A DNA stretch of 64,000 bases from Succinimonas amylolytica DSM 2873 (GTDB lineage: Bacteria > Pseudomonadota > Gammaproteobacteria > Enterobacterales > Succinivibrionaceae). Shown here piece after piece: positions 1 through 64,000 of the stretch (position 1 is the stretch's first letter; the number at the start of each line of letters is the position of its first letter). The position numbers and the translations under genes are program-made. The notes below the pieces were generated by a model that saw only the letters and a program-made list of their open reading frames with translations, was not told where the DNA came from and made no database searches. The DNA is taken from contig NZ_KB899636.1 of NCBI RefSeq assembly GCF_000378405.1, positions 1,430,209 to 1,494,208 of the forward strand, in the 5' to 3' direction.

Positions 1-36
1 GGCCGCCACTCCATTCCAGGGCATGCAGCGTTCCGA

Positions 37-444
37 ATGCGGCTTAAGGGCCGTCGCTTTCGTTTGTCCGCCGGGGAGCTTTCTTTCATAATAAAAAAAG
101 CTCTTAAATTTGGTGTTGCGGCTGCTGCGGGATTTTTGATTTTGGGAGTCCTGGTCTATTTCATATTTTTTGCCCCTCTAGCTCCGGGACTGTTCGGATA
201 CTCTGCTGCATTTCCGGGAAAGCTGCGTTTTCTCATGCTTGTTATATCAGCTATGGCAGTGTTTATCGGGGGATACGGCAGTTGTCAGGCGCTGCTGCGG
301 ATGGGAAAATTACGGAAATTCGGTCATGTCAGTTTTGAGAGTGAATTAAGGAAGTCTGAGAAGAGGCTTGGTGATCCGGATTATGCCGGAAAGGTAAGAA
401 CCGCCTGCAGTCTTTACGGGAAAGAGATGCCTCCTGCACAGTAA
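37..444 (+). CDS. Small membrane protein of unknown function, possibly 5'-truncated by the window edge
   Basis: I do not recognise this 135-residue protein. It has a basic N-terminus (KGRRFR), two strongly hydrophobic stretches at about residues 25-50 and 60-85 that look like membrane helices, and a charged C-terminal tail of about 45 residues. The reading frame stays open to base 1 and there is no convincing ribosome binding site before the ATG at 37, so the true start may lie outside the window. A short inverted repeat (GCACAG and CTGTGC) follows the stop codon but lacks a T-run. The next gene, folE, is 450 bp away and has its own promoter, so the two are probably separate transcripts. Confidence 0.5.
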   Translation: MRLKGRRFRLSAGELSFIIKKALKFGVAAAAGFLILGVLVYFIFFAPLAPGLFGYSAAFPGKLRFLMLVISAMAVFIGGYGSCQALLRMGKLRKFGHVSFESELRKSEKRLGDPDYAGKVRTACSLYGKEMPPAQ

Positions 445-840
445 ATTATGTTTCCTGTGCATTATTCCCGGAGGCTATCTAACAGCGGGTATTTCAGATC
501 CGCAACGAGGGATTCCGGGATGTCTTTGCGCCGGAACTGATGTTTTACTTAGCCGCCTCTCTATTTTGCAGTTTCGGCCCTTTTCCGGAAATGCAGTTCC
601 GATCTTATGACCAGGAGATAATGTTCGGCGCATGAGGGGCAGGTTCGCAGCCGCCGTCCGGATTCAGTATATCTGGCAGTAATTGAAGAGTGTAGCTGAA
701 AATGGAGCAGCCCGGTAAATAAAAGGTAAGAAGACGAACCTTAAGATCTGGTGAATGCGGGAAAGTTTTGATAATTGCACAGATTCCCCCTTTCTGCGTC
801 GCTCCTCGGTTCGTGTGCATATTCTGTACGATTTGTGATA
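445..840. other. Intergenic stretch with no gene recognised
   Basis: About 400 bases between the first membrane-protein gene and the folE promoter. Short open frames occur on both strands, but none has a ribosome binding site or protein-like composition. I see no RNA gene or repeat here. Confidence 0.5.
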
Positions 841-868
841 TTGATCATGCTTGCAAATGTAGTAAAAT
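841..868 (+). promoter_or_regulatory. Putative sigma-70 promoter of folE
   Basis: TTGATC at 841-846 and TAAAAT at 863-868 are separated by 16 bp. They lie upstream of a strong AGGAGG at 881-886, which precedes the folE ATG at 898 by 11 bases. Confidence 0.5.
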
Positions 869-897
869 ATGCACAGTTTCAGGAGGCATGATTACTT

Positions 898-1548
898 ATG
901 ACTGAGATCAGCAAAGAAGCGGAGCTTGTCCGTTCGGCTTTGATAAAGGCAGGACTGGAGACTCCTCTTGTCCGGGTCGATATGAACAGCGACCAGCAGA
1001 AGGAGCAGATTGCCGGGCATTTCAGATCTGTAATGCAGATTCTGGGGCTGGATCTCTCTGACGACTCCCTGGAAAAAACTCCGGAACGGATAGCGAGAAT
1101 GTACGTGGACGAGATTTTTTCCGGACTGGATTATTCGAATTTTCCGAAAATCACGGTTATTGAAAACAAAATGCATGTGGATGAAATGGTCAAGGTGCGT
1201 GATATTACCATGACCAGCACCTGTGAGCATCATTTCGTTACTATTGACGGATATGCCAAGGTGGCGTACATGCCCAACAGGAAGGTAATCGGTCTTTCCA
1301 AGATCAACCGCATTGTGAAATTCTTTGCCCGGCGGCCGCAGGTTCAGGAGCGCCTTACCAGACAGATCCTGGTGGCCTTGCAGACATTGCTGGAAACTGA
1401 AAATGTGGCTGTTTCAATTACGGCAACTCATTACTGTGTCAAGGCCAGAGGTGTTGAAGATCCTACCAGTGCCACTACTACCACGGCTTTAGGCGGCTTT
1501 TTTAAGAAGAATCCGGCATCAAGACATGAATTCCTTACCGATGATTAG
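898..1548 (+). CDS. folE: GTP cyclohydrolase I
   Basis: Converts GTP to 7,8-dihydroneopterin triphosphate, the first step of folate and tetrahydropterin synthesis, in the cytoplasm. The 216-residue length is normal for the family. Zinc ligands are visible in TSTCEHHF (Cys about 109, His 111-112) and in the later HYCVKARGV stretch. The family signature [20 protein letters not shown] is also present. The start is supported by AGGAGG at 881-886; the nearer ATG at 888 hits a stop after a few codons. The 3' end overlaps the proposed start of the next membrane-protein gene. It does not appear functionally linked to the downstream sugar-transfer genes. Confidence 0.96.
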
Positions 1549-2113
1549 CGGTTTTTCAGGAGGCGGTATCAGAACCGCCTTTAATTTTATAGCCTTGCTG
1601 CTGGCATTTTCAGTAATAGTTTTTCTTGCCGTCTACTACTTTTATGTACTGTCGCTGTACCGGGATCGCAATGTCTCGGAAGCCTATGAGGATTACTTTA
1701 TCCACAGGAAAATCCGTTTCTGGAACCGCTATCAGAATCTTTATGTAATACCGGGACGTATTTACAGTACAGTTTCCGAGCGGCCGTCGTTTTTTGGGAG
1801 AGAGAATGTCACTCCTCCGGAGAAGGACAGCAGCGGGCTGGAGATCCGGGATCTCGTACCGCTCCGTTTCAAGCTTTATTCCTGCAGCGGGAGCTATTCC
1901 CTGAAACTCCGGGTTTTTAACGACCGTCCGGGGAGACTGGGGTTTCAGGCCGGAAAACAGTTCTATGATGCTGTCCTGGAGATTCCTGGCGTTAATGAAG
2001 TGCTTTTTCCCGTGCCGGCGGAAGAGATGTTCTGTGTTCCGGGAGATACTCTGGAGATGTTTCTCAGGACACAGCATCCGGTAAAGGTGTTAAGTGTGGG
2101 GGTAGTAAAATGA
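1526..2113 (+). CDS. Membrane-anchored protein of unknown function at the head of a sugar-transfer cluster
   Basis: A 195-residue protein with one N-terminal membrane helix (about residues 17-42, rich in Leu, Ala, Val and Tyr) followed by a soluble domain of about 150 residues with a beta-rich look ([17 protein letters not shown]). I do not recognise the family. It overlaps the folE end by 23 bp. ATG codons at 1526 and 1541 are both possible and neither has a good ribosome binding site. Its stop overlaps the start of the GT2 gene (ATGA at 2110-2113), so it is translationally coupled to that cluster. By position it may be an accessory factor in lipid-linked sugar transfer; this is inference from context only. 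Confidence 0.65.
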
Positions 2114-3129
2114 ACGACAATAATGATGATTATACGGTTTCCCTGCTGATCCCTGTTTATAATGAAGAAGCTACCATCACCAGATTTTACGAGGAGGTTT
2201 CCCGTGTTACGGAGCCTGTCGGGGAGCATCTGGAGTTTGTTTTTATAAACGATGGCAGCAGCGACAACAGCGTCGGAATTATCAGGGAGCTTATAAAAAG
2301 GGATTCCCGGGTGGCACTCATCAACTTTTCCAGAAATTTCGGCAAGGAATCGGCCATGACTGCCGGACTCCGCAGTGTAAAAAGTGCTGCTGTGATTCCC
2401 ATTGATGTGGATCTTCAGGATCCCCCGGAGCTGATCCTTACCTTTATCAGAGAATGGCGGGAGCACGGCTACCATACAGTGTACGGGATTAGGGCAGACA
2501 GAACCAGGGATTCCTTCATGAAGCGGGTGTCCGCTGGCTGGTTTTACCGGATCTTCAATATGCTGAGTGCCAAGGTTCAGCTTCCTGAAAATGTCGGAGA
2601 TTTTCGTTTAATTGACAGAAAGGTTATTGATGCCATCAAGGATTTGCCCGAGCGGGATCGTTTCATGAAAGGAATATTCGCCTGGGCCGGATTTTCAAGT
2701 CATGGCGTTCCTTATGAAAGACCGGCCAGATCCGGAGGCAGCTCCAAGTTCAACTACTGGAAGCTCTGGAATTTTGCTCTGGACGGAATTTTTAGCTTTT
2801 CATCAGCGCCACTACGGATCTGGAGCTACCTGGGAGGTTTTCTGGGAATGATCAGTGCCATTTACATGATTTATATCATTTCCAAAACCATTTTTCTGGG
2901 GGTGGATACCCCGGGATATGCCTCTACCATGGCGGTGATTCTGTTTCTGGGATCGGTACAGCTTATTTCCATCGGAGTTCTCGGCGAGTATATCGGCCGG
3001 ATTTTCATGGAGGTAAAAAGACGTCCGGTTTATGTGATAAACGAAATCGAGGGAGGCCGTACCGGAGCTGGATTTATCAAGTCCGGGACAGACGGGGCGG
3101 TAGCAGAATCCGAAAGCCGGAAGGACTGA
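2110..3129 (+). CDS. GT2-family glycosyltransferase (GtrB / ArnC / dolichyl-phosphate mannose synthase type)
   Basis: Transfers a sugar from a nucleotide donor to a polyprenyl phosphate on the cytoplasmic face of the inner membrane. The N-terminal GT-A domain shows SLLIPVYNEEATI, FVFINDGSSDNS and the metal-binding DVDLQDPPEL. Two C-terminal membrane helices lie at about residues 235-260 and 272-295 and end in GEYIGRIFMEVKRRP, as in GtrB proteins. Its 339-residue length fits. It overlaps the upstream gene by 4 bp and is followed by a GtrA-like protein, the usual flippase-type partner. The exact sugar cannot be read from the sequence. Confidence 0.9.
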   Translation: MNDNNDDYTVSLLIPVYNEEATITRFYEEVSRVTEPVGEHLEFVFINDGSSDNSVGIIRELIKRDSRVALINFSRNFGKESAMTAGLRSVKSAAVIPIDVDLQDPPELILTFIREWREHGYHTVYGIRADRTRDSFMKRVSAGWFYRIFNMLSAKVQLPENVGDFRLIDRKVIDAIKDLPERDRFMKGIFAWAGFSSHGVPYERPARSGGSSKFNYWKLWNFALDGIFSFSSAPLRIWSYLGGFLGMISAIYMIYIISKTIFLGVDTPGYASTMAVILFLGSVQLISIGVLGEYIGRIFMEVKRRPVYVINEIEGGRTGAGFIKSGTDGAVAESESRKD

Positions 3130-3192
3130 TTCCGGCAGAAGACTGGTTTTTCCCGAGACTGTTAATGAAACTGTATAAAAAGGTGCCTAAAA

Positions 3193-3723
3193 TTGTTCTT
3201 TCATTTATCTGAGAGTTCTTCCTTTGGTGTTGCAGAATTTTTCCGGATTGTCAGATTTGTCATGGTGGGAGGGCTGGCGACGCTTACGGATTTAGCAGTC
3301 AGCTTTCTTCTGGTCTCCGTGGCTGGTTCTGAGGCCACGGCCGGATGTCTGTCGTTATTGGGGTTTTCTGAAGCTGCGGTGGTGCGGCACTTTGAGGAAT
3401 TTGTTACGGTACTGGCTTTCCTTGCTGCCTTCGGGGTTTCCTATTACGGTCATACGGTGGTGACCTTTCATGCCGCCAGATCTTCGGCAATTCTTCTGAA
3501 AATGTTACTGGTGTCCCTGGCGGCGATGCTTCTTCGGGTGGTGTTTGTGTATGTGATAAAGCTTGTTTGGGGCTGGGGGGAGTCCGGAGCTCCGGTGTAT
3601 GAGATTAATTCCGGTTTATTAGAGATTTCTTTCAGTGCATCCTATATTCCGCTTCTGACTTCCATGGTGCTGGTAACTGCCGTGAGCTATCTGCTTTTTA
3701 AGCACTGGGTGTTCCGGTCATGA
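3193..3723 (+). CDS. GtrA-like membrane protein
   Basis: Four-helix membrane protein of the GtrA family, proposed to flip polyprenyl-phosphate-linked sugars across the inner membrane. The opening RIVRFVMVGGLATLTDLAVS is the classic GtrA N-terminus, and the ending YLLFKHWVF is also characteristic. At 176 residues it is slightly longer than the usual 120-150. The start is a TTG at 3193 preceded by AAAAAGGTG; the first internal ATG would cut into the first helix. It sits between the GT2 enzyme and a PIG-V-like transferase, forming a three-component glycosylation module. The next gene starts inside its stop codon region. Confidence 0.85.
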   Translation: MFFHLSESSSFGVAEFFRIVRFVMVGGLATLTDLAVSFLLVSVAGSEATAGCLSLLGFSEAAVVRHFEEFVTVLAFLAAFGVSYYGHTVVTFHAARSSAILLKMLLVSLAAMLLRVVFVYVIKLVWGWGESGAPVYEINSGLLEISFSASYIPLLTSMVLVTAVSYLLFKHWVFRS

Positions 3724-4985
3724 ATGCCGCGAATTCTTCTGATAATTCGGAACACTCTCTTGCGGGGGCTCTGACTCCGGAGAGCAGTGGCGGTATTTCC
3801 GTACCTTCGGCGCTGGCCGGAAAATCCCGTACCGGAAGCGTTCTGAAGGGGGCAGGACAGGCTTTCCTGCTTTTTCTGGCATCCCGCCTGGCCCTGTACC
3901 TTCTGGCATATCTCAGTGTGGTGATTTATCCCGGAGAGGTGCAGATGGTTTCCGGACGGCCCTTTGAATCACCCGGAGCAGTGACCGCTGATGTCATGAA
4001 TATGTTCTGTCAGTTTGACTGCAAGTGGTTCATGTCCATTGCTATCTCCGGGTATGAGACATATCCCAGCCATCTGACCACCGGACATGCTGCGAACTGG
4101 GCCTTTCTGCCTTTGTACCCCCTTCTGGGACGCTATCTGGCTGATCTTTCCGGGGGGAATATTCTTCCGGCATTCTACCTGATATCCGGTGTTTGCAGTT
4201 ACCTTGGTCTTCTGCTCTGGATATACCTTCTTAAAATGTTCCGGCTTTCCTATGAAACCCGGCTGGCCGGGGCTTTTTTCTACTGCTTTCTTCCCTATAG
4301 CGTGTACTTTATCGCTCCCTATACTGAAAGCCTGTTTATGATGTTTACCATTGCCGCTTTTATTCTGGCAATGAAGGAGCGTTATCTTTGCGCTGCCCTG
4401 TGTGCTATGGCCATGGTGGCTACCAAGAATATCGGGGTTATGTTTGTTTTTCCGCTGGCGATATTGTTCTGGCAGCATAACGGCTTTCGGGCATTTTTTA
4501 ATTTCAGAAGCCTGAAAACTGCAGTATTCTGGCTTTCCTTTATGCTGGTACCGCTCCCCATGTTTGTTTTTCAGAACTGGCTCTGGTACAGTACCGGGGA
4601 TGCTCTGGCCTTCAAGAACATTCAGCTGGCCTGGGGGCGTATGATGGGTAATCCCTTCATGCATATGCTGGAGGGGTTCGGAACAGGGGGCTACAAGGCA
4701 TATTTTGCGGCATTTTTTGCCGGTTGCTTTCTTCCCATTGCATATCTTTTTTTTCGAAAACGCTATGCCGAGGGGGTTTTTCTGCTGCTGGGGGCGCTGG
4801 TTCCCGTGTCTACTGGCGTTAATGCCATTCCCCGGTATATGTTCGGCATGATGCCCATGCTGCTGGCTTTCACTCTGATGACAGAAGGCCGGCCGTGGTT
4901 CCGGGATCTGCTTCTGACGCTGTCCGGAATGCTGGCTGTATTTATTTCCATAGCCTGGGTGCATGGAGAGTTTTTTACCGTCTGA
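3720..4985 (+). CDS. PIG-V-like integral membrane glycosyltransferase
   Basis: A 421-residue polytopic membrane protein with about ten hydrophobic helices after a soluble N-terminal segment of about 45 residues. FDCKWFMSIAISGYE followed by WAFLPLYPLLGRYL matches the motif pattern of PIG-V-type mannosyltransferases, which use lipid-phosphate-linked sugars outside the cytoplasm. ATGA overlap with the GtrA-like gene indicates coupling. The likely role is to transfer the sugar supplied by the GT2/GtrA pair to an envelope acceptor. Donor and acceptor are unknown. Confidence 0.75.
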   Translation: MNAANSSDNSEHSLAGALTPESSGGISVPSALAGKSRTGSVLKGAGQAFLLFLASRLALYLLAYLSVVIYPGEVQMVSGRPFESPGAVTADVMNMFCQFDCKWFMSIAISGYETYPSHLTTGHAANWAFLPLYPLLGRYLADLSGGNILPAFYLISGVCSYLGLLLWIYLLKMFRLSYETRLAGAFFYCFLPYSVYFIAPYTESLFMMFTIAAFILAMKERYLCAALCAMAMVATKNIGVMFVFPLAILFWQHNGFRAFFNFRSLKTAVFWLSFMLVPLPMFVFQNWLWYSTGDALAFKNIQLAWGRMMGNPFMHMLEGFGTGGYKAYFAAFFAGCFLPIAYLFFRKRYAEGVFLLLGALVPVSTGVNAIPRYMFGMMPMLLAFTLMTEGRPWFRDLLLTLSGMLAVFISIAWVHGEFFTV

Positions 4986-5034
4986 AATATAAGCCGTTTC
5001 GCATCCGGGAACGGCGGAACACTGGAGATTTACC

Positions 5035-5823
5035 ATGCGTCTTGCCCTGGGGGTTGAATATAACGGACTTGGATATAACGGTTTTCAGGTGCAGCCTGAC
5101 AGACCATCGATTCAGGGAGAACTGGAAAAGGCTATCAGTTCTGTGGCCGATGCGCCTGTTCATATAGTATGTGCCGGAAGAACCGATGCCGGAGTTCATG
5201 CCACCGGGCAGGTGATCAGCTTTGATTCTCCCAATGACAGGCCTCTCAGTGCGTGGACACGGGGAGTAAATGCCCGCCTGCCGGACGATATTGTCATTAC
5301 CTGGGGGAAAGAGGTTTCTGATGGCTTCAGTGCCCGCTTCAGTGCCTTTGCCCGCCGTTACCGCTATATTATTTCCAACAGTCTTTCCCGTCCGGCTGTA
5401 GGAAGAGGGCTGGTAAGTCACTGCTATCGGAGCCATCTTGACGCAGTGGCCATGAATGAGGCCGCGCAGTGCCTTCTGGGGGAAAACGATTTTTCCACCT
5501 TTCGCGGTGCCGGCTGCCAGAGTCTTTCTCCCATGCGGAACGTTTCAGATATAGCGGTGCTGCGGCGGGGCAGTTTTGTGGTGCTGGATATTACGGCCAA
5601 TGCCTTCCTGCTGCATATGGTGCGGAATATTGCCGGCTCTCTTATGGAAATCGGGCTGGGGCATAAGCCGGTTTCCTGGATGCAGGAGATTTTTGAGGGG
5701 CGGGATCGCCGTCTGGCCGGGCCTACAGCCCCGCCGGACGGACTTTATCTTGTGGATGTGTCCTATCCGGATCTGTACGGCATTCCGGCAAGAACTGAGC
5801 TGGGGCCGCTGTTCTGGGAATGA
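5035..5823 (+). CDS. truA: tRNA pseudouridine(38-40) synthase TruA
   Basis: Isomerises uridines 38-40 in tRNA anticodon arms. The protein has 262 residues, about the usual length. It begins with LALGVEYNGLGYNGFQ and carries the catalytic block CAGRTDAGVHATGQVISF with its nucleophilic Asp at about residue 52. The C-terminal half has FLLHMVRNIAGSLMEIG, also typical. A possible GGAGATTTACC ribosome binding site precedes the ATG. It follows the sugar-transfer cluster by 49 bp and may share its transcript. Confidence 0.96.
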   Translation: MRLALGVEYNGLGYNGFQVQPDRPSIQGELEKAISSVADAPVHIVCAGRTDAGVHATGQVISFDSPNDRPLSAWTRGVNARLPDDIVITWGKEVSDGFSARFSAFARRYRYIISNSLSRPAVGRGLVSHCYRSHLDAVAMNEAAQCLLGENDFSTFRGAGCQSLSPMRNVSDIAVLRRGSFVVLDITANAFLLHMVRNIAGSLMEIGLGHKPVSWMQEIFEGRDRRLAGPTAPPDGLYLVDVSYPDLYGIPARTELGPLFWE

Positions 5824-5850
5824 CTGCATTGCTTCGGGATTCCATCTAAC

Positions 5851-5867
5851 GATAATAATTATCATTA
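5851..5867 (+). promoter_or_regulatory. Putative Fur box upstream of nifU
   Basis: GATAATAATTATCATTA contains the perfect palindrome GATAAT-A-ATTATC and closely follows the Fur consensus (GATAAT repeats facing each other). It ends at a weak -35 (TTAGTA, 5865-5870) placed 17 bp before a perfect TATAAT at 5888-5893. A bound repressor would block transcription of the iron-sulphur assembly genes. Fur control is inferred from this match. Confidence 0.55.
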
Positions 5868-5893
5868 GTATTTTTTCCCCGGTGTTCTATAAT
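5865..5893 (+). promoter_or_regulatory. Putative nifU promoter
   Basis: TATAAT at 5888-5893 with a weak TTAGTA 17 bp upstream. The implied leader to the nifU ATG is about 210 nt. It contains a small hairpin-like stretch at 5954-5978 (AAAAAGGC, then GCCTGTTTTT) that could act as an attenuator, but the pairing is short. Confidence 0.4.
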
Positions 5894-6113
5894 CACCGGA
5901 TAATTGTGATGTTCCCGAAAGAGCGGGACAGATTTCGCGGCGGAAACGCTGCAAAAAGGCCGATAGCCTGTTTTTGTGCTGGAAAGCGTAAAATTGTGCT
6001 TTTTGGTTTTGTCAGTCCGGAGCTGAGTGCTGAAAGCGTTCCGGCGGCACGGTATTGTTGAAGGATCAGGCTCCTTCTCTGGTTTTAACAGTTTTCGATA
6101 AGGAACGGAAATC

Positions 6114-7232
6114 ATGTGGGACTATTCTGAAAAGGTAAAGGATCATTTTTTTCATCCCAGAAACGCAAAGATTGTCGAGGGGGCCAATGCGGTGGGGGAT
6201 GTGGGATCCATTGTCTGCGGGGATGCGCTCCGGCTGATGCTGAAAATAAATCCTGCAACTGAAGTGATTGAAGATGCCGGTTTTCAGACCTTTGGTTGCG
6301 GTAGTGCCATTGCCTCCTCCTCAGCTCTTACCGAAATGATTAAGGGGATGAAGCTGGAGGATGCCCTGAAAATCACCAACAAGGATATTGCAGATTACCT
6401 TGACGGACTTCCTCCGGAAAAGATGCACTGTTCGGTAATGGGACGTGAGGCGCTGGATGCTGCCGCTGCCAATTACCGCGGCGAGTCCTATGAAAGCGCT
6501 CATGCCGACTCCCCGCTGGTATGCAAATGCTTTGGTGTGGACGAGGCTCATATTGTGCGGGCCGTTAGGGAAAATCATCTTACCTCCGTACAGGACGTTA
6601 CCAACTATACCAAGGCCGGCGGAGCGTGCGGTTCATGCCATGAAAAGATCGAGGAAATTATTGAACGGACTCTACGGGAAATGGCCAATGATGAAGCCGC
6701 GGCGGCTGAAAAGGATCGGAATGGAGCGGAGACTGAAAAGGCGGCAGGAGCCACAGGGCGCGAGCTGAGTCCTGCAGAGAAGATCAAGGCCGAGGCAGAT
6801 GCTGAGATCCGGGCTCTTGAAGAGCAGATGCGGCGGGTTCGAGAGGAAGCTCAGGCAAAAATTGCCCGGGCTCAGGAGGAGGCCAGACTCCGGGACGAAC
6901 AGCTCAGGGCTGAAAAGGAGGAGATTCTCCGGAAGGCTGCACAGGACAGTGAGACTGCGGATGAAGGGCCGATCAATGAGGAAGTTCCTTTCTATGCCGA
7001 AGTGGTGCGGGTTGTTAATGACATGAAGACGGCTCTGGCTCAGGACGGCGGCAGTGTGGAGCTTAAAAAGGTAACCTCCGAAAAGGTTTATGTGGAGCTT
7101 TCGGGTTCCTGTGTGGGCTGTATGATGACAGATATGACGCTCTCCTGGATCCAGCAGCAGATTATGGAAGCTGTTGGGCAGTATGTGCAGGTGATCAATA
7201 CTGCGGCTCCGGCACAGCTGTTTCCTGAATAG
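6114..7232 (+). CDS. nifU: NifU-type iron-sulphur cluster scaffold protein
   Basis: Scaffold on which the cysteine desulfurase builds [2Fe-2S]/[4Fe-4S] clusters. Three modules are visible. An IscU-like domain (about 1-125) carries scaffold cysteines in IVCGDA, FGCGSA and MHCSVM. A [2Fe-2S] BFD-like domain (about 132-190) has CKC and CGSC. A C-terminal Nfu domain (about 300-372) has GSCVGCM. Between the second and third modules lies an Ala/Glu/Lys/Arg-rich segment of about 100 residues that looks like a long coiled coil, making the protein 372 residues against roughly 300-330 for typical NifU. Helicobacter and Campylobacter use this NIF arrangement for general cluster assembly. No nitrogenase genes are present here, so a housekeeping role is likely. 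Confidence 0.93.
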
Positions 7233-7259
7233 AAGCAGCCCCTGATTTGTATGCGGATA

Positions 7260-7294
7260 CCATTTCCGGACTTTTCCGGAAATGGCTGTTTTTA
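7260..7294 (+). terminator. Rho-independent terminator between nifU and nifS
   Basis: A perfect 11-bp stem (CCATTTCCGGA, loop CTTT, TCCGGAAATGG) is followed by CTGTTTTT. It would end or attenuate transcripts after nifU, so nifS may be made at a different level or from its own promoter. Confidence 0.75.
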
Positions 7295-7374
7295 GATGTG
7301 ACATTTTTTAGAATGCCTGAACCTCGGCCCGGAACAGTTTCCCTGCCGTGCTTCGGTGTTGCGCGGAGCGTTAA

Positions 7375-8607
7375 ATGACAACTGAAAAAATGCGTGTATA
7401 CCTGGACAACAACGCCACCACCAGAACGGATCCTCTGGTATATCAGTCCATGATTCCTTTTTTTACCGAGTTTTACGGCAATCCCAGTTCCATGCATGAT
7501 TTCGGAACTCCGGTCCGGGAAGCTATGGAGGAGGCCCGGCATAAGGTTGCTCAGTTTATCGGGGCAGCCCATGATGACGAAATAATCTTTACCGGATGCG
7601 CCACTGAATCCGATAATACTGCTCTGGAAAGTGCGGTGCTGGCAAATCCGGATCGTCCGGAAATAATCACTACTGCGGTGGAGCATCCGGCTATCATGCA
7701 GACCTGCGCCCGTCTGGAAAAGCGCGGCATCCGGGTGCATTATCTGCATGTTGACGGACACGGCAGACTGGATCTTGATGAGTACCGCTCGCTCCTTTCC
7801 GACAGGGTGGCCATTGTTTCCGTAATGTGGGCCAATAATGAAACCGGAAACATCTATCCGGTAAAGGAGATGGCGGAAATGGCCCGGAAGCACGGTATTC
7901 AGTTTCATACTGACGCAGTGCAGGCCATGGGCAAGATTCCGGTAAACGTGGGAGACAGCTGTATTGATATGCTGAGCTTTTCCGGGCATAAGCTTCATGC
8001 TCCTAAGGGAGTCGGAGTGCTGTATCTGAAACGGAATACCCGTTTCCGTCCTTTCATGAAGGGAGGACATCAGGAGAAGGGGCGCCGGGCAGGCACCGAG
8101 AATACCCCGTATATCGTGGGGCTTGGCACGGCATGCGATCTGGCAGCGCTGCACCTTCCCGAGGTCGATGTCCGAATCCGGGAACTCCGCGATCGTCTGC
8201 AGTTCGGGATTCTCCGGGAGGTCCCCAACTGCTTCGTTACCGGTGATATCGAGAACCGTACTGCCAATACTGTGAATATCGCATTTGAGTATGTTGAGGG
8301 CGAAGCTATTCTGCTTAAATTCAACGAACTGGGAATTGCCGCTTCCACCGGCAGTGCCTGCTCCTCGGGATCCCTGGAGCCGAGCTATGTAATGCGGGCG
8401 ATGAACATTCCCTTTACCGCCGCTCACGGTACGGTGCGTTTCAGTCTGAGCCGCTTCACCACTGAAGAAGAGGTGGATTATGTCATTGAAAAGGTTCCGG
8501 AGGTAATCCGGGAGCTTCGGGAATATTCTCCGTACTGGAAACAGGGAAAGCCGGCAATGAGCGCCTTTGATCCGGAATACAAGGGCAGTCTTGGGAAGAA
8601 CGGCTGA
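7375..8607 (+). CDS. nifS: NifS-type cysteine desulfurase
   Basis: PLP enzyme that takes sulphur from cysteine and hands it to NifU. The 410-residue protein opens with VYLDNNATTRTDP. The PLP lysine is in SFSGHKLHAPKGVG and the persulphide cysteine in STGSACSSGSLEPS. The insertion length around that cysteine is that of group I (NifS/IscS) enzymes. The ATG at 7375 is close to a GGAGCG ribosome binding site; an in-frame ATG five codons later is an alternative. It lies 142 bp after nifU with a terminator in between. iscU, hscA and fdx are absent from the neighbourhood. Confidence 0.95.
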   Translation: MTTEKMRVYLDNNATTRTDPLVYQSMIPFFTEFYGNPSSMHDFGTPVREAMEEARHKVAQFIGAAHDDEIIFTGCATESDNTALESAVLANPDRPEIITTAVEHPAIMQTCARLEKRGIRVHYLHVDGHGRLDLDEYRSLLSDRVAIVSVMWANNETGNIYPVKEMAEMARKHGIQFHTDAVQAMGKIPVNVGDSCIDMLSFSGHKLHAPKGVGVLYLKRNTRFRPFMKGGHQEKGRRAGTENTPYIVGLGTACDLAALHLPEVDVRIRELRDRLQFGILREVPNCFVTGDIENRTANTVNIAFEYVEGEAILLKFNELGIAASTGSACSSGSLEPSYVMRAMNIPFTAAHGTVRFSLSRFTTEEEVDYVIEKVPEVIRELREYSPYWKQGKPAMSAFDPEYKGSLGKNG

Positions 8608-8642
8608 AGCGGCACCTCTTTTTCAGAATTTTGACAGTGTTG

Positions 8643-8683
8643 AGTCCCCGGGAAGACTGCCTCCGCGGGGACTTTTCGTTTTT
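8643..8683 (+). terminator. Rho-independent terminator after nifS
   Basis: An 8-bp perfect stem (AGTCCCCG at 8643-8650 with CGGGGACT at 8666-8673) is followed by TTTTCGTTTTT. Confidence 0.7.
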
Positions 8684-8817
8684 AATCCTGAATTGCCGTC
8701 AATTACGGGAAATTTTTTGGGAAAAATATCTGGATAGACGTTATAATTTTTATAGGATGATTTTTTGCTATTTCCGGGGAAAGCCGGGAGTATTTTTCTT
8801 CGGAAGGCTTTGTTGCA

Positions 8818-11226
8818 ATGTCTGAGATATCCGCGATTTTTGAAAAGGACGGCCCTTTGGGAAGCGTGCCGGGCTATCGGGTAAGACCGGGGCAGGTGAG
8901 TATGGCAGAGGCTGTAGCGGAAGCTGTTTCTCGGAAACGGAATCTCATTGCAGAGGCAGGAACCGGTACCGGAAAGACCTTTGGCTATCTGGTGCCGATT
9001 CTGAAAAAACGATGCCGCGCCATTATCAGCACGGAGGCTAAAAATCTGCAGAACCAGATCTCTGATAAGGATATCCCGGAGCTGCTCCGTAAAATGGGGC
9101 TCTCCGATCAGGTTTCCGTGGTTATCTGGAAGGGAAAAGCCAATTATATCTGTCTGGACGCTCTTGAGAGGGCTATCAGACGGGTCGATCGCAGCTCTGG
9201 AAAAGACCGGGAACGGAGAGGAACAGCGGCGGACGATATGATGCTTCTGCAGGAAAAAATGCCCCGGATTATGGAGTTTATGAAAAATCCCGGAAACGGC
9301 GAGATTTCTGATTTTGAGAGTATTACCGGGATTTCTAGTCCCCGGCTTCTTTCCCGGCTGGTCATAGATCCGGAACGCTGTATCGGAGATAACTGCAAGT
9401 GCTGCTATCACAAGATAGTACATGCCGCGGCACAGAAGGCTGACATTGTTATTGTAAATCATTCTCTTCTTTGTTACGGAGCTTTTATTGAGGACTATCT
9501 TCCGGATGCGGAAGTGGTTGTTATTGATGAGGCTCATAAATTTCCGGACTGTATAAAGCAGTGCTACTCCACCAGATTCAGCAGCTTGAAGTTTCTGAAA
9601 ACGCTGAATCTGGTGCGGGAGCAGATCAGAGAGGTTCTCGCAGGAGATTCCTTGCTGGAAAAGCTGGAACAGCCATCCCGGAAGCGTTCCGGCAAAAAAG
9701 GCGATGGCTCAGTGGATCTCTTCAAGGAGCGGGCGCTGAGTCCCTATGTCGAGACAATTATTGATATCCGGCAGTCTCTTAAGGCATTGGAGGACAGTCT
9801 GGCCGGCTTTGGGGAGGTTTTGCGAAGCCGTTATGCAGATCCCGAACATGACTACACCCTGAAACCGGAATACCGGGGGCAGGAAAGGGATCTTCCGGTA
9901 GTTTTCAGCAATGGCAAATATTCCCAGGATGAAAATAAATGCTCGGAAAGCGCCTTTCTCGAGGAGCTGGAGGATCCGGCCCACGGCTTTTATCCGGTAC
10001 TGAAGGAATTCATCGAGCTTATTTACCGTGTGGCTGAAAAAATGACGAATCTTGCCGTACGGATTTTGAAAGCCAGTACCGGAATTAATGAGCAGAAGGA
10101 CGATCCTCTCAGAGATCTTGAGCAGTGTCTCGAACGTTCCAGTGAGCTTCTTCTGAACTATGCGGATGAGCTCAAGGTGAAAATTTTTCCAGAGCTGTCT
10201 TCGAGGCCCGGAGAAGAGAAACAGTTTGATTCTGAACACTATTACCGGAGCTATTTACGCTCTCCGGGATTTTTTGAGATTTCCTGCACTCCCTATAACC
10301 CTGACCGCGAGTTCCGGGAATATTTTTTGGAATCGAAAATCAATCTCAGGCGCGCCCGTTACGTTTTTACCAGTGCCACGATTTCCACCGGTGGCATGTC
10401 TTCTTTTGACGGGATTTCCGAGTCCGGATCCTACAATTATTTTGCGGATTTCATGATGCGGCTGGGACTGGAAAATAATTCCACGGATGTTATCCAGATT
10501 GCCAGTCCCTTCAATTACTACCGTAACAGTCTGCTCTGTATTCCCGAGGCGCTTAATTCTCTGGGTAAATCTGTGTCTGGAGGTCAGATCCGTCCGGATG
10601 CAGTGCTCTCAATGCTGGCGGAAGCCATTAATATCACTCCTGGCGGTATTTTTATCCTCTGTACCTCCTATGCCGCGGTGAGCAGCTATTATGCGGCGCT
10701 CAGGCAGCTTATAAGTACACAGAAGATCAGGCCGCGCCTTGTCATGTACCAGGGAGATGATTCTCTCAGCAAGGAGCAGATGACCGTCAGATTCCGTCAG
10801 AACGGCAGGGCGGTGCTTATTGGAACCAAATCTTTCTGGGAGGGGGTGGATATGCCCGGAAGGGATCTTTCCATGGTTATCATAGACAAAATTCCCTTTC
10901 CGCAGATGACTATCGATCTCAAGGCCGAAAGGAAATACTGTGAAACCCATCGCAATGTCACCGGCAAGTACGATATTTTTCAGATGGTGGATATGCCCCG
11001 GGCCATTATTGACCTTAAACAGGGGGTGGGACGGCTTATTCGCAAGGAGAATGACGTCGGAGTGACGGTTATCTGCAGCCCGGCTCTGACTGATGGCGGC
11101 AGAAAGCAGTACCGGGACGAAATTTTAGAATCCCTGCCTCCTATGTATTTTGACAGTGATACTGGGGTGATTCCGGAATTCTGGGCCTGGCATAAGAAGC
11201 ATGATGCTCCGGAACCTTCTGCATGA
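8818..11226 (+). CDS. yoaA: DinG/XPD-family ATP-dependent helicase YoaA
   Basis: Superfamily 2 DNA helicase of the iron-sulphur XPD/DinG group, implicated in repair of stalled replication forks. Walker A is AEAGTGTGKTFGYL (about residues 44-57) and the DEAH box is VVIDEAHKF. Cysteines between them (ERCIGDNCKCCYH, plus YICLDA) would hold the [4Fe-4S] cluster. The C-terminal half has the helicase block GVGRLIRKENDVG. At 802 residues it is longer than E. coli YoaA, with a charged insertion at about 285-430. It is followed by tsaB, the same neighbour as in many gammaproteobacteria, which favours YoaA over DinG. Confidence 0.88.
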   Translation: MSEISAIFEKDGPLGSVPGYRVRPGQVSMAEAVAEAVSRKRNLIAEAGTGTGKTFGYLVPILKKRCRAIISTEAKNLQNQISDKDIPELLRKMGLSDQVSVVIWKGKANYICLDALERAIRRVDRSSGKDRERRGTAADDMMLLQEKMPRIMEFMKNPGNGEISDFESITGISSPRLLSRLVIDPERCIGDNCKCCYHKIVHAAAQKADIVIVNHSLLCYGAFIEDYLPDAEVVVIDEAHKFPDCIKQCYSTRFSSLKFLKTLNLVREQIREVLAGDSLLEKLEQPSRKRSGKKGDGSVDLFKERALSPYVETIIDIRQSLKALEDSLAGFGEVLRSRYADPEHDYTLKPEYRGQERDLPVVFSNGKYSQDENKCSESAFLEELEDPAHGFYPVLKEFIELIYRVAEKMTNLAVRILKASTGINEQKDDPLRDLEQCLERSSELLLNYADELKVKIFPELSSRPGEEKQFDSEHYYRSYLRSPGFFEISCTPYNPDREFREYFLESKINLRRARYVFTSATISTGGMSSFDGISESGSYNYFADFMMRLGLENNSTDVIQIASPFNYYRNSLLCIPEALNSLGKSVSGGQIRPDAVLSMLAEAINITPGGIFILCTSYAAVSSYYAALRQLISTQKIRPRLVMYQGDDSLSKEQMTVRFRQNGRAVLIGTKSFWEGVDMPGRDLSMVIIDKIPFPQMTIDLKAERKYCETHRNVTGKYDIFQMVDMPRAIIDLKQGVGRLIRKENDVGVTVICSPALTDGGRKQYRDEILESLPPMYFDSDTGVIPEFWAWHKKHDAPEPSA

Positions 11227-11263
11227 TTTTGGGTGAAGGATTTTTTTGCCGGTGCTAACGGGC

Positions 11264-11269
11264 TATAAT
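11264..11269 (+). promoter_or_regulatory. Possible -10 element for tsaB
   Basis: Perfect TATAAT 31 bases before the tsaB ATG. No good -35 is visible, and read-through from yoaA is also possible. Confidence 0.3.
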
Positions 11270-11300
11270 AGGCACGGTAGGATTTTGTCAGGAATTTTTT

Positions 11301-12029
11301 ATGACCAGAATACTTGCGGTGGACACCTCCACTGAAGCCTGTTCGGCGGCTCTGTACAATGATGGCGGATTATTTTGCGAGAGGGAGGTGGCGCCCCAGG
11401 GGCACACCCGGCTGCTGTTGCCCATGATAGACCGGCTTCTCAAAAGTCAGGGACTGGGACTTGGGGATCTGGACTGCATAGCTGCCGGAAGGGGGCCAGG
11501 ATCCTTTACCGGGGTGCGTATCGGAGTCAGCCTGGCTCAGGGATTGGCGTTTGGTGCCGGAAAACCCCTTGTCGGGATAAGTGATCTGGAGGTGCTGGCC
11601 TTCACGGCATTTAACAGGACAGCATCCGGCAAGGCGGTAGCTGCCATTGATGCCAGAATGGGGGAGGTTTACATCGGAGTCTATGAAAGGGATTCCCGGG
11701 GCTTCCCGTCCCTTCTGGGCGAGGAGCAGGTGCTATCACCGGAAAAAGCGCTGGATTATGTCAGGGAGCTTATTAATAACGAAGCTCCGGCCATAATCGG
11801 AACCGGCTTCGGAACTTATCCGGTTCTCGGAGCAGCTCTCAATGGCATTAGAACTGACGAGAGTCTTCCCTGGGCTGACAGTCTGGTGCGTCTGGCACTC
11901 CGGGACTGGGAGCTTTCCCGGGCTCGGCCTCCGGAGGAAGTGCTGCCTGTTTATATCCGGGATCAGGTTACCTGGAAGAAAATCAGCGAGCAGGAGCAGG
12001 AACGCCAGAGCCGGAAGATGAAGATGTAG
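11301..12029 (+). CDS. tsaB: tRNA threonylcarbamoyladenosine biosynthesis protein TsaB
   Basis: Partner of TsaD/TsaE in making t6A37 in ANN-decoding tRNAs. TsaB is a catalytically inactive ASKHA-fold protein. ILAVDTSTEACSAALY opens the protein, and AAGRGPGSFTGVRIGVSL is the diagnostic motif for this family. The 242-residue length is typical. It lies 74 bp after yoaA, a conserved gammaproteobacterial adjacency. The C-terminus ends in a charged tail (EQEQERQSRKMKM). Confidence 0.94.
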   Translation: MTRILAVDTSTEACSAALYNDGGLFCEREVAPQGHTRLLLPMIDRLLKSQGLGLGDLDCIAAGRGPGSFTGVRIGVSLAQGLAFGAGKPLVGISDLEVLAFTAFNRTASGKAVAAIDARMGEVYIGVYERDSRGFPSLLGEEQVLSPEKALDYVRELINNEAPAIIGTGFGTYPVLGAALNGIRTDESLPWADSLVRLALRDWELSRARPPEEVLPVYIRDQVTWKKISEQEQERQSRKMKM

Positions 12030-12259
12030 CGGTATCTGGAATAAAACAGATACTGGAAGCGTTTTTAAAACCCTGTAATTAGTTTTTTGCGCTACCTGTG
12101 TTATTCTTTAGGAAACGGGGAAAACTCCGGAACTGCAGGTCATAACGGGACTGGGAAGTGAAGAGCTCCGGCACCGGTGTTGCTGCGGTTCTAAGACAAT
12201 AATAATCCGGGAAAGGCTGAAAGCGTTGGTTGAATTCTTCTAACCGGGAGGAAGGGAGC

Positions 12260-13300
12260 ATGTCAAGACAGGATCATGCTTTAAGTGTTGCTGTTATCGG
12301 CGCCGGGGTCAGAGCGCGTAATATGCTCCGGGTTTACAGGATGCTGGGGCGTCCCGTTACCGGAGTGTTCAGCAGAACCAGAGCCAATACCTACAGGATG
12401 GTGGAAGATCTGGGCCTTTACGGGGTCACCACTGTTTATGAAAATCTGGCCAATCTTCTGGAGCATGACGTGGCTCCCTATATCTATATAGCCTCTCCCA
12501 ACAGTACTCATGCCTCGTTTTCCATGGAGGCGATTTTTCATGGACGGCATGTGCTTACCGAAAATCTGATGGCGGAAAACGTAAGAGAGCTGGCAGCGAT
12601 TGAAGAGGCTCTCCGGCAGGAGCCCCGGGTTTTTATGGAGGCCAATACTGCTCTGTCCTCTCCGGTTTTAAAGCGGCTGAGACAGTATGTGGATTCCGGC
12701 AGGGAATATCCTGAGCTCGGCGAGCTCGGAATGCTGGCCATTACCTACAGCTCTTCCCGGGAAAAGCCGCAGAGCGAGCTAGGTTTTCTGAAAAGCGAGG
12801 GGTGTTATCCCATAGGAGCCTCAGTGAGACTTCAGGGAACACGGGTGGATACGGTGGTGTCAGACATGGATTTCGATGCCCTGTGGCGCGATTCCCGGGG
12901 GGCCTGTACTCTCAGCAATGAGGATGGTATCAAATCCTGTCTCTCCATGTCATTTGCGGACAAGCTGCCTTCCAACGTGGTTCTTTCATTTAAGAACGGC
13001 TTTATTGTAGTTGAGGATTTTCCGACGGCTCTGCATTATGATGTTTATCGTAACGGCGTAAAAACCAGAGTGGATCTTACAGGGGATATTCTTCGCGAGT
13101 ACGAGCTTTCTCCGGATATTTTTAAAACCCCGCTGGATATATCTCTGGCTGTTGAGATTCTGGATTTCGAAGCGGCTGTGGCCAGGAGCTGCCAGGATCG
13201 CTCCGGACTGGAGGATCTTACTAATTACCAGGAATCACTGGCCGTATTCCGTCTTATTTATGAAATTTTGGCTCATCTGTCTGTTCAGCGGGATCTCTGA
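12260..13300 (+). CDS. Gfo/Idh/MocA-family oxidoreductase
   Basis: NAD(P)-dependent oxidoreductase of 346 residues. The N-terminal Rossmann fold shows VAVIGAGVRARNMLR. The following VAPYIYIASPNSTHASFSMEAI and GRHVLTENLMAEN are standard Gfo/Idh features, although the usual catalytic EKP is replaced by TENL. The ATG at 12260 follows GGGAGGAAGGGAGC and is clearly better than an in-frame TTG at 12230. The substrate is unknown. The gene lies just upstream of the aryl-polyene cluster but is not a usual member of it. Loss of the EKP lysine means it may have altered activity. Confidence 0.75.
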   Translation: MSRQDHALSVAVIGAGVRARNMLRVYRMLGRPVTGVFSRTRANTYRMVEDLGLYGVTTVYENLANLLEHDVAPYIYIASPNSTHASFSMEAIFHGRHVLTENLMAENVRELAAIEEALRQEPRVFMEANTALSSPVLKRLRQYVDSGREYPELGELGMLAITYSSSREKPQSELGFLKSEGCYPIGASVRLQGTRVDTVVSDMDFDALWRDSRGACTLSNEDGIKSCLSMSFADKLPSNVVLSFKNGFIVVEDFPTALHYDVYRNGVKTRVDLTGDILREYELSPDIFKTPLDISLAVEILDFEAAVARSCQDRSGLEDLTNYQESLAVFRLIYEILAHLSVQRDL

Positions 13301-13348
13301 TTTCCCGCCGGAGGTACGGATTTAATCGCCCCCTATGGAAAAAGTGCA

Positions 13349-14107
13349 ATGTTCTGTTTTCAGCTGGATGATATTTGCTATGCCGCGTCCCGGGGGACGG
13401 GACTCAGAGGATTCGGAAGTCCGGTTCCCGCTGAGGATTGTGCCGTTTTTCAGAAAGATCTCTCCTCCGATATTCCCATGTTGCTCCGGCGTCGGCTGCT
13501 ACCGGCCGGAAGACTGGCGGTAGGAGCTGGATCCCGTCTGCTGGCACGGTGGCCCGATATTTCCAGGATTATTTTCGCATCCAGAACCGGTGAAAGCGTG
13601 CGCTGTTTTCGGATGCTTCAGGAAATTTTTGCCGGAAACGGCCTTTCTCCCATGGAGTTTGCATCCTCGGTTCAAAATAGCAATGCCGGAGTCCTGTCCA
13701 TTATCCGGGGATATCAGGGGGAGGTTACCGCTGTTGCCGGAGGAGTGAACACTTTGTCCGCGGCTGTTACTGAGGCCTGGGCGGCTTTATGCGCTCATCC
13801 TGACATGAAAAGGATTCTTCTGGCGGTATCCGAGGAAAGTCTGGAGGGTAGCCGGGATATTCTTGCCGAACCTGCGGATTTTGGAGGCGAGTATGCGCTG
13901 GTTCTGGTGCTTTCCCGCTGCTCCGGAAACGGGAGGGCAGGAGCGGTGCAGGATCTTCTGGAGGCGCAGTGGCCGGAAGGACGGTACCTCCGGCGTTATA
14001 ACGGGGGGGCGTTTTTTGGTTTTTCTCCGGAACGGGATGGAAATCTTTCCGGCCGGGAGCTGGGAGCGGCGCTTGCTGACGAATGCGGAATCTGGGAGCG
14101 GCCATAG
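13349..14107 (+). CDS. apeC: Beta-ketoacyl synthase chain length factor of an aryl-polyene cluster (ApeC-like)
   Basis: A 252-residue ketosynthase-like protein of the short chain-length-factor type (ketoacyl-synt_2 family). The segment SSVQNSNAGVLSIIRGYQG, where a catalytic cysteine would sit in a ketosynthase, carries no Cys, so it should act as a partner setting chain length. It opens the aryl-polyene set and runs into an acyltransferase 18 bp downstream. The ribosome binding site is weak, and an out-of-frame ATG sits at 13335. It likely pairs with one of the two full ketosynthases at 27-30.6 kb. Confidence 0.82.
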   Translation: MFCFQLDDICYAASRGTGLRGFGSPVPAEDCAVFQKDLSSDIPMLLRRRLLPAGRLAVGAGSRLLARWPDISRIIFASRTGESVRCFRMLQEIFAGNGLSPMEFASSVQNSNAGVLSIIRGYQGEVTAVAGGVNTLSAAVTEAWAALCAHPDMKRILLAVSEESLEGSRDILAEPADFGGEYALVLVLSRCSGNGRAGAVQDLLEAQWPEGRYLRRYNGGAFFGFSPERDGNLSGRELGAALADECGIWERP

Positions 14108-14125
14108 TTTGTTGTTTGCGGTGCC

Positions 14126-14908
14126 ATGAGAACAGTTAGCGCTTTTGTAAGAGGTCTTACCACTCTTTTTATTTACGGAGTGTTTTCCGGAGGAGCAGTC
14201 CTTAACGGAACTCTAATCTATATTCTCCTTATCATTTTTATCAGAGATCCCCGTAAAAGACAGCTGGCTCTTCGCAGGGCGGTGAGAGCAGGACTCCGTT
14301 TCTTTATTTTTCTGGCAGGAATCCTTGGAGTTTTTCGGGTAGAGGCGGGCGATATCCGGGAGCTTCAGGGACTCCGGGGAGCTGTGATTATTGTAAACCA
14401 CCCCACACTGGCTGATTTTGTCATCATTATTTCCCATCTGGATATCCATACTAATACCATGGTCAAGAATTCGCTGACGCATGGCTTTATGAAATACGTC
14501 ATCCGGCATCTCGGATATGTAAATAACAAATCTGATTTTACGGAAATGAGGGACGCGGTGGCAGCCGGGGACAATGTGCTGATTTTCCCGGAAGGAACCC
14601 GAACCCGGGACCCTGCGGCACTGGTTTTTCAGAGGGGCGCTGCCAACCTGGCCATCAGAGAAGCCATACCGTTGCAGCCGATTTTTATTTATTGTGACGC
14701 TCCGGGATATCTGTCCCGGGGTTTTTTATCCCTTAGGGTTCCGGATCATGTCCCCCGTTATTACCTGAAAAAAGGAGATCTGCTTCGGCCGGAGGAATTT
14801 TTGGAAACGGAAAAGCTTCCTTCCGTAAATGCGAGACATTTAACAAAAAGATTAGAAAAAATGTATAACGAGTGGCTTTTGAATTGTAGTAACCGCAAAA
14901 ATCGGTAG
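14126..14908 (+). CDS. 1-acylglycerol-3-phosphate acyltransferase-like protein of the aryl-polyene cluster
   Basis: Membrane-associated acyltransferase (PlsC/LPLAT fold, 260 residues). The catalytic HxxxxD is in IVNHPTLADFV and the acceptor-site motif is FPEGTRTRD. Two N-terminal hydrophobic segments lie at about 10-35 and 50-72. In aryl-polyene clusters an enzyme of this type (the position of ApeD) attaches acyl chains to the glycerolipid that carries the pigment. It lies between the chain length factor and an acyl carrier protein gene. Confidence 0.82.
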   Translation: MRTVSAFVRGLTTLFIYGVFSGGAVLNGTLIYILLIIFIRDPRKRQLALRRAVRAGLRFFIFLAGILGVFRVEAGDIRELQGLRGAVIIVNHPTLADFVIIISHLDIHTNTMVKNSLTHGFMKYVIRHLGYVNNKSDFTEMRDAVAAGDNVLIFPEGTRTRDPAALVFQRGAANLAIREAIPLQPIFIYCDAPGYLSRGFLSLRVPDHVPRYYLKKGDLLRPEEFLETEKLPSVNARHLTKRLEKMYNEWLLNCSNRKNR

Positions 14909-14946
14909 AATTCCATTGTTTTAAAAAGAGCAAACTGAGGGATGTT

Positions 14947-15207
14947 ATGAGCGAAGATCTGACTCTTAAAATCAAGGAAATGATAATTACTGCCCTTAAC
15001 CTGGAGGATATCACTCCGGATGATATTGATACAGAAGCCCCGCTTTTCAATGATGGGCTGGGCCTGGATTCTATCGATGCCCTGGAGCTGGGGCTGGCCA
15101 TGAAAAATACCTTTGGAGTTACCATTAACCCGGAATCGGAGGATGTTAAAAGGCATTTTTATTCCGTGAAAACATTGCGGGAATACATTGAGGAAAGTAA
15201 AAATTAG
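14947..15207 (+). CDS. apeE: Acyl carrier protein (aryl-polyene cluster, first copy)
   Basis: An 86-residue acidic carrier protein. The phosphopantetheine serine is in GLDSIDALEL (about residue 42). The ATG follows CTGAGGGATGTT. Aryl-polyene clusters characteristically encode two carrier proteins; this is the first here and the second is at 17.5 kb. The apeE symbol follows gene order and could be exchanged with apeF. A terminator follows. Confidence 0.88.
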   Translation: MSEDLTLKIKEMIITALNLEDITPDDIDTEAPLFNDGLGLDSIDALELGLAMKNTFGVTINPESEDVKRHFYSVKTLREYIEESKN

Positions 15208-15267
15208 CAATTAGCAACGTTGTGGCGGCGGACAAAACAATTCTCCGCCCCTCTGTTTTTTTCTGCC

Positions 15268-15295
15268 GGCCGGACTATCAGGTTCGGCCTTTTTG
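15268..15295 (+). terminator. Rho-independent terminator after the first carrier protein
   Basis: An 8-bp stem GGCCGGAC / GTTCGGCC (one G-T pair) with a 6-nt loop is followed by six Ts. It closes the first aryl-polyene transcript before an AT-rich gap. Confidence 0.7.
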
Positions 15296-15701
15296 TTTGC
15301 CTGAAAAAACTTTGTCTTCAGACTTTAGGATTTTCTGTTTTCCTTTCTTTTATTGTGACAAGGTCAGTTTCTCAATAATCAGCCCGGAATTTCCTGACTG
15401 GAGAAGTAATTTTTAGGATTCTCAGAGACTGAATTTAAATATTCTTTAATTAATTCATCTTTTGCAAAAACTACAGGTTTGTATATTGTTGTTACATGAT
15501 AATGCATGTTGATATGCAATAAAATTAACAATTCTGTGAATCTTTGATAATCTCATCACAAAACAGAAACTGCAATGCTTCTGATATCTGATTGTTTTAT
15601 AAAGATATGATATTAATTGTATTTCTTAAAAAGGGCGTGATAATGCAGTTATACGCTTGAAAATACATGCATAATATATCTAACAAGGAGATTTTATAAT
15701 A
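15296..15701. other. AT-rich intergenic region before an unidentified gene
   Basis: About 400 bases, clearly richer in A+T than the flanking genes, with many candidate -10 hexamers. No gene, RNA fold or repeat is recognised. The composition shift together with an unrelated gene just downstream suggests insertion of foreign DNA into the aryl-polyene cluster. Confidence 0.5.
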
Positions 15702-16847
15702 ATGATTAAAGATGAAGATCGGGAGCTCCGGAAACAGCGCAGCCGGATTTGCGACCTTGATGATCAGCAGCTTTACGGGATGACGGATCGGGAATTCTAT
15801 AACGATTGTTTTCCGCTTAAATCACCCTGGCTTACTGCTGACAGATACCGGATTCCTGCCGATACCGATTCCCAGGCGCGGGAGAATCTGAATCTGCATA
15901 TTCGCAGCTTTTTTCGGCCGGAGTTTATCAGGAGCAGCGAAGCCGGTACTGATGCCTGTTATGAGGATCTGTACAAGGCCATGCAGAACTTCAGGGACGA
16001 GTACGCCTTCAATAACGATTCCCGGATGTCTGAGGAGCGCTTCAGTGAAATGTTCGGTCAGGCCAGATATCCCCGGTGGAATTTCCTGGTAAATGCCTCG
16101 TATCACTTCAGCTATCTGCAGTTTCTGAAACGGGAAGCTCCGGACAGCAGATGGTGGGATGACAGTAGTCTTGACACCTCCTCCAAGATTAAGGCCTATC
16201 TCACGTCCGCAGATGATGATTATCTGGAAATCTTTCTGGAGGCTGTCCGTTTTCTTGCCGACGGCTGCTGGGAACAGTTTTGTGCCAAGGTTTCGCGACA
16301 GCGCCGGGTGGATCATATGTGTTTTTGGATCAGTCCCCGCGATTTTTATCTTCTGGAGGAATTTGTCAAAAGAAACGAAGACCGTTTTGTGAAAGCCATG
16401 CCCTTTGTTCCGTACAGCGGAAAAATCGGAATAACCATGGAGTTTATGGGATGCACTCCCGGCTCCTATAACGAGGGGATCGCCCTGATGCTTTTTGCCT
16501 ATGTGAACAGTGTCCGGGACAAATCAGAAATGACGGCTGAAGATATGTATGACCGGATGATGAGAATGAAAACCTCCAGGAGCTATGAGGGCGATCCCGG
16601 TTTTCCGGACTGGCGTGGCAGCTTTGAGAAAGGGACCTGTATCTCTTCAGGATCCCGGATACTTTTGCTGGAGAGCATTGCCCATGTTCTTAGGAACAAA
16701 GCACCGGACAGGAATTCCTTTATTTTTAAGGCAGCCGGGAAATATCATCCCGAGTGGAGAGTTCTCGCTTTTAATAATTATCAGAGTTCCCGGACGCGTT
16801 ACCTGAGATCCCAGTATCGGGAATCCCTTTGGAACTGGAATTCATAG
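15702..16847 (+). CDS. Protein of unknown function inside the aryl-polyene cluster
   Basis: I do not recognise this 381-residue protein. It is soluble-looking, with no signal peptide or membrane helix. It is rich in aromatic residues and Arg/Asp, and has repeated tryptophans (SRWWDD, FPDWRGSF, LWNWNS at the very end). The ATG is well supported by AAGGAG at 15685-15690. It is preceded by AT-rich DNA and followed by a long non-coding gap with a DnaA-box array, so it seems to be a separate transcription unit splitting the two carrier-protein genes. Nothing in it points to polyketide chemistry; it is probably an accessory gene. Confidence 0.7.
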   Translation: MIKDEDRELRKQRSRICDLDDQQLYGMTDREFYNDCFPLKSPWLTADRYRIPADTDSQARENLNLHIRSFFRPEFIRSSEAGTDACYEDLYKAMQNFRDEYAFNNDSRMSEERFSEMFGQARYPRWNFLVNASYHFSYLQFLKREAPDSRWWDDSSLDTSSKIKAYLTSADDDYLEIFLEAVRFLADGCWEQFCAKVSRQRRVDHMCFWISPRDFYLLEEFVKRNEDRFVKAMPFVPYSGKIGITMEFMGCTPGSYNEGIALMLFAYVNSVRDKSEMTAEDMYDRMMRMKTSRSYEGDPGFPDWRGSFEKGTCISSGSRILLLESIAHVLRNKAPDRNSFIFKAAGKYHPEWRVLAFNNYQSSRTRYLRSQYRESLWNWNS

Positions 16848-17201
16848 TTCCTGACAGACTTCTGAAAACAGAATCCGGGTTTTTGTATCTGTCCTGACAT
16901 ATAAATGATCAATAACAGCGGGGGCAGCAGGAAAACAGCCTGGTATTTCGGTCCAGGATTACCGGAGCTTAATAAATGCTGTCAGGAAACAGATTTTCCG
17001 ATGTGGTTTTTCATCCCCGCTGTGTTTGCCGGCTGCGGCAATGGTCATCGGGCTTAAATGAAAGGCCTGGTATGAGAAGGAGGTGGAGCGGAATGGCTTA
17101 ATTTTGACCGGTAATTATATTTCTGAAAAGAGGTCTCATGATGATGATTCAATCCGGTACCGGAACTGCCAAAGCAGGGAGCGCTGTCGGAGATTTTGTA
17201 C
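16848..17201. other. Intergenic gap upstream of the DnaA-box-like array
   Basis: About 350 bases with no gene I can support. An open frame spanning 17083-17334 is produced largely by the phased repeat at 17202-17246 and is unlikely to be translated. Confidence 0.5.
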
Positions 17202-17246
17202 TGTGGATAAAACAGTGAATAACGCTGTGAATAACACTGTGAATAA
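17202..17246 (+). repeat. Four direct DnaA-box-like 9-mers phased at 12 bp
   Basis: Nine-mers start at 17202 (TGTGGATAA), 17214 (AGTGAATAA), 17226 (TGTGAATAA) and 17238 (TGTGAATAA), each separated by exactly 3 bp. Three match TGTGNATAA, the complement of the DnaA box TTATNCACA; one differs at one base. The first equals the strong E. coli R1 box sequence. dnaA, dnaN, gyrB, gidA and rpmH are not nearby, so a titration, regulatory or reactivating site is as likely as an origin. It lies 250 bp upstream of the second carrier-protein gene. Confidence 0.65.
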
Positions 17247-17495
17247 CCATATAAGGGACAATAGCCCACCCTCTTTCAGGCTGGTTTCTGCCCCCCTTCC
17301 TGAGAACTATGGCAATGCAGTTTTGGAACGCTGAGAAAGCGCTGTGACAGTAATGCTTTTTCGGAGGTGGCTTTTAAACAATAAAAACTTCCTGAAAACA
17401 GGTATAATTGCAGGTTATTGGGGCAGCGGAGGCTCCTTTATCAGTTACTGACGGCGATAGCTGCATGGCGTGCAGCCTAACGGAGCTTAACGGAC

Positions 17496-17750
17496 ATGAA
17501 CACTCGGGAAGAAATTTTTAACGACCTTCGGGATATGCTGGAAACCGATTTTGAAATCGACAGGGATCTTATTACCATGGAGGCTCTCCTGGGAGAAGAT
17601 CTGGATTTCGATTCTATTGATGCCATAGACATGATAGCCCAGCTTCAGAGACAGCTAAAATGCCGTTTTACCCCGGAGGATTTCAAGGCGGTAAAAACCG
17701 TCGGGGATGTGGTGGATACTATCTGTGCCCGGCTTCAGGAAAATTCCTGA
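17496..17750 (+). CDS. apeF: Acyl carrier protein (aryl-polyene cluster, second copy)
   Basis: An 84-residue acidic carrier protein with the phosphopantetheine site DFDSIDAIDM (Ser about residue 36). It is distinct from the carrier at 14.9 kb. Its TGA overlaps the ATG of the acyl-ACP ligase gene (TGATG at 17748-17752), so the pair is translationally coupled. That fits a ligase loading the aromatic starter onto this carrier. apeE and apeF could be swapped. Confidence 0.88.
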   Translation: MNTREEIFNDLRDMLETDFEIDRDLITMEALLGEDLDFDSIDAIDMIAQLQRQLKCRFTPEDFKAVKTVGDVVDTICARLQENS

Positions 17751-19318
17751 TGACAGTCCCTCCTCCTGATTTTCTGAAAGAGCTGCTCAGCAGTGAAAGA
17801 AGCTGCGTTCCGGCGTTTTTCAGGGATAATGCAGTCCTTTCTCTGGAACAGGTATTTGCGACCTCCTGGGATATTGCGGCGCGGCTTCCGGAATTGTTTG
17901 CCGGGCAGCCGGTGATTCTGGCACTGGATGATTCCTCGGAGCTTCTGGCGGGGATGCTGGCCGTCTGGGTCAGAGGGGGTGTTCCCTTTACACCCTGCGG
18001 CTTGCGGGAGGCGGGACTGAGAAAGGCTGCGGCTTACAGCAGTATCGCTGTCGGCAGGCAATCAGTTTTGCAGGAAAATGAGGTATCTTCCGGATTTCGG
18101 AGCAGTGTGCGGTTTATAGATGTTTCGGAATTTTCTGAAAGTCCGGATTATTCGGAGGTTTCTCTGGCGGAGAAACGCCGGGATTTTCGGAGACGTCTTG
18201 AGAAGCTTGCGGCCCAGAATTCGTCCCGGCTGGAATTTGTGCAGATGACTTCGGGATCCACGGGGGAACCCAAGATTGTCGGCCGCACGCTGAACGGTCT
18301 AATGAAGGAGGTGGCGGCTCTCGATTCTCTCGGGATTATCGGAAAAGATAATGTTTCTCTTTGCGTCGCCACGGTGCCGAACTATCATGCCTATGGGATT
18401 ATGTTCCGGTTCTTTTTTCCGTTGGTTGCGGGAATTCCGGTTTATGACGCCATGATCCGCTATGAGGAACAGTTTGCTGTTCCCGCAGGTTGGGGACGTT
18501 CCTTTATGACGGTGGTAAATCCGGGATTCCTTAAGAGACTGGGCTCTTCCGGAAGCATTTCCGGATGCCGGCTTCTTATTTCTGCCGGAGGCCGTCTTTC
18601 GGATCATGCGCGGACACAGGGACAGTCGTTTTTCGGGAGTGATATTCTGGAGATTTTCGGCAGTACTGAAACTGGAGCCATGGCCTGGCGCTATACCGGA
18701 AATGCCGATGATTATGTGTGGCGTCCGGTTCCCGGAAATCACTTTTATGTTGCTTCCGGGGGACTTTCGGAAAGCGGCGGCAGAATTCCTCTGTCTGTAT
18801 CCGGAGAGGGGGTGTTTCTGTATGCCTCGGCGTATCTTGAAAATGCGGGACTTTCTGGGGTCCGGGACGGCTGTGAGATTCCGGTATTTGCTCCTGGCGA
18901 TGAAGTGAGTCTTTCTGAAAATGGCGGCCTGACCATTCTGGGGCGGAGCGGCCGTTTAATCAAGGTTGAGGACAACCGGGTGTCCCTGGATCAGGTGGAA
19001 GCCTGCTTTGCCTTTATTCCGGAGATTGCCGATGCCGCGGTTATTCCTTATGAACGAGAAGGACGTGAAGGCACGCAGGCATTCATAGTGCTGAATTCCC
19101 GTGGGCAGTCCCTGCTACGTGCCACAAGTCCGGGGAGAATGATGATCGGGTTTCGGAATATTCTCAGGAAGCACATGCTGCCTCTGGCGGTTCCGCGCAA
19201 GTTTATTATTCTGGCGGAAATTCCGGTTAATGCCAATGGCAAGACCGATTACCGGAAGCTTGTCCGGATGGCTGCGGAGCATAGTACTGCCAGGACTTCG
19301 GAATCTGGAAAACAGTGA
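17750..19318 (+). CDS. apeH: AMP-binding acyl/aryl-ACP synthetase (ApeH-like)
   Basis: Adenylating enzyme of the ANL superfamily, 522 residues, expected to activate the aromatic starter acid and load it onto an aryl-polyene carrier protein. Visible motifs are the P-loop QMTSGSTGEPK (about residues 163-173), FGSTETGAMAWR, GRSGRLIKVEDNRVSL and the C-terminal lysine in NANGKTDYRKL. The ATG at 17750 overlaps the carrier stop; an in-frame start at 17660 would lie inside that gene and is rejected. In characterised aryl-polyene pathways the starter is 4-hydroxybenzoate or a derivative. Confidence 0.88.
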   Translation: MTVPPPDFLKELLSSERSCVPAFFRDNAVLSLEQVFATSWDIAARLPELFAGQPVILALDDSSELLAGMLAVWVRGGVPFTPCGLREAGLRKAAAYSSIAVGRQSVLQENEVSSGFRSSVRFIDVSEFSESPDYSEVSLAEKRRDFRRRLEKLAAQNSSRLEFVQMTSGSTGEPKIVGRTLNGLMKEVAALDSLGIIGKDNVSLCVATVPNYHAYGIMFRFFFPLVAGIPVYDAMIRYEEQFAVPAGWGRSFMTVVNPGFLKRLGSSGSISGCRLLISAGGRLSDHARTQGQSFFGSDILEIFGSTETGAMAWRYTGNADDYVWRPVPGNHFYVASGGLSESGGRIPLSVSGEGVFLYASAYLENAGLSGVRDGCEIPVFAPGDEVSLSENGGLTILGRSGRLIKVEDNRVSLDQVEACFAFIPEIADAAVIPYEREGREGTQAFIVLNSRGQSLLRATSPGRMMIGFRNILRKHMLPLAVPRKFIILAEIPVNANGKTDYRKLVRMAAEHSTARTSESGKQ

Positions 19319-19327
19319 GGTGCTGTT

Positions 19328-19756
19328 ATGCGTAAAACCGGGGATTTCAGCCGTACAACTCAGGAGCTTCTTGAAAATGCCGTTCCGGACGGTGTCATAA
19401 AATCCCCAGGCGGTAGCAGCACCTTATCTCTGGGCTGCCGTATTCCACCTGATATGGTCTGGTTTCAGGGCCATTTTGCGGCTTATCCCGTTTATCCAGG
19501 GGTAGCTGAGCTGGATCTGGTGCTGAAAAGTCTGAAGCATTTTTTTGGTTTCGACTATGAACATTTTGTACTGGAAATTCCGCAGATTAAATTCCCGAGA
19601 CCTGTGCTGCCGTGTTCTGATATTATGCTGACGGTTACCTGGAATGAGCCGGCACTTAAATGTGAGTTTCGGATCGTGTCCCAGGACGGCAGGGCAGAAC
19701 CTGCGGATCTTCATGCCGCAGGAAAGCTGTGCTTTCGGAAGCCGGTGCGGGGCTGA
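19328..19756 (+). CDS. apeI: 3-hydroxyacyl-ACP dehydratase, FabZ-like hotdog (ApeI-like)
   Basis: A 142-residue hotdog-fold dehydratase. FQGHFAAYPVYPGVAELD contains the FabZ-type catalytic-site pattern GHF followed by P-V-x-PGV. It removes water from 3-hydroxyacyl-ACP intermediates during polyene chain growth. It starts 9 bp after the ligase stop with GAGGTG as ribosome binding site. In aryl-polyene clusters two different dehydratases occur; the second is at 28.1 kb. Confidence 0.85.
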   Translation: MRKTGDFSRTTQELLENAVPDGVIKSPGGSSTLSLGCRIPPDMVWFQGHFAAYPVYPGVAELDLVLKSLKHFFGFDYEHFVLEIPQIKFPRPVLPCSDIMLTVTWNEPALKCEFRIVSQDGRAEPADLHAAGKLCFRKPVRG

Positions 19757-19848
19757 TATCCCGCAGGCTTTGGTGAATAATGCGGGAGTTTGTCTGATTT
19801 TGACTGAATATCATTGCCGGGAACCAGTCATGAGCGGAGCAGGAAAGG

Positions 19849-20958
19849 ATGTCTGAAATTAAAACCGAAAATGATGCGGCTGTAGACAGCGGGCACAAGG
19901 AAGCGGAGATCGGAATCAGGGAGACTGAAGAGGCCTCATGGCGGAAGGAATCCGAGAAAACCTCCGTCCTTGGCATCAAAATTGTTCTCAAAATCTATGA
20001 CATTTTCGGAAAGCGGGTTTCTTTAATTCTGGTCTGGTTTATCTCGCTATGGATTTGGATATTTTCTCCGGAACTTCGGAAAAGCTCCCGGATCTATCTT
20101 GATCGGGTAAGCACCTTTGCAGCCTCCCGGGGGATCTGTCTCGGACGTCTCTCCACAAGACGTCATGTGTACCGGGTGGCGGAAAATTTTTTCGAGCGGC
20201 TGCTAACCTGGAAGGGGGTGATAACAGCGGAGCGGCTTAATTCCGAAAATCATGATCATGAAAGGATGCTGGCCCGGGCCCGGGAACCAGATGGAGCAAT
20301 CCTTATCGGGGCTCATGTGGGAAATTCCGAAATGCTGCGAGGAATGAATTCTTCCTGTTCCCGTAAAAAGGTCAGCTCTTTCATGTATGCCCGGCAGTTT
20401 CCCCGCTTTATGGAGTGTATCAGGACTCTGAATGCCGAGAGCGGTCTCAACATTATTATGCCGGAGGAGATTACACCGGCAACTGGTATTTATCTTGGCG
20501 AGAAGCTGGATGCGGGGGAGTGGATCTTTATTATGGGAGATCGGCTTCTGGATGGAGATACCCGTTCCTGCGAAGTAGAGTTTCTTGGGAGAAAAGCCCG
20601 TTTTCCTCTGGGCCCCTGGCTATTGGCGGGCATTTTCAAAAAGCCGGTATATACCGTCCATGCGGTAAAGATCAACGGGGCCTATCAGCTGTTTTTCCGG
20701 GAAGTGGGGGAAGTGCGCTTTTCCCGTAAAAACCGGGAGCAGGATCTGCGAAGCTATGTGGAGAGCTATGCCCGTTTTCTGGAGGAGCTCCTGTTACAGG
20801 CTCCGTACGAATGGTTTAACTTTTTTGATTTCTGGGAGGAATATGAGACACTGGAGCAGTCTTCCGGAAAGAAAGTCTCAAAACATGGCCGGGGATCTGG
20901 CGAAGGGGGCGGGAAACCCGGTGATGAATCTGCTGATGCAGCCACAAAGAGGATTTAA
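19849..20958 (+). CDS. LpxL/HtrB-like acyltransferase of the aryl-polyene cluster (ApeK-like)
   Basis: A 369-residue protein with a charged N-terminus, a membrane segment at about residues 60-80 and a lysophospholipid-acyltransferase-like core. The motif LIGAHVGNSEMLRG carries the H and E of the HxxxxE catalytic pair typical of lipid A late acyltransferases. GEWIFIMGDRL follows. In related clusters a protein of this type sits between the dehydratase and the LolA-like gene. Here those two are separated by three unrelated genes. Its stop overlaps the end of the convergent S66 peptidase gene by 4 bp. Confidence 0.78.
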   Translation: MSEIKTENDAAVDSGHKEAEIGIRETEEASWRKESEKTSVLGIKIVLKIYDIFGKRVSLILVWFISLWIWIFSPELRKSSRIYLDRVSTFAASRGICLGRLSTRRHVYRVAENFFERLLTWKGVITAERLNSENHDHERMLARAREPDGAILIGAHVGNSEMLRGMNSSCSRKKVSSFMYARQFPRFMECIRTLNAESGLNIIMPEEITPATGIYLGEKLDAGEWIFIMGDRLLDGDTRSCEVEFLGRKARFPLGPWLLAGIFKKPVYTVHAVKINGAYQLFFREVGEVRFSRKNREQDLRSYVESYARFLEELLLQAPYEWFNFFDFWEEYETLEQSSGKKVSKHGRGSGEGGGKPGDESADAATKRI

Positions 20959-21833
20959 ATTCTGAAGCAGTGCGATCCTTCAAACACATATTCCCGCCCG
21001 ATCATAATCCCCCGGGCATTATGGTAATGCCCGATTTCCGGGGTTTCCCAGACAGGAAGATCCCCCGGGATAAATGGTGCCAGGAGATCCGAAACCACGA
21101 TTCCGGGATGCTTTTCCTGAAGCTCGGTAAATGTTCCCAGCACTATTCCCGCAATTCTTCCGGTGATTCCCAGAATCTTCAGGGAGGCAAAGCCGCTGAT
21201 AATTCTTTCCGGGCCGCCACCCAGAGATTCCAGTACCAGAATTTTACCGTCCGGATTCGGCATGAACGGAGTTCCCGAAAGCTTCAGGAAGCACCGGAGG
21301 TTTCCGCCGATAACGATTCCCTGCATACGATTATGTTTTCGGAATCTTCCTTCCGGAGTGACCAGAGACGCCCGGGAATCCGGATTTTTAAGAAAATCAA
21401 TAAGCTCCGTCAGTCTGAGTCCGGAGTGGTCCATTAACGCATGGAGCGCCTGATAAAGTACTCCGGAGCTTCCTCCGGCAGCGAAGAAGGCATTGAGAAG
21501 CACTGTAAGATCGCTGTATCCCGTGAAAATAGTATTTCTGCCGGGAAAGATCAGATTCTCGGGATGCAGAAGGAGCTCGTTAGCTGTATCTCCGCCGGAG
21601 ATATCTATGATGAATTTAAGATTCGGGTAACTGAGGATCTCCGCCATGTCACGGGCCTTTAGCTCCGGAGAAGGGGTTTGGGGAATTCTTTCAGAAAGAG
21701 TTTTCCCGGTAATCACGTGAAAGCCGTTTTTTTCTAGAACGGCTTTCAGGGCGGCAAGCAGTTTCAGCTTTTCCGGGTGAGGAGCATCGGAGAAGCCGGT
21801 AATGGCAATATAGTCTGTCATGGTGTTTATCAT
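20955..21833 (-). CDS. S66-family LD-carboxypeptidase (LdcA/MccF-like)
   Basis: A 292-residue serine peptidase of family S66, whose members cleave L,D-bonds in recycled murein peptides or inactivate microcin C-type compounds. The nucleophilic serine is in FTGYSDLTVLL. GGNLRCFLKLSGTPFMPN, LVLESLGGG and the C-terminal WETPEIGHYHN supply the family's Gly-rich, Glu and His elements. There is no signal peptide, so it is cytoplasmic. A second ATG four codons downstream is possible. It stands reversed inside the aryl-polyene cluster and appears to be part of an inserted block. Confidence 0.85.
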   Translation of the reverse strand: MINTMTDYIAITGFSDAPHPEKLKLLAALKAVLEKNGFHVITGKTLSERIPQTPSPELKARDMAEILSYPNLKFIIDISGGDTANELLLHPENLIFPGRNTIFTGYSDLTVLLNAFFAAGGSSGVLYQALHALMDHSGLRLTELIDFLKNPDSRASLVTPEGRFRKHNRMQGIVIGGNLRCFLKLSGTPFMPNPDGKILVLESLGGGPERIISGFASLKILGITGRIAGIVLGTFTELQEKHPGIVVSDLLAPFIPGDLPVWETPEIGHYHNARGIMIGREYVFEGSHCFRI

Positions 21834-22057
21834 AGCGGTTTTTGCTGTCCTGCCGGCTGTGTTGCACAGCAGACAGTATTTATTTTGAGGACAATGGGAA
21901 GCTGTTTTTTAAGGAAGTTTATGGAATACCTTTAGTACAGTCAATGCCTGAAAAATGGCTGGCCGTTATACTGGGGCTTATATATCTGCTACATTCCGAG
22001 TCTCTGTCAGCCGTTTATCAGTCCAGGGAATCGAATTTAACTATCAGGAGGATTTCT

Positions 22058-22570
22058 GTGATCTACTTTACCAGCGATCTTCATTTTGGACACCGGGGCA
22101 TCATTGATATGAAAAAACGGCCGTTTCGGAATGTGGATGAAATGAATCACTGTCTGCTTGCGAATTTCAATGCCGTGGTGCATCGGAATGACACTGTGTA
22201 TATTTTGGGAGATCTATGCCACCATATGACAGTTGATGCCGCGAATGCGATTATATCCAGAATGAACGGCCGAAAGTATCTCCTTAAGGGCAATCATGAC
22301 AAGAACTATAACCCGGATCTTTTTTGCGAGATCCGGGATCTTATGACGCTATCCTACAATGGTCAGGAATTTACCCTGATGCATTATCCGATGCTGTCAT
22401 GGCCCAAAATTCATCAGGGAGGCATTCACCTTCACGGACACATTCATGAATCCGCAGAGTACAATCTTAAAAACCGTGCAGAAGGCATTAGACGCTATGA
22501 TGTCGGTGTTGATGCCAACTTTTTCTGCCCGGTGTCCGTAAAAAGCATCAGCGAATTTTTCGGGGGGTAG
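22058..22570 (+). CDS. Calcineurin-like metallophosphoesterase
   Basis: A 170-residue metallophosphoesterase. All family blocks are present: SDLHFGH (Asp, His), LGDL, LKGNHD, LMHYP and LHGHIH. The start is a GTG at 22058 with AGGAGG at 22047-22052; frames that extend upstream have no such site. Proteins of this small type act on phosphodiesters or nucleotides in the cytoplasm, but the substrate cannot be read. It lies between two oppositely oriented genes in the inserted block. Confidence 0.85.
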   Translation: MIYFTSDLHFGHRGIIDMKKRPFRNVDEMNHCLLANFNAVVHRNDTVYILGDLCHHMTVDAANAIISRMNGRKYLLKGNHDKNYNPDLFCEIRDLMTLSYNGQEFTLMHYPMLSWPKIHQGGIHLHGHIHESAEYNLKNRAEGIRRYDVGVDANFFCPVSVKSISEFFGG

Positions 22571-22620
22571 TGCGGTGCTGCTGTGTTAGGGATGGAGTCT
22601 GGTGCCGGGGGCTCCCGTTA

Positions 22621-23511
22621 TTATGCTTTCTCCCTCAGCAGTGCCTTGCAGGGGGTAATACGCCCCGAAATCCGGTCTTCGATCATGCCGGCGGCCTTCA
22701 GCACGCTGTCAAGGCTGATGGGCGGTATAGTATTGTTGCTGTCCAGATAGCTGTGAAGATATGATTCCGACCGGCTGTCAATCCCCATTCTCGCGCAGAC
22801 AATCCAGGATACACATTCCGCTTCAAATTCCTCAATGTTTTTGTCATGCGAGTTACGGGATTTCCATCTTGAGGGATCCGGTGTGCCGAGGTGTCCGCAG
22901 TAGAGATGTCCCAACTCGTGGAGCACAGTGGCAAAAGTTTCCACAACACCCAGATTGCGGTTGACAATAAGATTGTACTTTACCAGCACTTCCTTGTTAT
23001 TTCCGTATATCTGGTATTTCCTTGCATGCGTAGAAGCCAGCTGAATTGATCCGGCTCTGCAGGATCCGTTGTCAGCTTCATGGAAGGAAATCCCGTCGGC
23101 CGGAAGATTGAAAAGCAGCTTTGATAAGGCATCCTTGCAGGCTAGTGCATGTTCCGGGGCTGGAATTTTAAACGGGTTAAGCAGTTGTTCCGGGAATGGG
23201 CGGTCTCCTTCGGTATCCTGTACCTCAAACACGAACTGTATGGGACGGAATGGCTTCAGAATCAGCAGCGGGCGGGCTCCTGGCCTGACAGTGCGTCCGA
23301 ATTTTTGAAGCCAGTCTTTTGCTGTGGCGACGTAGGCACTTCCGGGCCGCTGGATGTGAATCAGCATAGCGTTGTAAGGCGCCAGATTTCCGAATCTTTT
23401 TACAAACTGCAAAAGGTCCTGAAATTCATTGCTTTCGCGATAGGTTCCCACCCGCTGGAACAGCAGATCAAGCTCCCCGGGACGATCGTTTTGCTTAGTA
23501 TTTTCTTCCAT
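22621..23511 (-). CDS. ImmA/IrrE-like zinc metallopeptidase domain protein
   Basis: A 296-residue protein whose central part has a zinc-peptidase HExxH (TVLHELGHLYCGH) with a downstream glutamate in EFEAECVSW. This is the ImmA/IrrE (DUF955) arrangement. The N-terminal 120 residues (FGNLAPYNAMLIHIQRPGSAYVATAKDW) resemble the N-terminal region of ArdC-type proteins. The ATG at 23511 has a perfect AGGAGG upstream; longer versions are not supported. ImmA/IrrE peptidases cleave repressors or act with toxin-like systems, but no repressor gene is adjacent. Its presence suggests mobile-element ancestry for this block. Confidence 0.75.
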   Translation of the reverse strand: MEENTKQNDRPGELDLLFQRVGTYRESNEFQDLLQFVKRFGNLAPYNAMLIHIQRPGSAYVATAKDWLQKFGRTVRPGARPLLILKPFRPIQFVFEVQDTEGDRPFPEQLLNPFKIPAPEHALACKDALSKLLFNLPADGISFHEADNGSCRAGSIQLASTHARKYQIYGNNKEVLVKYNLIVNRNLGVVETFATVLHELGHLYCGHLGTPDPSRWKSRNSHDKNIEEFEAECVSWIVCARMGIDSRSESYLHSYLDSNNTIPPISLDSVLKAAGMIEDRISGRITPCKALLREKA

Positions 23512-23586
23512 CTTCTGAAACCTCCTGTTGTTAAAACAGAATCTGAAGATTCTGTAATGTTTAGTCATTGTATAATAGTATAGCAT

Positions 23587-23946
23587 AATATTTAATAGGT
23601 GGTATATATTATATAATGATTTTTTGGAACGGTTTTGCGACTTCTTTCGAAAAATGATAATTTTTTCTGGAATCTGATAGTGGTTCCGGAGCGGAATGTC
23701 CGAAAGGGGGAACTGTGCATTGTTTCCGGGAACAGGATCCGGGCTCGTCCCAGTTTTACAGCGGAGGATTTAATAATTCCGATACCTGATTTGCCGTCGA
23801 TGTTTTAAAATGCGCGGTATACGGGAGTTCTGGACGGGAGCAGAAAAGCCTCTGGAAATTCGGGGACAGCTTTCAGGACAATTTCATCAGTATTGGAATT
23901 TGAAAACGGAATTCATGAAAATGATTGTGAAAATGGAGGAAAAACC
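23587..23946. other. AT-rich intergenic region
   Basis: About 350 bases between the peptidase gene (reading left) and the LolA-like gene (reading right). The left third is very AT-rich and probably holds the peptidase promoter. No RNA or repeat is recognised. Confidence 0.4.
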
Positions 23947-24678
23947 GTGAAAGCAGTGCCGGAAAAGTCAGATTCCCGGATGCGGTGTTGTAAAAGAGGG
24001 GCTGGAAGTTCTGTTTTGTTCAGTCGTCTGGCCGCCATTTTCATGCCGGTCCTGTTCCTGCTTTATGGAACATATTCCAGCACGGCTTCGGCAACCGCCG
24101 GAAATGCGGCACCGGTTTCTGATTCTCTCCGGGAGCTTTTCCGGGACGCCGCGCCCCATAAGGCTTTTTTTACACTGGAGAAGTACCTTTCAGGGCCGAA
24201 CCGTACTGTGTTTTCCGAAGGCAGTGTGCTGGTATTTCCCGGCGCGGGAATCTGCTGGATGGCCGAAAAGCCCCGGAAGCAGCTGTGGCTTATTACAGCT
24301 TCGGGGATTTCCGACCCCGACCGTTACCGGGTTCCAGAATCTGCCCGCGGCGAAAGACCCCATCCCTTTTTCTCGAAAACCATGCAGGCCTTTACTGAAC
24401 TTATCTCCGGACGTGCAGCAGATCTGGAAGGCGGGTATGATCTTTCTCTCTCTCCCGGAGGAGATTCTTCAGAAACTGTTCTTAGGCTGCTGCCGCGGGA
24501 TCCCGGAGTTTCCCGGGTTATCGGGGAAATCGTGTTAACAGTCGCGGATTCCCGGATTTCCGGCATCAGTATTGCGGAAACCGGGGGCGGCCATACCCGA
24601 ATAAGATTTATGCCTGCGGAAGATCATTCCGGTTTTGATCCCGCTTCCGGGCTGGAAGCTATGTGTCATGATCGCTGA
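23947..24678 (+). CDS. LolA-like outer-membrane lipoprotein carrier-type protein of the aryl-polyene cluster
   Basis: A 243-residue exported protein. After a basic N-terminus, a hydrophobic segment (about residues 27-45) ending in ATA-like residues is a probable signal peptide. The mature part is beta-rich (FFTLEKYLSG, GICWMAEKPRKQLWLIT, GEIVLTVADSRISGISIAET), as expected of the LolA-like proteins found in aryl-polyene clusters (the ApeM position), thought to move the lipid-linked pigment to the outer membrane. The GTG at 23947 is preferred because GGAGGAAAAACC precedes it. The end overlaps the exporter start. Confidence 0.65.
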   Translation: MKAVPEKSDSRMRCCKRGAGSSVLFSRLAAIFMPVLFLLYGTYSSTASATAGNAAPVSDSLRELFRDAAPHKAFFTLEKYLSGPNRTVFSEGSVLVFPGAGICWMAEKPRKQLWLITASGISDPDRYRVPESARGERPHPFFSKTMQAFTELISGRAADLEGGYDLSLSPGGDSSETVLRLLPRDPGVSRVIGEIVLTVADSRISGISIAETGGGHTRIRFMPAEDHSGFDPASGLEAMCHDR

Positions 24679-26971
24679 CAGCGGAAAATCTTCCGGCTAT
24701 GTCTCCGGAAAGGGAGCCTTTATCCGGGCGCTGGCTTTTCTGGCCGGCATGCTTTTTCTCGTTCTGTCCGGACTTGCTGCTGTAATAGAAAATCCCTCCT
24801 GCATTACCTCGGATCTTGGGGCGCTGCTTCCGGATAGCGGCGTCTCTGATGACCACTGCTTTACCGGACGCATTGCCCGGGAAATCGTTATCATGGCCAG
24901 AGCGGATTCCTCCTCTGTAATTAGCAGGGAAACTCCTTTCGGGACGATACCGGATATTTTGAGCCGTTACCCGGAAATTATTGCTGACGATACAGCGGTT
25001 CTTGACAGTACTGGCAGGTACATTTTTGCTCACCGTTATCTTTATCCCCCGTATTTTAATAATGAAAATGACCTTCGGGAGGCGGTGTTCGAGGCGGTTT
25101 ACAGCCCCATTGGCGGCCTTACGGATCCGGAATTTCAGAAGGATCCCTTTCTGATAATGCGGCATTTCGCCGGAATTCCGGCCGGTAATTTCACTCAGGA
25201 TGCTTCCGGTTTTCTCAGGACGGAAAGAAACGGAGAGATTCATTATCTTCTCACCGGGAGAATAGCATCCGGAGCCAGTCTTTCACAGGAAAGGGGCGAG
25301 CGGCTTCTTGCGGAGCTTTTTGAAGAACGGGATCGTCTCCGTCACCTGGGTGTTCGTCTCAGTTTTGTATCGCCGTTTTTCTATCAGGTCCGGGCGACCG
25401 GGAATTCTGTTTCCGATATGACCCGTATTGGAGGATTTTCCGTGGCGGTACTGGCTCTGGTATTTATTGTTATTTTTCGTGGCCTTCGCGAGCTTTTGGA
25501 AACCTTGTTTTTCCTGGCGCTGTTTCTGGGCGGCGGCGTGGCTGCAGTGATTCTGATACTGGGACATGTCCATGTAATTACCCTGGGAATGGGGGCGGCC
25601 CTGGTTGGAATCTGCGCAGATTATCTCATTCATTCCCTGATGTTCCGGCGGTGCGGGGATTCTGCTGCCGGAAGAAAGCTTGCCGGCGCTCTTCTGCTGT
25701 CCGGAGCCACCAGTATTGCCGCCTATCTTATCATGACACTGACATCGCTTCTGGTTTTGCGGGAGCTAGCTCTTCTGGCGGCGGTTTCGCTTTCTCTGGC
25801 CCTGATGACAGCAATCCTAGTCGTTATTCCCTTCCGCAGCAGAAGATCTTTGGCATTTCCGGCCCGTAAGGAGTCCCAGCGGATTCGGTTCTCTATGTTT
25901 TCAGAAAGCGCTGTTCCAGGATTCCGCAGAGGAGTTTTCGGAGGTGCGGCGCTTCTTATAGGGGCGGGGCTCTGGGCTGCTTCTGGTATTGTTCCGGACG
26001 ATCGGGTATCTATGATGCAGGAACAGGATGCGGTGCTGAGCGGGATGGACCGGGATATCAGGGAGACACTTTTCAGTTCCGAAAAAACTTTCTGGTATCT
26101 GGTAACCGGACAGGATCGTGAGGAGGCGATCCGGGAATGCGAGGAACTACGGGATTACCTGCCGTCCGGACTCCGGAAGGCTGTGTATTTTCCCTGTGAT
26201 GCCGTTCCCTCCCTTAAAACCTCCCGGGACAGTCTCCGGCGTTATCGGGAGGCTCTTCCCGCTCTGGCTGCAGCTTATGACAGTGCGGGGCTTCCTCTGG
26301 ATGAACTTCCAGAAATACCGGAATCTGCGAAGCATGTGAAAGAGGAGATTCCGGACAGTATTTCCTGGATGATTTCCGAAACTGCAGTGCTGCTCAGGAC
26401 TGGAGGTGCCCCGGAAATACAGGAGGCTCTCAGAGAGGCTTTGCTTTCCTGGGGGAATGTGAAACTGCTAGACAAACAAGCACAGTGGAATAATGCTTTT
26501 CGGGATTTTAGGGTACAATTGACCGGGGTTCTGGCGGGGGCTTTTCTGACGGCTCTGGCGGTTTTAGTCCTGGTGATGCGAAAAAGAGTGTTTTCCGGCT
26601 TCCTGCTTCCGGTGCTGGGAGGTCTGTCCGGAGGTATTCTGGGGGCTGTTTTTCTGTCCGGGGGCTATTTTGGACTGTTCTCGGTTATGGCTCTGTTTAT
26701 GATTTTGGGACTGGGGGCGGATTACTGCATTTTCATGTTTTCTGCCAGTGCCGGAGATTTTCAGGCGCGCTGGCGGGCTCTTCTGGCCTCCTGGCTGACC
26801 ACGGAGGCGGCATTCGGTGCACTGGCATTTTCCGAAACCCGGGTTCTGGCTTCTTTCGGCTGCATGCTGGCTCCGGGACTTCTGGCGGTTTTTGTTCTGG
26901 CGGCCGTGCTTAATTTTCCGGAACGAAGACCGGATTTTTCTGATAGTTCCAGGGACGGGAGCGGAGGATAA
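24668..26971 (+). CDS. MMPL/RND-family exporter of the aryl-polyene cluster (ApeN-like)
   Basis: A 767-residue inner-membrane transporter with two repeats of one helix, a periplasmic loop and then five helices. The loops lie at about residues 45-250 and 430-610. Helix clusters include GMGAALVGICADYLIHSLMF and MILGLGADYCIFMFSAS, where the Asp residues match the proton-relay positions of MMPL/RND pumps. It overlaps the LolA-like gene by 11 bp (ATG at 24668 inside the previous end), so the pair likely exports the aryl-polyene lipid and hands it to the carrier. Confidence 0.85.
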   Translation: MIADSGKSSGYVSGKGAFIRALAFLAGMLFLVLSGLAAVIENPSCITSDLGALLPDSGVSDDHCFTGRIAREIVIMARADSSSVISRETPFGTIPDILSRYPEIIADDTAVLDSTGRYIFAHRYLYPPYFNNENDLREAVFEAVYSPIGGLTDPEFQKDPFLIMRHFAGIPAGNFTQDASGFLRTERNGEIHYLLTGRIASGASLSQERGERLLAELFEERDRLRHLGVRLSFVSPFFYQVRATGNSVSDMTRIGGFSVAVLALVFIVIFRGLRELLETLFFLALFLGGGVAAVILILGHVHVITLGMGAALVGICADYLIHSLMFRRCGDSAAGRKLAGALLLSGATSIAAYLIMTLTSLLVLRELALLAAVSLSLALMTAILVVIPFRSRRSLAFPARKESQRIRFSMFSESAVPGFRRGVFGGAALLIGAGLWAASGIVPDDRVSMMQEQDAVLSGMDRDIRETLFSSEKTFWYLVTGQDREEAIRECEELRDYLPSGLRKAVYFPCDAVPSLKTSRDSLRRYREALPALAAAYDSAGLPLDELPEIPESAKHVKEEIPDSISWMISETAVLLRTGGAPEIQEALREALLSWGNVKLLDKQAQWNNAFRDFRVQLTGVLAGAFLTALAVLVLVMRKRVFSGFLLPVLGGLSGGILGAVFLSGGYFGLFSVMALFMILGLGADYCIFMFSASAGDFQARWRALLASWLTTEAAFGALAFSETRVLASFGCMLAPGLLAVFVLAAVLNFPERRPDFSDSSRDGSGG

Positions 26972-26978
26972 AACTGAG

Positions 26979-28139
26979 ATGATTTATCTTAACGGTCTGG
27001 AAGCAGTTTCCGCGCTTGGCGGGGACAGGAATGAGGCTGTGCTGGCTATCAGGAATAACTGTTCCCGCGCTTTCCGGACAATACCGGGCTATCTTCCCGG
27101 GGATATTGCCGCTGACCTGGGAACAGTGACCTGTCCTTTGAATGCTCCCGGGGATACGGATTCCCGGACCGGCAGACTGGCGGCCCACTGCATTAATCTC
27201 TCCCGGGATATGATAACCGCGGCCATCCGGCACTACGGGCCGGATCGGGTGGGACTGGTACTGGGAACATCTACCTCTGCCATCAGCGAAGTGGAACAGG
27301 AAGGGCGGATCCTGATGGCCAGAGGTGAAAGGCTTTCCTTTGATTCCCGAATTTACGAGGTGGCCACTATCACGGACTTCCTGAAGAAAATGCTGGGGCT
27401 CCGGGGACCATGCTATACCGTGGCTACTGCCTGTTCCTCATCTGCCCGGGCTCTTATCAGCGCTCTGGAACTGATTAATGCCGGAATTTGCGATGCAGTG
27501 ATTACCGGAGGGGCTGATTCCCTGTCGGCGGTCAGCGTGAGCGGCTTTTATTCTCTTGGCGCACTGTCTCCCGGTCATGCCCGTCCCTTTCATCGGGAGC
27601 GTGATGGCATCAGCATCGGGGAAGGTGCCGGAATCGCACTGGCCGCCCGGGAGAAGCTGGAACCCCGGGCTCTGAAGTTCCTGGGCTATGGCGCCACTTC
27701 CGACGCTCATCATATTTCAGCCCCGGATCCTTCCGGTAAAATGCCGGCTGCTGCCATGAGAAAGGCTCTGGATATGTCGGAACTTGATCCTGGGGATATC
27801 GGCTATCTGAATCTTCACGGCACAGGAACCAGGCTCAATGATGCCATGGAGGGGCGGGCTGTTTATGAGGTATTCGGGAACAGGGTTCCGACGTCTTCAG
27901 TAAAACACCTTGCCGGACATACCCTGGGGGCGGCAGGAATTACTGGAGCCTATGTGGCCTCACTGGTGCTTGACGGTGTGCCGCTCCCCCGGCATGATTA
28001 CCGGCCGGAGGAGTTCCGGGAGGAATTTCCGGAACTCGATCTGGTAACTGCGAGTGAAAGATATGCGGAAAGACCGTATGTAATGGTAAATTCATTTGCC
28101 TTTGGCGGAAACAATGTGTCGATGGTGTTTGGAAAATGA
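26979..28139 (+). CDS. apeO: Beta-ketoacyl-ACP synthase (ApeO-like)
   Basis: A 386-residue ketosynthase of the FabB/FabF family. The catalytic triad is visible: Cys in ATACSSSARAL, His in LHGTGTRLND and His in KHLAGHTLGAAG. It condenses malonyl-ACP onto the growing polyene, probably with the chain length factor at 13.3 kb. The ATG at 26979 follows GCGGAGGATAAAACTGAG, 7 bp after the exporter gene. Its stop overlaps the next start (ATGA). Gene order KS-DH-KR-KS matches apeO-P-Q-R. Confidence 0.9.
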   Translation: MIYLNGLEAVSALGGDRNEAVLAIRNNCSRAFRTIPGYLPGDIAADLGTVTCPLNAPGDTDSRTGRLAAHCINLSRDMITAAIRHYGPDRVGLVLGTSTSAISEVEQEGRILMARGERLSFDSRIYEVATITDFLKKMLGLRGPCYTVATACSSSARALISALELINAGICDAVITGGADSLSAVSVSGFYSLGALSPGHARPFHRERDGISIGEGAGIALAAREKLEPRALKFLGYGATSDAHHISAPDPSGKMPAAAMRKALDMSELDPGDIGYLNLHGTGTRLNDAMEGRAVYEVFGNRVPTSSVKHLAGHTLGAAGITGAYVASLVLDGVPLPRHDYRPEEFREEFPELDLVTASERYAERPYVMVNSFAFGGNNVSMVFGK

Positions 28140-28666
28140 TTGGAATTGATCTTTCGCCGGAGGAATTTTTTCAGCTGATGCCTCATAAGGAACCGATGCT
28201 GATGATTGACGGGGTTATCGAGGCTGATCCCGAACTTGATTCTGGTACTGCCTTTTATATTCCCGGGAGGCGTCCCATGGCCGGACTGAACCCTGACGGT
28301 TCCCTGCCAGTACATATTGTGCTGGAGGTTATGGCTCAGGGGTGCGCCGCGATTTTAGGGATCTGCCGGCTTCTGAGAAACGAGCCTCCTATGGATAAAG
28401 GGCTGCTTCTTTCAGTCAGGGGTTTTAAAACCTGCTGTACCGGATCGCTCCCCCAGGGAAAGAAGATCCTGATTACTGTAAAGAGAGAGCTTCTGGAAAA
28501 CGGTTTTGCAGTTCTGACTGCTGAAGCGCGGTTTTCAGCCCCTCCGGAGGAAAAGGGTGATTATGCTCCGGAACTTTTGTCTGTGGCCCGGGGACGTTTT
28601 TCCGTATGGAGCTCCGGAGCTGAGACTGACGGCGGGGACGGAGAGACAGGACTGCAGCGGATATAA
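28136..28666 (+). CDS. apeP: 3-hydroxyacyl-ACP dehydratase, second type (ApeP-like)
   Basis: A 176-residue hotdog protein. The opening LMPHKEPMLMIDGVIEAD is the FabA/FabZ-like PHxxPxLxxDxV pattern seen in ApeP proteins, and VLEVMAQGCAAILGI supplies the helix over the active site. It pairs with the ApeI-like enzyme; in characterised systems both dehydratases take part in polyene formation. It overlaps apeO by 4 bp and is followed closely by the ketoreductase gene. The C-terminal 15 residues are acidic and probably disordered. Confidence 0.83.
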   Translation: MIGIDLSPEEFFQLMPHKEPMLMIDGVIEADPELDSGTAFYIPGRRPMAGLNPDGSLPVHIVLEVMAQGCAAILGICRLLRNEPPMDKGLLLSVRGFKTCCTGSLPQGKKILITVKRELLENGFAVLTAEARFSAPPEEKGDYAPELLSVARGRFSVWSSGAETDGGDGETGLQRI

Positions 28667-28696
28667 CGGAAACAGCTAACAAAACAGGTGATAATC

Positions 28697-29419
28697 ATGC
28701 GAAGAATTCTAATTACAGGGGCCGGAACCGGAATTGGGGCGGCTACGGCACGTCGCCTGTCAGGCATGGGGTTTCAGCTGGCGCTCCATTGCCGTAATCA
28801 CCGGGAAAATGCCGAGAAGCTGGCCCGGGATTTTCGGGATCAGGGGCGCCAGGTTTCCGTTATTTCCTTTGATGTTTCGGATCCTGCAGAGGCAGATGAG
28901 GTTCTTTCCCGTGATATTTCCGAAAACGGAGCTTACTGGGGGGTGGTGCTAAATGCCGGCATCACCAGGGATGCCGCTTTTCCGGGAATGTCGCATGAGG
29001 ACTGGCAGCAGGTTCTGGATACCAATCTCGGGTCTTTTTACAATGTGCTCCGTCCCTGTATCATGCCCATGATCCGTCTTCGTGACGGAGGCCGGATTGT
29101 GGTGGTTTCTTCGGTTTCAGGAATTTCCGGTAACAGGGGGCAGACCAATTACAGTGCATCCAAGGCCGGCCTGATCGCTGCGGCCAAATCGCTGGCTGTG
29201 GAACTTGGCAAAAGAAGGATTACTGTCAATTCCGTGGCTCCCGGAGTTATTGATACAGGGATGGTTTCCGAGGAACTTCGGGAAAGGGTGCTTCCCCTGG
29301 TACCTCTGGGGCGTATCGGGAATCCCGAGGATGTGGCGGGGACGGTGGCATTTCTCTGTTCCGAGGATGCGGGATATATTACCAGACAGGTTATCAGTGT
29401 AAACGGAGGAATGTGCTGA
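28697..29419 (+). CDS. apeQ: 3-oxoacyl-ACP reductase, FabG-like SDR (ApeQ-like)
   Basis: A 240-residue short-chain dehydrogenase. The NADP-binding GAGTGIGAATA and the catalytic Ser-Tyr-Lys are present (VSSVSGISG, then NYSASKAG), with the C-terminal VNGGMC. It reduces 3-ketoacyl-ACP in the aryl-polyene cycle. The ATG at 28697 is preferred over an in-frame GTG at 28688. TGATG overlap couples it to the following ketosynthase. Confidence 0.92.
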   Translation: MRRILITGAGTGIGAATARRLSGMGFQLALHCRNHRENAEKLARDFRDQGRQVSVISFDVSDPAEADEVLSRDISENGAYWGVVLNAGITRDAAFPGMSHEDWQQVLDTNLGSFYNVLRPCIMPMIRLRDGGRIVVVSSVSGISGNRGQTNYSASKAGLIAAAKSLAVELGKRRITVNSVAPGVIDTGMVSEELRERVLPLVPLGRIGNPEDVAGTVAFLCSEDAGYITRQVISVNGGMC

Positions 29420-30645
29420 TGAGGAGAGTGGTGATAACCGGAATGGGGCTCTGTTCCCCTCTGGGATGCGGACAGGATGAGGTCATGCAGGTTCTCCGTT
29501 CCTGCAAAAATGCGGTGCAGATGCTGCCGGAGCTTCAGGAATACCGTAACATGACATGTGCTCTTGGGGCTCCGGTTACCGGCAGTCTTCCCGATTATCC
29601 CCGTAAGAAAACCCGTTCCATGGGACGTCTTGGAATTCTGGCAGTGACTGCTGCCGGAAGTGCCATAGAGGATGCCGGTCTTGCTGGAAGTCCAGAGCTT
29701 ACCGACGGTACGGCCGGAATTGCCTGCGGTAGCTCTGCCGGAGCAATGTCCGGAATGCAGGATGTGGCAGGTTTTCTGACAGAGAAGGATATTGTCAGTC
29801 TTAATGCCACGACCTATGTGCAGATTATGCCTCATACCTGCGCAGTGAATATTTCTCTGTTTTTCGGAATAACCGGCAGGATTATTGCCACCTCTACCGC
29901 CTGCACTTCGGGGGCCCAGGCCCTGGGGTATGCCTATGAAGCTATTAAGTGCGGAGCTCAGGATCTGATGGTGGCTGGCGGTGCCGAGGAACTCAGTCCG
30001 CTATCCGTGGGGATTTTTGATGTGCTGTACGCCACTTCGGGAACCCGGGATCCGGCACTGACCCCGCGGCCGTTTGACAAAACCCGGGACGGTATTGTGG
30101 TGGGGGAAGGTGCCGGCATGCTGATCCTTGAAGAATATGAACATGCGGTAAGACGCGGTGCCCGGATCTATGCCGAAATTGTCGGCTTTGCCACCAATGC
30201 CGATGCCTCTCATGTAACCAGTCCTTCTACAGCGGGAATGGAAAAATGCATGAGGCTGGCCTTAAAAAATGCCGGTCTTTCCCCGGAGAGCATTGGCTAT
30301 ATCAATGCTCATGGCACTGGAACCGTGCAGGGAGATCTGGCGGAAGGTCAGGCGATGTACCGTATTTTTGGGAACCGGACTCCGGTGGCCACTCTGAAGA
30401 GTTATATGGGGCATACTCTGGGAGCGGCCGGAGCACTGGAGGCTGCCATGACCATTATGATGCAGCGTGCCGGATGGTTTGCTCCCAATCTGAATCTCGC
30501 TACCCCGGATCCGGAGATCGGGGATCTTGCCTATATCCGGGGCGAGGGGGTCTTTTTGGACACTGAGTATGTCATGAGCAACAATTTTGCTTTCGGCGGC
30601 GTTAACACCTCGCTTATATTCAGAAAACCGGAGTCTGGACTTTGA
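29419..30645 (+). CDS. apeR: Beta-ketoacyl-ACP synthase (ApeR-like)
   Basis: A 408-residue ketosynthase. The active site is Cys in TSTACTSGAQAL, His in NAHGTGTVQGD and His in KSYMGHTLGAAG. VVGEGAGMLILEE and NNFAFGGVN are typical FabB/FabF segments. In aryl-polyene synthesis this second ketosynthase is thought to handle starter or early condensation. The ATG at 29419 overlaps the reductase stop and has GGAGGA in front; a GTG six bases earlier is in frame but less likely. The next gene overlaps by 4 bp. Confidence 0.92.
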   Translation: MRRVVITGMGLCSPLGCGQDEVMQVLRSCKNAVQMLPELQEYRNMTCALGAPVTGSLPDYPRKKTRSMGRLGILAVTAAGSAIEDAGLAGSPELTDGTAGIACGSSAGAMSGMQDVAGFLTEKDIVSLNATTYVQIMPHTCAVNISLFFGITGRIIATSTACTSGAQALGYAYEAIKCGAQDLMVAGGAEELSPLSVGIFDVLYATSGTRDPALTPRPFDKTRDGIVVGEGAGMLILEEYEHAVRRGARIYAEIVGFATNADASHVTSPSTAGMEKCMRLALKNAGLSPESIGYINAHGTGTVQGDLAEGQAMYRIFGNRTPVATLKSYMGHTLGAAGALEAAMTIMMQRAGWFAPNLNLATPDPEIGDLAYIRGEGVFLDTEYVMSNNFAFGGVNTSLIFRKPESGL

Positions 30646-31274
30646 TGACCGGGAATGCATCTCGGAAAGAGAAAACGAAGCGGAATCCTGCGGTGATGGT
30701 TTTCCGGTTTTTTCTGAAGATTCTGTTCTGGGCCGGGTCTCTCGGCTATCCGTTTTATGTTTATTACGGCCTTAGAAACCAGGAACGGCTGGGGCCGGTG
30801 CTGTACCTTTTAATTCTGGCAGGGCTGAAACTTTTTCTGGGAGGACGGGATTCCCGGGATATCAATACTGTTATTCTTGTGGCGGCCTTTTTGGCGGGAG
30901 GCGGGTATTTTTTGAAAATGTCTCCGGAGTTCATGCTGTTTTATCCCTCCATGGTCAGCCTTGGACTTCTGGCCTTTTTTGGAAGAACCCTTATCGGAGA
31001 TCGGGTGCCTTTGGTGGAAAGAATTGCCTCTCTCAAGGTCCCGCCCGAGGAGCGGACTCCTTTTTTCAGAAAGTACTGCCGGAGAGTAACGGAAGCATGG
31101 TGTGTTTTTTTTATTTTTAACGGATCCGTCGCGCTCCTTCTGGCTTTGATGGCGAATCGGGAATATTGGATGCTTTACACAGGAATTATCTCTTATATGC
31201 TGATGGGACTGATGTTTGCAGGAGAGTTCCTTATCCGCATGCTGTGTTTCATGAAGGCCCGAACTGACAGGTAG
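30642..31274 (+). CDS. COG4648-type membrane protein of the aryl-polyene cluster
   Basis: A 210-residue protein with about five hydrophobic helices after a basic N-terminus. YPSMVSLGLLAFFGRTL followed by PLVERIASL is the recognisable block of the uncharacterised membrane family that recurs in aryl-polyene clusters (the ApeG position). It overlaps apeR by 4 bp. Its function is not known; a role in lipid attachment or transfer in the inner membrane is possible. Confidence 0.75.
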   Translation: MMTGNASRKEKTKRNPAVMVFRFFLKILFWAGSLGYPFYVYYGLRNQERLGPVLYLLILAGLKLFLGGRDSRDINTVILVAAFLAGGGYFLKMSPEFMLFYPSMVSLGLLAFFGRTLIGDRVPLVERIASLKVPPEERTPFFRKYCRRVTEAWCVFFIFNGSVALLLALMANREYWMLYTGIISYMLMGLMFAGEFLIRMLCFMKARTDR

Positions 31275-31463
31275 CTACGCGGAACTAATGCTTTCATCTT
31301 TTTTGTTTAGCTTTTTCCCGGCGTGCCTCCGAAAGGAGAACTGCGGATATTCTTTTGAAAAGAAGCCTGAAAAGAACATTTCATTCGTGTAAAGAATTGG
31401 CAAATGGTGGATTGTTGATTATCTTCAGTCTGGATTTTGATTTTAAATTATGCATAGTTATTA

Positions 31464-32615
31464 ATGACCATTCAAAAATTCAATGATATTTCAGCCATGG
31501 AGGCTCTTAAAAAAGCGCAGTCCATAGCAATGGGCCCTTTTGTTTTCCAGGCTGTTGCCGCTATGGAGGAACTGGGAATCCTGAAGGCTCTGGCGGATCT
31601 TCCTCCGGGAGAGAGCATTACCCGGGAAGAGCTTTCCGGAAAAACCGGGATATCGCTGTATGCCGTGGGAGTGCTGACGGATCTGGCGGTTACTGCCGAT
31701 ATTCTCATTGAAAGGGAAGAAAAGGACAACGGCATTACCGGTGAAGACGGGGGGAATGTCTCAGAAGGAAAAGTCTGCTCCGGGGCGATTCGGAGAGGTC
31801 TTATGCTTTCAAAAGTTGGAATCTATCTTGCTCATGATCCCATGACCCGGGTTAATCTGTCTTTTACCAGGCACGTCTGCTATCAGGGACTTGTTTTTCT
31901 TGCAGAATCGTTAAAAAACGGCAGGCCCGAGGGACTCAGAATATTTACCGAAGACCATGATACGATATATCCCTTTTTAAGCTCTCTTCCTGAGAAGGCC
32001 AGGGAGGCCTGGTTCGCGTTTGACCATTTTTATTCGGATCGGCTGTTTCCGGCAGTTATCCCGGAGTTATTTAAAATGTTTTGTCCCGGTGTTATTTACG
32101 ACGTGGGCGGCAATACCGGAAAATTTGCCCTTGCTGCCACGGATTATGACAGTGCCGTCAGGGTTACCATAATCGATCTTCCGGAACAGTGTGCCATTGC
32201 CCGCGGGAATATTAAGAGTGCTGGCCGGGAGGAGCGGATTGACGTCTTTCCGGTAAATATTCTGGAACCGGATCCGGAACTTCCAGGAGACGCCGATGTC
32301 TGGTGGCTAAGTCAGTTTCTGGACTGTTTCAGTACTGGACAGATATCCTTCATTGTTTCCCGGATTGCCAGAGCTGCGAAGTCCGGGGCTATTCTGGCTG
32401 TAAATGAAATCCTGGGCGATCGGCAGAAGAACGATGTGGCTTCCCTGGTGATAGATGCCAGTTCTCTTTATTTTACTGCTCTGGCCAACGGAGTCAGCCG
32501 TTTCTACCATGCCCGGGATCTGATTCCGCTTATCGAGATGGCGGGTTTTTCCCTTTGTTACGAGATGGATCATCAGGGTATGGGGCATTCGGTGCTGTTT
32601 TTCAGAAAGAAATAA
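31464..32615 (+). CDS. SAM-dependent methyltransferase (O-methyltransferase-like)
   Basis: A 383-residue two-domain protein. The N-terminal part (about 1-140) looks like the dimerisation/winged-helix domain of small-molecule methyltransferases. The C-terminal Rossmann domain has VIYDVGGNTGKFALAA (SAM-binding motif I) and VTIIDLPEQCAIAR. Enzymes of this type in aryl-polyene clusters methylate the aromatic head group. A 189-bp gap with AT-rich DNA separates it from the COG4648 gene, so it may have its own promoter. It is the last gene that can be tied to the cluster. Confidence 0.78.
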   Translation: MTIQKFNDISAMEALKKAQSIAMGPFVFQAVAAMEELGILKALADLPPGESITREELSGKTGISLYAVGVLTDLAVTADILIEREEKDNGITGEDGGNVSEGKVCSGAIRRGLMLSKVGIYLAHDPMTRVNLSFTRHVCYQGLVFLAESLKNGRPEGLRIFTEDHDTIYPFLSSLPEKAREAWFAFDHFYSDRLFPAVIPELFKMFCPGVIYDVGGNTGKFALAATDYDSAVRVTIIDLPEQCAIARGNIKSAGREERIDVFPVNILEPDPELPGDADVWWLSQFLDCFSTGQISFIVSRIARAAKSGAILAVNEILGDRQKNDVASLVIDASSLYFTALANGVSRFYHARDLIPLIEMAGFSLCYEMDHQGMGHSVLFFRKK

Positions 32616-32734
32616 GCCGGGACTCCGGTACTATTCAGAGTAGACTAGTCAGTTATCAGAGATAACCTGCTATTTTTTTTCCAAAGCACTGACAAAGCTC
32701 TCGTATTATAAACAGCAAAATAAGGCAGATAACA

Positions 32735-33457
32735 TTGACTACTAACGATAACAAAAAATCCCGACAGCTTGAAAGAATCAGGAAGCTTCTAAGTCTTAGT
32801 AAATCGGCCAATCCTCATGAGGCAGCCACGGCACTTAATATGGCTATCAGGATTCTCAGGGAGAACGGACTCACTATGGATGATGTGGGTCTTTCGGAAA
32901 TCAGGAGCGTGATAATCACCAAGGTGCTTTCGTCCAGCATGAATAAAACCCCGGTATATGAAAATATGTTCCTGAATCTTATTCAAAAATCTTTCGGTGT
33001 TAATTTCATACTGTGCAGCGACGGTTACCGGAAACGTTACGAAATATATGGTCCGGCTGATCGTGTGGATATGGCTGCTTATGTCTGCGAGGTTCTCGTG
33101 AGACAGATTTGCGCTGCCAGAAAGAAGTATCTCAGAGAATACTGCGATTTTCCAGGCTACGGCTACTTAAGAACTCTTAAAAGGGATAAAGCGGACAACT
33201 ATTGCCGGGGGTGGGTTTCCGGAGTGTCTCAGCTGGTGCACGGTTTTGTGGAGGTAACGCCGGAAGAGGAGAAAATGATGCTGGCGTATCGCAATTCCAA
33301 GTATGTGAACATCGGTATGACCAAAAACAGGCAGACCAGTGCCAGCTGGGACGCCTCAGGTTATCGCCAGGGCATGGCTGACGGTCTCAATGCAACTCTT
33401 AATCGGCCGGTTAACGGCAGTGATGTCCGGGAATTTGTTCTGGGATATCAGGGGTGA
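32735..33457 (+). CDS. DUF2786 domain protein
   Basis: A 240-residue protein. RQLERIRKLLSLSKSANPHEAATALNMA is a DUF2786 N-terminal domain, found in phage- and plasmid-linked and some chromosomal proteins and of unknown function. The remaining 180 residues (region around FGVNFILCSDGYRKRYEIYG) fit the domain that usually accompanies it. The start is a TTG at 32735 with AAGG nearby; no ATG lies before the domain. There is no membrane segment. It stands alone between the methyltransferase gene and a convergent MBL hydrolase gene. Confidence 0.75.
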   Translation: MTTNDNKKSRQLERIRKLLSLSKSANPHEAATALNMAIRILRENGLTMDDVGLSEIRSVIITKVLSSSMNKTPVYENMFLNLIQKSFGVNFILCSDGYRKRYEIYGPADRVDMAAYVCEVLVRQICAARKKYLREYCDFPGYGYLRTLKRDKADNYCRGWVSGVSQLVHGFVEVTPEEEKMMLAYRNSKYVNIGMTKNRQTSASWDASGYRQGMADGLNATLNRPVNGSDVREFVLGYQG

Positions 33458-33570
33458 GTAGCCGGAGTCTGGGCCTCAGAGTGATAGCGGAAGACTCAAA
33501 ATGGCCGGAGAAAACCGGAAGTATCGTGTTTTCTGTTCCGGACATAGCTGATTGCCTGCTCCGATTCCTG

Positions 33571-34437
33571 TCATACTGTCAATTCTTCCCCGGTACGGAT
33601 GAGGTGCAGCTGTTCTCCCATGATTTCCTTCATGATTTCATATTCTGGCCTGCCGGTGCAGTGGCAGGTATAGAATACGGAGGTGAATTCCAGAAGCTGT
33701 GAGGCGATGTTCTGAACCAATGCTGTGTCTTCAGCGGTCAGAGAGGCATTCTTTTTAAGATGGAAGCCGCTCAGTACCAGATCCGGATCCCGGTTCAGGA
33801 GTTCCCGGCAGCGATGCATGATGTTGACAATGCCGCAGTGGGCGCATCCTGAAAAGAGGGCAGCCTTTCCCTGGCTGGAAACAATAAGATGCTGTTCGTG
33901 CCGGAAATCATCCCTGACAAGAGTTCCGGAGGCGGTTCTGACTTTCAGGGGATGTCCGAATTCCGGGGCCGGGTATTTCTGTGGGACTCCGGTGAATATT
34001 CTGAGCTCGCTGTCTATTTCCAGATCTCCTGTCAGAAGCGCTGTATGATCCGGAAGCCGGAGTTCCGGAGGAAGCCCGATATAGCGGGGTTTTTCATGCA
34101 GTGATATATAGTTTTCCAGAGCGGATCTCTGAATACAGATGCGGGCCCGGGAAGTACGGGAAAGAAGAGCCGGAAGGCCGCCGCCATGATCGTAGTGACC
34201 GTGGCTGATTACTACCGTGTCCGCCCGGGAAAGGTCGATGCCGGCAACGGCGGCGTTTGCGAGCAGGAGATCCGAGGCTCCGGTATCAAAGAGGAGACGA
34301 TGATTTTCAGTGGTGATCCAGAAGGAAAGCCCGTGTTCTGTTCCCGTGGCCGTAAAGGCAGGATGCGGTGCAAGGGGCGAGATATCGCTTTCTTCTGGAG
34401 AACGGCGGAAGTTTTCGACAAGAGTGAGAATTTTCAT
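33571..34437 (-). CDS. Metallo-beta-lactamase-fold hydrolase (MTH1-like RFA-P synthase family)
   Basis: A 288-residue MBL-fold enzyme. Metal ligands are visible in VVISHGHYDHGGGL and in the SGCAHCGIVN and CHCTGRPEY blocks. The domain order and the CAHCGIVNI segment match the family annotated as 7,8-dihydropterin-6-methyl-4-(ribofuranosyl)-aminobenzene-5-phosphate synthase-like. The substrate in bacteria is uncertain. An 11-bp inverted repeat with a 54-bp spacer lies upstream (34482-34557). Confidence 0.8.
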   Translation of the reverse strand: MKILTLVENFRRSPEESDISPLAPHPAFTATGTEHGLSFWITTENHRLLFDTGASDLLLANAAVAGIDLSRADTVVISHGHYDHGGGLPALLSRTSRARICIQRSALENYISLHEKPRYIGLPPELRLPDHTALLTGDLEIDSELRIFTGVPQKYPAPEFGHPLKVRTASGTLVRDDFRHEQHLIVSSQGKAALFSGCAHCGIVNIMHRCRELLNRDPDLVLSGFHLKKNASLTAEDTALVQNIASQLLEFTSVFYTCHCTGRPEYEIMKEIMGEQLHLIRTGEELTV

Positions 34438-34527
34438 GAGGGTCTGGGGAATATCCGTTTTATACAGCGGAGCTCCTGATAGGGGGTAAGTTATCCGGAG
34501 GGCGGTGATTTCTGACTGTTTCCGACC

Positions 34528-34562
34528 TCAAAAAAAGACACCGAAGAACTTACCCCCGGTGC
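34528..34562 (-). terminator. Putative terminator after the DUF4124 gene
   Basis: Read on the minus strand, CACCG and CGGTG enclose a 13-nt loop and are followed by TCTTTTTTT. The stem is short. One arm of a longer inverted repeat (AACTTACCCCC) lies inside the loop, so alternative folds are possible. Confidence 0.4.
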
Positions 34563-34595
34563 TGCGGTTTTTCAGAAAACAGGAGCCCGTCTGCC

Positions 34596-35195
34596 TTAGT
34601 GCTGACCATTGGCAATGGCGTTTTTCCGTTCTTCGTTTTCCCGGTGCTTTTCCATCACCTCCTGAATCATCTTCTTGGGGGTATCGGCGTCAATGCACTG
34701 GTTGATACTCTGTTCCAGCTGGCTGACCTTTTCAATGCGTTCGCTTTCGATCTTCAGAATGCAGTCATCATACTTTGATTTCTGCTTGGCGCGGCTGAAG
34801 GTATATTCGCAGTCCAGCTTCTGCTTGACACTGTCATCCTCAATGCGGCGCTTCTGATAGCTCATCTTGTCATAGGTGGTGTCTATGCAGAGCTGAAGTC
34901 TTTCCTGTCTTTCTTTCCAGGCCTTCTCTTCATCGTTCTTGATTTGCTCCTTGTTCATGAGCCTGTCGTGAGTTTCCTTGGCTTTGTTTGATTCGTCAAT
35001 CATCTCTCTCTGATGGGCAGAGTAGTTTGTATTCACAGACTCGTATTTGACTCCCCATGGTTTTGTTGGGGAGTAATGCACTGAACCGTTCTCATCCACC
35101 CATCTGTATACGATGTTGCCGGATGATTTTTCTGCAGCTCCGGCCGATACGGAGACTGCCAGTGACAGCAGAGCAGCAGTGATTATCTTATGCAT
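34596..35195 (-). CDS. DUF4124-domain periplasmic protein
   Basis: A 199-residue exported protein. Residues 1-21 (MHKIITAALLSLAVSVSAGAA) form a signal peptide. The next 35 residues (YRWVDENGSVHYSPTKP) are a DUF4124 domain. The rest is highly charged and probably a long helix or coiled coil, with scattered cysteines (QLCIDTTYD, LDCEYTF, DDCILK, NQCIDADT). The regular Cys positions may form disulphides. The function is unknown. Confidence 0.8.
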   Translation of the reverse strand: MHKIITAALLSLAVSVSAGAAEKSSGNIVYRWVDENGSVHYSPTKPWGVKYESVNTNYSAHQREMIDESNKAKETHDRLMNKEQIKNDEEKAWKERQERLQLCIDTTYDKMSYQKRRIEDDSVKQKLDCEYTFSRAKQKSKYDDCILKIESERIEKVSQLEQSINQCIDADTPKKMIQEVMEKHRENEERKNAIANGQH

Positions 35196-35780
35196 GGTCT
35201 AATCCTTATATTGCCGGGTTTGTCCGGTGGCGGGACAGCAAGAAACAAAGCCACCGTACCGCCCATAATCAGGTTTTGAAAAGCAAGTCAGCATCCATAC
35301 CTGTTCAGACATAATCCAATTATACCTGTTGGAAACTGATGATTACAGAAAACCGGCTGAAAACGTTATTTCAGTTAAACATTATTTTCAGAAAATGGCA
35401 TAAGCTCCACAAAACGGGAATATTTCCTTCGAAAAATCAGGTCCGTGGTCACAGGTTTTGAATACCGATGCAAAGATTATGCGGGGAGGTACCTCCTTTT
35501 TTGGCGATTACAGGCGCTCTGGCTACCGGAGAAAGTAAAATTTTTTTGTGAGGTATGGATGTATAAATTTTTTTTATAAGGAAATATAGGCAGAATTCAT
35601 TTTCCTTAAGTCCCGGGATCGCTTATTATTGCGTTTGCGATATGCATCCTTTCATGTGCTGCGTCAAACAGAATTTTTTATGCCGGTAAAGCGATTTTTT
35701 CTGACGGTATAATACGGGTTCGCCAGTCTCAGAACATGGAATGTAGACGGGAAGGAAATGAAACAACGGAGGATTTAATC
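35196..35780. other. Intergenic region upstream of metF
   Basis: About 585 bases. A TATAAT at 35708-35713 is a likely metF -10. I looked for MetJ boxes (AGACGTCT repeats) and SAM riboswitch features and saw neither. The rest is AT-rich and without recognisable structure. Confidence 0.4.
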
Positions 35781-36647
35781 ATGAGCACTATTGCCAGTAT
35801 ATTTGAGAACAAGACCAGAAAGCCGGTGATATCCTTTGAAATCTTTCCGCCGAAAAGGGATGAACTTCTGAAAAATATTGATGCGACTCTGGCCGTTCTT
35901 GCCAGTATGCATCCTGATTTTGTTTCTGTGACCTTTGGAGCGGGAGGGTCTGTAACAAATTCGGCAACTGTGGAGATTGCCAGTAAAATCAAAAAGCTGG
36001 GGATTGAATCGGTAGCTCATCTTACCTGCCTTAATTATTCGAAAGCGGAAATCCTTACAATGATCAGGAATCTGGAGGCCAGCGGCATTGAAAACATTCT
36101 GGCCTTAAGAGGCGATTCCAATCCTAACGCCGAGCCAAAAAATGACTTTGTACATGCCAGAGATCTTATCGCCTTTGTAAGGGAAAACAGCTCTCTTGGC
36201 ATCAGTGCGGCCTGCTATCCCGAAGGGCATCCGGAGGCGGAAAGTCTTGATGCCGATATTAGACATCTCAAGGAGAAGGTTGATGCCGGTGCCACACATC
36301 TTATCTCTCAGCTGTTCTTTGATAATGACATCTTCTATCGTTTTATGGATAAGGCCGGAAAAGCAGGGATTAATGTTCCGGTGGATGCCGGCATCATGCC
36401 GGTGGTCAACAAGGCGCAGATAGAGAGGATGATTAGCCTCTGCGGTGCCTCCCTTCCGGAAAAGTTCCGGAAAATCCTCGACCGTTACGAGAATGACAGG
36501 GAAGCGCTTTTTGATGCCGGTATGGCCTATGCGGTAAGTCAGATTATTGATCTTATTGCCAGTGGCGTGGAGGGAATCCATATCTATACCATGAATAACC
36601 CGAAGATTGCAGACCGGCTGACCAGCGCTATAAAGAATCTTTTCTGA
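35781..36647 (+). CDS. metF: 5,10-methylenetetrahydrofolate reductase
   Basis: Flavoenzyme that makes 5-methyltetrahydrofolate for methionine synthesis. The 288-residue protein begins VISFEIFPPKRDELL with the catalytic Glu, followed by FVSVTFGAGGS and the flavin-binding LALRGDSN. The end (EGIHIYTMNNPKIADRL) is typical. The ATG at 35781 has GGAGGATTTAATC in front; an upstream in-frame ATG at 35736 gives a non-conserved extension and is rejected. No other methionine genes are adjacent. Confidence 0.95.
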   Translation: MSTIASIFENKTRKPVISFEIFPPKRDELLKNIDATLAVLASMHPDFVSVTFGAGGSVTNSATVEIASKIKKLGIESVAHLTCLNYSKAEILTMIRNLEASGIENILALRGDSNPNAEPKNDFVHARDLIAFVRENSSLGISAACYPEGHPEAESLDADIRHLKEKVDAGATHLISQLFFDNDIFYRFMDKAGKAGINVPVDAGIMPVVNKAQIERMISLCGASLPEKFRKILDRYENDREALFDAGMAYAVSQIIDLIASGVEGIHIYTMNNPKIADRLTSAIKNLF

Positions 36648-36931
36648 TTTTTCTGGCCGGCGTCTTATCGGGTGTTTTTCCGGAATGCCGGCTTTTTGTT
36701 GAAGCGATCAGTTTTTATTCCCAGGAATTCCTCAAGGGCATATTTATGCGTGCCGGTAATGCTGTCATAACCGGCCTTTTCTTTATCCGTTAACAGGATT
36801 TAGCTCCTTTTATCAGTCCGTTCAGTGCCGTGCTGTTTCCGAGTGGCAGTTTCCGCCATAAATCATAAAAATGACATTCCTTTCGGGAAAACTTTTGTTA
36901 TCACTTTCAGGGAATATAAAATAACCGGAGC

Positions 36932-38197
36932 ATGAAACCGGGAAATGAGAAGAAACAGGAGAATCGGAAAATGGCCTACAGCGAGCTAATCAAGGATTTC
37001 AGCCGCATAAGATCCTATCTCAGATGTTTTTATGTGTACGGGTTTCAGCATCGGGACGACTTTACTAGGAAAAGTGCCCGCAGCTATGACAATGAACGCC
37101 GCCGTATTGAAAGCTGGCTGGGAGGCTATCTTTCATTTCGCCAGGATGAAAACGGACGGCGGATGTTTTTTAGTGTGGACAGTCGCCAGTTTCCCCGGAA
37201 TCCTCTGTACCGGGCCTTCAAGACGAAGAGTTTTACAGGCTGGGATATTGCGCTTCACTTTTATCTTCTGGCAATTTTAAACGGATCGGACCCTCTGGCG
37301 ATTACTGCCATAGCGGATCGGCTTTCGGAAATGCTGTCCTGTTTTGAGAACGAAGATCAGCCTGATGAGTCCACTGTACGAAAAAAACTTAAGGAATATG
37401 CAGGGCTGGGGCTTGTTGTTCAGAAAAAGCGCGGGCGGGAAACTGTTTATGAGCTCAGCAGAGGAAATCCGGATCTTGGAAGCTGGAGGGAGGCTCTGAC
37501 ATTGTTCGCGGAAGTAATGCCTCTTGGTGTAATCGGTTCTTTTATTCAGGATCGGCTGGAGGGGCAATGCGATTTTTTCCGGTTCAAGCATCACTACATC
37601 CTGAACGCCCTGGACAGTGAGGTTATTTTCGAGATTCTCCGGGCGATACATGAAAAAAGACTTGTATCCTTTGTAACAGCTGACGGGCATGAAATTGAAG
37701 CGCTGCCATTCAAACTGTATATTGGCACCCAGACCGGAAGGCAGTATGCTCTTGTCGAATCCCGCAAAAAAGGACGGTTTTTCTTCCAGCGTGCGGATTT
37801 TATTGAAAAAATCAGCGTGGGGGATTTCTATGAGGAGCCCCCGGATCTTAAGCGCCGGCTGGAATATTTTCGGAAGTGCTCCTGGGGGGTTTCCGGCAGT
37901 AACATGGAACATCCCGAGCGTATTGAGATGGTTATTCAGGCTGGCCCCGATGAGGAGTTTGTAGTACAAAGACTGATGAGAGAAAAACGTTCCGGTCTGG
38001 TGGAACGGATTGATGAGTGTCACTGGAAGTTTTCTGCGGAAGTCTATGATCCTATGGAACTTCTGCCGTGGCTGAGAAGCTTTATTGGGAGAATCACGGA
38101 TATCAGCTGTACTCGCGAATGGGTGGTTTCCAGATTCTACCGGGATTTTGCAGATCTTTCCCGCATGTACGGAGTCGGGCGATATGATTTTCAATGA
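36932..38197 (+). CDS. WYL-domain transcriptional regulator, first of a tandem pair
   Basis: A 421-residue regulator-like protein. The N-terminal half includes winged-helix-like segments (about residues 10-165; for example STVRKKLKEYAGLGLVVQKKRGRETVYEL at 145-175). The central WYL domain (about 225-305) spans the stretch from KRLVSFVTADGHEIEALPF to GRQYALVESRKKGRFFFQRADFIEKI, and a WCX-type C-terminal domain follows. WYL domains bind nucleic-acid or nucleotide ligands and regulate stress and defence loci. The next gene overlaps by 14 bp. The Y-RNA-like genes and Ro60 gene follow downstream, making this a candidate regulator of that set. Confidence 0.85.
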   Translation: MKPGNEKKQENRKMAYSELIKDFSRIRSYLRCFYVYGFQHRDDFTRKSARSYDNERRRIESWLGGYLSFRQDENGRRMFFSVDSRQFPRNPLYRAFKTKSFTGWDIALHFYLLAILNGSDPLAITAIADRLSEMLSCFENEDQPDESTVRKKLKEYAGLGLVVQKKRGRETVYELSRGNPDLGSWREALTLFAEVMPLGVIGSFIQDRLEGQCDFFRFKHHYILNALDSEVIFEILRAIHEKRLVSFVTADGHEIEALPFKLYIGTQTGRQYALVESRKKGRFFFQRADFIEKISVGDFYEEPPDLKRRLEYFRKCSWGVSGSNMEHPERIEMVIQAGPDEEFVVQRLMREKRSGLVERIDECHWKFSAEVYDPMELLPWLRSFIGRITDISCTREWVVSRFYRDFADLSRMYGVGRYDFQ

Positions 38198-39128
38198 GAT
38201 TTTCAGCAGCTACTATCGGGTAACGGCGGCAATTCTCAGGGAGGCTGCCAGAGGTAATCTTACTGAGAGAAAGCTTTACAGCATGGTTCGGGATCAGGCT
38301 TTCGGGGAAAGCATTCTTTCACTGCCCGAGGAGCTTCGGAGTGCGAGATGGCATCTTCTGGATCAGAATCTTGTCACCCCTCTTAAGGAGATTCCTGAGC
38401 TTCCGCTGACGGTTCTGGAGAAAAAATGGCTTAAAACTCTGCTTTCCGATCCCCGTATCCGGCTTTTCAGTCCGGATGTGACCGGACTTGAGGATGTGGA
38501 ACCGCTGTTTTCTCCGGAGGATATTGTTTACTATGACCGTTATGCTGACGGAGATGACTGTGAGGATTCCGGGTATATTGAAAACTTCAGAACTGTCCTC
38601 AGGTCGCTGCGGAACCGGGAAAATCTTGAAGTGGTATACGAGAGCCGGCATCATGAGACAGGCACAATTTTTATAACCCCTTTCTACCTGGAGTATTCCG
38701 AAAAGGATGATCGTTTCAGACTGATAGGGGAAGGACATAAAAGACGGTTTACGCTGAACGTGGCCCAGATCAAAAGTTGCCGGATACTTACAGACTGGGA
38801 AACCGCACCATTCAGGGAAATGGTCAGAAAGTCCGTGACCTTTGAGCTCAGGGATCGGCGCAATGCACTGGAACGTGTTCTTCTGCATTTTTCCCATCTG
38901 GAGAAGGAAACCCGAAAGATTGGCGATGACCATTATGTGGTAACTCTTAAATATGATCAGGAGGATGAAATAGAGATGGTGGTGCGGATACTGTCCTTCG
39001 GTCCCTTTATCAGAGTTACCGAACCGGAGAGCTTTATCGAGCTTATCAGGGAACGCCTTAAAAAACAGATGGTTCTTTCAAATACCTGGCGGAGGAACAT
39101 GCAGCAGACAGGAAATGACGGAGTCTAG
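38184..39128 (+). CDS. WYL-domain transcriptional regulator, second of a tandem pair
   Basis: A 314-residue protein. The WYL domain lies at about residues 130-205, covering RNRENLEVVYESRHHETGT, ITPFYLEYSEKDDRFRLIGE and RRFTLNVAQIKSCRIL. A C-terminal WCX-like domain follows (DEIEMVVRILSFGPFIRV). The first 125 residues show no clear helix-turn-helix, unlike its upstream partner. ATG at 38184 overlaps the upstream gene by 14 bp, so they are co-translated and may form a hetero-oligomer. The stop at 39128 is only 7 bases before the first conserved operator-like element of the RNA genes. Confidence 0.83.
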   Translation: MIFNEIFSSYYRVTAAILREAARGNLTERKLYSMVRDQAFGESILSLPEELRSARWHLLDQNLVTPLKEIPELPLTVLEKKWLKTLLSDPRIRLFSPDVTGLEDVEPLFSPEDIVYYDRYADGDDCEDSGYIENFRTVLRSLRNRENLEVVYESRHHETGTIFITPFYLEYSEKDDRFRLIGEGHKRRFTLNVAQIKSCRILTDWETAPFREMVRKSVTFELRDRRNALERVLLHFSHLEKETRKIGDDHYVVTLKYDQEDEIEMVVRILSFGPFIRVTEPESFIELIRERLKKQMVLSNTWRRNMQQTGNDGV

Positions 39129-39134
39129 TCAGGA

Positions 39135-39179
39135 TCGCAACTTTTTTGCCGGGATCTGCAAGGCTGCTGCCAGTATACT
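39135..39179 (+). promoter_or_regulatory. Shared regulatory element and promoter, copy 1 (first Y-RNA-like gene)
   Basis: A 21-bp element at 39135-39155 reads TCGCAAC, then a T-run, then GCCGGGAT. Exactly 18 bp later comes TATACT (39174-39179). The same element recurs at 39447, 39783 and 40233 with identical spacing. It ends at the -35 position and no TTGACA-like hexamer is present, as expected for an activator-dependent promoter. Confidence 0.75.
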
Positions 39180-39186
39180 GAGTTTA

Positions 39187-39338
39187 TCAAAAGCACGAAC
39201 AGCAAAAATTATTCTGGTGTTAAGTTGTCGGTTCGAGTCCGGCTGACAGCCTGGCTGTCATAGTTCCAATTGGTAGAACGAACAAAAAAGTGTGCTTTGT
39301 CAGCCCCCCTTGGGAGAATATCCTGAGGGGGGTATTTT
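39187..39338 (+). ncRNA. Y RNA-like (YrlA-type) RNA with a permuted tRNA mimic, copy 1
   Basis: The predicted RNA starts near 39187 and ends at a strong terminator. A closing stem joins AAAGCAC (39190-39196) to GTGCTTT (39292-39298). Inside, the order is: T-arm (GTCGG-TTCGAGT-CCGGC, 39227-39243); a 7-bp acceptor-like stem closed by a CTG loop (TGACAGC / GCTGTCA, 39244-39260); T and A at the positions of tRNA U8-A9; and a D-arm (GTTC...GAAC, 39263-39279) with a GG in its loop. This is a circularly permuted tRNA-like module, as known for bacterial YrlA RNAs that bind Ro60. The Ro60 homologue is 1.1 kb downstream. Confidence 0.8.
39304..39338 (+). terminator. Rho-independent terminator of Y-RNA-like copy 1
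   Basis: CCCCCCT pairs with AGGGGGG; an inner GGA/TCC pairing lies between the arms, and TATTTTT follows. Its near-identical counterpart ends copy 2. Confidence 0.8.
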
Positions 39339-39446
39339 TCCGGACTGAGCTAATCTGCCCCGGAAGTTATCACTGTTCCCAAAAACAACTTTTGTGATGA
39401 GAGTGAAATGGCGGGTGGTCCCGTAATCAAAGGCAATGGGGGAAGA

Positions 39447-39491
39447 TCGCAACATTTTTTCCGGGATAGCAATATGACCCCGGAGTATATT
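39447..39491 (+). promoter_or_regulatory. Shared regulatory element and promoter, copy 2
   Basis: The element at 39447-39467 (TCGCAAC, T-run, CCGGGAT) is followed after 18 bp by TATATT (39486-39491). It lies inside the gap between the first RNA terminator and the second RNA. Confidence 0.75.
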
Positions 39492-39497
39492 GGATAC

Positions 39498-39652
39498 ATC
39501 AAAAGCACGAACAGCAGCGTTTTTATGACGTTTGGTCGCCGGTTCGAGTCCGGCTGGCAGTTTTGACTGCCATAGTTCAGTTGGTAGAACAGGCAAAATC
39601 AGTGTGCTTTGTCCAGCCCCCCTGGGAGAATATCCTGAGGGGGTGTTTTTTT
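39498..39652 (+). ncRNA. Y RNA-like RNA with a permuted tRNA mimic, copy 2
   Basis: The closing stem is AAAGCAC (39502-39508) with GTGCTTT (39604-39610). The T-arm is GCCGG-TTCGAGT-CCGGC (39538-39554). The 7-bp acceptor-like stem is TGGCAGT with ACTGCCA and a TTTG loop (39555-39572). T573-A574 then occupy the U8-A9 positions, and the D-arm GTTC-AGTTGGTA-GAAC spans 39575-39590. Compared with copy 1 the acceptor stem differs at paired positions on both sides (TGACAGC/GCTGTCA against TGGCAGT/ACTGCCA), so base pairing is conserved while sequence is not. This is direct covariation evidence for the fold. Confidence 0.82.
39617..39652 (+). terminator. Rho-independent terminator of Y-RNA-like copy 2
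   Basis: CCCCCCT pairs with AGGGGG across a GGGAGAATATCCTG core, then TGTTTTTTT. It is nearly identical to the terminator of copy 1. Confidence 0.8.
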
Positions 39653-39782
39653 CTGGAGCGCAGTTTTACACAGTTTTTTGTCCCCATCCCCCATTCCCCG
39701 CCCTCATTATTATTGACAGAACCAGAGTATTGCTGATTCCAGTGATGATGGGCACGGGAGAATCTGAAAGGGTAATGACAGT

Positions 39783-39827
39783 TCGCAACATTTTTTCCGG
39801 GAAGCCACCGGCCCCTCCGGATACAAT
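39783..39827 (+). promoter_or_regulatory. Shared regulatory element and promoter, copy 3
   Basis: The element at 39783-39803 (TCGCAAC, T-run, CCGGGAA) is followed after 18 bp by TACAAT (39822-39827). Confidence 0.75.
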
Positions 39828-39833
39828 AAAATC

Positions 39834-40010
39834 ATCAAAAGCGCTTACAGCAACTATCATCAGATATACAGAAATGAAAAGCGCTTTGTTTCCATTAAAG
39901 GCGCAGACAGCAATTTTTCCTCGCCAGGGAGCAGGGCAGGTTCGAATCCTGCGAGTATCGCAAGATGCTTTAGTTCATGGTCAGAACGGCTGATAATGCG
40001 CCTTGTTTGT
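39834..40010 (+). ncRNA. Y RNA-like RNA, copy 3, with a duplicated stem unit and a permuted tRNA mimic
   Basis: This copy has two stem units. The first, AAAGCGC (39838-39844) with GCGCTTT (39881-39887), encloses about 36 nt and no tRNA mimic. The second, AAGGCGC (39898-39904) with GCGCCTT (39998-40004), encloses the mimic: T-arm GCAGG-TTCGAAT-CCTGC (39936-39952), 7-bp acceptor-like stem GAGTATC / GATGCTT capped by a GCAA tetraloop (39953-39970), T-A, and D-arm GTTC-ATGGTCA-GAAC (39973-39987). Closing stem, T-stem and acceptor all covary against copies 1 and 2. No clear terminator follows; a 6-bp hairpin at 40021-40038 may mark the end. Confidence 0.75.
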
Positions 40011-40232
40011 AACCATAATGATGTCTTTCATTAGACATTAACCAATATCTTAAGATGAGATGAACCCGTGTTTGTTTGCAAAACGATTCACGCATATGAC
40101 TTCTTAAGTTCCTTGCATGTGCCTGTAGCAAGCCTGCAGAGATAAATTCTTGAATATCCCGATTATTGCCATCGTATCGTTATTGTCATAAAAATATAAT
40201 CATAATGATTGTGTCTCTGATGATTTTTATGT

Positions 40233-40277
40233 TCGTAACTTTTTTACCGGGAAGATGATTTCAGTACTGAATACAAT
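40233..40277 (+). promoter_or_regulatory. Shared regulatory element and promoter of the Ro60 gene, copy 4
   Basis: The element at 40233-40253 (TCGTAAC, T-run, ACCGGGAA) is followed after 18 bp by TACAAT (40272-40277). The predicted mRNA leader is about 130 nt, begins CATCAGAATCATTAAAGAC and resembles the 5' part of the Y-RNA-like genes (CATCAAAAGC), although the closing stem is poor. Confidence 0.7.
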
Positions 40278-40416
40278 AACATCAGAATCATTAAAGACAA
40301 TAAACAGATGTCATGACCTCGGAGGATCTTTGTGCGCAATCCGCCAGCAGTTTGACAAGATTATGCGTTCAGAACAGCCGGAAATCCCGGTCCGAGACAT
40401 TTAAAGGAGAACAGTT

Positions 40417-41877
40417 ATGCTGAATTCATTGAAAAAGCTGACCAATGTCACTTATACCGAAAACGGAGCAATAACTCCACGGAGTACCGAATCTGACTGT
40501 CTGGATCTTTTTGCCACCATCGGCGCGCTTCGGAATGCTTCCGGGGATCAGATTCAGAAACGCTTTTTCAGGGCTTATCTCGAAAATCCGGATATTGCCA
40601 TGAAGACTCTGTTTTATTCCCGCGACATCCGGGGCGGACTTGGTGAACGGCGGGTTTTTCGGGAAATCCTGAAGTGGCTGGCCGAAAACCGGAAGGCTTC
40701 ACTGCTGGCAAACCTGGAGCAGATTCCGGAATACGGTCGCTGGGATGATCTTCTGGTGCTGATTGACGGGAATGCTGGTGCGGAGGCGGGGGCTTTTCTG
40801 AAGAAGCAGTTTCAGGCTGATATGAAGGCTCTTGCCGCGCATGAAAAAATTTCCCTCTTGGGAAAATGGCTGCCTTCCATCAATGCTTCCAGTGAAAATA
40901 CTGTCAGACTGGCACGGCGGCTGGCCGGGGTTTTCGGGATGCGCAGTGTTGATTACCGGAAGGCTCTGTCCGCTCTCCGGGCGGAGATAAGCATTATTGA
41001 AAACAGTCTTCGTCGGGAGGATTATACCTTCGATTATGGCAAACAGCCTTCAAAGGCCCTGTTTAAATATCGCCGGGCATTTATGCGGAATGACGGCAAA
41101 CGCTACGGGGCATTTCTCGCCAGAATTGAAAAAGGGGAGATCGCCATGAATACCGGGTCACTGATGCCTTACGATATTATAAGAGCTACCTATAACAGGA
41201 GGCTCAGCGATGAGGAGCGTGCGGCTCTTGATGTTACCTGGAATGCGCTGGAGGATTTTACCGGGGGAGAAAATGCCATTGTAGTGGCGGATGGATCCGG
41301 ATCTATGTACGGAGGACGCGGCCTGATTCCGGCTACTGTTGCCCAGTCTCTGGCCATATATTTCGCCGAAAGAAACCAGGGGCCGTTCCAGGGATGCTTT
41401 ATAACCTTTTCGGAGACTCCGCGACTGGTGGAAATCAAGGGGCGGGATATTGTGGACAAGGCCCGGTACTGCGAATCCTTCAACGAATGTGCTGACACCA
41501 ATCTGCAGGCGGTATTTGAACTGCTTGTAAATGCTGCTGTTGCCAAACAGGCTAGTGAGGAGGAGATGCCAGCAACGGTTTATATTGTATCGGATATGGA
41601 ATTCAATGCCATAACCTGTTCCTCATCCCGCAGCAACTTCGAGTATGCCAGAAGCCTGTTTGAGTCCAATGGCTACAAAATGCCCCGGGTAGTATTCTGG
41701 AACGTGAATTCCCGTTCGGAACAGCAGCCGGCAACCAGGGATGACAACGGTGTTGTTCTTGTTTCTGGGGGATCTGCCAGACTGTTTTCTCAGGTTGTAA
41801 GGGGAAATGTTTCAAATCCCTATTCCTTTATGATGGAAACTCTTTCAAATGAGAGATATGCCTCCATAAAGGCCTGA
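40417..41877 (+). CDS. rsr: Ro60/TROVE-domain RNA-binding protein (Rsr)
   Basis: A 486-residue homologue of the Ro 60-kDa autoantigen. The N-terminal TROVE domain (about 1-280) is a HEAT-like ring that binds Y RNAs and the ends of misfolded RNAs; FYSRDIRGGLGERRVFREIL and IPEYGRWDDLLVL are characteristic. The C-terminal von Willebrand A domain (about 285-480) has the metal site VVADGSGSMYGG. Bacterial Ro proteins work with Y RNAs and exonucleases in RNA degradation or ribosomal RNA maturation under stress. The ATG follows AAAGGAGAACAGTT. The three Y-RNA-like genes upstream share its promoter element. No rtcA or rtcB is in the window, unlike the Salmonella arrangement. Confidence 0.92.
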   Translation: MLNSLKKLTNVTYTENGAITPRSTESDCLDLFATIGALRNASGDQIQKRFFRAYLENPDIAMKTLFYSRDIRGGLGERRVFREILKWLAENRKASLLANLEQIPEYGRWDDLLVLIDGNAGAEAGAFLKKQFQADMKALAAHEKISLLGKWLPSINASSENTVRLARRLAGVFGMRSVDYRKALSALRAEISIIENSLRREDYTFDYGKQPSKALFKYRRAFMRNDGKRYGAFLARIEKGEIAMNTGSLMPYDIIRATYNRRLSDEERAALDVTWNALEDFTGGENAIVVADGSGSMYGGRGLIPATVAQSLAIYFAERNQGPFQGCFITFSETPRLVEIKGRDIVDKARYCESFNECADTNLQAVFELLVNAAVAKQASEEEMPATVYIVSDMEFNAITCSSSRSNFEYARSLFESNGYKMPRVVFWNVNSRSEQQPATRDDNGVVLVSGGSARLFSQVVRGNVSNPYSFMMETLSNERYASIKA

Positions 41878-41919
41878 AATATCCATATTCGGAACTGGAA
41901 AGGTTCATAAAAGTGGAGA

Positions 41920-41949
41920 AGAGATCGCTTGCCGCGGTCTCTTTTTTTA
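41920..41949 (+). terminator. Rho-independent terminator after rsr
   Basis: AGAGATC at 41920-41926 pairs with GGTCTCT at 41936-41942 (one G-T pair), followed by seven Ts. Confidence 0.7.
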
Positions 41950-42520
41950 TTTGAAGCTCGTTCTCTCAAAAACAGCTATTCATTAGAAAATTTCAGCCTT
42001 TTAAAGAATTCTGAAACGGTGCCGGAATCTGTAAATTCGACAGGAAAAGTTTTCTTTTCAATATTTTTGACAGTTATTGTGGAAAATTTTGTTTGTATTG
42101 GAGATTGTTCTCTATTGTTTTTGAATTATGCAGTTAAACAAATTGAATTTTATAATAATGCCTAAAAAGTATTTGGTTTGCTTAAAACGATATGTATAAC
42201 ATGTGATTAGCCGGCTGATACAGGTGATGATCGTGCGGTGTTTTTTTGCGTGGCGCATGATTAAATAGCCTGATTTCAGCCTGAGAAATACCTGTTTCCT
42301 GCAGGTGTTCAAAAACAGGGAATGCGATTGCAGAAGCTGTTTTTACTTGTGTAGCTGCCTATGCCAGATATTTTCGGGGGCGGCTGACAGGTAGGATTGC
42401 TGCATATTTTCAGAATATTCCTGAGAGAATTTCGGTAACCGGAGCAGCAATTAGGGGTGGTTGTGCGCAAAACCGAAAATGGCAGGATGCACGGAGTGAT
42501 TTAACAGTGGAAGTATCTTT
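41950..42520. other. AT-rich region between rsr and the decayed nuclease gene
   Basis: About 570 bases with low G+C. I see no credible coding frame, RNA fold or repeat. It may be a remnant of an inserted element along with the pseudogene that follows. Confidence 0.4.
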
Positions 42521-43235
42521 ATGAACAGGAGAAATACCGGACTTTCCGATCATATGATTGTGTACGGGATCAGACCGGATTATGACGCAGCAGCTAAAAG
42601 ACTTTTGTGTCATAAAATTGAAATTGCGAATATTTTAAAGATGAGTATTCCAGAGTTTAGGGATAGTGATCTGACGGTGGGTGTGATTATCAGGGATTAC
42701 TTTTCCGATGGCTTTTCATTCGATCCATGTGTTCCGGTGGATCAGGAGGTGTCCGATGCTGATTCCAGAATTCAGTGTGTGAATACAGAGGATAAAACAC
42801 AAACCGAGGGCGGTGTTTACTTTGATGTTCTCTTTGACATCAGGGATCCTGGATGTGGTGTCGACCAAAAATTAATGACCGTCAATATTGAATTTCAGGG
42901 AAAACAGAATATTGACTACCCTCTTCTGAATCGGGCTGAATAAGAGCGTTAAAAAGTGTTACAGAATGAGTTTGGTATACCGATGACTGTGGAAATAAAT
43001 GAGGAGATGAACAGGATGTGCAATTTGAGCGAGGCCCTTATAGACAAGGGACGGGAAGAAGGAATGGAACCAGGGGATGAAAAAGGGCATTGAAAAAGGT
43101 GAGAGAAGAGCAACACTGAATCATGTCAGAAATCTGATGGAAAAAATGAAGCTGGACGTCTTCCAGGCTTTTGATGTCCTGGGAATCCCTGAGTCTGATC
43201 GCGGCCATTATCTAAAAGACCTTCAGAACGATTAA
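42521..43235 (+). pseudogene. Decayed PD-(D/E)XK nuclease-family (Rpn/PDDEXK_2 'transposase') gene
   Basis: The first part (42521-42946, 140 residues) contains the nuclease-like block YFDVLFDIRD followed by LMTVNIEFQGKQN, matching the D and E-x-Q/K core of PDDEXK_2 proteins, then stops. The second part (from about 42973) encodes the typical C-terminal signature MCNLSEALIDKGREEG, breaks by a one-base shift near 43076, and continues in another frame to 43235 with a helical tail (LMEKMKLDVFQAFDVLGIP). About 150 residues that intact family members have in the middle are missing. Family members are frequent in gut bacteria and function in DNA recombination (Rpn). This copy should be non-functional. 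Confidence 0.75.
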
Positions 43236-43360
43236 TATCTGTAAGAGCTTTCAGGCTGATGTTTGTCAGTTTTTTTGGGGGGCAGGTTCCAGTCTCAGAC
43301 CAGATTCCCGGGTTATTGATTTTTCAGACGCATGCATGACATTATCCGGCTCCGTTGTTG

Positions 43361-43369
43361 TGCTATAAT
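43361..43369 (+). promoter_or_regulatory. Extended -10 promoter element for rapZ
   Basis: TGCTATAAT has the TG dinucleotide one base before a perfect TATAAT, 52 bases upstream of the rapZ ATG. Confidence 0.45.
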
Positions 43370-43420
43370 TTCCTGTTTCGGAGATATTATCAGAAGACGG
43401 GGAAACCAGGAGCAGTTTCG

Positions 43421-44353
43421 ATGAAGCTTTATTTAGTGAGCGGGAGAAGCGGGGCCGGAAAGACCATTGTCCTAAGAGTGCTCGAGGATTTGGGCTTTTA
43501 CTGCGTAGATAACCTTCCGGTTAATTTTTTGCCGGAGCTTATCAATATGAGCAGAGAAAAGCACAGTATGCTGGCGGTCAGTATAGATATCAGAAATCTG
43601 CCCTCCAGTCCTGAAGGCTTTATCAGATTTGTTACCAGTATCAAGAAGGATCCCCAGAATGAAATTACCAGCATTTTTTTGGATGCAGATGATTCTACAC
43701 TGGTAAGACGTTATGAGGAAACCCGCAGAATTCATCCTCTCGCCAAAAATAAGCTAGGCCTGGAGGAAGCTATCAGGGAGGAACGCCGGATGCTGAATCC
43801 GGTGGCGGATCTTGCCGATATACGCCTTGATACCTCTCACAGCAATATTCATCAGCTTTCTGAAACCATCACTGCTTTGGTACTGGGTAAAAAAAGCAAG
43901 GATCTTTCAATTATTTTTGAATCCTTTGGTTTTAAATACGGAGTCCCCAAGGATGCTGACTTTGTTTTTGATGCCCGTTTTCTTCCGAATCCTCACTGGG
44001 AGGCGGATTTGCGGCACCTTACCGGTATTGACGAACCAGTGGTGAAGTTTTTTATGAAATATCCTGACATGCAGCTTTACGTACAGCAGCTGGATGCCTT
44101 TCTTAATCAGTGGCTGCCTCTTTTGGAAAGAAGCAACCGCAGCTACCTCACTGTAGCGGTAGGGTGCACCGGGGGACAGCATCGAAGCGTTTATATTGCC
44201 GAAGCTCTGGCCCGCAATTTTAAGGCCCGGGAAAAGAATGTTCAGGTAAAGCACAAGAATATGGACCGGAACCTGATTAAGATGCCCACATACTTTAATG
44301 CCGACGGAACACCGGTGTTTTCCAGGGATAATAACATCAATAGCAATAAATAA
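43421..44353 (+). CDS. rapZ: RNase adapter protein RapZ
   Basis: A 310-residue cytoplasmic protein that, in enterobacteria, binds GlcN6P and guides RNase E to the GlmZ small RNA. Walker A is VSGRSGAGKTIVLRVLED and the Walker-B-like part is IFLDADDSTLVRRYEETRR. The C-terminal domain has YLTVAVGCTGGQHRSVYIAE, another hallmark. The ATG at 43421 has AGGAG about 8 nt before it; a longer in-frame opening from 43355 is not conserved. The usual rpoN-hpf-ptsN neighbours are absent from this window. Confidence 0.95.
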   Translation: MKLYLVSGRSGAGKTIVLRVLEDLGFYCVDNLPVNFLPELINMSREKHSMLAVSIDIRNLPSSPEGFIRFVTSIKKDPQNEITSIFLDADDSTLVRRYEETRRIHPLAKNKLGLEEAIREERRMLNPVADLADIRLDTSHSNIHQLSETITALVLGKKSKDLSIIFESFGFKYGVPKDADFVFDARFLPNPHWEADLRHLTGIDEPVVKFFMKYPDMQLYVQQLDAFLNQWLPLLERSNRSYLTVAVGCTGGQHRSVYIAEALARNFKAREKNVQVKHKNMDRNLIKMPTYFNADGTPVFSRDNNINSNK

Positions 44354-44376
44354 TTAGGGTAGTCCGGAAACCGAAA

Positions 44377-45060
44377 ATGCTGGGAACCATTGTCAATGCG
44401 GGCACGATAATTGCCGGAACAGCCGTAGGCGCGACTTTCGGGAGTCGTTTTTCTGAAAAGTATCGCGAGGTTCTTTTCACGGCGGTGGGCATGATTGCAC
44501 TGGTGGTGGGGATGAGGACATCCCTGGCAGCTGTGAATCATGGTTCCAGTATCATAATTATCATGATTGCTCTGGTACTGGGCGGTGTTAGCGGAGCAGC
44601 AGCGGATCTTCACGGACGGCTTGCCAGGGCTGCGGCAAGACTGGCAGAGAACGGAAGCCGGTTTGCGGAAGGTTTAATAACCGCCGTTATTTTTTTCTGT
44701 GTAGGAACACTTTCCATTGTCGGTCCCATGGAGAGTGCTGTGCACGGAGACAATACCATGCTTTATGTTAATGCCTGCATGGACGGTATTACCGCCATGG
44801 CTCTGGGGGCTGTGTACGGCTACGGGATTATGGCGGCGGCTCCGGTGCTGTTTTGCTGGCAGGGCATGTTTTATCTCGGTGCCTGGATTTTCCGGGAGAT
44901 TCTTCCCGAATATCTGCTGTCCAGCATTACCGGGACAGGCGGGATGCTTATCATGATGTCGGTGCCGGTTCTGCTTAATCTGAAGAAGATAAACACCGCC
45001 GATTACCTTCCGGCACTTGTCTGGGCTCCGGTTCTGTCCTGGGGCTGCTCATTGTTTTGA
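44377..45060 (+). CDS. DUF554 family membrane protein
   Basis: A 227-residue inner-membrane protein with about seven helices. The opening MLGTIVNAGTIIAGTAVGATFG is the signature of DUF554 (YdfK/YqgA-like). VGTLSIVGPMESAVHGDNTML and DGITAMALGAVYGYG follow, as in other members. The family is conserved but functionally unknown, possibly a transporter. It begins 24 bp after rapZ. Confidence 0.9.
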   Translation: MLGTIVNAGTIIAGTAVGATFGSRFSEKYREVLFTAVGMIALVVGMRTSLAAVNHGSSIIIIMIALVLGGVSGAAADLHGRLARAAARLAENGSRFAEGLITAVIFFCVGTLSIVGPMESAVHGDNTMLYVNACMDGITAMALGAVYGYGIMAAAPVLFCWQGMFYLGAWIFREILPEYLLSSITGTGGMLIMMSVPVLLNLKKINTADYLPALVWAPVLSWGCSLF

Positions 45061-45155
45061 TATCTGTCCGTACTAATGACGGAAATATTATCTTTAGCGT
45101 TCTGAATTACGGGACAGACCTTTTTTTGTTACAGTTACATAAGAGGCGGTTTTCT

Positions 45156-48100
45156 ATGTCTTTTGTCTGGAAACTTTTACAGAAATTTCCGGTACCTGCT
45201 GTCATGGTGCTTGCGCTGACTTTGCTGATGGCTTTTAGTACCGTCTCTCAGGGGGCCGAAGGGGATGTGGATCCGGCCAATGTCGGAAAAACCATGGAGG
45301 CAATCCGGGCAGAAATCAGCAGCCTGGAGGCCAAGGGGGGCGAGCTTACTGAGGCTGACCGGGCGGTGATTGCCGATTATCAGAAGGTTTTGGAATTTGA
45401 TGAGAAGATTCTGCGTTTTCAGATGTGGCGTACCGGAATGCAGGGACTTAAGGATCGCACCAAGCTTTTTCTGGAAGACTCAACCTCTGCCTTTTCCTAT
45501 CTGCAGCTTCAGGATATTGAAAAAAAGATTCCTTCCATGAATAAGGATGAGCTTATTCTGCTGGAAACCTACCTGACCACTCTTAAGAACCAGTACAGCA
45601 ATGCCCGGGATGATTATGCCAAGTATATCGAGAGAGGGAATCAGATGCCGCACCGGGCTCAGGAAACGGCCTCGGAGATAACCGATCGCACCATCGAAAT
45701 CAATAACCGTCTGGCTGATAAATCATCCGCAGCTCCCAAGAAGACCGAAATCATGGCGCTGCAGGCTGAACTCAGCTATCTCGGACACCGGCAGGTAATG
45801 AGTCAGTTCATGCTGGCTAATTCGGGCGAGATCAGTGATTATCTCAAAGGACGTCTTCAGGTATATATCCGGCTTGCGGAAAAGGCGGATAAGCTATTTC
45901 AGCTGGCCGAGGACAATCTGGTAAGACTTCGTAACCAGGAAGCTCAGGACCAGGCGCAGGCGCTGGAGGATCAGCAGAGAACCCTGAAAGGTGAGAACCT
46001 TCTTTTTGACTATATTACCAGAAAGAACCGCGAGGATTTGGATAGGCGGAACCAGAGAATTGAAGAGATCAACAGATTTAAAAAAATTAACAGCGATCTC
46101 TCGGCGGTGATTGACCGTATCAGAACCATCGAGTCGGATCTGGCCAGTCAGATTCAGTATTTTAAGAATTCAGAATACCTGGTGCAGATTCTGTTTAACA
46201 AGAAGAATATTGTTCCGTCTATCGATGTACCCGAAAATCTGTCGGATCTGGTTTCGGAAATCAGACTGGAGCAGTATAACGTAAATATGGAGCTGGACAG
46301 TCTCAATTCCTATGAGACGTATTTTGACTTTCTCCGGAAGAGAAGCGGTTTTACCGGAGAGCTTTCCGATGAACAGAAGTACCTGCTGGGCGAACAGATG
46401 AAGCTCCGGTCAAATCTCCTCACCGGACAGCTGACACAGCTGTCTCAGGAGCTTACCATGGCTGTTAATATTCAGTCAAATGCCACTGCCTATGACAAGC
46501 TCAGAGCCCATTTGAACTCTCAGATCAGAGAAGCACTGTTCTGGCGTCCTTCGGCCAAGCATATCGGAAGAAAATGGCTGGAGAAGTTTCCTGAGTCACT
46601 CAATCTGCAGTGGAACAACAACCGGTTCAGTTTTGAAGGACTGTCCTCCAAAAATCTCAGACCGGAAACGGTGATTAAATGCGTTCCCCTGCTGTTGCTG
46701 GTTTATGTCCTTTTGCGTTCCCGAAAAAACATCAAGAGCAAAATCGATGCCATAAACCGGGTTATCGGTTCTCCCAAGAAGGATAGCTACTGGAATACCC
46801 CAAAATCGCTGTTCTATGTTTTTCTCCTATGCGCTCCGATACCGCTGATGGCGGTGATTCTGGGACTGTTGTCGCACGATCTCCTTGTTTTTAATCCGGA
46901 TGAGACCTATCTCACGGATCCTGAGGGCGGAGTCAGGCTTATTATCACCACTCTGGCACTTATTGGCTTTTTGTCACGGGTGTGGATTGAACTGCGGGCC
47001 AAAGGTGGAATTTCCGAGGTGCAGTTTGGTAAAAAGTTCAATACCAAATCCATATTCCGCCGGAGAATGATGTTTGTGCTTTTTGCGTTAATCATGATTT
47101 TGGTGGTATGGAAGGAAAATGAACCGCAGACCTATGCTCATGATGTTATCGGGCAGCTGTTTATAATTGTACTGCCTCTGCTTCTGGTTATTCCGTTTAT
47201 TATCGATCTCCGGGAGCGCTTCAGCGGGAATTCCAGTCTGCTGTCCCGGATTGAAAGTCTCTTTATGACCGGGGTCTGTATCACTATTCCGGTTTTGGCG
47301 TTCCGGGGATACTATTACACTGCCGTTGTTATTGCCGGAAAACTGGTCTGGACTTACTACATTCTTCTGATGTATGTGATTATCGATGCCACCATTGTGA
47401 GAACTCTGCGTCTCAGAGCCAGCCGCATAGCATATAACAGAAAAAAAGAGGCATTTCTGCAGGCCCGGGCCGAGAAAAACGGAGGGGGCGATTCCGGCCG
47501 GATTGCCGATACCGCAGATGTTGCAACTCTTGATGATGATAAAATGCCGATTTCCGAGGTAAATGAAAAGGCAAAGAGGTCGGTTAATTATGTTCTTTTC
47601 CTGCTTTTTATGACGATCCTCTATGTAGTGTGGAAGGATATTTTGCAGGTGGTGAATTATCTCCAGTCCATTACCCTCTATAATCTGGATTCCAAGGATG
47701 GTTCGGTGGTGACCACGGTAACCATGATGGATCTGGTGTTTGTGGGATACGCCTTGCTGCTAACCACGGTTCTCGTGAAGAACTTTTCGGCCATCCTGGA
47801 ACTGGTGCTGTTCAGCTGGAGCAAATATGCCAGCCGGTGGAGCTATACCATCAACATGGTTTTTAACTACATCTTTATCGCTGTGTGCATAACCTTTGTT
47901 TTTCAGAAGATAGGAATTACCTGGGATAAGCTGCAGTGGCTGGTTGCGGCCCTTTCTGTAGGTCTCGGTTTTGGACTTCAGGAAATATTTGCAAATTTCG
48001 TTTCCGGCCTTATCATTCTTTTTGAGCGTCCTGTCAGAATAGGAGATATTATCACCATTAATGGAACCAGCGGCCGGGTGAGCAAGATCCGTATCCGTGC

Positions 48101-48617
48101 TACCACTATTACGGATTTTGAGAAGCGGGACTATGTAGTTCCGAACCGGGCTTTCATTACCAATCCGCTGACCAACTGGTCCCTGTCTGATGAATGCCTG
48201 ACCCGTATGCAGGTGGAGATTGGAGTGGCTTACGGTTCCGATATCGAAGCTGCTAAAGCGGCACTGCTCCGGATAGCCGATGCCAATGTCCATGTGCTGA
48301 AATCGCCGAAGAGCTATGTGCTGTTTCAGAGTTTCGGCGAGAGTACGCTGAACCTTATTCTCAGGTACCATATCAGAACTATTGCCGACTATTTCCCGTC
48401 TATAGATTCGCTTAATACAGAAATCTACAATGAATTCAACAGACTGGGCATTGAATTCGCATTCAACCAGATGGATGTTTATATTAAAAATACTCAGAAT
48501 GGCCAGGAAATCAGGCTGAGCGACCCCGAATTGCGGAGTCTGGCGGAATCCCGGGAAACAGCCGGAGGAGAATTTGCTTCCTCTGGGAGATCCCCGCTGC
48601 CGCGCTCCGGAGTTTAG
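45156..48617 (+). CDS. Large MscK/MscM-type mechanosensitive channel
   Basis: A 1153-residue member of the MscS superfamily. It has a signal peptide (about 1-32) and a periplasmic coiled-coil region (about 33-500) rich in Glu, Gln, Arg and Leu. About eleven membrane helices follow from about residue 510. The conserved MscS core near the C-terminus spans VGLGFGLQEIFANFVSGLIILFERPVRIGD (about 935-965), then VPNRAFITNPLTNW. It opens under osmotic downshock; K+-linked gating as for KefA/MscK is possible. The ATG at 45156 has AAGAGG upstream; an in-frame TTG at 45057 overlaps the DUF554 gene and is rejected. Confidence 0.9.
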   Translation: MSFVWKLLQKFPVPAVMVLALTLLMAFSTVSQGAEGDVDPANVGKTMEAIRAEISSLEAKGGELTEADRAVIADYQKVLEFDEKILRFQMWRTGMQGLKDRTKLFLEDSTSAFSYLQLQDIEKKIPSMNKDELILLETYLTTLKNQYSNARDDYAKYIERGNQMPHRAQETASEITDRTIEINNRLADKSSAAPKKTEIMALQAELSYLGHRQVMSQFMLANSGEISDYLKGRLQVYIRLAEKADKLFQLAEDNLVRLRNQEAQDQAQALEDQQRTLKGENLLFDYITRKNREDLDRRNQRIEEINRFKKINSDLSAVIDRIRTIESDLASQIQYFKNSEYLVQILFNKKNIVPSIDVPENLSDLVSEIRLEQYNVNMELDSLNSYETYFDFLRKRSGFTGELSDEQKYLLGEQMKLRSNLLTGQLTQLSQELTMAVNIQSNATAYDKLRAHLNSQIREALFWRPSAKHIGRKWLEKFPESLNLQWNNNRFSFEGLSSKNLRPETVIKCVPLLLLVYVLLRSRKNIKSKIDAINRVIGSPKKDSYWNTPKSLFYVFLLCAPIPLMAVILGLLSHDLLVFNPDETYLTDPEGGVRLIITTLALIGFLSRVWIELRAKGGISEVQFGKKFNTKSIFRRRMMFVLFALIMILVVWKENEPQTYAHDVIGQLFIIVLPLLLVIPFIIDLRERFSGNSSLLSRIESLFMTGVCITIPVLAFRGYYYTAVVIAGKLVWTYYILLMYVIIDATIVRTLRLRASRIAYNRKKEAFLQARAEKNGGGDSGRIADTADVATLDDDKMPISEVNEKAKRSVNYVLFLLFMTILYVVWKDILQVVNYLQSITLYNLDSKDGSVVTTVTMMDLVFVGYALLLTTVLVKNFSAILELVLFSWSKYASRWSYTINMVFNYIFIAVCITFVFQKIGITWDKLQWLVAALSVGLGFGLQEIFANFVSGLIILFERPVRIGDIITINGTSGRVSKIRIRATTITDFEKRDYVVPNRAFITNPLTNWSLSDECLTRMQVEIGVAYGSDIEAAKAALLRIADANVHVLKSPKSYVLFQSFGESTLNLILRYHIRTIADYFPSIDSLNTEIYNEFNRLGIEFAFNQMDVYIKNTQNGQEIRLSDPELRSLAESRETAGGEFASSGRSPLPRSGV

Positions 48618-48759
48618 GGAGAAAATCGGCTCTGTAACGGCGATCGGATATTCCGGGAGGCTCCGGACAAAATAAGGACGGGCGGCACTTTTTTTGAGTT
48701 CGGCCCCGGGACGGAGTCTTTTCCGGCGATACTGCAGCCGGAGGGAAGCTCTTAGCTGG

Positions 48760-48789
48760 TTGTATGTTAAATAGAAGATAAAGTATAAT
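48760..48789 (+). promoter_or_regulatory. Putative serS promoter
   Basis: TTGTAT (48760-48765) and TATAAT (48784-48789) are 18 bp apart, about 87 bases before the serS ATG. Confidence 0.45.
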
Positions 48790-48857
48790 TCCAGAGTGAT
48801 TTTTCAGGATCAGCGGCGGCGTTAATGGATATTTTCAGCGGCCCTGATTTTTTTTAA

Positions 48858-50180
<1,323 letters not shown>

Positions 50181-50237
50181 TTTATTGTGGTACTGCTGAT
50201 GCCGGTATTTTTCTGAAAGTTGAGAAATGCCGTTTAT

Positions 50238-50268
50238 AAAAGCTCCTGTGGATCCCAGGAGCTTTTTT
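50238..50268 (+). terminator. Rho-independent terminator after serS
   Basis: An 11-bp stem (AAAAGCTCCTG with CAGGAGCTTTT) with a short loop and a T-run. The A-run on the other side would let it also act on the minus-strand operon. Confidence 0.85.
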
Positions 50269-50462
50269 GGTGTGCTCGGCATGTTCTTATCTACAGGATG
50301 AAACTCCCTCTACCCGATTATGCCTGCGGGGTTCTTCCGTTTTTCCTGTTTCCGGGAGTTAATGGCTGAGCCTGCCTCCGCATGACGGTAAGTGGAAGCT
50401 GCTGATGTTCTGTGCTCACCAGGTCAGGTCTGCAAGGCATTGGAAATAGTAAAGTACGGGAC

Positions 50463-51056
50463 TTATTTTATGAAAATCCAGCCAGTTCCCAGGAAGATGA
50501 CTGCCGAAAAAAACAGTCCGGCAATAATGCTTATCAGGAGCCCCGCCTTGTCTTCCATGGGCGGGGGCAGTCTTTTCAGGAGGTGGGCAGTATTCTCGGA
50601 ACGGCAGGTGATATAGTAATAATTGATGTCGCGGGTCTGCTCGTTATTGGTACGCCCTGATTCCCGGGCAGCCAGAAGCAGAATGGCGGTAATTCTGAGA
50701 GCGGCATTCCGGTGCTTAAATGAGCAGAAGCTTAGGAGCGGGAACCGTCCCGGAAGGTGTTTTCTGATGTCAATAATATAGTTACTGCCAAGTTCCCGGG
50801 ACTTTTCTGTTAGGATTTCCCGGATTTCTGCATCAGAAAGCTCCCGATCTGCGAAGAATTCCAGTGCGCCCCTCCCGGTTACCCGGGGGCGTATTTGAGG
50901 ATCCAAAAGAAAGTCCGGCTCCTTCATGTCAGGAAGCCAGGTGATTTCTTCGGAAATGTTATACAGTCTGTAGCAGCCGGTCGGATCTTCCCCGGAGATG
51001 GGATTTTCCGAAGTTTCCGGTTTATCTGCTGCATCTGCGAGATGCTGGTCACTCAT
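50463..51056 (-). CDS. Membrane-anchored protein of unknown function, last gene of a KfrA-like operon
   Basis: A 197-residue protein I do not recognise. The soluble part (about 1-165) has several Leu/Ile-rich helices and FKHRNAALRITAILLLAARE, a mildly hydrophobic stretch. The C-terminus (LLISIIAGLFFSAVIFLGTGWIF) is a single membrane helix ending in IK. Such a tail anchor would hold the protein on the cytoplasmic side of the inner membrane. Its ATG (51054-51056) lies within 8 bp of overlap with the preceding KfrA-like gene, so it is part of that operon. Confidence 0.65.
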   Translation of the reverse strand: MSDQHLADAADKPETSENPISGEDPTGCYRLYNISEEITWLPDMKEPDFLLDPQIRPRVTGRGALEFFADRELSDAEIREILTEKSRELGSNYIIDIRKHLPGRFPLLSFCSFKHRNAALRITAILLLAARESGRTNNEQTRDINYYYITCRSENTAHLLKRLPPPMEDKAGLLISIIAGLFFSAVIFLGTGWIFIK

Positions 51057-51684
51057 TTTGCGGTGCTTTCTGTGTTTTTAGTGTGGGACGGGAGCGGTTT
51101 CTGAGAACCATGGCTCTCATCAAACGTTCCGCATCCTCCTGCCAGGATCCGTTGTAGTCAGACAGGTTGTGCAAATTTCCCGGTTCCCGGAGCATTCCGA
51201 GAAGTCTGATAAGATCTCCGGGGATCTCGGAGGCAAAGCCTTCGTCCAGAACTCTTTTCAGAAAATACCGTAGAATTCCGGTGGCATTTTCCAGCGGTTC
51301 CGCGATATCCCTCCGGGTTTTTCGGACCAGTCCGGTGAGTTCCAGCTCCCGGTTTCTGAGTCTCTCAAGCTCCCGGCTCTTTTCTGCAAGAATCTCAGGG
51401 AGGTATTCCGGGGCATCTGCAGGGGTGAGCGGCCTTTCCGGCTCTGCGGGGCTGAGGCCGTCTTCGTAATTGTGAGAAAATTTGGTAGCTGTTTTTCCCG
51501 GATTAGGGGGGATGTTTTCCGGATCGCTGTTTTCGGATTTCTGAAGTTCCTTAAGAAGTCTGGAAACGGTGCTGAAGGAGCCGTGTCCCAGTTTTTTCCG
51601 GATACTTATTACAGTTACTGCTTCCCCGGCCTCGCGGAGTGCATCAGCAGCCTTCCTGACATCAGTAATGGTAAGCCTGGGCAT
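51049..51684 (-). CDS. KfrA-like DNA-binding protein, second tandem copy
   Basis: A 211-residue protein. The N-terminal region (about 1-55) has ITDVRKAADALREAGEAVTV then IRKKLGHGSFSTVSRLLKEL, the KfrA_N winged-helix type known from plasmid-encoded KfrA. The middle (about 90-145) is a charged coiled coil (ILAEKSRELERLRNRELELTG). The length equals that of its upstream paralogue and both share a GHGS[FY]ST turn. It overlaps that gene by 23 bp and the following membrane-protein gene by 8 bp. Confidence 0.78.
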   Translation of the reverse strand: MPRLTITDVRKAADALREAGEAVTVISIRKKLGHGSFSTVSRLLKELQKSENSDPENIPPNPGKTATKFSHNYEDGLSPAEPERPLTPADAPEYLPEILAEKSRELERLRNRELELTGLVRKTRRDIAEPLENATGILRYFLKRVLDEGFASEIPGDLIRLLGMLREPGNLHNLSDYNGSWQEDAERLMRAMVLRNRSRPTLKTQKAPQNE

Positions 51685-52297
51685 AGCTCTGTTTCCTTTC
51701 TGTCAGATCCTGCAGCATTCTGATAATGGCGTTCAGGCTTTCGATTCCCCCGGCGAACTCGTGTACTCTGGGAGAATTCCTGATGCGTTCGGTTTCGGAT
51801 ATAAGATGCCGGATAACCAGGGTTTTCATGTGGTTTACGGTGCTCTCCGTGAGTCCGGCTACTTCCCTGGAAAATACCCGTTCCGGTCTGAGGCCGCTGA
51901 GAAATTCTGGAAGATCGCTTCTTTCCGGAAGGTGTCTGATGATAATCTGGCAGAGTTCGTACAGAAAAATATATTCGCCGATTCGGGCCGGATCTTCCAG
52001 ATGCGCCAGAGTCTTTTCCAGTTCCTCAATATGGCCCTGTACTCTGGAAATGGTGATGTTTGTTTCATAAAGCACCCTGGCTGTTTCGGTATCTCCGGAG
52101 GCGCCGGCCCGATTTTCCAGGTAGGAGTTTTTGGAGATCCTGCGGGTGGTAAGACGGTTGTCCGTCAGTACCTTCCGGATAGTGCTGTAGGAGCCATGTC
52201 CTGTCATTTCCCGGATGCGGTTAAGGCTCAGGGACTCTCCCGAGGCCAGGATTGTTCTTGCGGCCTTCAGGATTTCGTCGCGGGTTACCTCTGCCAT
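51662..52297 (-). CDS. KfrA-like DNA-binding protein, first tandem copy
   Basis: A 211-residue protein. The N-terminus (TRDEILKAARTILASGESLSLNRIREMTGHGSYSTIRKVL) is a KfrA_N-like helix-turn-helix. A coiled-coil-forming region follows at about 85-115 (TNITISRVQGHIEELEKTLAHLE). KfrA proteins repress their own promoter and form filaments on DNA, sometimes linked to segregation. Finding two adjacent copies on what looks like chromosome is uncommon. It begins 20 bp after the epimerase-like gene. Confidence 0.78.
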   Translation of the reverse strand: MAEVTRDEILKAARTILASGESLSLNRIREMTGHGSYSTIRKVLTDNRLTTRRISKNSYLENRAGASGDTETARVLYETNITISRVQGHIEELEKTLAHLEDPARIGEYIFLYELCQIIIRHLPERSDLPEFLSGLRPERVFSREVAGLTESTVNHMKTLVIRHLISETERIRNSPRVHEFAGGIESLNAIIRMLQDLTERKQSYAQAYHY

Positions 52298-52317
52298 TTT
52301 CGAGAGTGCTCCCGGAA

Positions 52318-54561
52318 TCAGAGGTTGCCGGAGTTTGCGGATTCCGGAAGGGAATCCGTACTTTTATTCCGGGAAGGCGGTGCGGAATCCCGGAAGAAGG
52401 GATTTTCCGCTTTCCGGGAACCGGAAACCGCGGCATTTTCCTGCAAAAGAAGCGGAGTATTGTCCTCTGTGGAGGTTAGCGTTTCAGGCGAGGATAAGTC
52501 TGCTGCTAACTTTGTTCCGGCACGGGAAGTGTTCACGGAGGCGGGAGGTTCAGTGCCGGGGGCAGGAGCCTTCATTGCCTTTGGTGTGGCTGGGGCGGGG
52601 GAGAGTTCCCGGCATTCCGGAGTCTCCGAAAACGTCGTGATTTTCGCCGCTTTAGTGCCTTTCAGGTAAACATCTCTGAAGAAAGGTTCTCCGGACTGGT
52701 TTTCCTGGGCTTCGAGAGCAGCCAGCTCCTCCTCAAGTACTTCCAGGGGTTCCAGAATCTCCGGAATCCGGTTTTGGACAATTTTGTAGACAATGGATTT
52801 CCTGAATGTTTTTCCGGCTTTGAGTACGGGGCATCTGGCCTGAAATTCCGGATGGTTGATCGCATCAGGAAAATATTCCGGCTCCAGAGCGAGTCCCTCA
52901 TGATTGCGGTAGATTTTGCCTGCAGTTCTGCCGGGAACTCCCTCTAGGGCATTTCCGCTGTAAACCTGAAGAGCCGGATAATCAGAATATACTTCCAGAG
53001 TGAGCATTGTTTCGGGGCAGTAGAGTTCGCAGAGGAGGGTAACAGGGGTACTGTCTGCGTCCGGAGTGTCCCATACTGCTGCTTTATCGGGGAGCCGGGG
53101 ATCCTGGTATGCGAGAACATGATCAATACCGCCGAATGGGTAGCATTCCGTGGCAGCCTCGATGTTGTAGGACAGCGGAAGTATTCCGGAGAAATCCAGG
53201 GGGGATTCTTCCTGAGTGCTTACGGTTCCGTCTGGAATTCCGGTGTTGTCGGTGTTGAGAATGACTGCCTTTTCAGCTTTCAGGAACTGTCCCTCCAGAC
53301 TGTTACGGAGACTGAGATTCCAGTAGATATGGCTGGTGATGTTTATCGGAGTATCCCGGGAGGACGCCGCCTCGTAGTCGATGTGAAGGGCGTTGTCGTC
53401 GTCCAGGGTATAGGTAACCAGCAGAGTCAGATTGCCCGGGAAGCCATTGTCCATGTCCGGAGATACAAGCTTCAGGGTTACAGATGATGGTGATACTTTG
53501 GTGAACTCGAAGCGTTTTTCAGAAAAACCGGTAATCCCTCCGTGCAGGGTATGCTCGTATCCGGAATCCCGAACCAGACTATAGATCTGGCCGTTAAGCT
53601 CGAACCTGCCGCGGGCAATGCGGTTTGCCACCCGACCTACGGTAGCCCCCAGCTGAATCCGCTGCTCGGCATAGCGTGATGGCTTGGTTCCCAGAACCGG
53701 ATGATAAACCAGTTTTTTGTCAGGATCCCACACCGAAAAGTCCAGAACTGTAGCCCCCCAGTCCATTACTGAAACGGTATTGCCCCGGGAGTTGGTGATG
53801 GTGTGAACAATGGCGCCGACAGAATAGGGCAAGGCATGCAGCCAGGTGGTATCGGCATTTTCGGAATCGGAAAGAGAAGCTGTCAGATTCCGTGCAGCCG
53901 GCGGAGTTTCGGAGTAGTCCCCGTTTTCCGGCTTTCCGGAATAGGTCACGAAAAGGAGGGGATCGATAACTTTTCTTTCTCTCATCTGGCGAATTGGGGG
54001 AGCTGCCGGAGAGTCCTTGTCTTCAGGAGCGTTTTTCGGAAGTGCTGTTTCCGGAGCAGTATTATCCGGATTTGCAGCGGAACTGTCCGGCAATCTGTCT
54101 CCGGCGGCGTTTTCTGTGAGCGGTTCGGATGTGTCATTCTTGCAGTTAATGCCGGTGTTTTCATTTTCTTTCAGATCTCTGCTGGCTTCGGAGGTGTCTG
54201 TAATCCCCGTGTCCTTCGGAGAGGGAGAAAAAATATCCGTTTTGCTATCAGCTTCGGGGGGAACTATATCTTGTGCGGCGGCATCCGGTTCGGCAGCCTG
54301 TTCTGAAACACAGTTCAGGATATTCCCGGAAACATCGGTGGCGTCGGAGCGGGGTTCAGAGTTTGCTGGGGCAGGAGTGTTTTGCGGAAGATCATTTTCC
54401 GGGGATTCCGCAATGCTTCCGGGCATTTTTTCTGCGGGAGTTTCGTTGCCTGAGGAAAACGAAGCTACAGGTTCCTGAGGTACAGCGGTACCGGCCGGAG
54501 GCAGTATTGCAGCAGGGGAGTCAGCAGTGATTTCTCTGTTATCCGGGATTGATGCATTCAT
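52318..54561 (-). CDS. Aldose 1-epimerase (GalM-like) domain inside very long disordered flanks
   Basis: A 747-residue protein whose centre (about residues 245-590) is an aldose-1-epimerase. The catalytic His pair lies in SGYEHTLHGG and SHIYWNLS, the catalytic Glu in LALEPEYFPDAINHPEF, and GATVGRVANRIARGRF is also typical. A normal GalM has about 340 residues. Here about 240 N-terminal residues (rich in Pro, Glu, Ala, Asp, Ser) and about 150 C-terminal residues are low-complexity. No signal peptide is seen. An ATG at 54645 would add 28 residues; 54561 is preferred because AAGG lies closer. It heads an operon with two KfrA-like genes and a membrane-protein gene, an unexpected partnership for a sugar enzyme. 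Confidence 0.82.
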   Translation of the reverse strand: MNASIPDNREITADSPAAILPPAGTAVPQEPVASFSSGNETPAEKMPGSIAESPENDLPQNTPAPANSEPRSDATDVSGNILNCVSEQAAEPDAAAQDIVPPEADSKTDIFSPSPKDTGITDTSEASRDLKENENTGINCKNDTSEPLTENAAGDRLPDSSAANPDNTAPETALPKNAPEDKDSPAAPPIRQMRERKVIDPLLFVTYSGKPENGDYSETPPAARNLTASLSDSENADTTWLHALPYSVGAIVHTITNSRGNTVSVMDWGATVLDFSVWDPDKKLVYHPVLGTKPSRYAEQRIQLGATVGRVANRIARGRFELNGQIYSLVRDSGYEHTLHGGITGFSEKRFEFTKVSPSSVTLKLVSPDMDNGFPGNLTLLVTYTLDDDNALHIDYEAASSRDTPINITSHIYWNLSLRNSLEGQFLKAEKAVILNTDNTGIPDGTVSTQEESPLDFSGILPLSYNIEAATECYPFGGIDHVLAYQDPRLPDKAAVWDTPDADSTPVTLLCELYCPETMLTLEVYSDYPALQVYSGNALEGVPGRTAGKIYRNHEGLALEPEYFPDAINHPEFQARCPVLKAGKTFRKSIVYKIVQNRIPEILEPLEVLEEELAALEAQENQSGEPFFRDVYLKGTKAAKITTFSETPECRELSPAPATPKAMKAPAPGTEPPASVNTSRAGTKLAADLSSPETLTSTEDNTPLLLQENAAVSGSRKAENPFFRDSAPPSRNKSTDSLPESANSGNL

Positions 54562-54750
54562 GACCTTGATTCCTGTAACTGTAAAAGACGTGGATTTCGG
54601 GGGAAAAGCGGACGTCTGTCCTGATGCGGCAGGACAACGCGGCATTTTCAGTTGCAGGAATATTATAGTTTTTTTCGTGATTTTTGCGATACAGTTTTTA
54701 TTTCCTGAAGATGGGTTCGGGCTTTTGTTTGGCCGATTTTTTTTGGGGGT

Positions 54751-54860
54751 TTTGGGTAATGCTGGGTAATGCTGGGTAATGCTGGGTAATGCTGGGTAAT
54801 GCTGGGTAATGCTGGGTAATGTTGGGTAATGCTGGGTAATGCTGGGTAATGTTGGGTAAT
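54751..54860. repeat. Tandem 10-bp repeat, 11 units
   Basis: Units of GCTGGGTAAT run without interruption. Two units have GTTGGGTAAT and the first is TTTGGGTAAT. The period equals roughly one helical turn. The array lies between two divergent genes (the epimerase-like gene leftward, an unidentified gene rightward), close to a KfrA-encoding operon. It could be translated in one frame as a proline-rich peptide, but no gene structure supports that. Confidence 0.85.
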
Positions 54861-54981
54861 GTGGAGTTCTGTAAGGCAGTGGTACATTCTAAAAATAATC
54901 AAAGATTGTTACAAATATGTCGGGGAAATTCATAGTAAGGAGTAAAATAAAACATGAATAACGTACAAGGGATTTTTATTG

Positions 54982-56694
54982 ATGGAAATGATTGCCGAAG
55001 ATCAAGAATGCATTCAGGAGTGTGTTATTAAGGAATGCTTTTATTTCACCAGCTTTTTGGAAAAGTTCAACAGTCTGGGAATGAGTATTCGGAAAAGCTT
55101 TCTGGAGCGGATTCCTGATTTTCAGTTTAATATGCTTCTTCCGGTATTTGAGACCAGAATTATAAAAAGAAAAAAACGGGATGTGATTATCTCCCTGAAA
55201 ATTACCCCGCTTTTCCGGGTGGTAGTGCTGGTTATGGACAATACCGGTTTTTTTCTGGATATAGATGCCGAGTACTATATAAACAAATGGGTCGACCGGG
55301 TTCCGGTGTATTCTGTCCCCGCCATGCTTCGGATGAAGCCGGAATCGGAACCGGAAAAGGTTCTCGGCTCGCATTTTCAGTTTCAGGGGGAGAATTCCCG
55401 GGGCTGCCTCTGGCTTAACTCCTCCTGCCTCCAGCTTATGAACCTCTATGCCGCATATTCCCTTAATGTTCTAATGCGGAAGATTCGGAGAGAGTTTACC
55501 CGTTTCCTGAAGAAGCGCAGTGCCGGAAGACCGGCGGACATGTCAGTATTCCTCTGTACCGATGATTTTCAGAATAATTTGCGGAATACTGTGAGTCCAG
55601 ATTCCTGGTTTCTCAGGAAGGATGTGGATGATTTCAGAAGAAAGCAGTCTGAATGGACGAACAGTTTAAAACGCCGGGAATTTCGGGGCATTTTTTCCGG
55701 ACTTGCGGAGATAACAGCCACGGAAATACAGAAAGTTTTTCAGAATGAGGACATCCGTGATGTATACGGTCTGATTTCCGGGGAACTTTGCAAGGCAGTT
55801 TCCGCTAGTGCCTCTGGAACGGCCAGAAAGACAGGCGGGGCGCAGCTGACATGCTTCAGAAGAGTTGCGGAAGTGCTCCGGAAGGATTTATCCGACAATG
55901 ACGTCCGGCCGGTGTTGCTGGTTTTTTCCGCTCCGGAAGAGGTATCCCGCATGGAGGATTATTTCAGCAGGAGCCCGGAACTCAAAAGGAGGTTTTTTTT
56001 AAGTGATCCGGCAAACCTGCTCCGGATAGCAGGAAGACGGCTTGGTATTCTGTTTCAGGATGAGCCGGATCAGTTTCAGGACTGCTTTATGCGCGGTTTT
56101 CATGCTGGGGCCGATTTAATGGCTGTAAGTCTTCCTGCCGACTGTACCGGTAATTCTCGGATTGCTGACAATTTCAATCCCCGTTTCCTGAGAGCTTCTT
56201 ATATTCAGGAGATTCTGGATGGCGGGTTTTTCGAAAATCCCGAAGATTATACGTTTTCGGAGCGGGTAACCTCGGAAGAGAATCTGCCCTGGAGTCCTGG
56301 TCTGTTCCTGGAAATCGTGCGGGAGTACTGCGTTAAAAAACGGGAGCTCCGGCTTTGGGACTACCGTGAGCTTTTGAATATTGAAACCATGGCACTGAAA
56401 TCGCCGCAGCTCTTCAGAGTGCGGATTCCGGGAGCCGATGCGGGATCGGTTTATGCCGCAAAACAGACGTTCCTGGAATGTCTCCAAAAGAGTTTTGAAA
56501 TCAGGGATTCCGGAATTAAGGTGAATTCCCACGTCTTTGAAATCTCCCTCAAACGAAAACCGGTTTACAGCAGAATAATCTGTATGAGACCAGACAGAAT
56601 GAGCATTTCAGAATTACGTTTTCTGTGTGCCCTGGCAGGGGATGAGAGTCGGGTTCACGGTATTACCTGGCAATCAGAAAATCAGGTATCCTGA
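54982..56694 (+). CDS. Protein of unknown function, divergent from the KfrA/GalM operon
   Basis: A 570-residue protein with no signal peptide, membrane helix or motif that I recognise. It is rich in Arg, Phe, Leu and Glu and looks globular and mostly helical. A hydrophobic beta-like patch (ITPLFRVVVLVMDNTGFFLDID, about 70-95) and segments such as VRPVLLVFSAPEEVSRMEDYF recall alpha/beta folds. The ATG at 54982 has AAGGGA about 10 nt upstream. It reads away from the 10-bp repeat array, so its promoter probably lies beside it. Confidence 0.65.
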   Translation: MEMIAEDQECIQECVIKECFYFTSFLEKFNSLGMSIRKSFLERIPDFQFNMLLPVFETRIIKRKKRDVIISLKITPLFRVVVLVMDNTGFFLDIDAEYYINKWVDRVPVYSVPAMLRMKPESEPEKVLGSHFQFQGENSRGCLWLNSSCLQLMNLYAAYSLNVLMRKIRREFTRFLKKRSAGRPADMSVFLCTDDFQNNLRNTVSPDSWFLRKDVDDFRRKQSEWTNSLKRREFRGIFSGLAEITATEIQKVFQNEDIRDVYGLISGELCKAVSASASGTARKTGGAQLTCFRRVAEVLRKDLSDNDVRPVLLVFSAPEEVSRMEDYFSRSPELKRRFFLSDPANLLRIAGRRLGILFQDEPDQFQDCFMRGFHAGADLMAVSLPADCTGNSRIADNFNPRFLRASYIQEILDGGFFENPEDYTFSERVTSEENLPWSPGLFLEIVREYCVKKRELRLWDYRELLNIETMALKSPQLFRVRIPGADAGSVYAAKQTFLECLQKSFEIRDSGIKVNSHVFEISLKRKPVYSRIICMRPDRMSISELRFLCALAGDESRVHGITWQSENQVS

Positions 56695-56774
56695 AGCCCT
56701 GGGGCAATCTTTTGCGTTGCCTTTAGGAATTGCGGTGTTTCTGGCGTCATTCAGTAATGGTGCCGGTCACAAAC

Positions 56775-56808
56775 AAAAAACCGGAATCGCAGCGGACTCC
56801 GGTTTTTT
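56775..56808. terminator. Bidirectional terminator between the unidentified gene and minE
   Basis: An 11-bp stem, AAAAAACCGGA with TCCGGTTTTTT, around a 12-nt loop. It provides a T-run on both strands and lies between convergent genes. Confidence 0.8.
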
Positions 56809-56835
56809 CAGGATACGAAACCTCAACACAAATTT

Positions 56836-57198
56836 TCAGGATTTTGCTTCCTCAGTTTCGGTTATCGGCTTGATGCTGTTGATTTCCTCTTCGGTGGAAT
56901 AATGATCGTGAACTCCGCTGGGAATAGTGCCGTCGTACTGCGGATCCAAAGATACGGAAACTTCCATCATTGAAGTTTCATTCTGCTGAGACACGTTAAC
57001 CTGAACCTGATCATCATTGATCTGCACATATTTCTTAATTGCGGCAAGAATGTCCATTTTGAGCTGGGGCAGGAAATCGGGACCGCTACGGTTTTCGCGA
57101 TCATGAACAAGAATAACCTGAAGGCGATCTTTTAGAATTTTTGCCGACTGCTGGTTATCCTTCTTTTTGTTAGAAAACAAGTCACTTAGCCAAGACAT
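56836..57198 (-). CDS. minE: Cell division topological specificity factor MinE
   Basis: A 120-residue MinE, compared with 88 in E. coli. The N-terminus MSWLSDLFSNKKK is the membrane-targeting helix. AKILKDRLQVILVHDR, the MinD-contact helix, follows at about 20-35. The rest folds as the dimer domain (DILAAIKKYV, VNVSQQ, MEVSVSLD). The C-terminal 30 residues are acidic and beyond the conserved part. It is the last gene of the minC-minD-minE operon, here read leftward. Confidence 0.94.
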   Translation of the reverse strand: MSWLSDLFSNKKKDNQQSAKILKDRLQVILVHDRENRSGPDFLPQLKMDILAAIKKYVQINDDQVQVNVSQQNETSMMEVSVSLDPQYDGTIPSGVHDHYSTEEEINSIKPITETEEAKS

Positions 57199-57219
57199 GA
57201 TATTTTCCCTTTCCAGTTG

Positions 57220-58143
57220 TTACATTTTTTTGCCAAAAAGTCTCTTCCACAGTCCTTTCTTTGGAGCGGTGATGAAACGGAACGGAATATCTGTGCTGCC
57301 AAGAAGACGCTGCACGGTGTCCATATATGCCATTCCGGCTTCGGATTCCTCGTCGTAGACAATGGGCTTCCCGGAATTGGAAGCCTTAAGTACCGAAGGG
57401 GACTCTGGAATAACGCCGATGAGCTGGATGCTCAGCAGATCCACCACGTCATCCTTGCTCAGCATCTCTTCCTTTTCGACTCTTTCCGGAGAGTATCTGG
57501 TAAGGAGCAGGTACGGTTTAATGGGATCAAGATTGTATTCGGCGCGACGGCTCTTGGAATCAAGAATGCCGATAATGCGGTCCGAATCTCGTACTGATGA
57601 TATTTCGGGATTAGTAGTAACAATCGCCACATCTGCAAAGTACAGAGCCATCAGAGCACCGGTTTCAATGCCTGCCGGGGAGTCGCAGATGATATATTCA
57701 AAACCCATGTTATCAAGCTCGTGCAGAACCCTTGCTACCCCTTCCTTGGTCAGAGCATCCTTGTCTCTGGTCTGTGAAGCCGGCAGAATAAAAAGGTTTT
57801 CGCAGTTTCTGTCCTTGATAAGAGCCTGGTTAAGAGCGGCTTCTTTGCGGATTACATTTACCAGATCATAGACTACTCTTCTTTCGCAGCCCATTATCAG
57901 ATCCAGATTACGCAGACCTACGTCAAAATCGATAACGCAGGTTTTATGGCCTTCCAGGGCAAGTCCGGAGCTAATAGCGGCGCTGGAGGTTGTCTTGCCG
58001 ACGCCACCCTTTCCGGAAGTCACCACGAAAATTCTGGCATTGAAGCCGGTTCTGTAGTCAGGATGAGCCGCATCGGCTGAACTAACTTCCTGAAGGGCTG
58101 AATCAGCAACCTGATCCTCGGTATTGGTATTATTTTCTGCCAT
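57220..58143 (-). CDS. minD: Septum site-determining ATPase MinD
   Basis: A 307-residue deviant Walker ATPase. KGGVGKTT lies at about residues 43-50 and the C-terminal amphipathic helix (LWKRLFGKKM) is the membrane anchor. Typical MinD begins directly before VTSGKGGVGKTT, so this one carries about 35 extra N-terminal residues (MAENNTNTEDQVADSALQEV...). No in-frame start codon just upstream of ARIFVVTSG would give the short form, and AAGAGG precedes the long-form ATG. It lies 21 bp upstream of minE. Confidence 0.95.
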   Translation of the reverse strand: MAENNTNTEDQVADSALQEVSSADAAHPDYRTGFNARIFVVTSGKGGVGKTTSSAAISSGLALEGHKTCVIDFDVGLRNLDLIMGCERRVVYDLVNVIRKEAALNQALIKDRNCENLFILPASQTRDKDALTKEGVARVLHELDNMGFEYIICDSPAGIETGALMALYFADVAIVTTNPEISSVRDSDRIIGILDSKSRRAEYNLDPIKPYLLLTRYSPERVEKEEMLSKDDVVDLLSIQLIGVIPESPSVLKASNSGKPIVYDEESEAGMAYMDTVQRLLGSTDIPFRFITAPKKGLWKRLFGKKM

Positions 58144-58180
58144 TTAACGCAAAATTCCTCTTAAAAAACGGGAACACCAG

Positions 58181-58969
58181 TTAAAAACTCTGTTCCTCAA
58201 AACTGAATCCTTCTCCGTTCAGACGCACCAGCACAGAACGTCCGAGATACTTCTCGGGGATGTCGTCCATGGTGCAGAACACCCCTGCTATGGAAACCAG
58301 CTGCGGCTGGAAGTTTGTGCAGAAGATTACAGATGTCTTGTCTCCGCTTCTTCCGGCCATCAGTCTGCCGCGCATGGCTCCGAAAATAAAGATGCTGTTG
58401 TCTGCGGAAACATCAGCGCCGTAACCAACATTTCCTATGACGGTAAGGCTGTTGTTTCTGGCATAAAACTGCTTACCGTTCCTGATGTTGCCGGTAATGG
58501 TATAGCTTTTCGGCGCATTTGTTTCTGCGTCGGTTCTGCATGTTTCGGAGCCGGCCTCAGATCCTGCTTTGTCATTTTCCGTGTTTTCGGTATTGGTATT
58601 CTGTGCGGATGCCTGATCCTGCTCAGCATTCTGGCGTTCGGCCTGTATCTCCGACTGAGTCTTAAAAGGGGAGACAATAACGTGACCGCGGTTCCGCAGC
58701 GCTTCATCCGTGTCCCTGTTTCCGGTTTCCATGATGCCCGTGCATCTGAAGCCTTTGTCCGAGACGGTTTTCAGAAGGCTTTCCGCTAGGTCGGGATCGT
58801 CAGCTGCCACGAGACTGCAGTCAAGCACCAGGGGAGTCGTTTTAATCCAGAGCGCAATGTTCTCATACTTGGCACTGTTTTCCAGAAAAGACAGAATTTC
58901 TTCAGTATCTGCAGTGTCCAGATTCAGCACGGTTCCCTTAAAATTGCCGTTCTTGAATGCAATTGCCAT
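58181..58969 (-). CDS. minC: Septum site-determining protein MinC
   Basis: A 262-residue inhibitor of FtsZ ring formation. The N-terminal domain (about 1-105) contacts FtsZ. A long low-complexity linker (about 110-155, rich in Ala, Glu, Asn, Thr) joins it to the C-terminal beta-helix domain (about 156-240), where NGKQFYARNNSLTVIGNVGYGADVSAD and LMAGRSGDK are typical MinC_C. It is the first gene of minCDE; minD begins 37 bp on. Confidence 0.93.
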   Translation of the reverse strand: MAIAFKNGNFKGTVLNLDTADTEEILSFLENSAKYENIALWIKTTPLVLDCSLVAADDPDLAESLLKTVSDKGFRCTGIMETGNRDTDEALRNRGHVIVSPFKTQSEIQAERQNAEQDQASAQNTNTENTENDKAGSEAGSETCRTDAETNAPKSYTITGNIRNGKQFYARNNSLTVIGNVGYGADVSADNSIFIFGAMRGRLMAGRSGDKTSVIFCTNFQPQLVSIAGVFCTMDDIPEKYLGRSVLVRLNGEGFSFEEQSF

Positions 58970-59001
58970 CCGGCCCTCCCAGGAATGGATAAAACGGGTG
59001 A

Positions 59002-59031
59002 ATTATAGCCTATAATCCGGTGATAGATCAA
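59002..59031 (-). promoter_or_regulatory. Back-to-back -10 elements for minC (minus) and ycgL (plus)
   Basis: ATTATAG-C-CTATAAT at 59002-59016 is a 15-bp palindrome that supplies TATAAT on each strand. The minus-strand -10 (59002-59007) has TTGATC 18 bp away (59026-59031). The two promoters would compete for polymerase. Confidence 0.45.
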
Positions 59032-59239
59032 ATTGCACCTCCGGGGATTTTGAGGAGGTGCCGGGCATTTTTGCAAATTGTTTCGGGGGGAGTCCCCCTT
59101 AAATCCTGTCCGGAGGTTGCAATATTGCCGCAAAGGTCTTACATTGCCGCTGAACGGTTTAGACAGAGTCGGAAAATCGGAACAAAGCGAGCTGACGGTT
59201 CTGGTATTTCCGGAATTTCGGATTTTTAGGAGTATTGTC

Positions 59240-59521
59240 ATGGAATGTCTGATTTACAGAGCTTATACTGCGGAGCTTCGTCCGGTGTACCTATATCTCA
59301 AGGATCGGGAGGCTCTGGACCAGGTTCCTCAGGAAGTCAAAAAGAAACTCCGGAAGCTGGAATACAGCTTTACGTTTGATTTGTCTCCGGAGCGTTATCT
59401 GGAAAGAGTGTCCGCTCGCGACGTAATGACTGCTCTGGAAGAGAAGGGCTGGTTTATCCGTGTTGACAGCAACACATCAGAAAACCTTCTGGAGGAACTC
59501 AGGCGTTCCAGTCAGAGGTAA
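59240..59521 (+). CDS. ycgL: YcgL-domain protein
   Basis: A 93-residue member of the YcgL family, small cytoplasmic proteins of gammaproteobacteria with unknown function. YRAYTAELRPVYLYLKD and LPERYLERVSARDVM-like segments are visible (here LSPERYLERVSARDVM). It lies divergently from minC, as in many gammaproteobacteria. The ATG has AGGAG at 59228-59232. A longer in-frame opening upstream would overlap the promoter region and is rejected. Confidence 0.88.
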   Translation: MECLIYRAYTAELRPVYLYLKDREALDQVPQEVKKKLRKLEYSFTFDLSPERYLERVSARDVMTALEEKGWFIRVDSNTSENLLEELRRSSQR

Positions 59522-59559
59522 AAGCCGCCGGGGACATTTTCCGGCAGTCTGTTTCCGCC

Positions 59560-60216
59560 TCAGTTCAGTAGCTGTTTCATATAGGAGAGACTGGGATTGT
59601 CCTTCTTTTCATTTCCGATAGAAGTTTCCGGGCCGTGTCCGGAAAGCACCTTTACAGTGTCAGGGAGCCGGAACAGCTTCCGGGTGATGCTGTCTACCAG
59701 ATCCCGGGCATTGCCTCTCGGAAAATCAGTGCGTCCCACGGATCCCGCAAAAAGAGTATCCCCGGACAGCAGGAGTCCGCTTTTTTCAAGATAGTAGCAG
59801 ACTCCGCCCGGAGTATGTCCCGGAGTGTGAATAACCCGGACTGTCTCGTTAAGGCCGAGATCCAGCTCTTCATTGTCGGAAACCCATCTGTCTGGTACAA
59901 AGTTTTCTACCGGAGGGAGTCCCAGCATCTGCCCCTGGTGGCACATACCTTCCAGAAGAAAGGAGTCTCCCTTTTCCGGACCGACGATGTCAATATTGAG
60001 AATCCTGGAGAGTTCTGGAGCTCCTCCGGCATGATCCTGATGGCCATGGGTGAGAAGAATGGCCGTTGGACTCAGACGAAGCCTGTCCAGCTCCAGCGAT
60101 AGTTCGCGTGCAGAATCGCCAGGATCTACAATGACGGCATTGTTGTTGTCAGAACAGAAAACAATGCGGCAGTTTTGCTGAAACGGCGACACTCCGTAGG
60201 TGAGATATTGAATCAT
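59560..60216 (-). CDS. MBL-fold hydrolase (YcbL / glyoxalase II-like)
   Basis: A 218-residue metallo-beta-lactamase-fold hydrolase. THGHQDHAGG carries the metal-binding HxHxDH. HTPGHTPGGVCYYLE, LLSGDTLFAGSVGRTDF and LSGHGPETSIGNEKK complete the type II glyoxalase-like pattern of YcbL proteins. It likely hydrolyses a thioester such as S-lactoylglutathione or a similar adduct. The single-domain length lacks the C-terminal substrate domain of true GloB. It lies downstream of rlmI on the same strand. Confidence 0.87.
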   Translation of the reverse strand: MIQYLTYGVSPFQQNCRIVFCSDNNNAVIVDPGDSARELSLELDRLRLSPTAILLTHGHQDHAGGAPELSRILNIDIVGPEKGDSFLLEGMCHQGQMLGLPPVENFVPDRWVSDNEELDLGLNETVRVIHTPGHTPGGVCYYLEKSGLLLSGDTLFAGSVGRTDFPRGNARDLVDSITRKLFRLPDTVKVLSGHGPETSIGNEKKDNPSLSYMKQLLN

Positions 60217-60292
60217 GATTCCTCCTTGACGGCAGAACAGCAGGGGCGGAAATCCGGCGGTAAGAGCCGGAAATTCCGTGTGTTTTTCAGAA

Positions 60293-61537
60293 TCAGTTTA
60301 CTCTGACAACCAGCCCTTTGAGGTACAGGCCCTCGGGGAACGGAAGAGCTACCGGATGATCACCGGCCTGGGTGAGGTATTCTATTATCTGTCCTTCGCG
60401 GCCGGCATCAAGCAGGGCATCGGCCACCACTTTCTGAAAGAGATCCGGTGTCATGTGTCCGGAACAGGAATAGGTCATCAGAATGCCGCCGGGATTCAGA
60501 AGTGAGGCTGCCAGCATATTGATATCCTTGTAGCCCCGGCAGGCCTTTTGCAGCTGACTCTGGCTTTCGGCAAACTTGGGAGGATCCAGAACAATTACGT
60601 CGAACTTTTTCTTTTCGTCCCGGGCTTTCCGCAGGTATTCAAAGACATCCGCCCTGACAAAACGGCAACGTCCGGGATCCAGATGGTTAAGAACCACGTT
60701 TTCCTTCGCAATGGAAAGAGCTGCTCCTGAGACATCAACATTGACCACTGATTTGGCACGGCCTCTGAGGGCATACAGAGAAAATCCCCCGGTATAGGAA
60801 AAGCAGTTCAGCACGTCCTTGCTGCGGCAGTATTTTTCGAGGGCGGCCCGGTTGTCTCGCTGATCCAGGTAGAAACCGGTCTTGTGGCCGTTTTCCACAT
60901 CCACCAGGATCTTCATGCCGGCGTTTTCGGAAATGGTCACCGGCTGCGGAGGGAGCTCTCCTTTAAGCATTCCCTTGCGTTCAGTCAGGCCTTCCTTTTT
61001 GCGTACGGCCTCGTCGGATCTCTCATAAATGACGTCATCCGGGAAGATTTTCTCCAGAGCTTTTCTGATGTCCTGAAGATGGAATTCCGTGCCGGCGGAA
61101 AGAATTTTGACCACCAGAATTCCGTTATAGCGGTCAATGATGAGCCCCGGCAGGAAATCAGATTCGGCATCAATGACTCTGACGGCACTTACTGCGGTTC
61201 TTTCTATGAGCTTCTGGCGGCTTTCCCAGGCCTGGCGGATTCTTCCTTCAAAAAAAGCGGCATCGATTTTTTCATCCGGGTTAAAACTCCAGACCCGGCC
61301 GCGGATCTGGGATTCCGGGGAGTAGGAGGCAGTAGCCAGAAAATTTCCGGCACTGTCCTTTACGGTAATATCCCCGCCTTTTTCAGGAGGATCCTTTACC
61401 TCCTTTACACCCTTGGAGAAGATCCAGGGGTGTTTTCTTAAAAGTGATTTTTCCCTTCCCGGGTGGAGAATCATAATTCCTGGCATAAACGTGTCCTGAC
61501 TGTGCTTGATAATTTGAATGGCAAAGATCTGCCTCAC
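60293..61537 (-). CDS. rlmI: 23S rRNA (cytosine-1962-C5)-methyltransferase RlmI
   Basis: A 414-residue class I SAM methyltransferase with an N-terminal PUA domain (about 20-95, HPGREKSLLRKHPWIFSKGV) and a central RlmI domain. The SAM-binding core is VLNCFSYTGGFSLYA; VIVLDPPKFAESQSQ and YSCSGHMTPDLFQ hold the catalytic residues. The start is a GTG at 61537 with a clear CAGGAGGG six bases upstream; the internal ATG at 61486 has a weaker site. If GTG is right, the protein has about 18 residues more than the E. coli enzyme. Confidence 0.93.
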   Translation of the reverse strand: MRQIFAIQIIKHSQDTFMPGIMILHPGREKSLLRKHPWIFSKGVKEVKDPPEKGGDITVKDSAGNFLATASYSPESQIRGRVWSFNPDEKIDAAFFEGRIRQAWESRQKLIERTAVSAVRVIDAESDFLPGLIIDRYNGILVVKILSAGTEFHLQDIRKALEKIFPDDVIYERSDEAVRKKEGLTERKGMLKGELPPQPVTISENAGMKILVDVENGHKTGFYLDQRDNRAALEKYCRSKDVLNCFSYTGGFSLYALRGRAKSVVNVDVSGAALSIAKENVVLNHLDPGRCRFVRADVFEYLRKARDEKKKFDVIVLDPPKFAESQSQLQKACRGYKDINMLAASLLNPGGILMTYSCSGHMTPDLFQKVVADALLDAGREGQIIEYLTQAGDHPVALPFPEGLYLKGLVVRVN

Positions 61538-62185
61538 AGGGATCCCTCCTGCCTTTATAAACAGAGTGTTTTAGGCACAGGGGCCGGTATTCATCCGGCG
61601 GCAGTTCAGATCCTGATGTCAAAAAGCTTTTCTTCTGTAAATCATATCAAAAAGCCGGGAATCATAGAAACGATTGCTGAGAAAAACATTGAAACTGTGG
61701 TGATGGCAGAACAATGTGATACAGATGGTGTCTGATAATAACGGTGAACAATATAAGTGCACAAACAAATCAAATGCAAGAACACGTATATTTTTATAAT
61801 CTGTCTGGAAGGCCTGAGATTTCGTGTTTCGGCATTTTTATTTTTAGGAGGTTACTTTATCATGGTTTAAACCGGAGGTATCGGAGGGATTCCTGTTTAT
61901 GATAAATCGGATTTCAGATGTATCTGAGATGAGGGATCTCGCATATTCCAGAAAAAACAGCCCTGGTTTTGGTGCTGTACAGTGTTTCTGAGGTAATCCC
62001 GCAGGGTTAACTGGAAGGAAGTACCTTTGTATTAGTCAGGGCCGCACCGGGGAGCAGAACATAAATGCCATGTTTTTCTGATAGCCTGGCCCTTAGACTG
62101 ATAGGAGAGATTCCATGGTTCTGCGCTTTCTTCTGAAAAGCTATATCCTCTGTTTCCACTGCTTTTTGTTATTCATCACTATTTG
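61538..62185. other. Intergenic region with no gene recognised
   Basis: About 650 bases between rlmI and the zinc-ribbon protein gene. I find no ribosome-binding-site-supported frame, RNA structure or repeat on either strand. Confidence 0.45.
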
Positions 62186-63754
62186 TTACCATTTATCACC
62201 ATTCCGGCCGCGGCTCCGGGGAATAAATCCAAACCCGGACAGCGGCAGGGGCCAGGACATTTTCCGTTTCAGTGATATATAGGTCTTCAAATACTTTTCC
62301 GAGCGGGACAGCACCTTGCTTTCCGCTTTGTTCAGATAGGCGCCGGCATCCTCCCGCAGGGCTATCTCTCTCTTCCGGCGCTGTCTTCTTACCCGATGAC
62401 GGAGGGCTGCATATGCCAGAAATCCTGTCAGTGCCGGTCCTGTAAGATAAAGATACATGGAGCTTTTCAGCACCCATAGATTATCCCGGATGATGCAGGT
62501 CAATAGGAGATATGCCATAAGAAGCAGAGTTATCGCGGCGGAAACTTTCAAAATTATGTAATAGCGTTTATTAGTAATATACCAGAAATAGCGGATGGGC
62601 AGCATCTCTCCGGTAATCACTGCCAGAAACGGCAGTACTGCATACCACATGCTCATATACTCGTCATAGAACCTGGCCACCTCGCCAAGATCCAGAGGAG
62701 CCAGGTACAAATCCCGGAGAATCAGCGGCAGGGCACTCACGAGACCGAATATCATGGAGATCCCCAGTATGCGTTTCAGATCCGTCGGAATCTCACCGGT
62801 GAGGCGTCCGGTTTCACCGTTCATGGCATAATTATAGGTTCGTCCCTGCCAGAAGGCCTTCATGGTCCATACCGGATAAAGAGCATAGCTGATCTCGGTG
62901 CTCCTAACATCCGGTTCTTCACAGATAACGTGGAGATTATCGCAGTTATCTCCGGCGATGAACTTCCGTGAGGAGGCGATTACCCGGGCCTTAATAGCCG
63001 GATAGCTGCCTTTGGCGTTGATGTCAAAGATTCTGGCGTCCAGACCGGAAAGATACCCGAAATGAAAGGGAACTCCCGTCTCGGGATGGAAGGGCTCCAG
63101 TGACTGGGTTACCGCGGCGGGAATCGAGGCGGATCCGTCCTGAGGCACCCCCTGAAACGTCAGGGAGGCCGCACCGGTGCAGTCATAGACATTATGGAAG
63201 AAAAGGTGCAGGTTTCCTGTAACCTGCTCCGTCTTCATAGTAATGCTGTTCGAAACCCGCACATCATAGATCCAGAAGGGAATGTAGCAGGCATGAATGC
63301 TTTCCGGCCTGGCGGTACTGGCGAATTCCTCCGGAACAAACAGGCTCTCCTTCAGGATTCTGTGAAAGGCCTCCAGGAAAAACTTCCGATCCTTTTTGAA
63401 GGGAATGAGGAAATCCGGCTCCGACTGATCCCGGATCTTGTCGGAAAATACGATGGAATTGCCGCAGAACGGACAGGCATCCGAGGCTCCCAAAGCTCCG
63501 GGACGGACAATACCTCCGCAGGAACGGCAGGCATAGGTGCGATTGAGAGACTCCCTTTTTTCCCGATACTCCATAATCCGGTCAGCGGCTTCGGTAAGAC
63601 TGACGTTATGACTGGCCGCTTTCAAAACAATATCATCGTATTCCGGAATGGTGAGTACCTTATCACAGCTCTCGCAGACGAGGGCCTGCTTTTCAATTCC
63701 GAAAATCATATTTCCGGAACAGCAGGGGCAGCGCGAATGCTCGGGAATATTCAT
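62186..63754 (-). CDS. Zinc-ribbon membrane protein (TFIIB-type zinc-ribbon-like family)
   Basis: A 522-residue protein. Two zinc-ribbon-like Cys pairs open it (CPCCSG with CESC, about 9-34; CRSCGG with CPFCGN, about 77-97). A large soluble domain follows (about 110-335), including FLIPFKKDRKFFLEAFH and IPFWIYDVRV. Four or five membrane helices lie at about 340-455, and the C-terminus is basic. Its domain order matches the group often labelled TFIIB-type zinc-ribbon-containing protein in gut bacteria, of unknown function. GAGAAGGAGAAGGAT precedes the ATG. Confidence 0.75.
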   Translation of the reverse strand: MNIPEHSRCPCCSGNMIFGIEKQALVCESCDKVLTIPEYDDIVLKAASHNVSLTEAADRIMEYREKRESLNRTYACRSCGGIVRPGALGASDACPFCGNSIVFSDKIRDQSEPDFLIPFKKDRKFFLEAFHRILKESLFVPEEFASTARPESIHACYIPFWIYDVRVSNSITMKTEQVTGNLHLFFHNVYDCTGAASLTFQGVPQDGSASIPAAVTQSLEPFHPETGVPFHFGYLSGLDARIFDINAKGSYPAIKARVIASSRKFIAGDNCDNLHVICEEPDVRSTEISYALYPVWTMKAFWQGRTYNYAMNGETGRLTGEIPTDLKRILGISMIFGLVSALPLILRDLYLAPLDLGEVARFYDEYMSMWYAVLPFLAVITGEMLPIRYFWYITNKRYYIILKVSAAITLLLMAYLLLTCIIRDNLWVLKSSMYLYLTGPALTGFLAYAALRHRVRRQRRKREIALREDAGAYLNKAESKVLSRSEKYLKTYISLKRKMSWPLPLSGFGFIPRSRGRNGDKW

Positions 63755-63859
63755 ATCCTTCTCCTTCTCAGCCTTATAATCTGGCTTTCCTCTCCGTCCC
63801 TTTTCTTTTTGCCGACGGCCGCCTGCTTTCTCTATTTATTTTCAGGAGATCAGTACGGT

Positions 63860-64000
63860 TCATTCTCCTATAAATGACAGAGAGCCCGTAAAATCTGTGC
63901 TTCCGGGACAATCCAGACGGAGCGGATCGCCCCGGAGGAGATTCCGGTCATGTCCCGGTAGCGGGATATGCGGGGTCAGACAAATGCGCGGTATTAAGCG
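63860..64000 (-). CDS. Possible C-terminal fragment of a gene cut by the window edge
   Basis: On the minus strand one frame is open from base 64000 to a TGA at 63860-63862, giving 46 residues (ending STDFTGSLSFIGE). The sequence is too short to identify. The spacing to the zinc-ribbon gene (105 bp) would allow an operon. This is a weak call that depends on what lies outside. Confidence 0.25.
   Translation of the reverse strand, partial: RLIPRICLTPHIPLPGHDRNLLRGDPLRLDCPGSTDFTGSLSFIGE

Follow-up and report, generated by a model that had tools for sequence, protein, structure and literature searches.

A Ro-type gene and its upstream Y RNA units

Positions 39134 to 41877 of the window (the whole 64,000-nucleotide stretch analysed, from a genome of 3.96 Mb in 23 contigs) hold, all on the plus strand, three small-RNA stretches that each begin with a promoter element, and a Ro60-like gene; two overlapping WYL-type regulator genes precede them. 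Four Y-RNA units (Y1, Y2, Y3a and Y3b), all intergenic, were found by a search for CAGC with a flanking stem closing on TTGT; the same search also gave chance matches inside genes. The features are:

36932..38197, plus strand: WYL regulator gene A, HTH-WYL-WCX type (PADLOC WYL, 1.3e-7)
38184..39128, plus strand: WYL regulator gene B, WYL-WCX, overlapping gene A (Pfam WCX, 1.6e-6; PADLOC WYL, 9.4e-11)
39134..39155, plus strand: Y1 promoter element ATCGCAACTTTTTTGCCGGGAT, 40 nt before a -10-like TATACT (39174-39179)
39190..39300, plus strand: Y1, with a closing stem around, in this order, the T-arm (39227-39243), the capped acceptor stem (39244-39260), TA (39261-39262) and the D-arm (39263-39279)
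39303..39333, plus strand: intrinsic-terminator-like hairpin after Y1, 13 pairs followed by ATTTTT
39446..39467, plus strand: Y2 promoter element, 40 nt before a -10-like TATATT (39486-39491)
39502..39612, plus strand: Y2, with T-arm (39538-39554), capped acceptor (39555-39572), TA (39573-39574) and D-arm (39575-39590)
39782..39803, plus strand: Y3a-Y3b promoter element, 40 nt before a -10-like TACAAT (39822-39827)
39838..39889, plus strand: Y3a, a short Y RNA unit without the tRNA mimic
39898..40006, plus strand: Y3b, with T-arm (39936-39952), capped acceptor (39953-39970), TA (39971-39972) and D-arm (39973-39987)
40232..40253, plus strand: Ro gene promoter element, 40 nt before a -10-like TACAAT (40272-40277)
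40417..41877, plus strand: Ro60-like gene, DUF2828 and DUF7788, with a helical, presumably ring-forming part and a vWA part containing DGSGS

The four units share a common basal helix (AAAGNNN..ACAGC paired with its complement ending in UUUGU). The initial annotation had described three RNA genes of one architecture; the permuted tRNA elbow is present in Y1, Y2 and Y3b, but the units number four, because the third 'gene' is a tandem of Y3a, which lacks the mimic, and Y3b. The sequences agree with the 5-bp T-stem, 7-nt loop, 7-bp acceptor stem and U-A reported for all three mimics. The T-stems read GTCGG/CCGGC, GCCGG/CCGGC and GCAGG/CCTGC, all with 7-nt loops of the form TTCGARY, and the acceptor stems TGACAGC/GCTGTCA, TGGCAGT/ACTGCCA and GAGTATC/GATGCTT (the last with two G-U pairs), capped by 3-4 nt. 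TA follows the acceptor in Y1, Y2 and Y3b alike, and after it comes a D-arm that has a 4-bp stem and GG in the loop. Y2 has in addition a 5-bp hairpin with a 7-nt loop (UUUUAUG) ahead of its T-arm.

The mimic helices are contained in the lowest-energy folds of Y1 and Y3b; that of Y2 is a competing fold without the cloverleaf-like helices. Judged by folding energy, the support is weak for Y1 (z = -1.49; 15 of 200 shuffles do as well) and better for Y3b (z = -2.97; 2 of 200). A terminator scan returned two sites (shuffled mean 1.5), the hairpin after Y1 and, spuriously, the T-arm of Y2. Covariation was assessed with the Y1 stems as reference structure in nine units picked for carrying the mimic: three from the window, one from a paralogous locus of the same genome (L019), two from a Succinivibrionaceae relative (L036), two from Enterococcus phage EFGrNG (L136) and one from a viral contig (L122). 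Among these mimic-bearing units 93.0% of the cells pair and both sides change in 15 of the 23 pairs, with a covariation score of 0.571 (0.216 when shuffled, at most 0.182 when slid), and pairing falls to 36-57% when the partners are slid. The earlier statement that the stems differ in sequence yet keep pairing is thereby borne out. In the L019 unit and in one L036 unit (L036b) the TA is lost and the D-arm is shortened.

The annotation had also pointed to known YrlA-type Y RNAs with a tRNA-like module, and had proposed a YrlA covariance-model search as a check. The Rfam YrlA model (RF02553) matches Y2 with 38.4 bits (E = 7.7e-6), Y1 with 36.3 bits (E = 3.1e-5) and Y3b weakly, with 19.6 bits, and its alignment of Y1 and Y2 follows the YrlA order of basal stem, T-arm, capped acceptor, UA and D-arm. 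However, none of the Y units in the window reaches the gathering score of 69 bits, so that the same permuted fold inside a basal stem is supported while formal membership of the Rfam family is not. The model also gives matches below the cut-off in 13 of 14 control genomes and nine other matches in the present genome, all at tandem tRNA genes. These nine are a warning and perhaps a hint at the origin of the mimics. We considered tandem tRNA genes as the identity of the units themselves and rejected this: the nine other matches coincide with tandem tRNAs and those of the window do not, and ARAGORN finds no tRNA gene in the whole window.

The product of the Ro60-like gene has 486 residues and matches Pfam DUF2828 and DUF7788; we take its helical part to be a ring and its DGSGS motif to be MIDAS-like. 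With an AlphaFold2 model (mean pLDDT 78.9) as query, the 13 top-ranked Foldseek matches are all Ro60 or TROVE entries (1.8e-7 to 2nvo). Structure alignment of the model gives Z = 16.0 to 1yvp_A and 11.8-16.0 to Ro60/TROVE chains over 341-417 residues at 9-15% identity, and the best other chain reaches 9.3. The protein hence has a predicted Ro60 fold, as far as the model goes, and in this respect the annotation of a Ro60 gene stands. The family is another one: Pfam TROVE (PF05731) has no match in the whole genome at E = 0.001, and TROVE membership was rejected in favour of DUF2828 and DUF7788. A profile search of the sequences of solved structures did not find Ro60 and returned one unrelated chain at E = 0.36; NCBIfam has no match for the three window proteins.

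Promoter element and WYL regulator pair

Y1, Y2, the Y3a-Y3b stretch and the Ro gene each lie downstream of a copy of TTCGCAACWTTTTTNCCGGG. Allowing at most one mismatch, the element has six copies in the 3.96 Mb genome, all at its two Ro loci. Sites with three mismatches elsewhere in the genome were dismissed as chance, being as many (5) as those of a backwards control (5), and the element was not found at the RtcB genes of the genome. A generic sigma-70 scan gave five sites (shuffled mean 2.5), none of them at the -10-like hexamers of the Y units or the Ro gene.

Of 20 bacterial Ro loci, mostly of gut Firmicutes, 13 have the element, with 21 sites that each precede the loose hexamer T[AG]NNNT by 39-40 nt. 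The same pair of WYL regulators usually adjoins it: of the 20 bacterial stretches, 14 contain both gene A and gene B, and of the 13 with the element, 11 do. L046 has the element and no WYL genes in its stretch, and the same applies to L019, the WYL genes of whose genome lie in the window. WYL genes without an element site at 16/18 or better are found in L047, L048 and L052. Gene A itself has no Pfam match at 0.001, and its homologue at L037:2010-3269 matches Pfam WYL (1.7e-7). Among 89 viral or phage stretches the WYL pair is absent and the element occurs in two, in one of them as a weak site that lacks the hexamer. The other is an unverified faecal contig, which carries RtcB and whose protein is the nearest to that of the window among the phage records. 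Judging from their co-occurrence, the WYL pair likely reads the promoter element. WYL regulator pairs of the PafBC type consist of two adjacent WYL genes and bind a motif at a fixed distance from the -10; the window has an adjacent pair and a fixed-distance element, a candidate for such a motif.

The element also stands before other genes: one copy belongs to an additional gene of L037, an ATPase by reading of its sequence, and another lies ahead of WYL gene A on a Subdoligranulum plasmid (L142).

The annotation had noted the absence of Rtc genes. The window indeed lacks RtcB, but the source genome has two RtcB genes elsewhere (at C1:2.0 Mb and on C2, by Pfam), and 12 of the 20 bacterial stretches carry RtcB (in one case as a fragment; the window and the paralogous locus, both without RtcB, are counted).

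Relatives in bacteria and viruses and the heads of their Y RNAs

The source genome has a second Ro locus, L019 on contig C3, with a Ro paralogue of 63% identity and two Y units upstream. Among 295 genomes of the order this genome alone has the Ro gene (1/295 at a cut-off of 1e-10), which fits a horizontal gain; a further Succinivibrionaceae relative, L036, was found in a separate collection. By their titles, 17 genome contigs with Ro relatives belong to one member of the Succinivibrionaceae and sixteen Firmicutes, several being from ruminant gut samples. Strict Y units are present in 14 of these 17 contigs (none in L040, L041 and L047), with up to eight strict matches in one locus.

In 19 bacterial loci the strict units number 59 on the plus strand and none on the minus strand, against none in each of five shuffles; these counts include L048:2574-2773, which lies across a WYL gene and is probably due to chance, and L044:5787 and L050:5132, which each span two units. 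IMG/VR contains 349 stretches that encode Ro relatives, and in the best 80 of them the strict units number 35 on the plus strand and none on the minus strand (five shuffles: 2/0/0/0/0). Within about 4 kb of the Ro gene, 25 of these best 80 loci have strict units and 55 have none.

The association can also be approached from the RNA side. A protein-blind DNA pattern for the Y core gave 94 and 46 stretches, corresponding to 137 viral loci, and a DUF2828 Ro protein is encoded in 60 of the 137 and in 40 of the 75 of at least 8 kb; in the remaining 77, many of them short, no Ro gene was seen. Redundancy was removed before statistics (94 to 84 units in the first set, 143 to 99 in the second, from which lookalikes of the first were also taken out). 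The one basal-stem position that the pattern leaves free is Watson-Crick paired in all 99 new non-redundant units (A-T 44, G-C 30, T-A 17, C-G 8).

The DUF2828 Ro protein has matches in 675 of 50,697 phage records, many of those listed being annotated as 'Ro-like RNA binding protein'. Looser unit finders also gave chance matches, in one scan three on the minus strand among 40. In another scan, plus-strand matches were obtained in five of eight named phage records (FADO 2, P100 4, EFGrNG 4, phiM7 3 and S-CoN_Ph3 3) and none in Gabriela, adrianh and nt-1. The same scan gave two plus-strand matches in the unverified faecal contig and five on the Subdoligranulum plasmid (L142); its chance matches are one on the minus strand of L142 and L135:4941-5139, which runs into the Ro gene. 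Phage Ro genes adjoin tRNA clusters in P100 and adrianh, and P100 has in addition an RtcB-type ligase and an RNA ligase. No Y RNA is annotated in the phage stretches examined, one of which comes from a record without any annotation. Ordinary tRNA genes stand between the Y units in several bacterial loci (L037, L039, L050, L051 and others by ARAGORN), although some of the ARAGORN calls in bacterial loci are the heads of Y units themselves.

The heads vary on the same Y core and comprise the elbow, anticodon arms and some whole tRNAs in plain or permuted order. L051:4580-4662, for instance, carries two anticodon arms (CTTGA-CTTTTAA-TCAAG and TCGGG-CTCATAA-CCCGA), and L037:5873-5969 a whole tRNA-Phe in plain order. 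Whole permuted tRNAs, in the order anticodon arm, T-arm, capped acceptor, TA and D-arm, are found in EFGrNG (L136:4281-4404, anticodon GAA) and in a viral contig (L122:5609-5723, anticodon UGU), and in both the permuted tRNA is the lowest-energy fold. The anticodon differs between units in like places (L051:5058, UGG; L039:3105, UCG).

Stems of 5 bp that close a CUNNNAA loop were counted in 6 of 51 bacterial units (0.09 in shuffles), in 10 of 33 viral units (0.12) and in 18 of 99 units of the second set (0.21), where four control loop types give 0-1; T-loops, which an earlier count had taken as anticodon-like, are excluded from these figures. The strict anticodon arm is nevertheless absent from 104 of 132 viral units, and the heads of the window have no canonical anticodon arm. 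ARAGORN calls a tRNA directly in 5 of 84 units (a count without shuffle control, in which L050:5132 spans two units) and in four more after circularisation of the head, with no calls in 50 shuffled circularised sets. Two of the circularised calls are Y2 and Y3b of the window, and since a canonical anticodon arm is absent there, they reflect the elbow and acceptor.

Lys-UUU accounts for 9 of the 28 strict viral anticodon heads and for 53 of 1235 tRNA genes at the same loci. Compared with tRNA genes of the same loop class (43 of 607; those with a printed anticodon position that misfits the sequence were skipped), the excess is significant (Fisher, 1.7e-4) in a test on nine units that ignores shared ancestry and with comparison sets that may contain a few Y heads called by ARAGORN. 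The next commonest anticodon head, Asn-GUU, is not significantly enriched (p = 0.056).

Proposed role and relation to known systems

We propose that the locus encodes a WYL-controlled Ro ribonucleoprotein whose RNA heads serve most often as tRNA decoys or tethers in a response to tRNA damage, in bacteria and in large phages; reading this from sequence, we regard the chances for and against as evenly balanced. The WYL pair would switch on the Y and Ro promoters under stress, probably by sensing nucleic-acid fragments, and the basal helix would bind the Ro ring. The head would be an exchangeable imitation of tRNA, either recruiting tRNA-binding enzymes to the Ro particle or drawing them away from real tRNA, anticodon nucleases being one example of such tRNA-targeting enzymes. 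The decoy or tether reading is based on the anticodon arms among the heads of the relatives and on the tRNA genes and RtcB that often lie alongside. An anticodon nuclease is not directly applicable to the window, because its heads lack a canonical anticodon arm; as they consist of the elbow only, elbow-binding enzymes would be the expected partners there, and a YrlA-like tether is nearly as likely for the window as a decoy. A fuller version, which we put forward tentatively and think rather more likely wrong than right, sees the DUF2828 Ro protein and its Y RNAs as a modular tRNA-decoy system common to gut bacteria and large phages. A single Ro ring would be loaded with Y RNAs that each show another part of tRNA (the elbow, an anticodon arm or two of them, or a complete tRNA, plain or circularly permuted), and the heads would soak up or capture nucleases of particular tRNAs, Lys-UUU above all; RtcB would carry out repair and spare tRNA genes would replace lost tRNA, with the window as an elbow-only, WYL-induced branch.

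Other explanations compete with this proposal. The units may simply work like YrlA, the elbow tethering the Ro ring to PNPase (RYPER-like) or gating the Ro cavity, with the anticodon arms as ornament or remnants of captured tRNAs. The window units are built like YrlA, the basal stem of which holds the Ro protein and the effector domain of which binds PNPase (PMC8394870). However, one tether would not need heads as varied as these, U33 and A37-A38 come back in the anticodon arms of many units that otherwise differ, and many units have no elbow at all; we therefore see plain YrlA function as possible but rather unlikely. That the heads are sensors seems less probable still. A nuclease would cut the Y head, the Ro particle would change and the fragment would become the WYL ligand, so that the array reports tRNA damage. 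The link of the WYL pair and its element to the Y array suits this idea, as does the analogous RtcR-controlled operon of Salmonella, which responds to fragments of tRNA cleaved within the anticodon loop; the same source reports that YrlA fragments were not detected on damage (PMC7790460). Moreover, none of the 89 viral or phage stretches, some of which contain Y units, has the WYL pair, and sensing through WYL is therefore not the general role.

Least probable, to the point of being barely credible, is that the units, instead of being functional Y RNAs, are tRNA remnants or tandem tRNA genes in decay. Tandem tRNA genes by themselves yield the order T-arm, acceptor, spacer, acceptor, D-arm, and RF02553 does match them elsewhere in this genome and gives matches below its cut-off in the control genomes. 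Yet ARAGORN recognises no tRNA in the window, the units have promoter elements of their own and, after Y1, a terminator-like hairpin, and the ACAGC/UUUGU closing stem is conserved and covaries (99/99 at the free position); it is because the Y core covaries that we disfavour remnants. The heads may nonetheless have evolved from tandem tRNAs.

We see the main novelty not in the copy number of the units, which had seemed new, but in heads that are exchangeable and include anticodon arms or whole tRNAs, in arrays of such units interleaved with tRNA genes next to the gene of a DUF2828 Ro protein, and in the WYL-linked promoter element. A literature search that fell short of the core Y RNA papers showed, in the available excerpts, neither Y RNAs with such heads nor a WYL-linked element, and a search for DUF2828 returned plant papers only, as judged by title. 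Anticodon-bearing heads address the question of what the tRNA-like part does in bacterial Y RNAs. Competition with anticodon nucleases is named as one untested possibility for the tRNA-like domain of YrlA in PMC7790460; Y RNAs with differing anticodon arms make this idea directly testable, each anticodon head predicting the nuclease to be diverted. Ro homologues are present in phages that infect laboratory hosts, among them Bacillus phage FADO and, on E. coli K-12, the Felix O1-like phage adrianh; Y units were found in FADO but not in adrianh. The loci would add a class of small RNAs lying among the annotated tRNA genes of phages, as well as a regulon linked to WYL proteins, the promoter element of which is conserved across phyla.

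The nearest known system is YrlA with the rsr-yrlBA-rtcBA operon of Salmonella, which resembles the window in the permuted elbow and the Ro-type neighbour gene. RtcB, which belongs to the Salmonella RNA repair operon, is likewise found in many relatives of the window locus, whereas the window itself has no RtcB; RtcR is part of the Salmonella operon (PMC7790460), and at the window a WYL pair adjoins the Ro locus instead. The partner of YrlA is a TROVE protein and that of the window units, which score below the Rfam gathering threshold, a DUF2828 protein. In the excerpt available, YrlA is described as resembling the D, T and acceptor arms and as modified by DusA and TruB (PMC8394870), while relatives of the window add anticodon arms and whole tRNAs. 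Deinococcus Rsr and vertebrate Ro60 are alike to the window protein in predicted fold, but they are TROVE proteins, and the window protein has no TROVE match and 9-15% identity in the structure alignment.

Closer in family are the phage 'Ro-like RNA binding proteins' (mycobacteriophage Gabriela, Listeria phage P100, Felix O1-like phages), which share DUF2828 with the window protein. The WYL pair and the promoter element, both present at the window, are respectively absent and nearly absent from the viral and phage loci. Phage tRNAs that escape anticodon nucleases are a further parallel: the Y heads have tRNA parts from the same clusters, and Lys-UUU is prominent among them. Lys-UUU is reported as a target of PrrC and lysine tRNA as one of PARIS, and the resistant phage tRNAs are described as having altered loops and replacing the cleaved host tRNA (PMC10264068, PMC11455837). 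Most Y heads, in contrast, are not whole tRNAs, and their anticodon loops appear ordinary, as would be expected of a decoy.

Candidate further members of the system

An RtcB gene lies on contig C2 of the own genome (L022:6281-7474), and its product has 56% identity to the array-linked RtcB of the bacterial relative's locus L045. No promoter element was found near this gene in the own-genome element search; it is possibly an unlinked member of the system. The WYL-linked promoter element also has a copy of its own at another gene, L037:4215-5458 in a relative's locus. From its sequence the product reads like an AAA-type ATPase, and the gene may represent an additional class of regulon member.

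Surroundings and carriers of Ro/Y loci

Downstream of the paralogous Ro gene on contig C3, an open frame of 1414 aa (L019:9283-13527) adjoins the second Ro/Y locus and appears to include an ABC1-kinase-like stretch, as read from GDCHAGN...IDFGN. Upstream of the Ro/Y locus in the window, positions 32735-33457 encode a protein with domains DUF7168 and DUF2786. A further locus is carried by the 248 kb Subdoligranulum variabile plasmid OY725878.1 (191808-205274), in the order WYL pair, Y array, RtcB, Ro gene. Three phage loci with Ro genes also contain a tRNA or tmRNA gene.

tRNA and tmRNA genes in phage loci with a Ro gene (ARAGORN)
L098:10121-10195, tRNA, anticodon CUA
L140:7635-7710, tRNA, anticodon UUA
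L136:981-1328 (Enterococcus phage EFGrNG), tmRNA gene

Tandem tRNA genes and the permuted heads

Tandem tRNA genes in the own genome, for instance at C1:1414824-1415058, match the Rfam YrlA model, and these matches illustrate a route by which a permuted tRNA head could have arisen from neighbouring tRNA genes.
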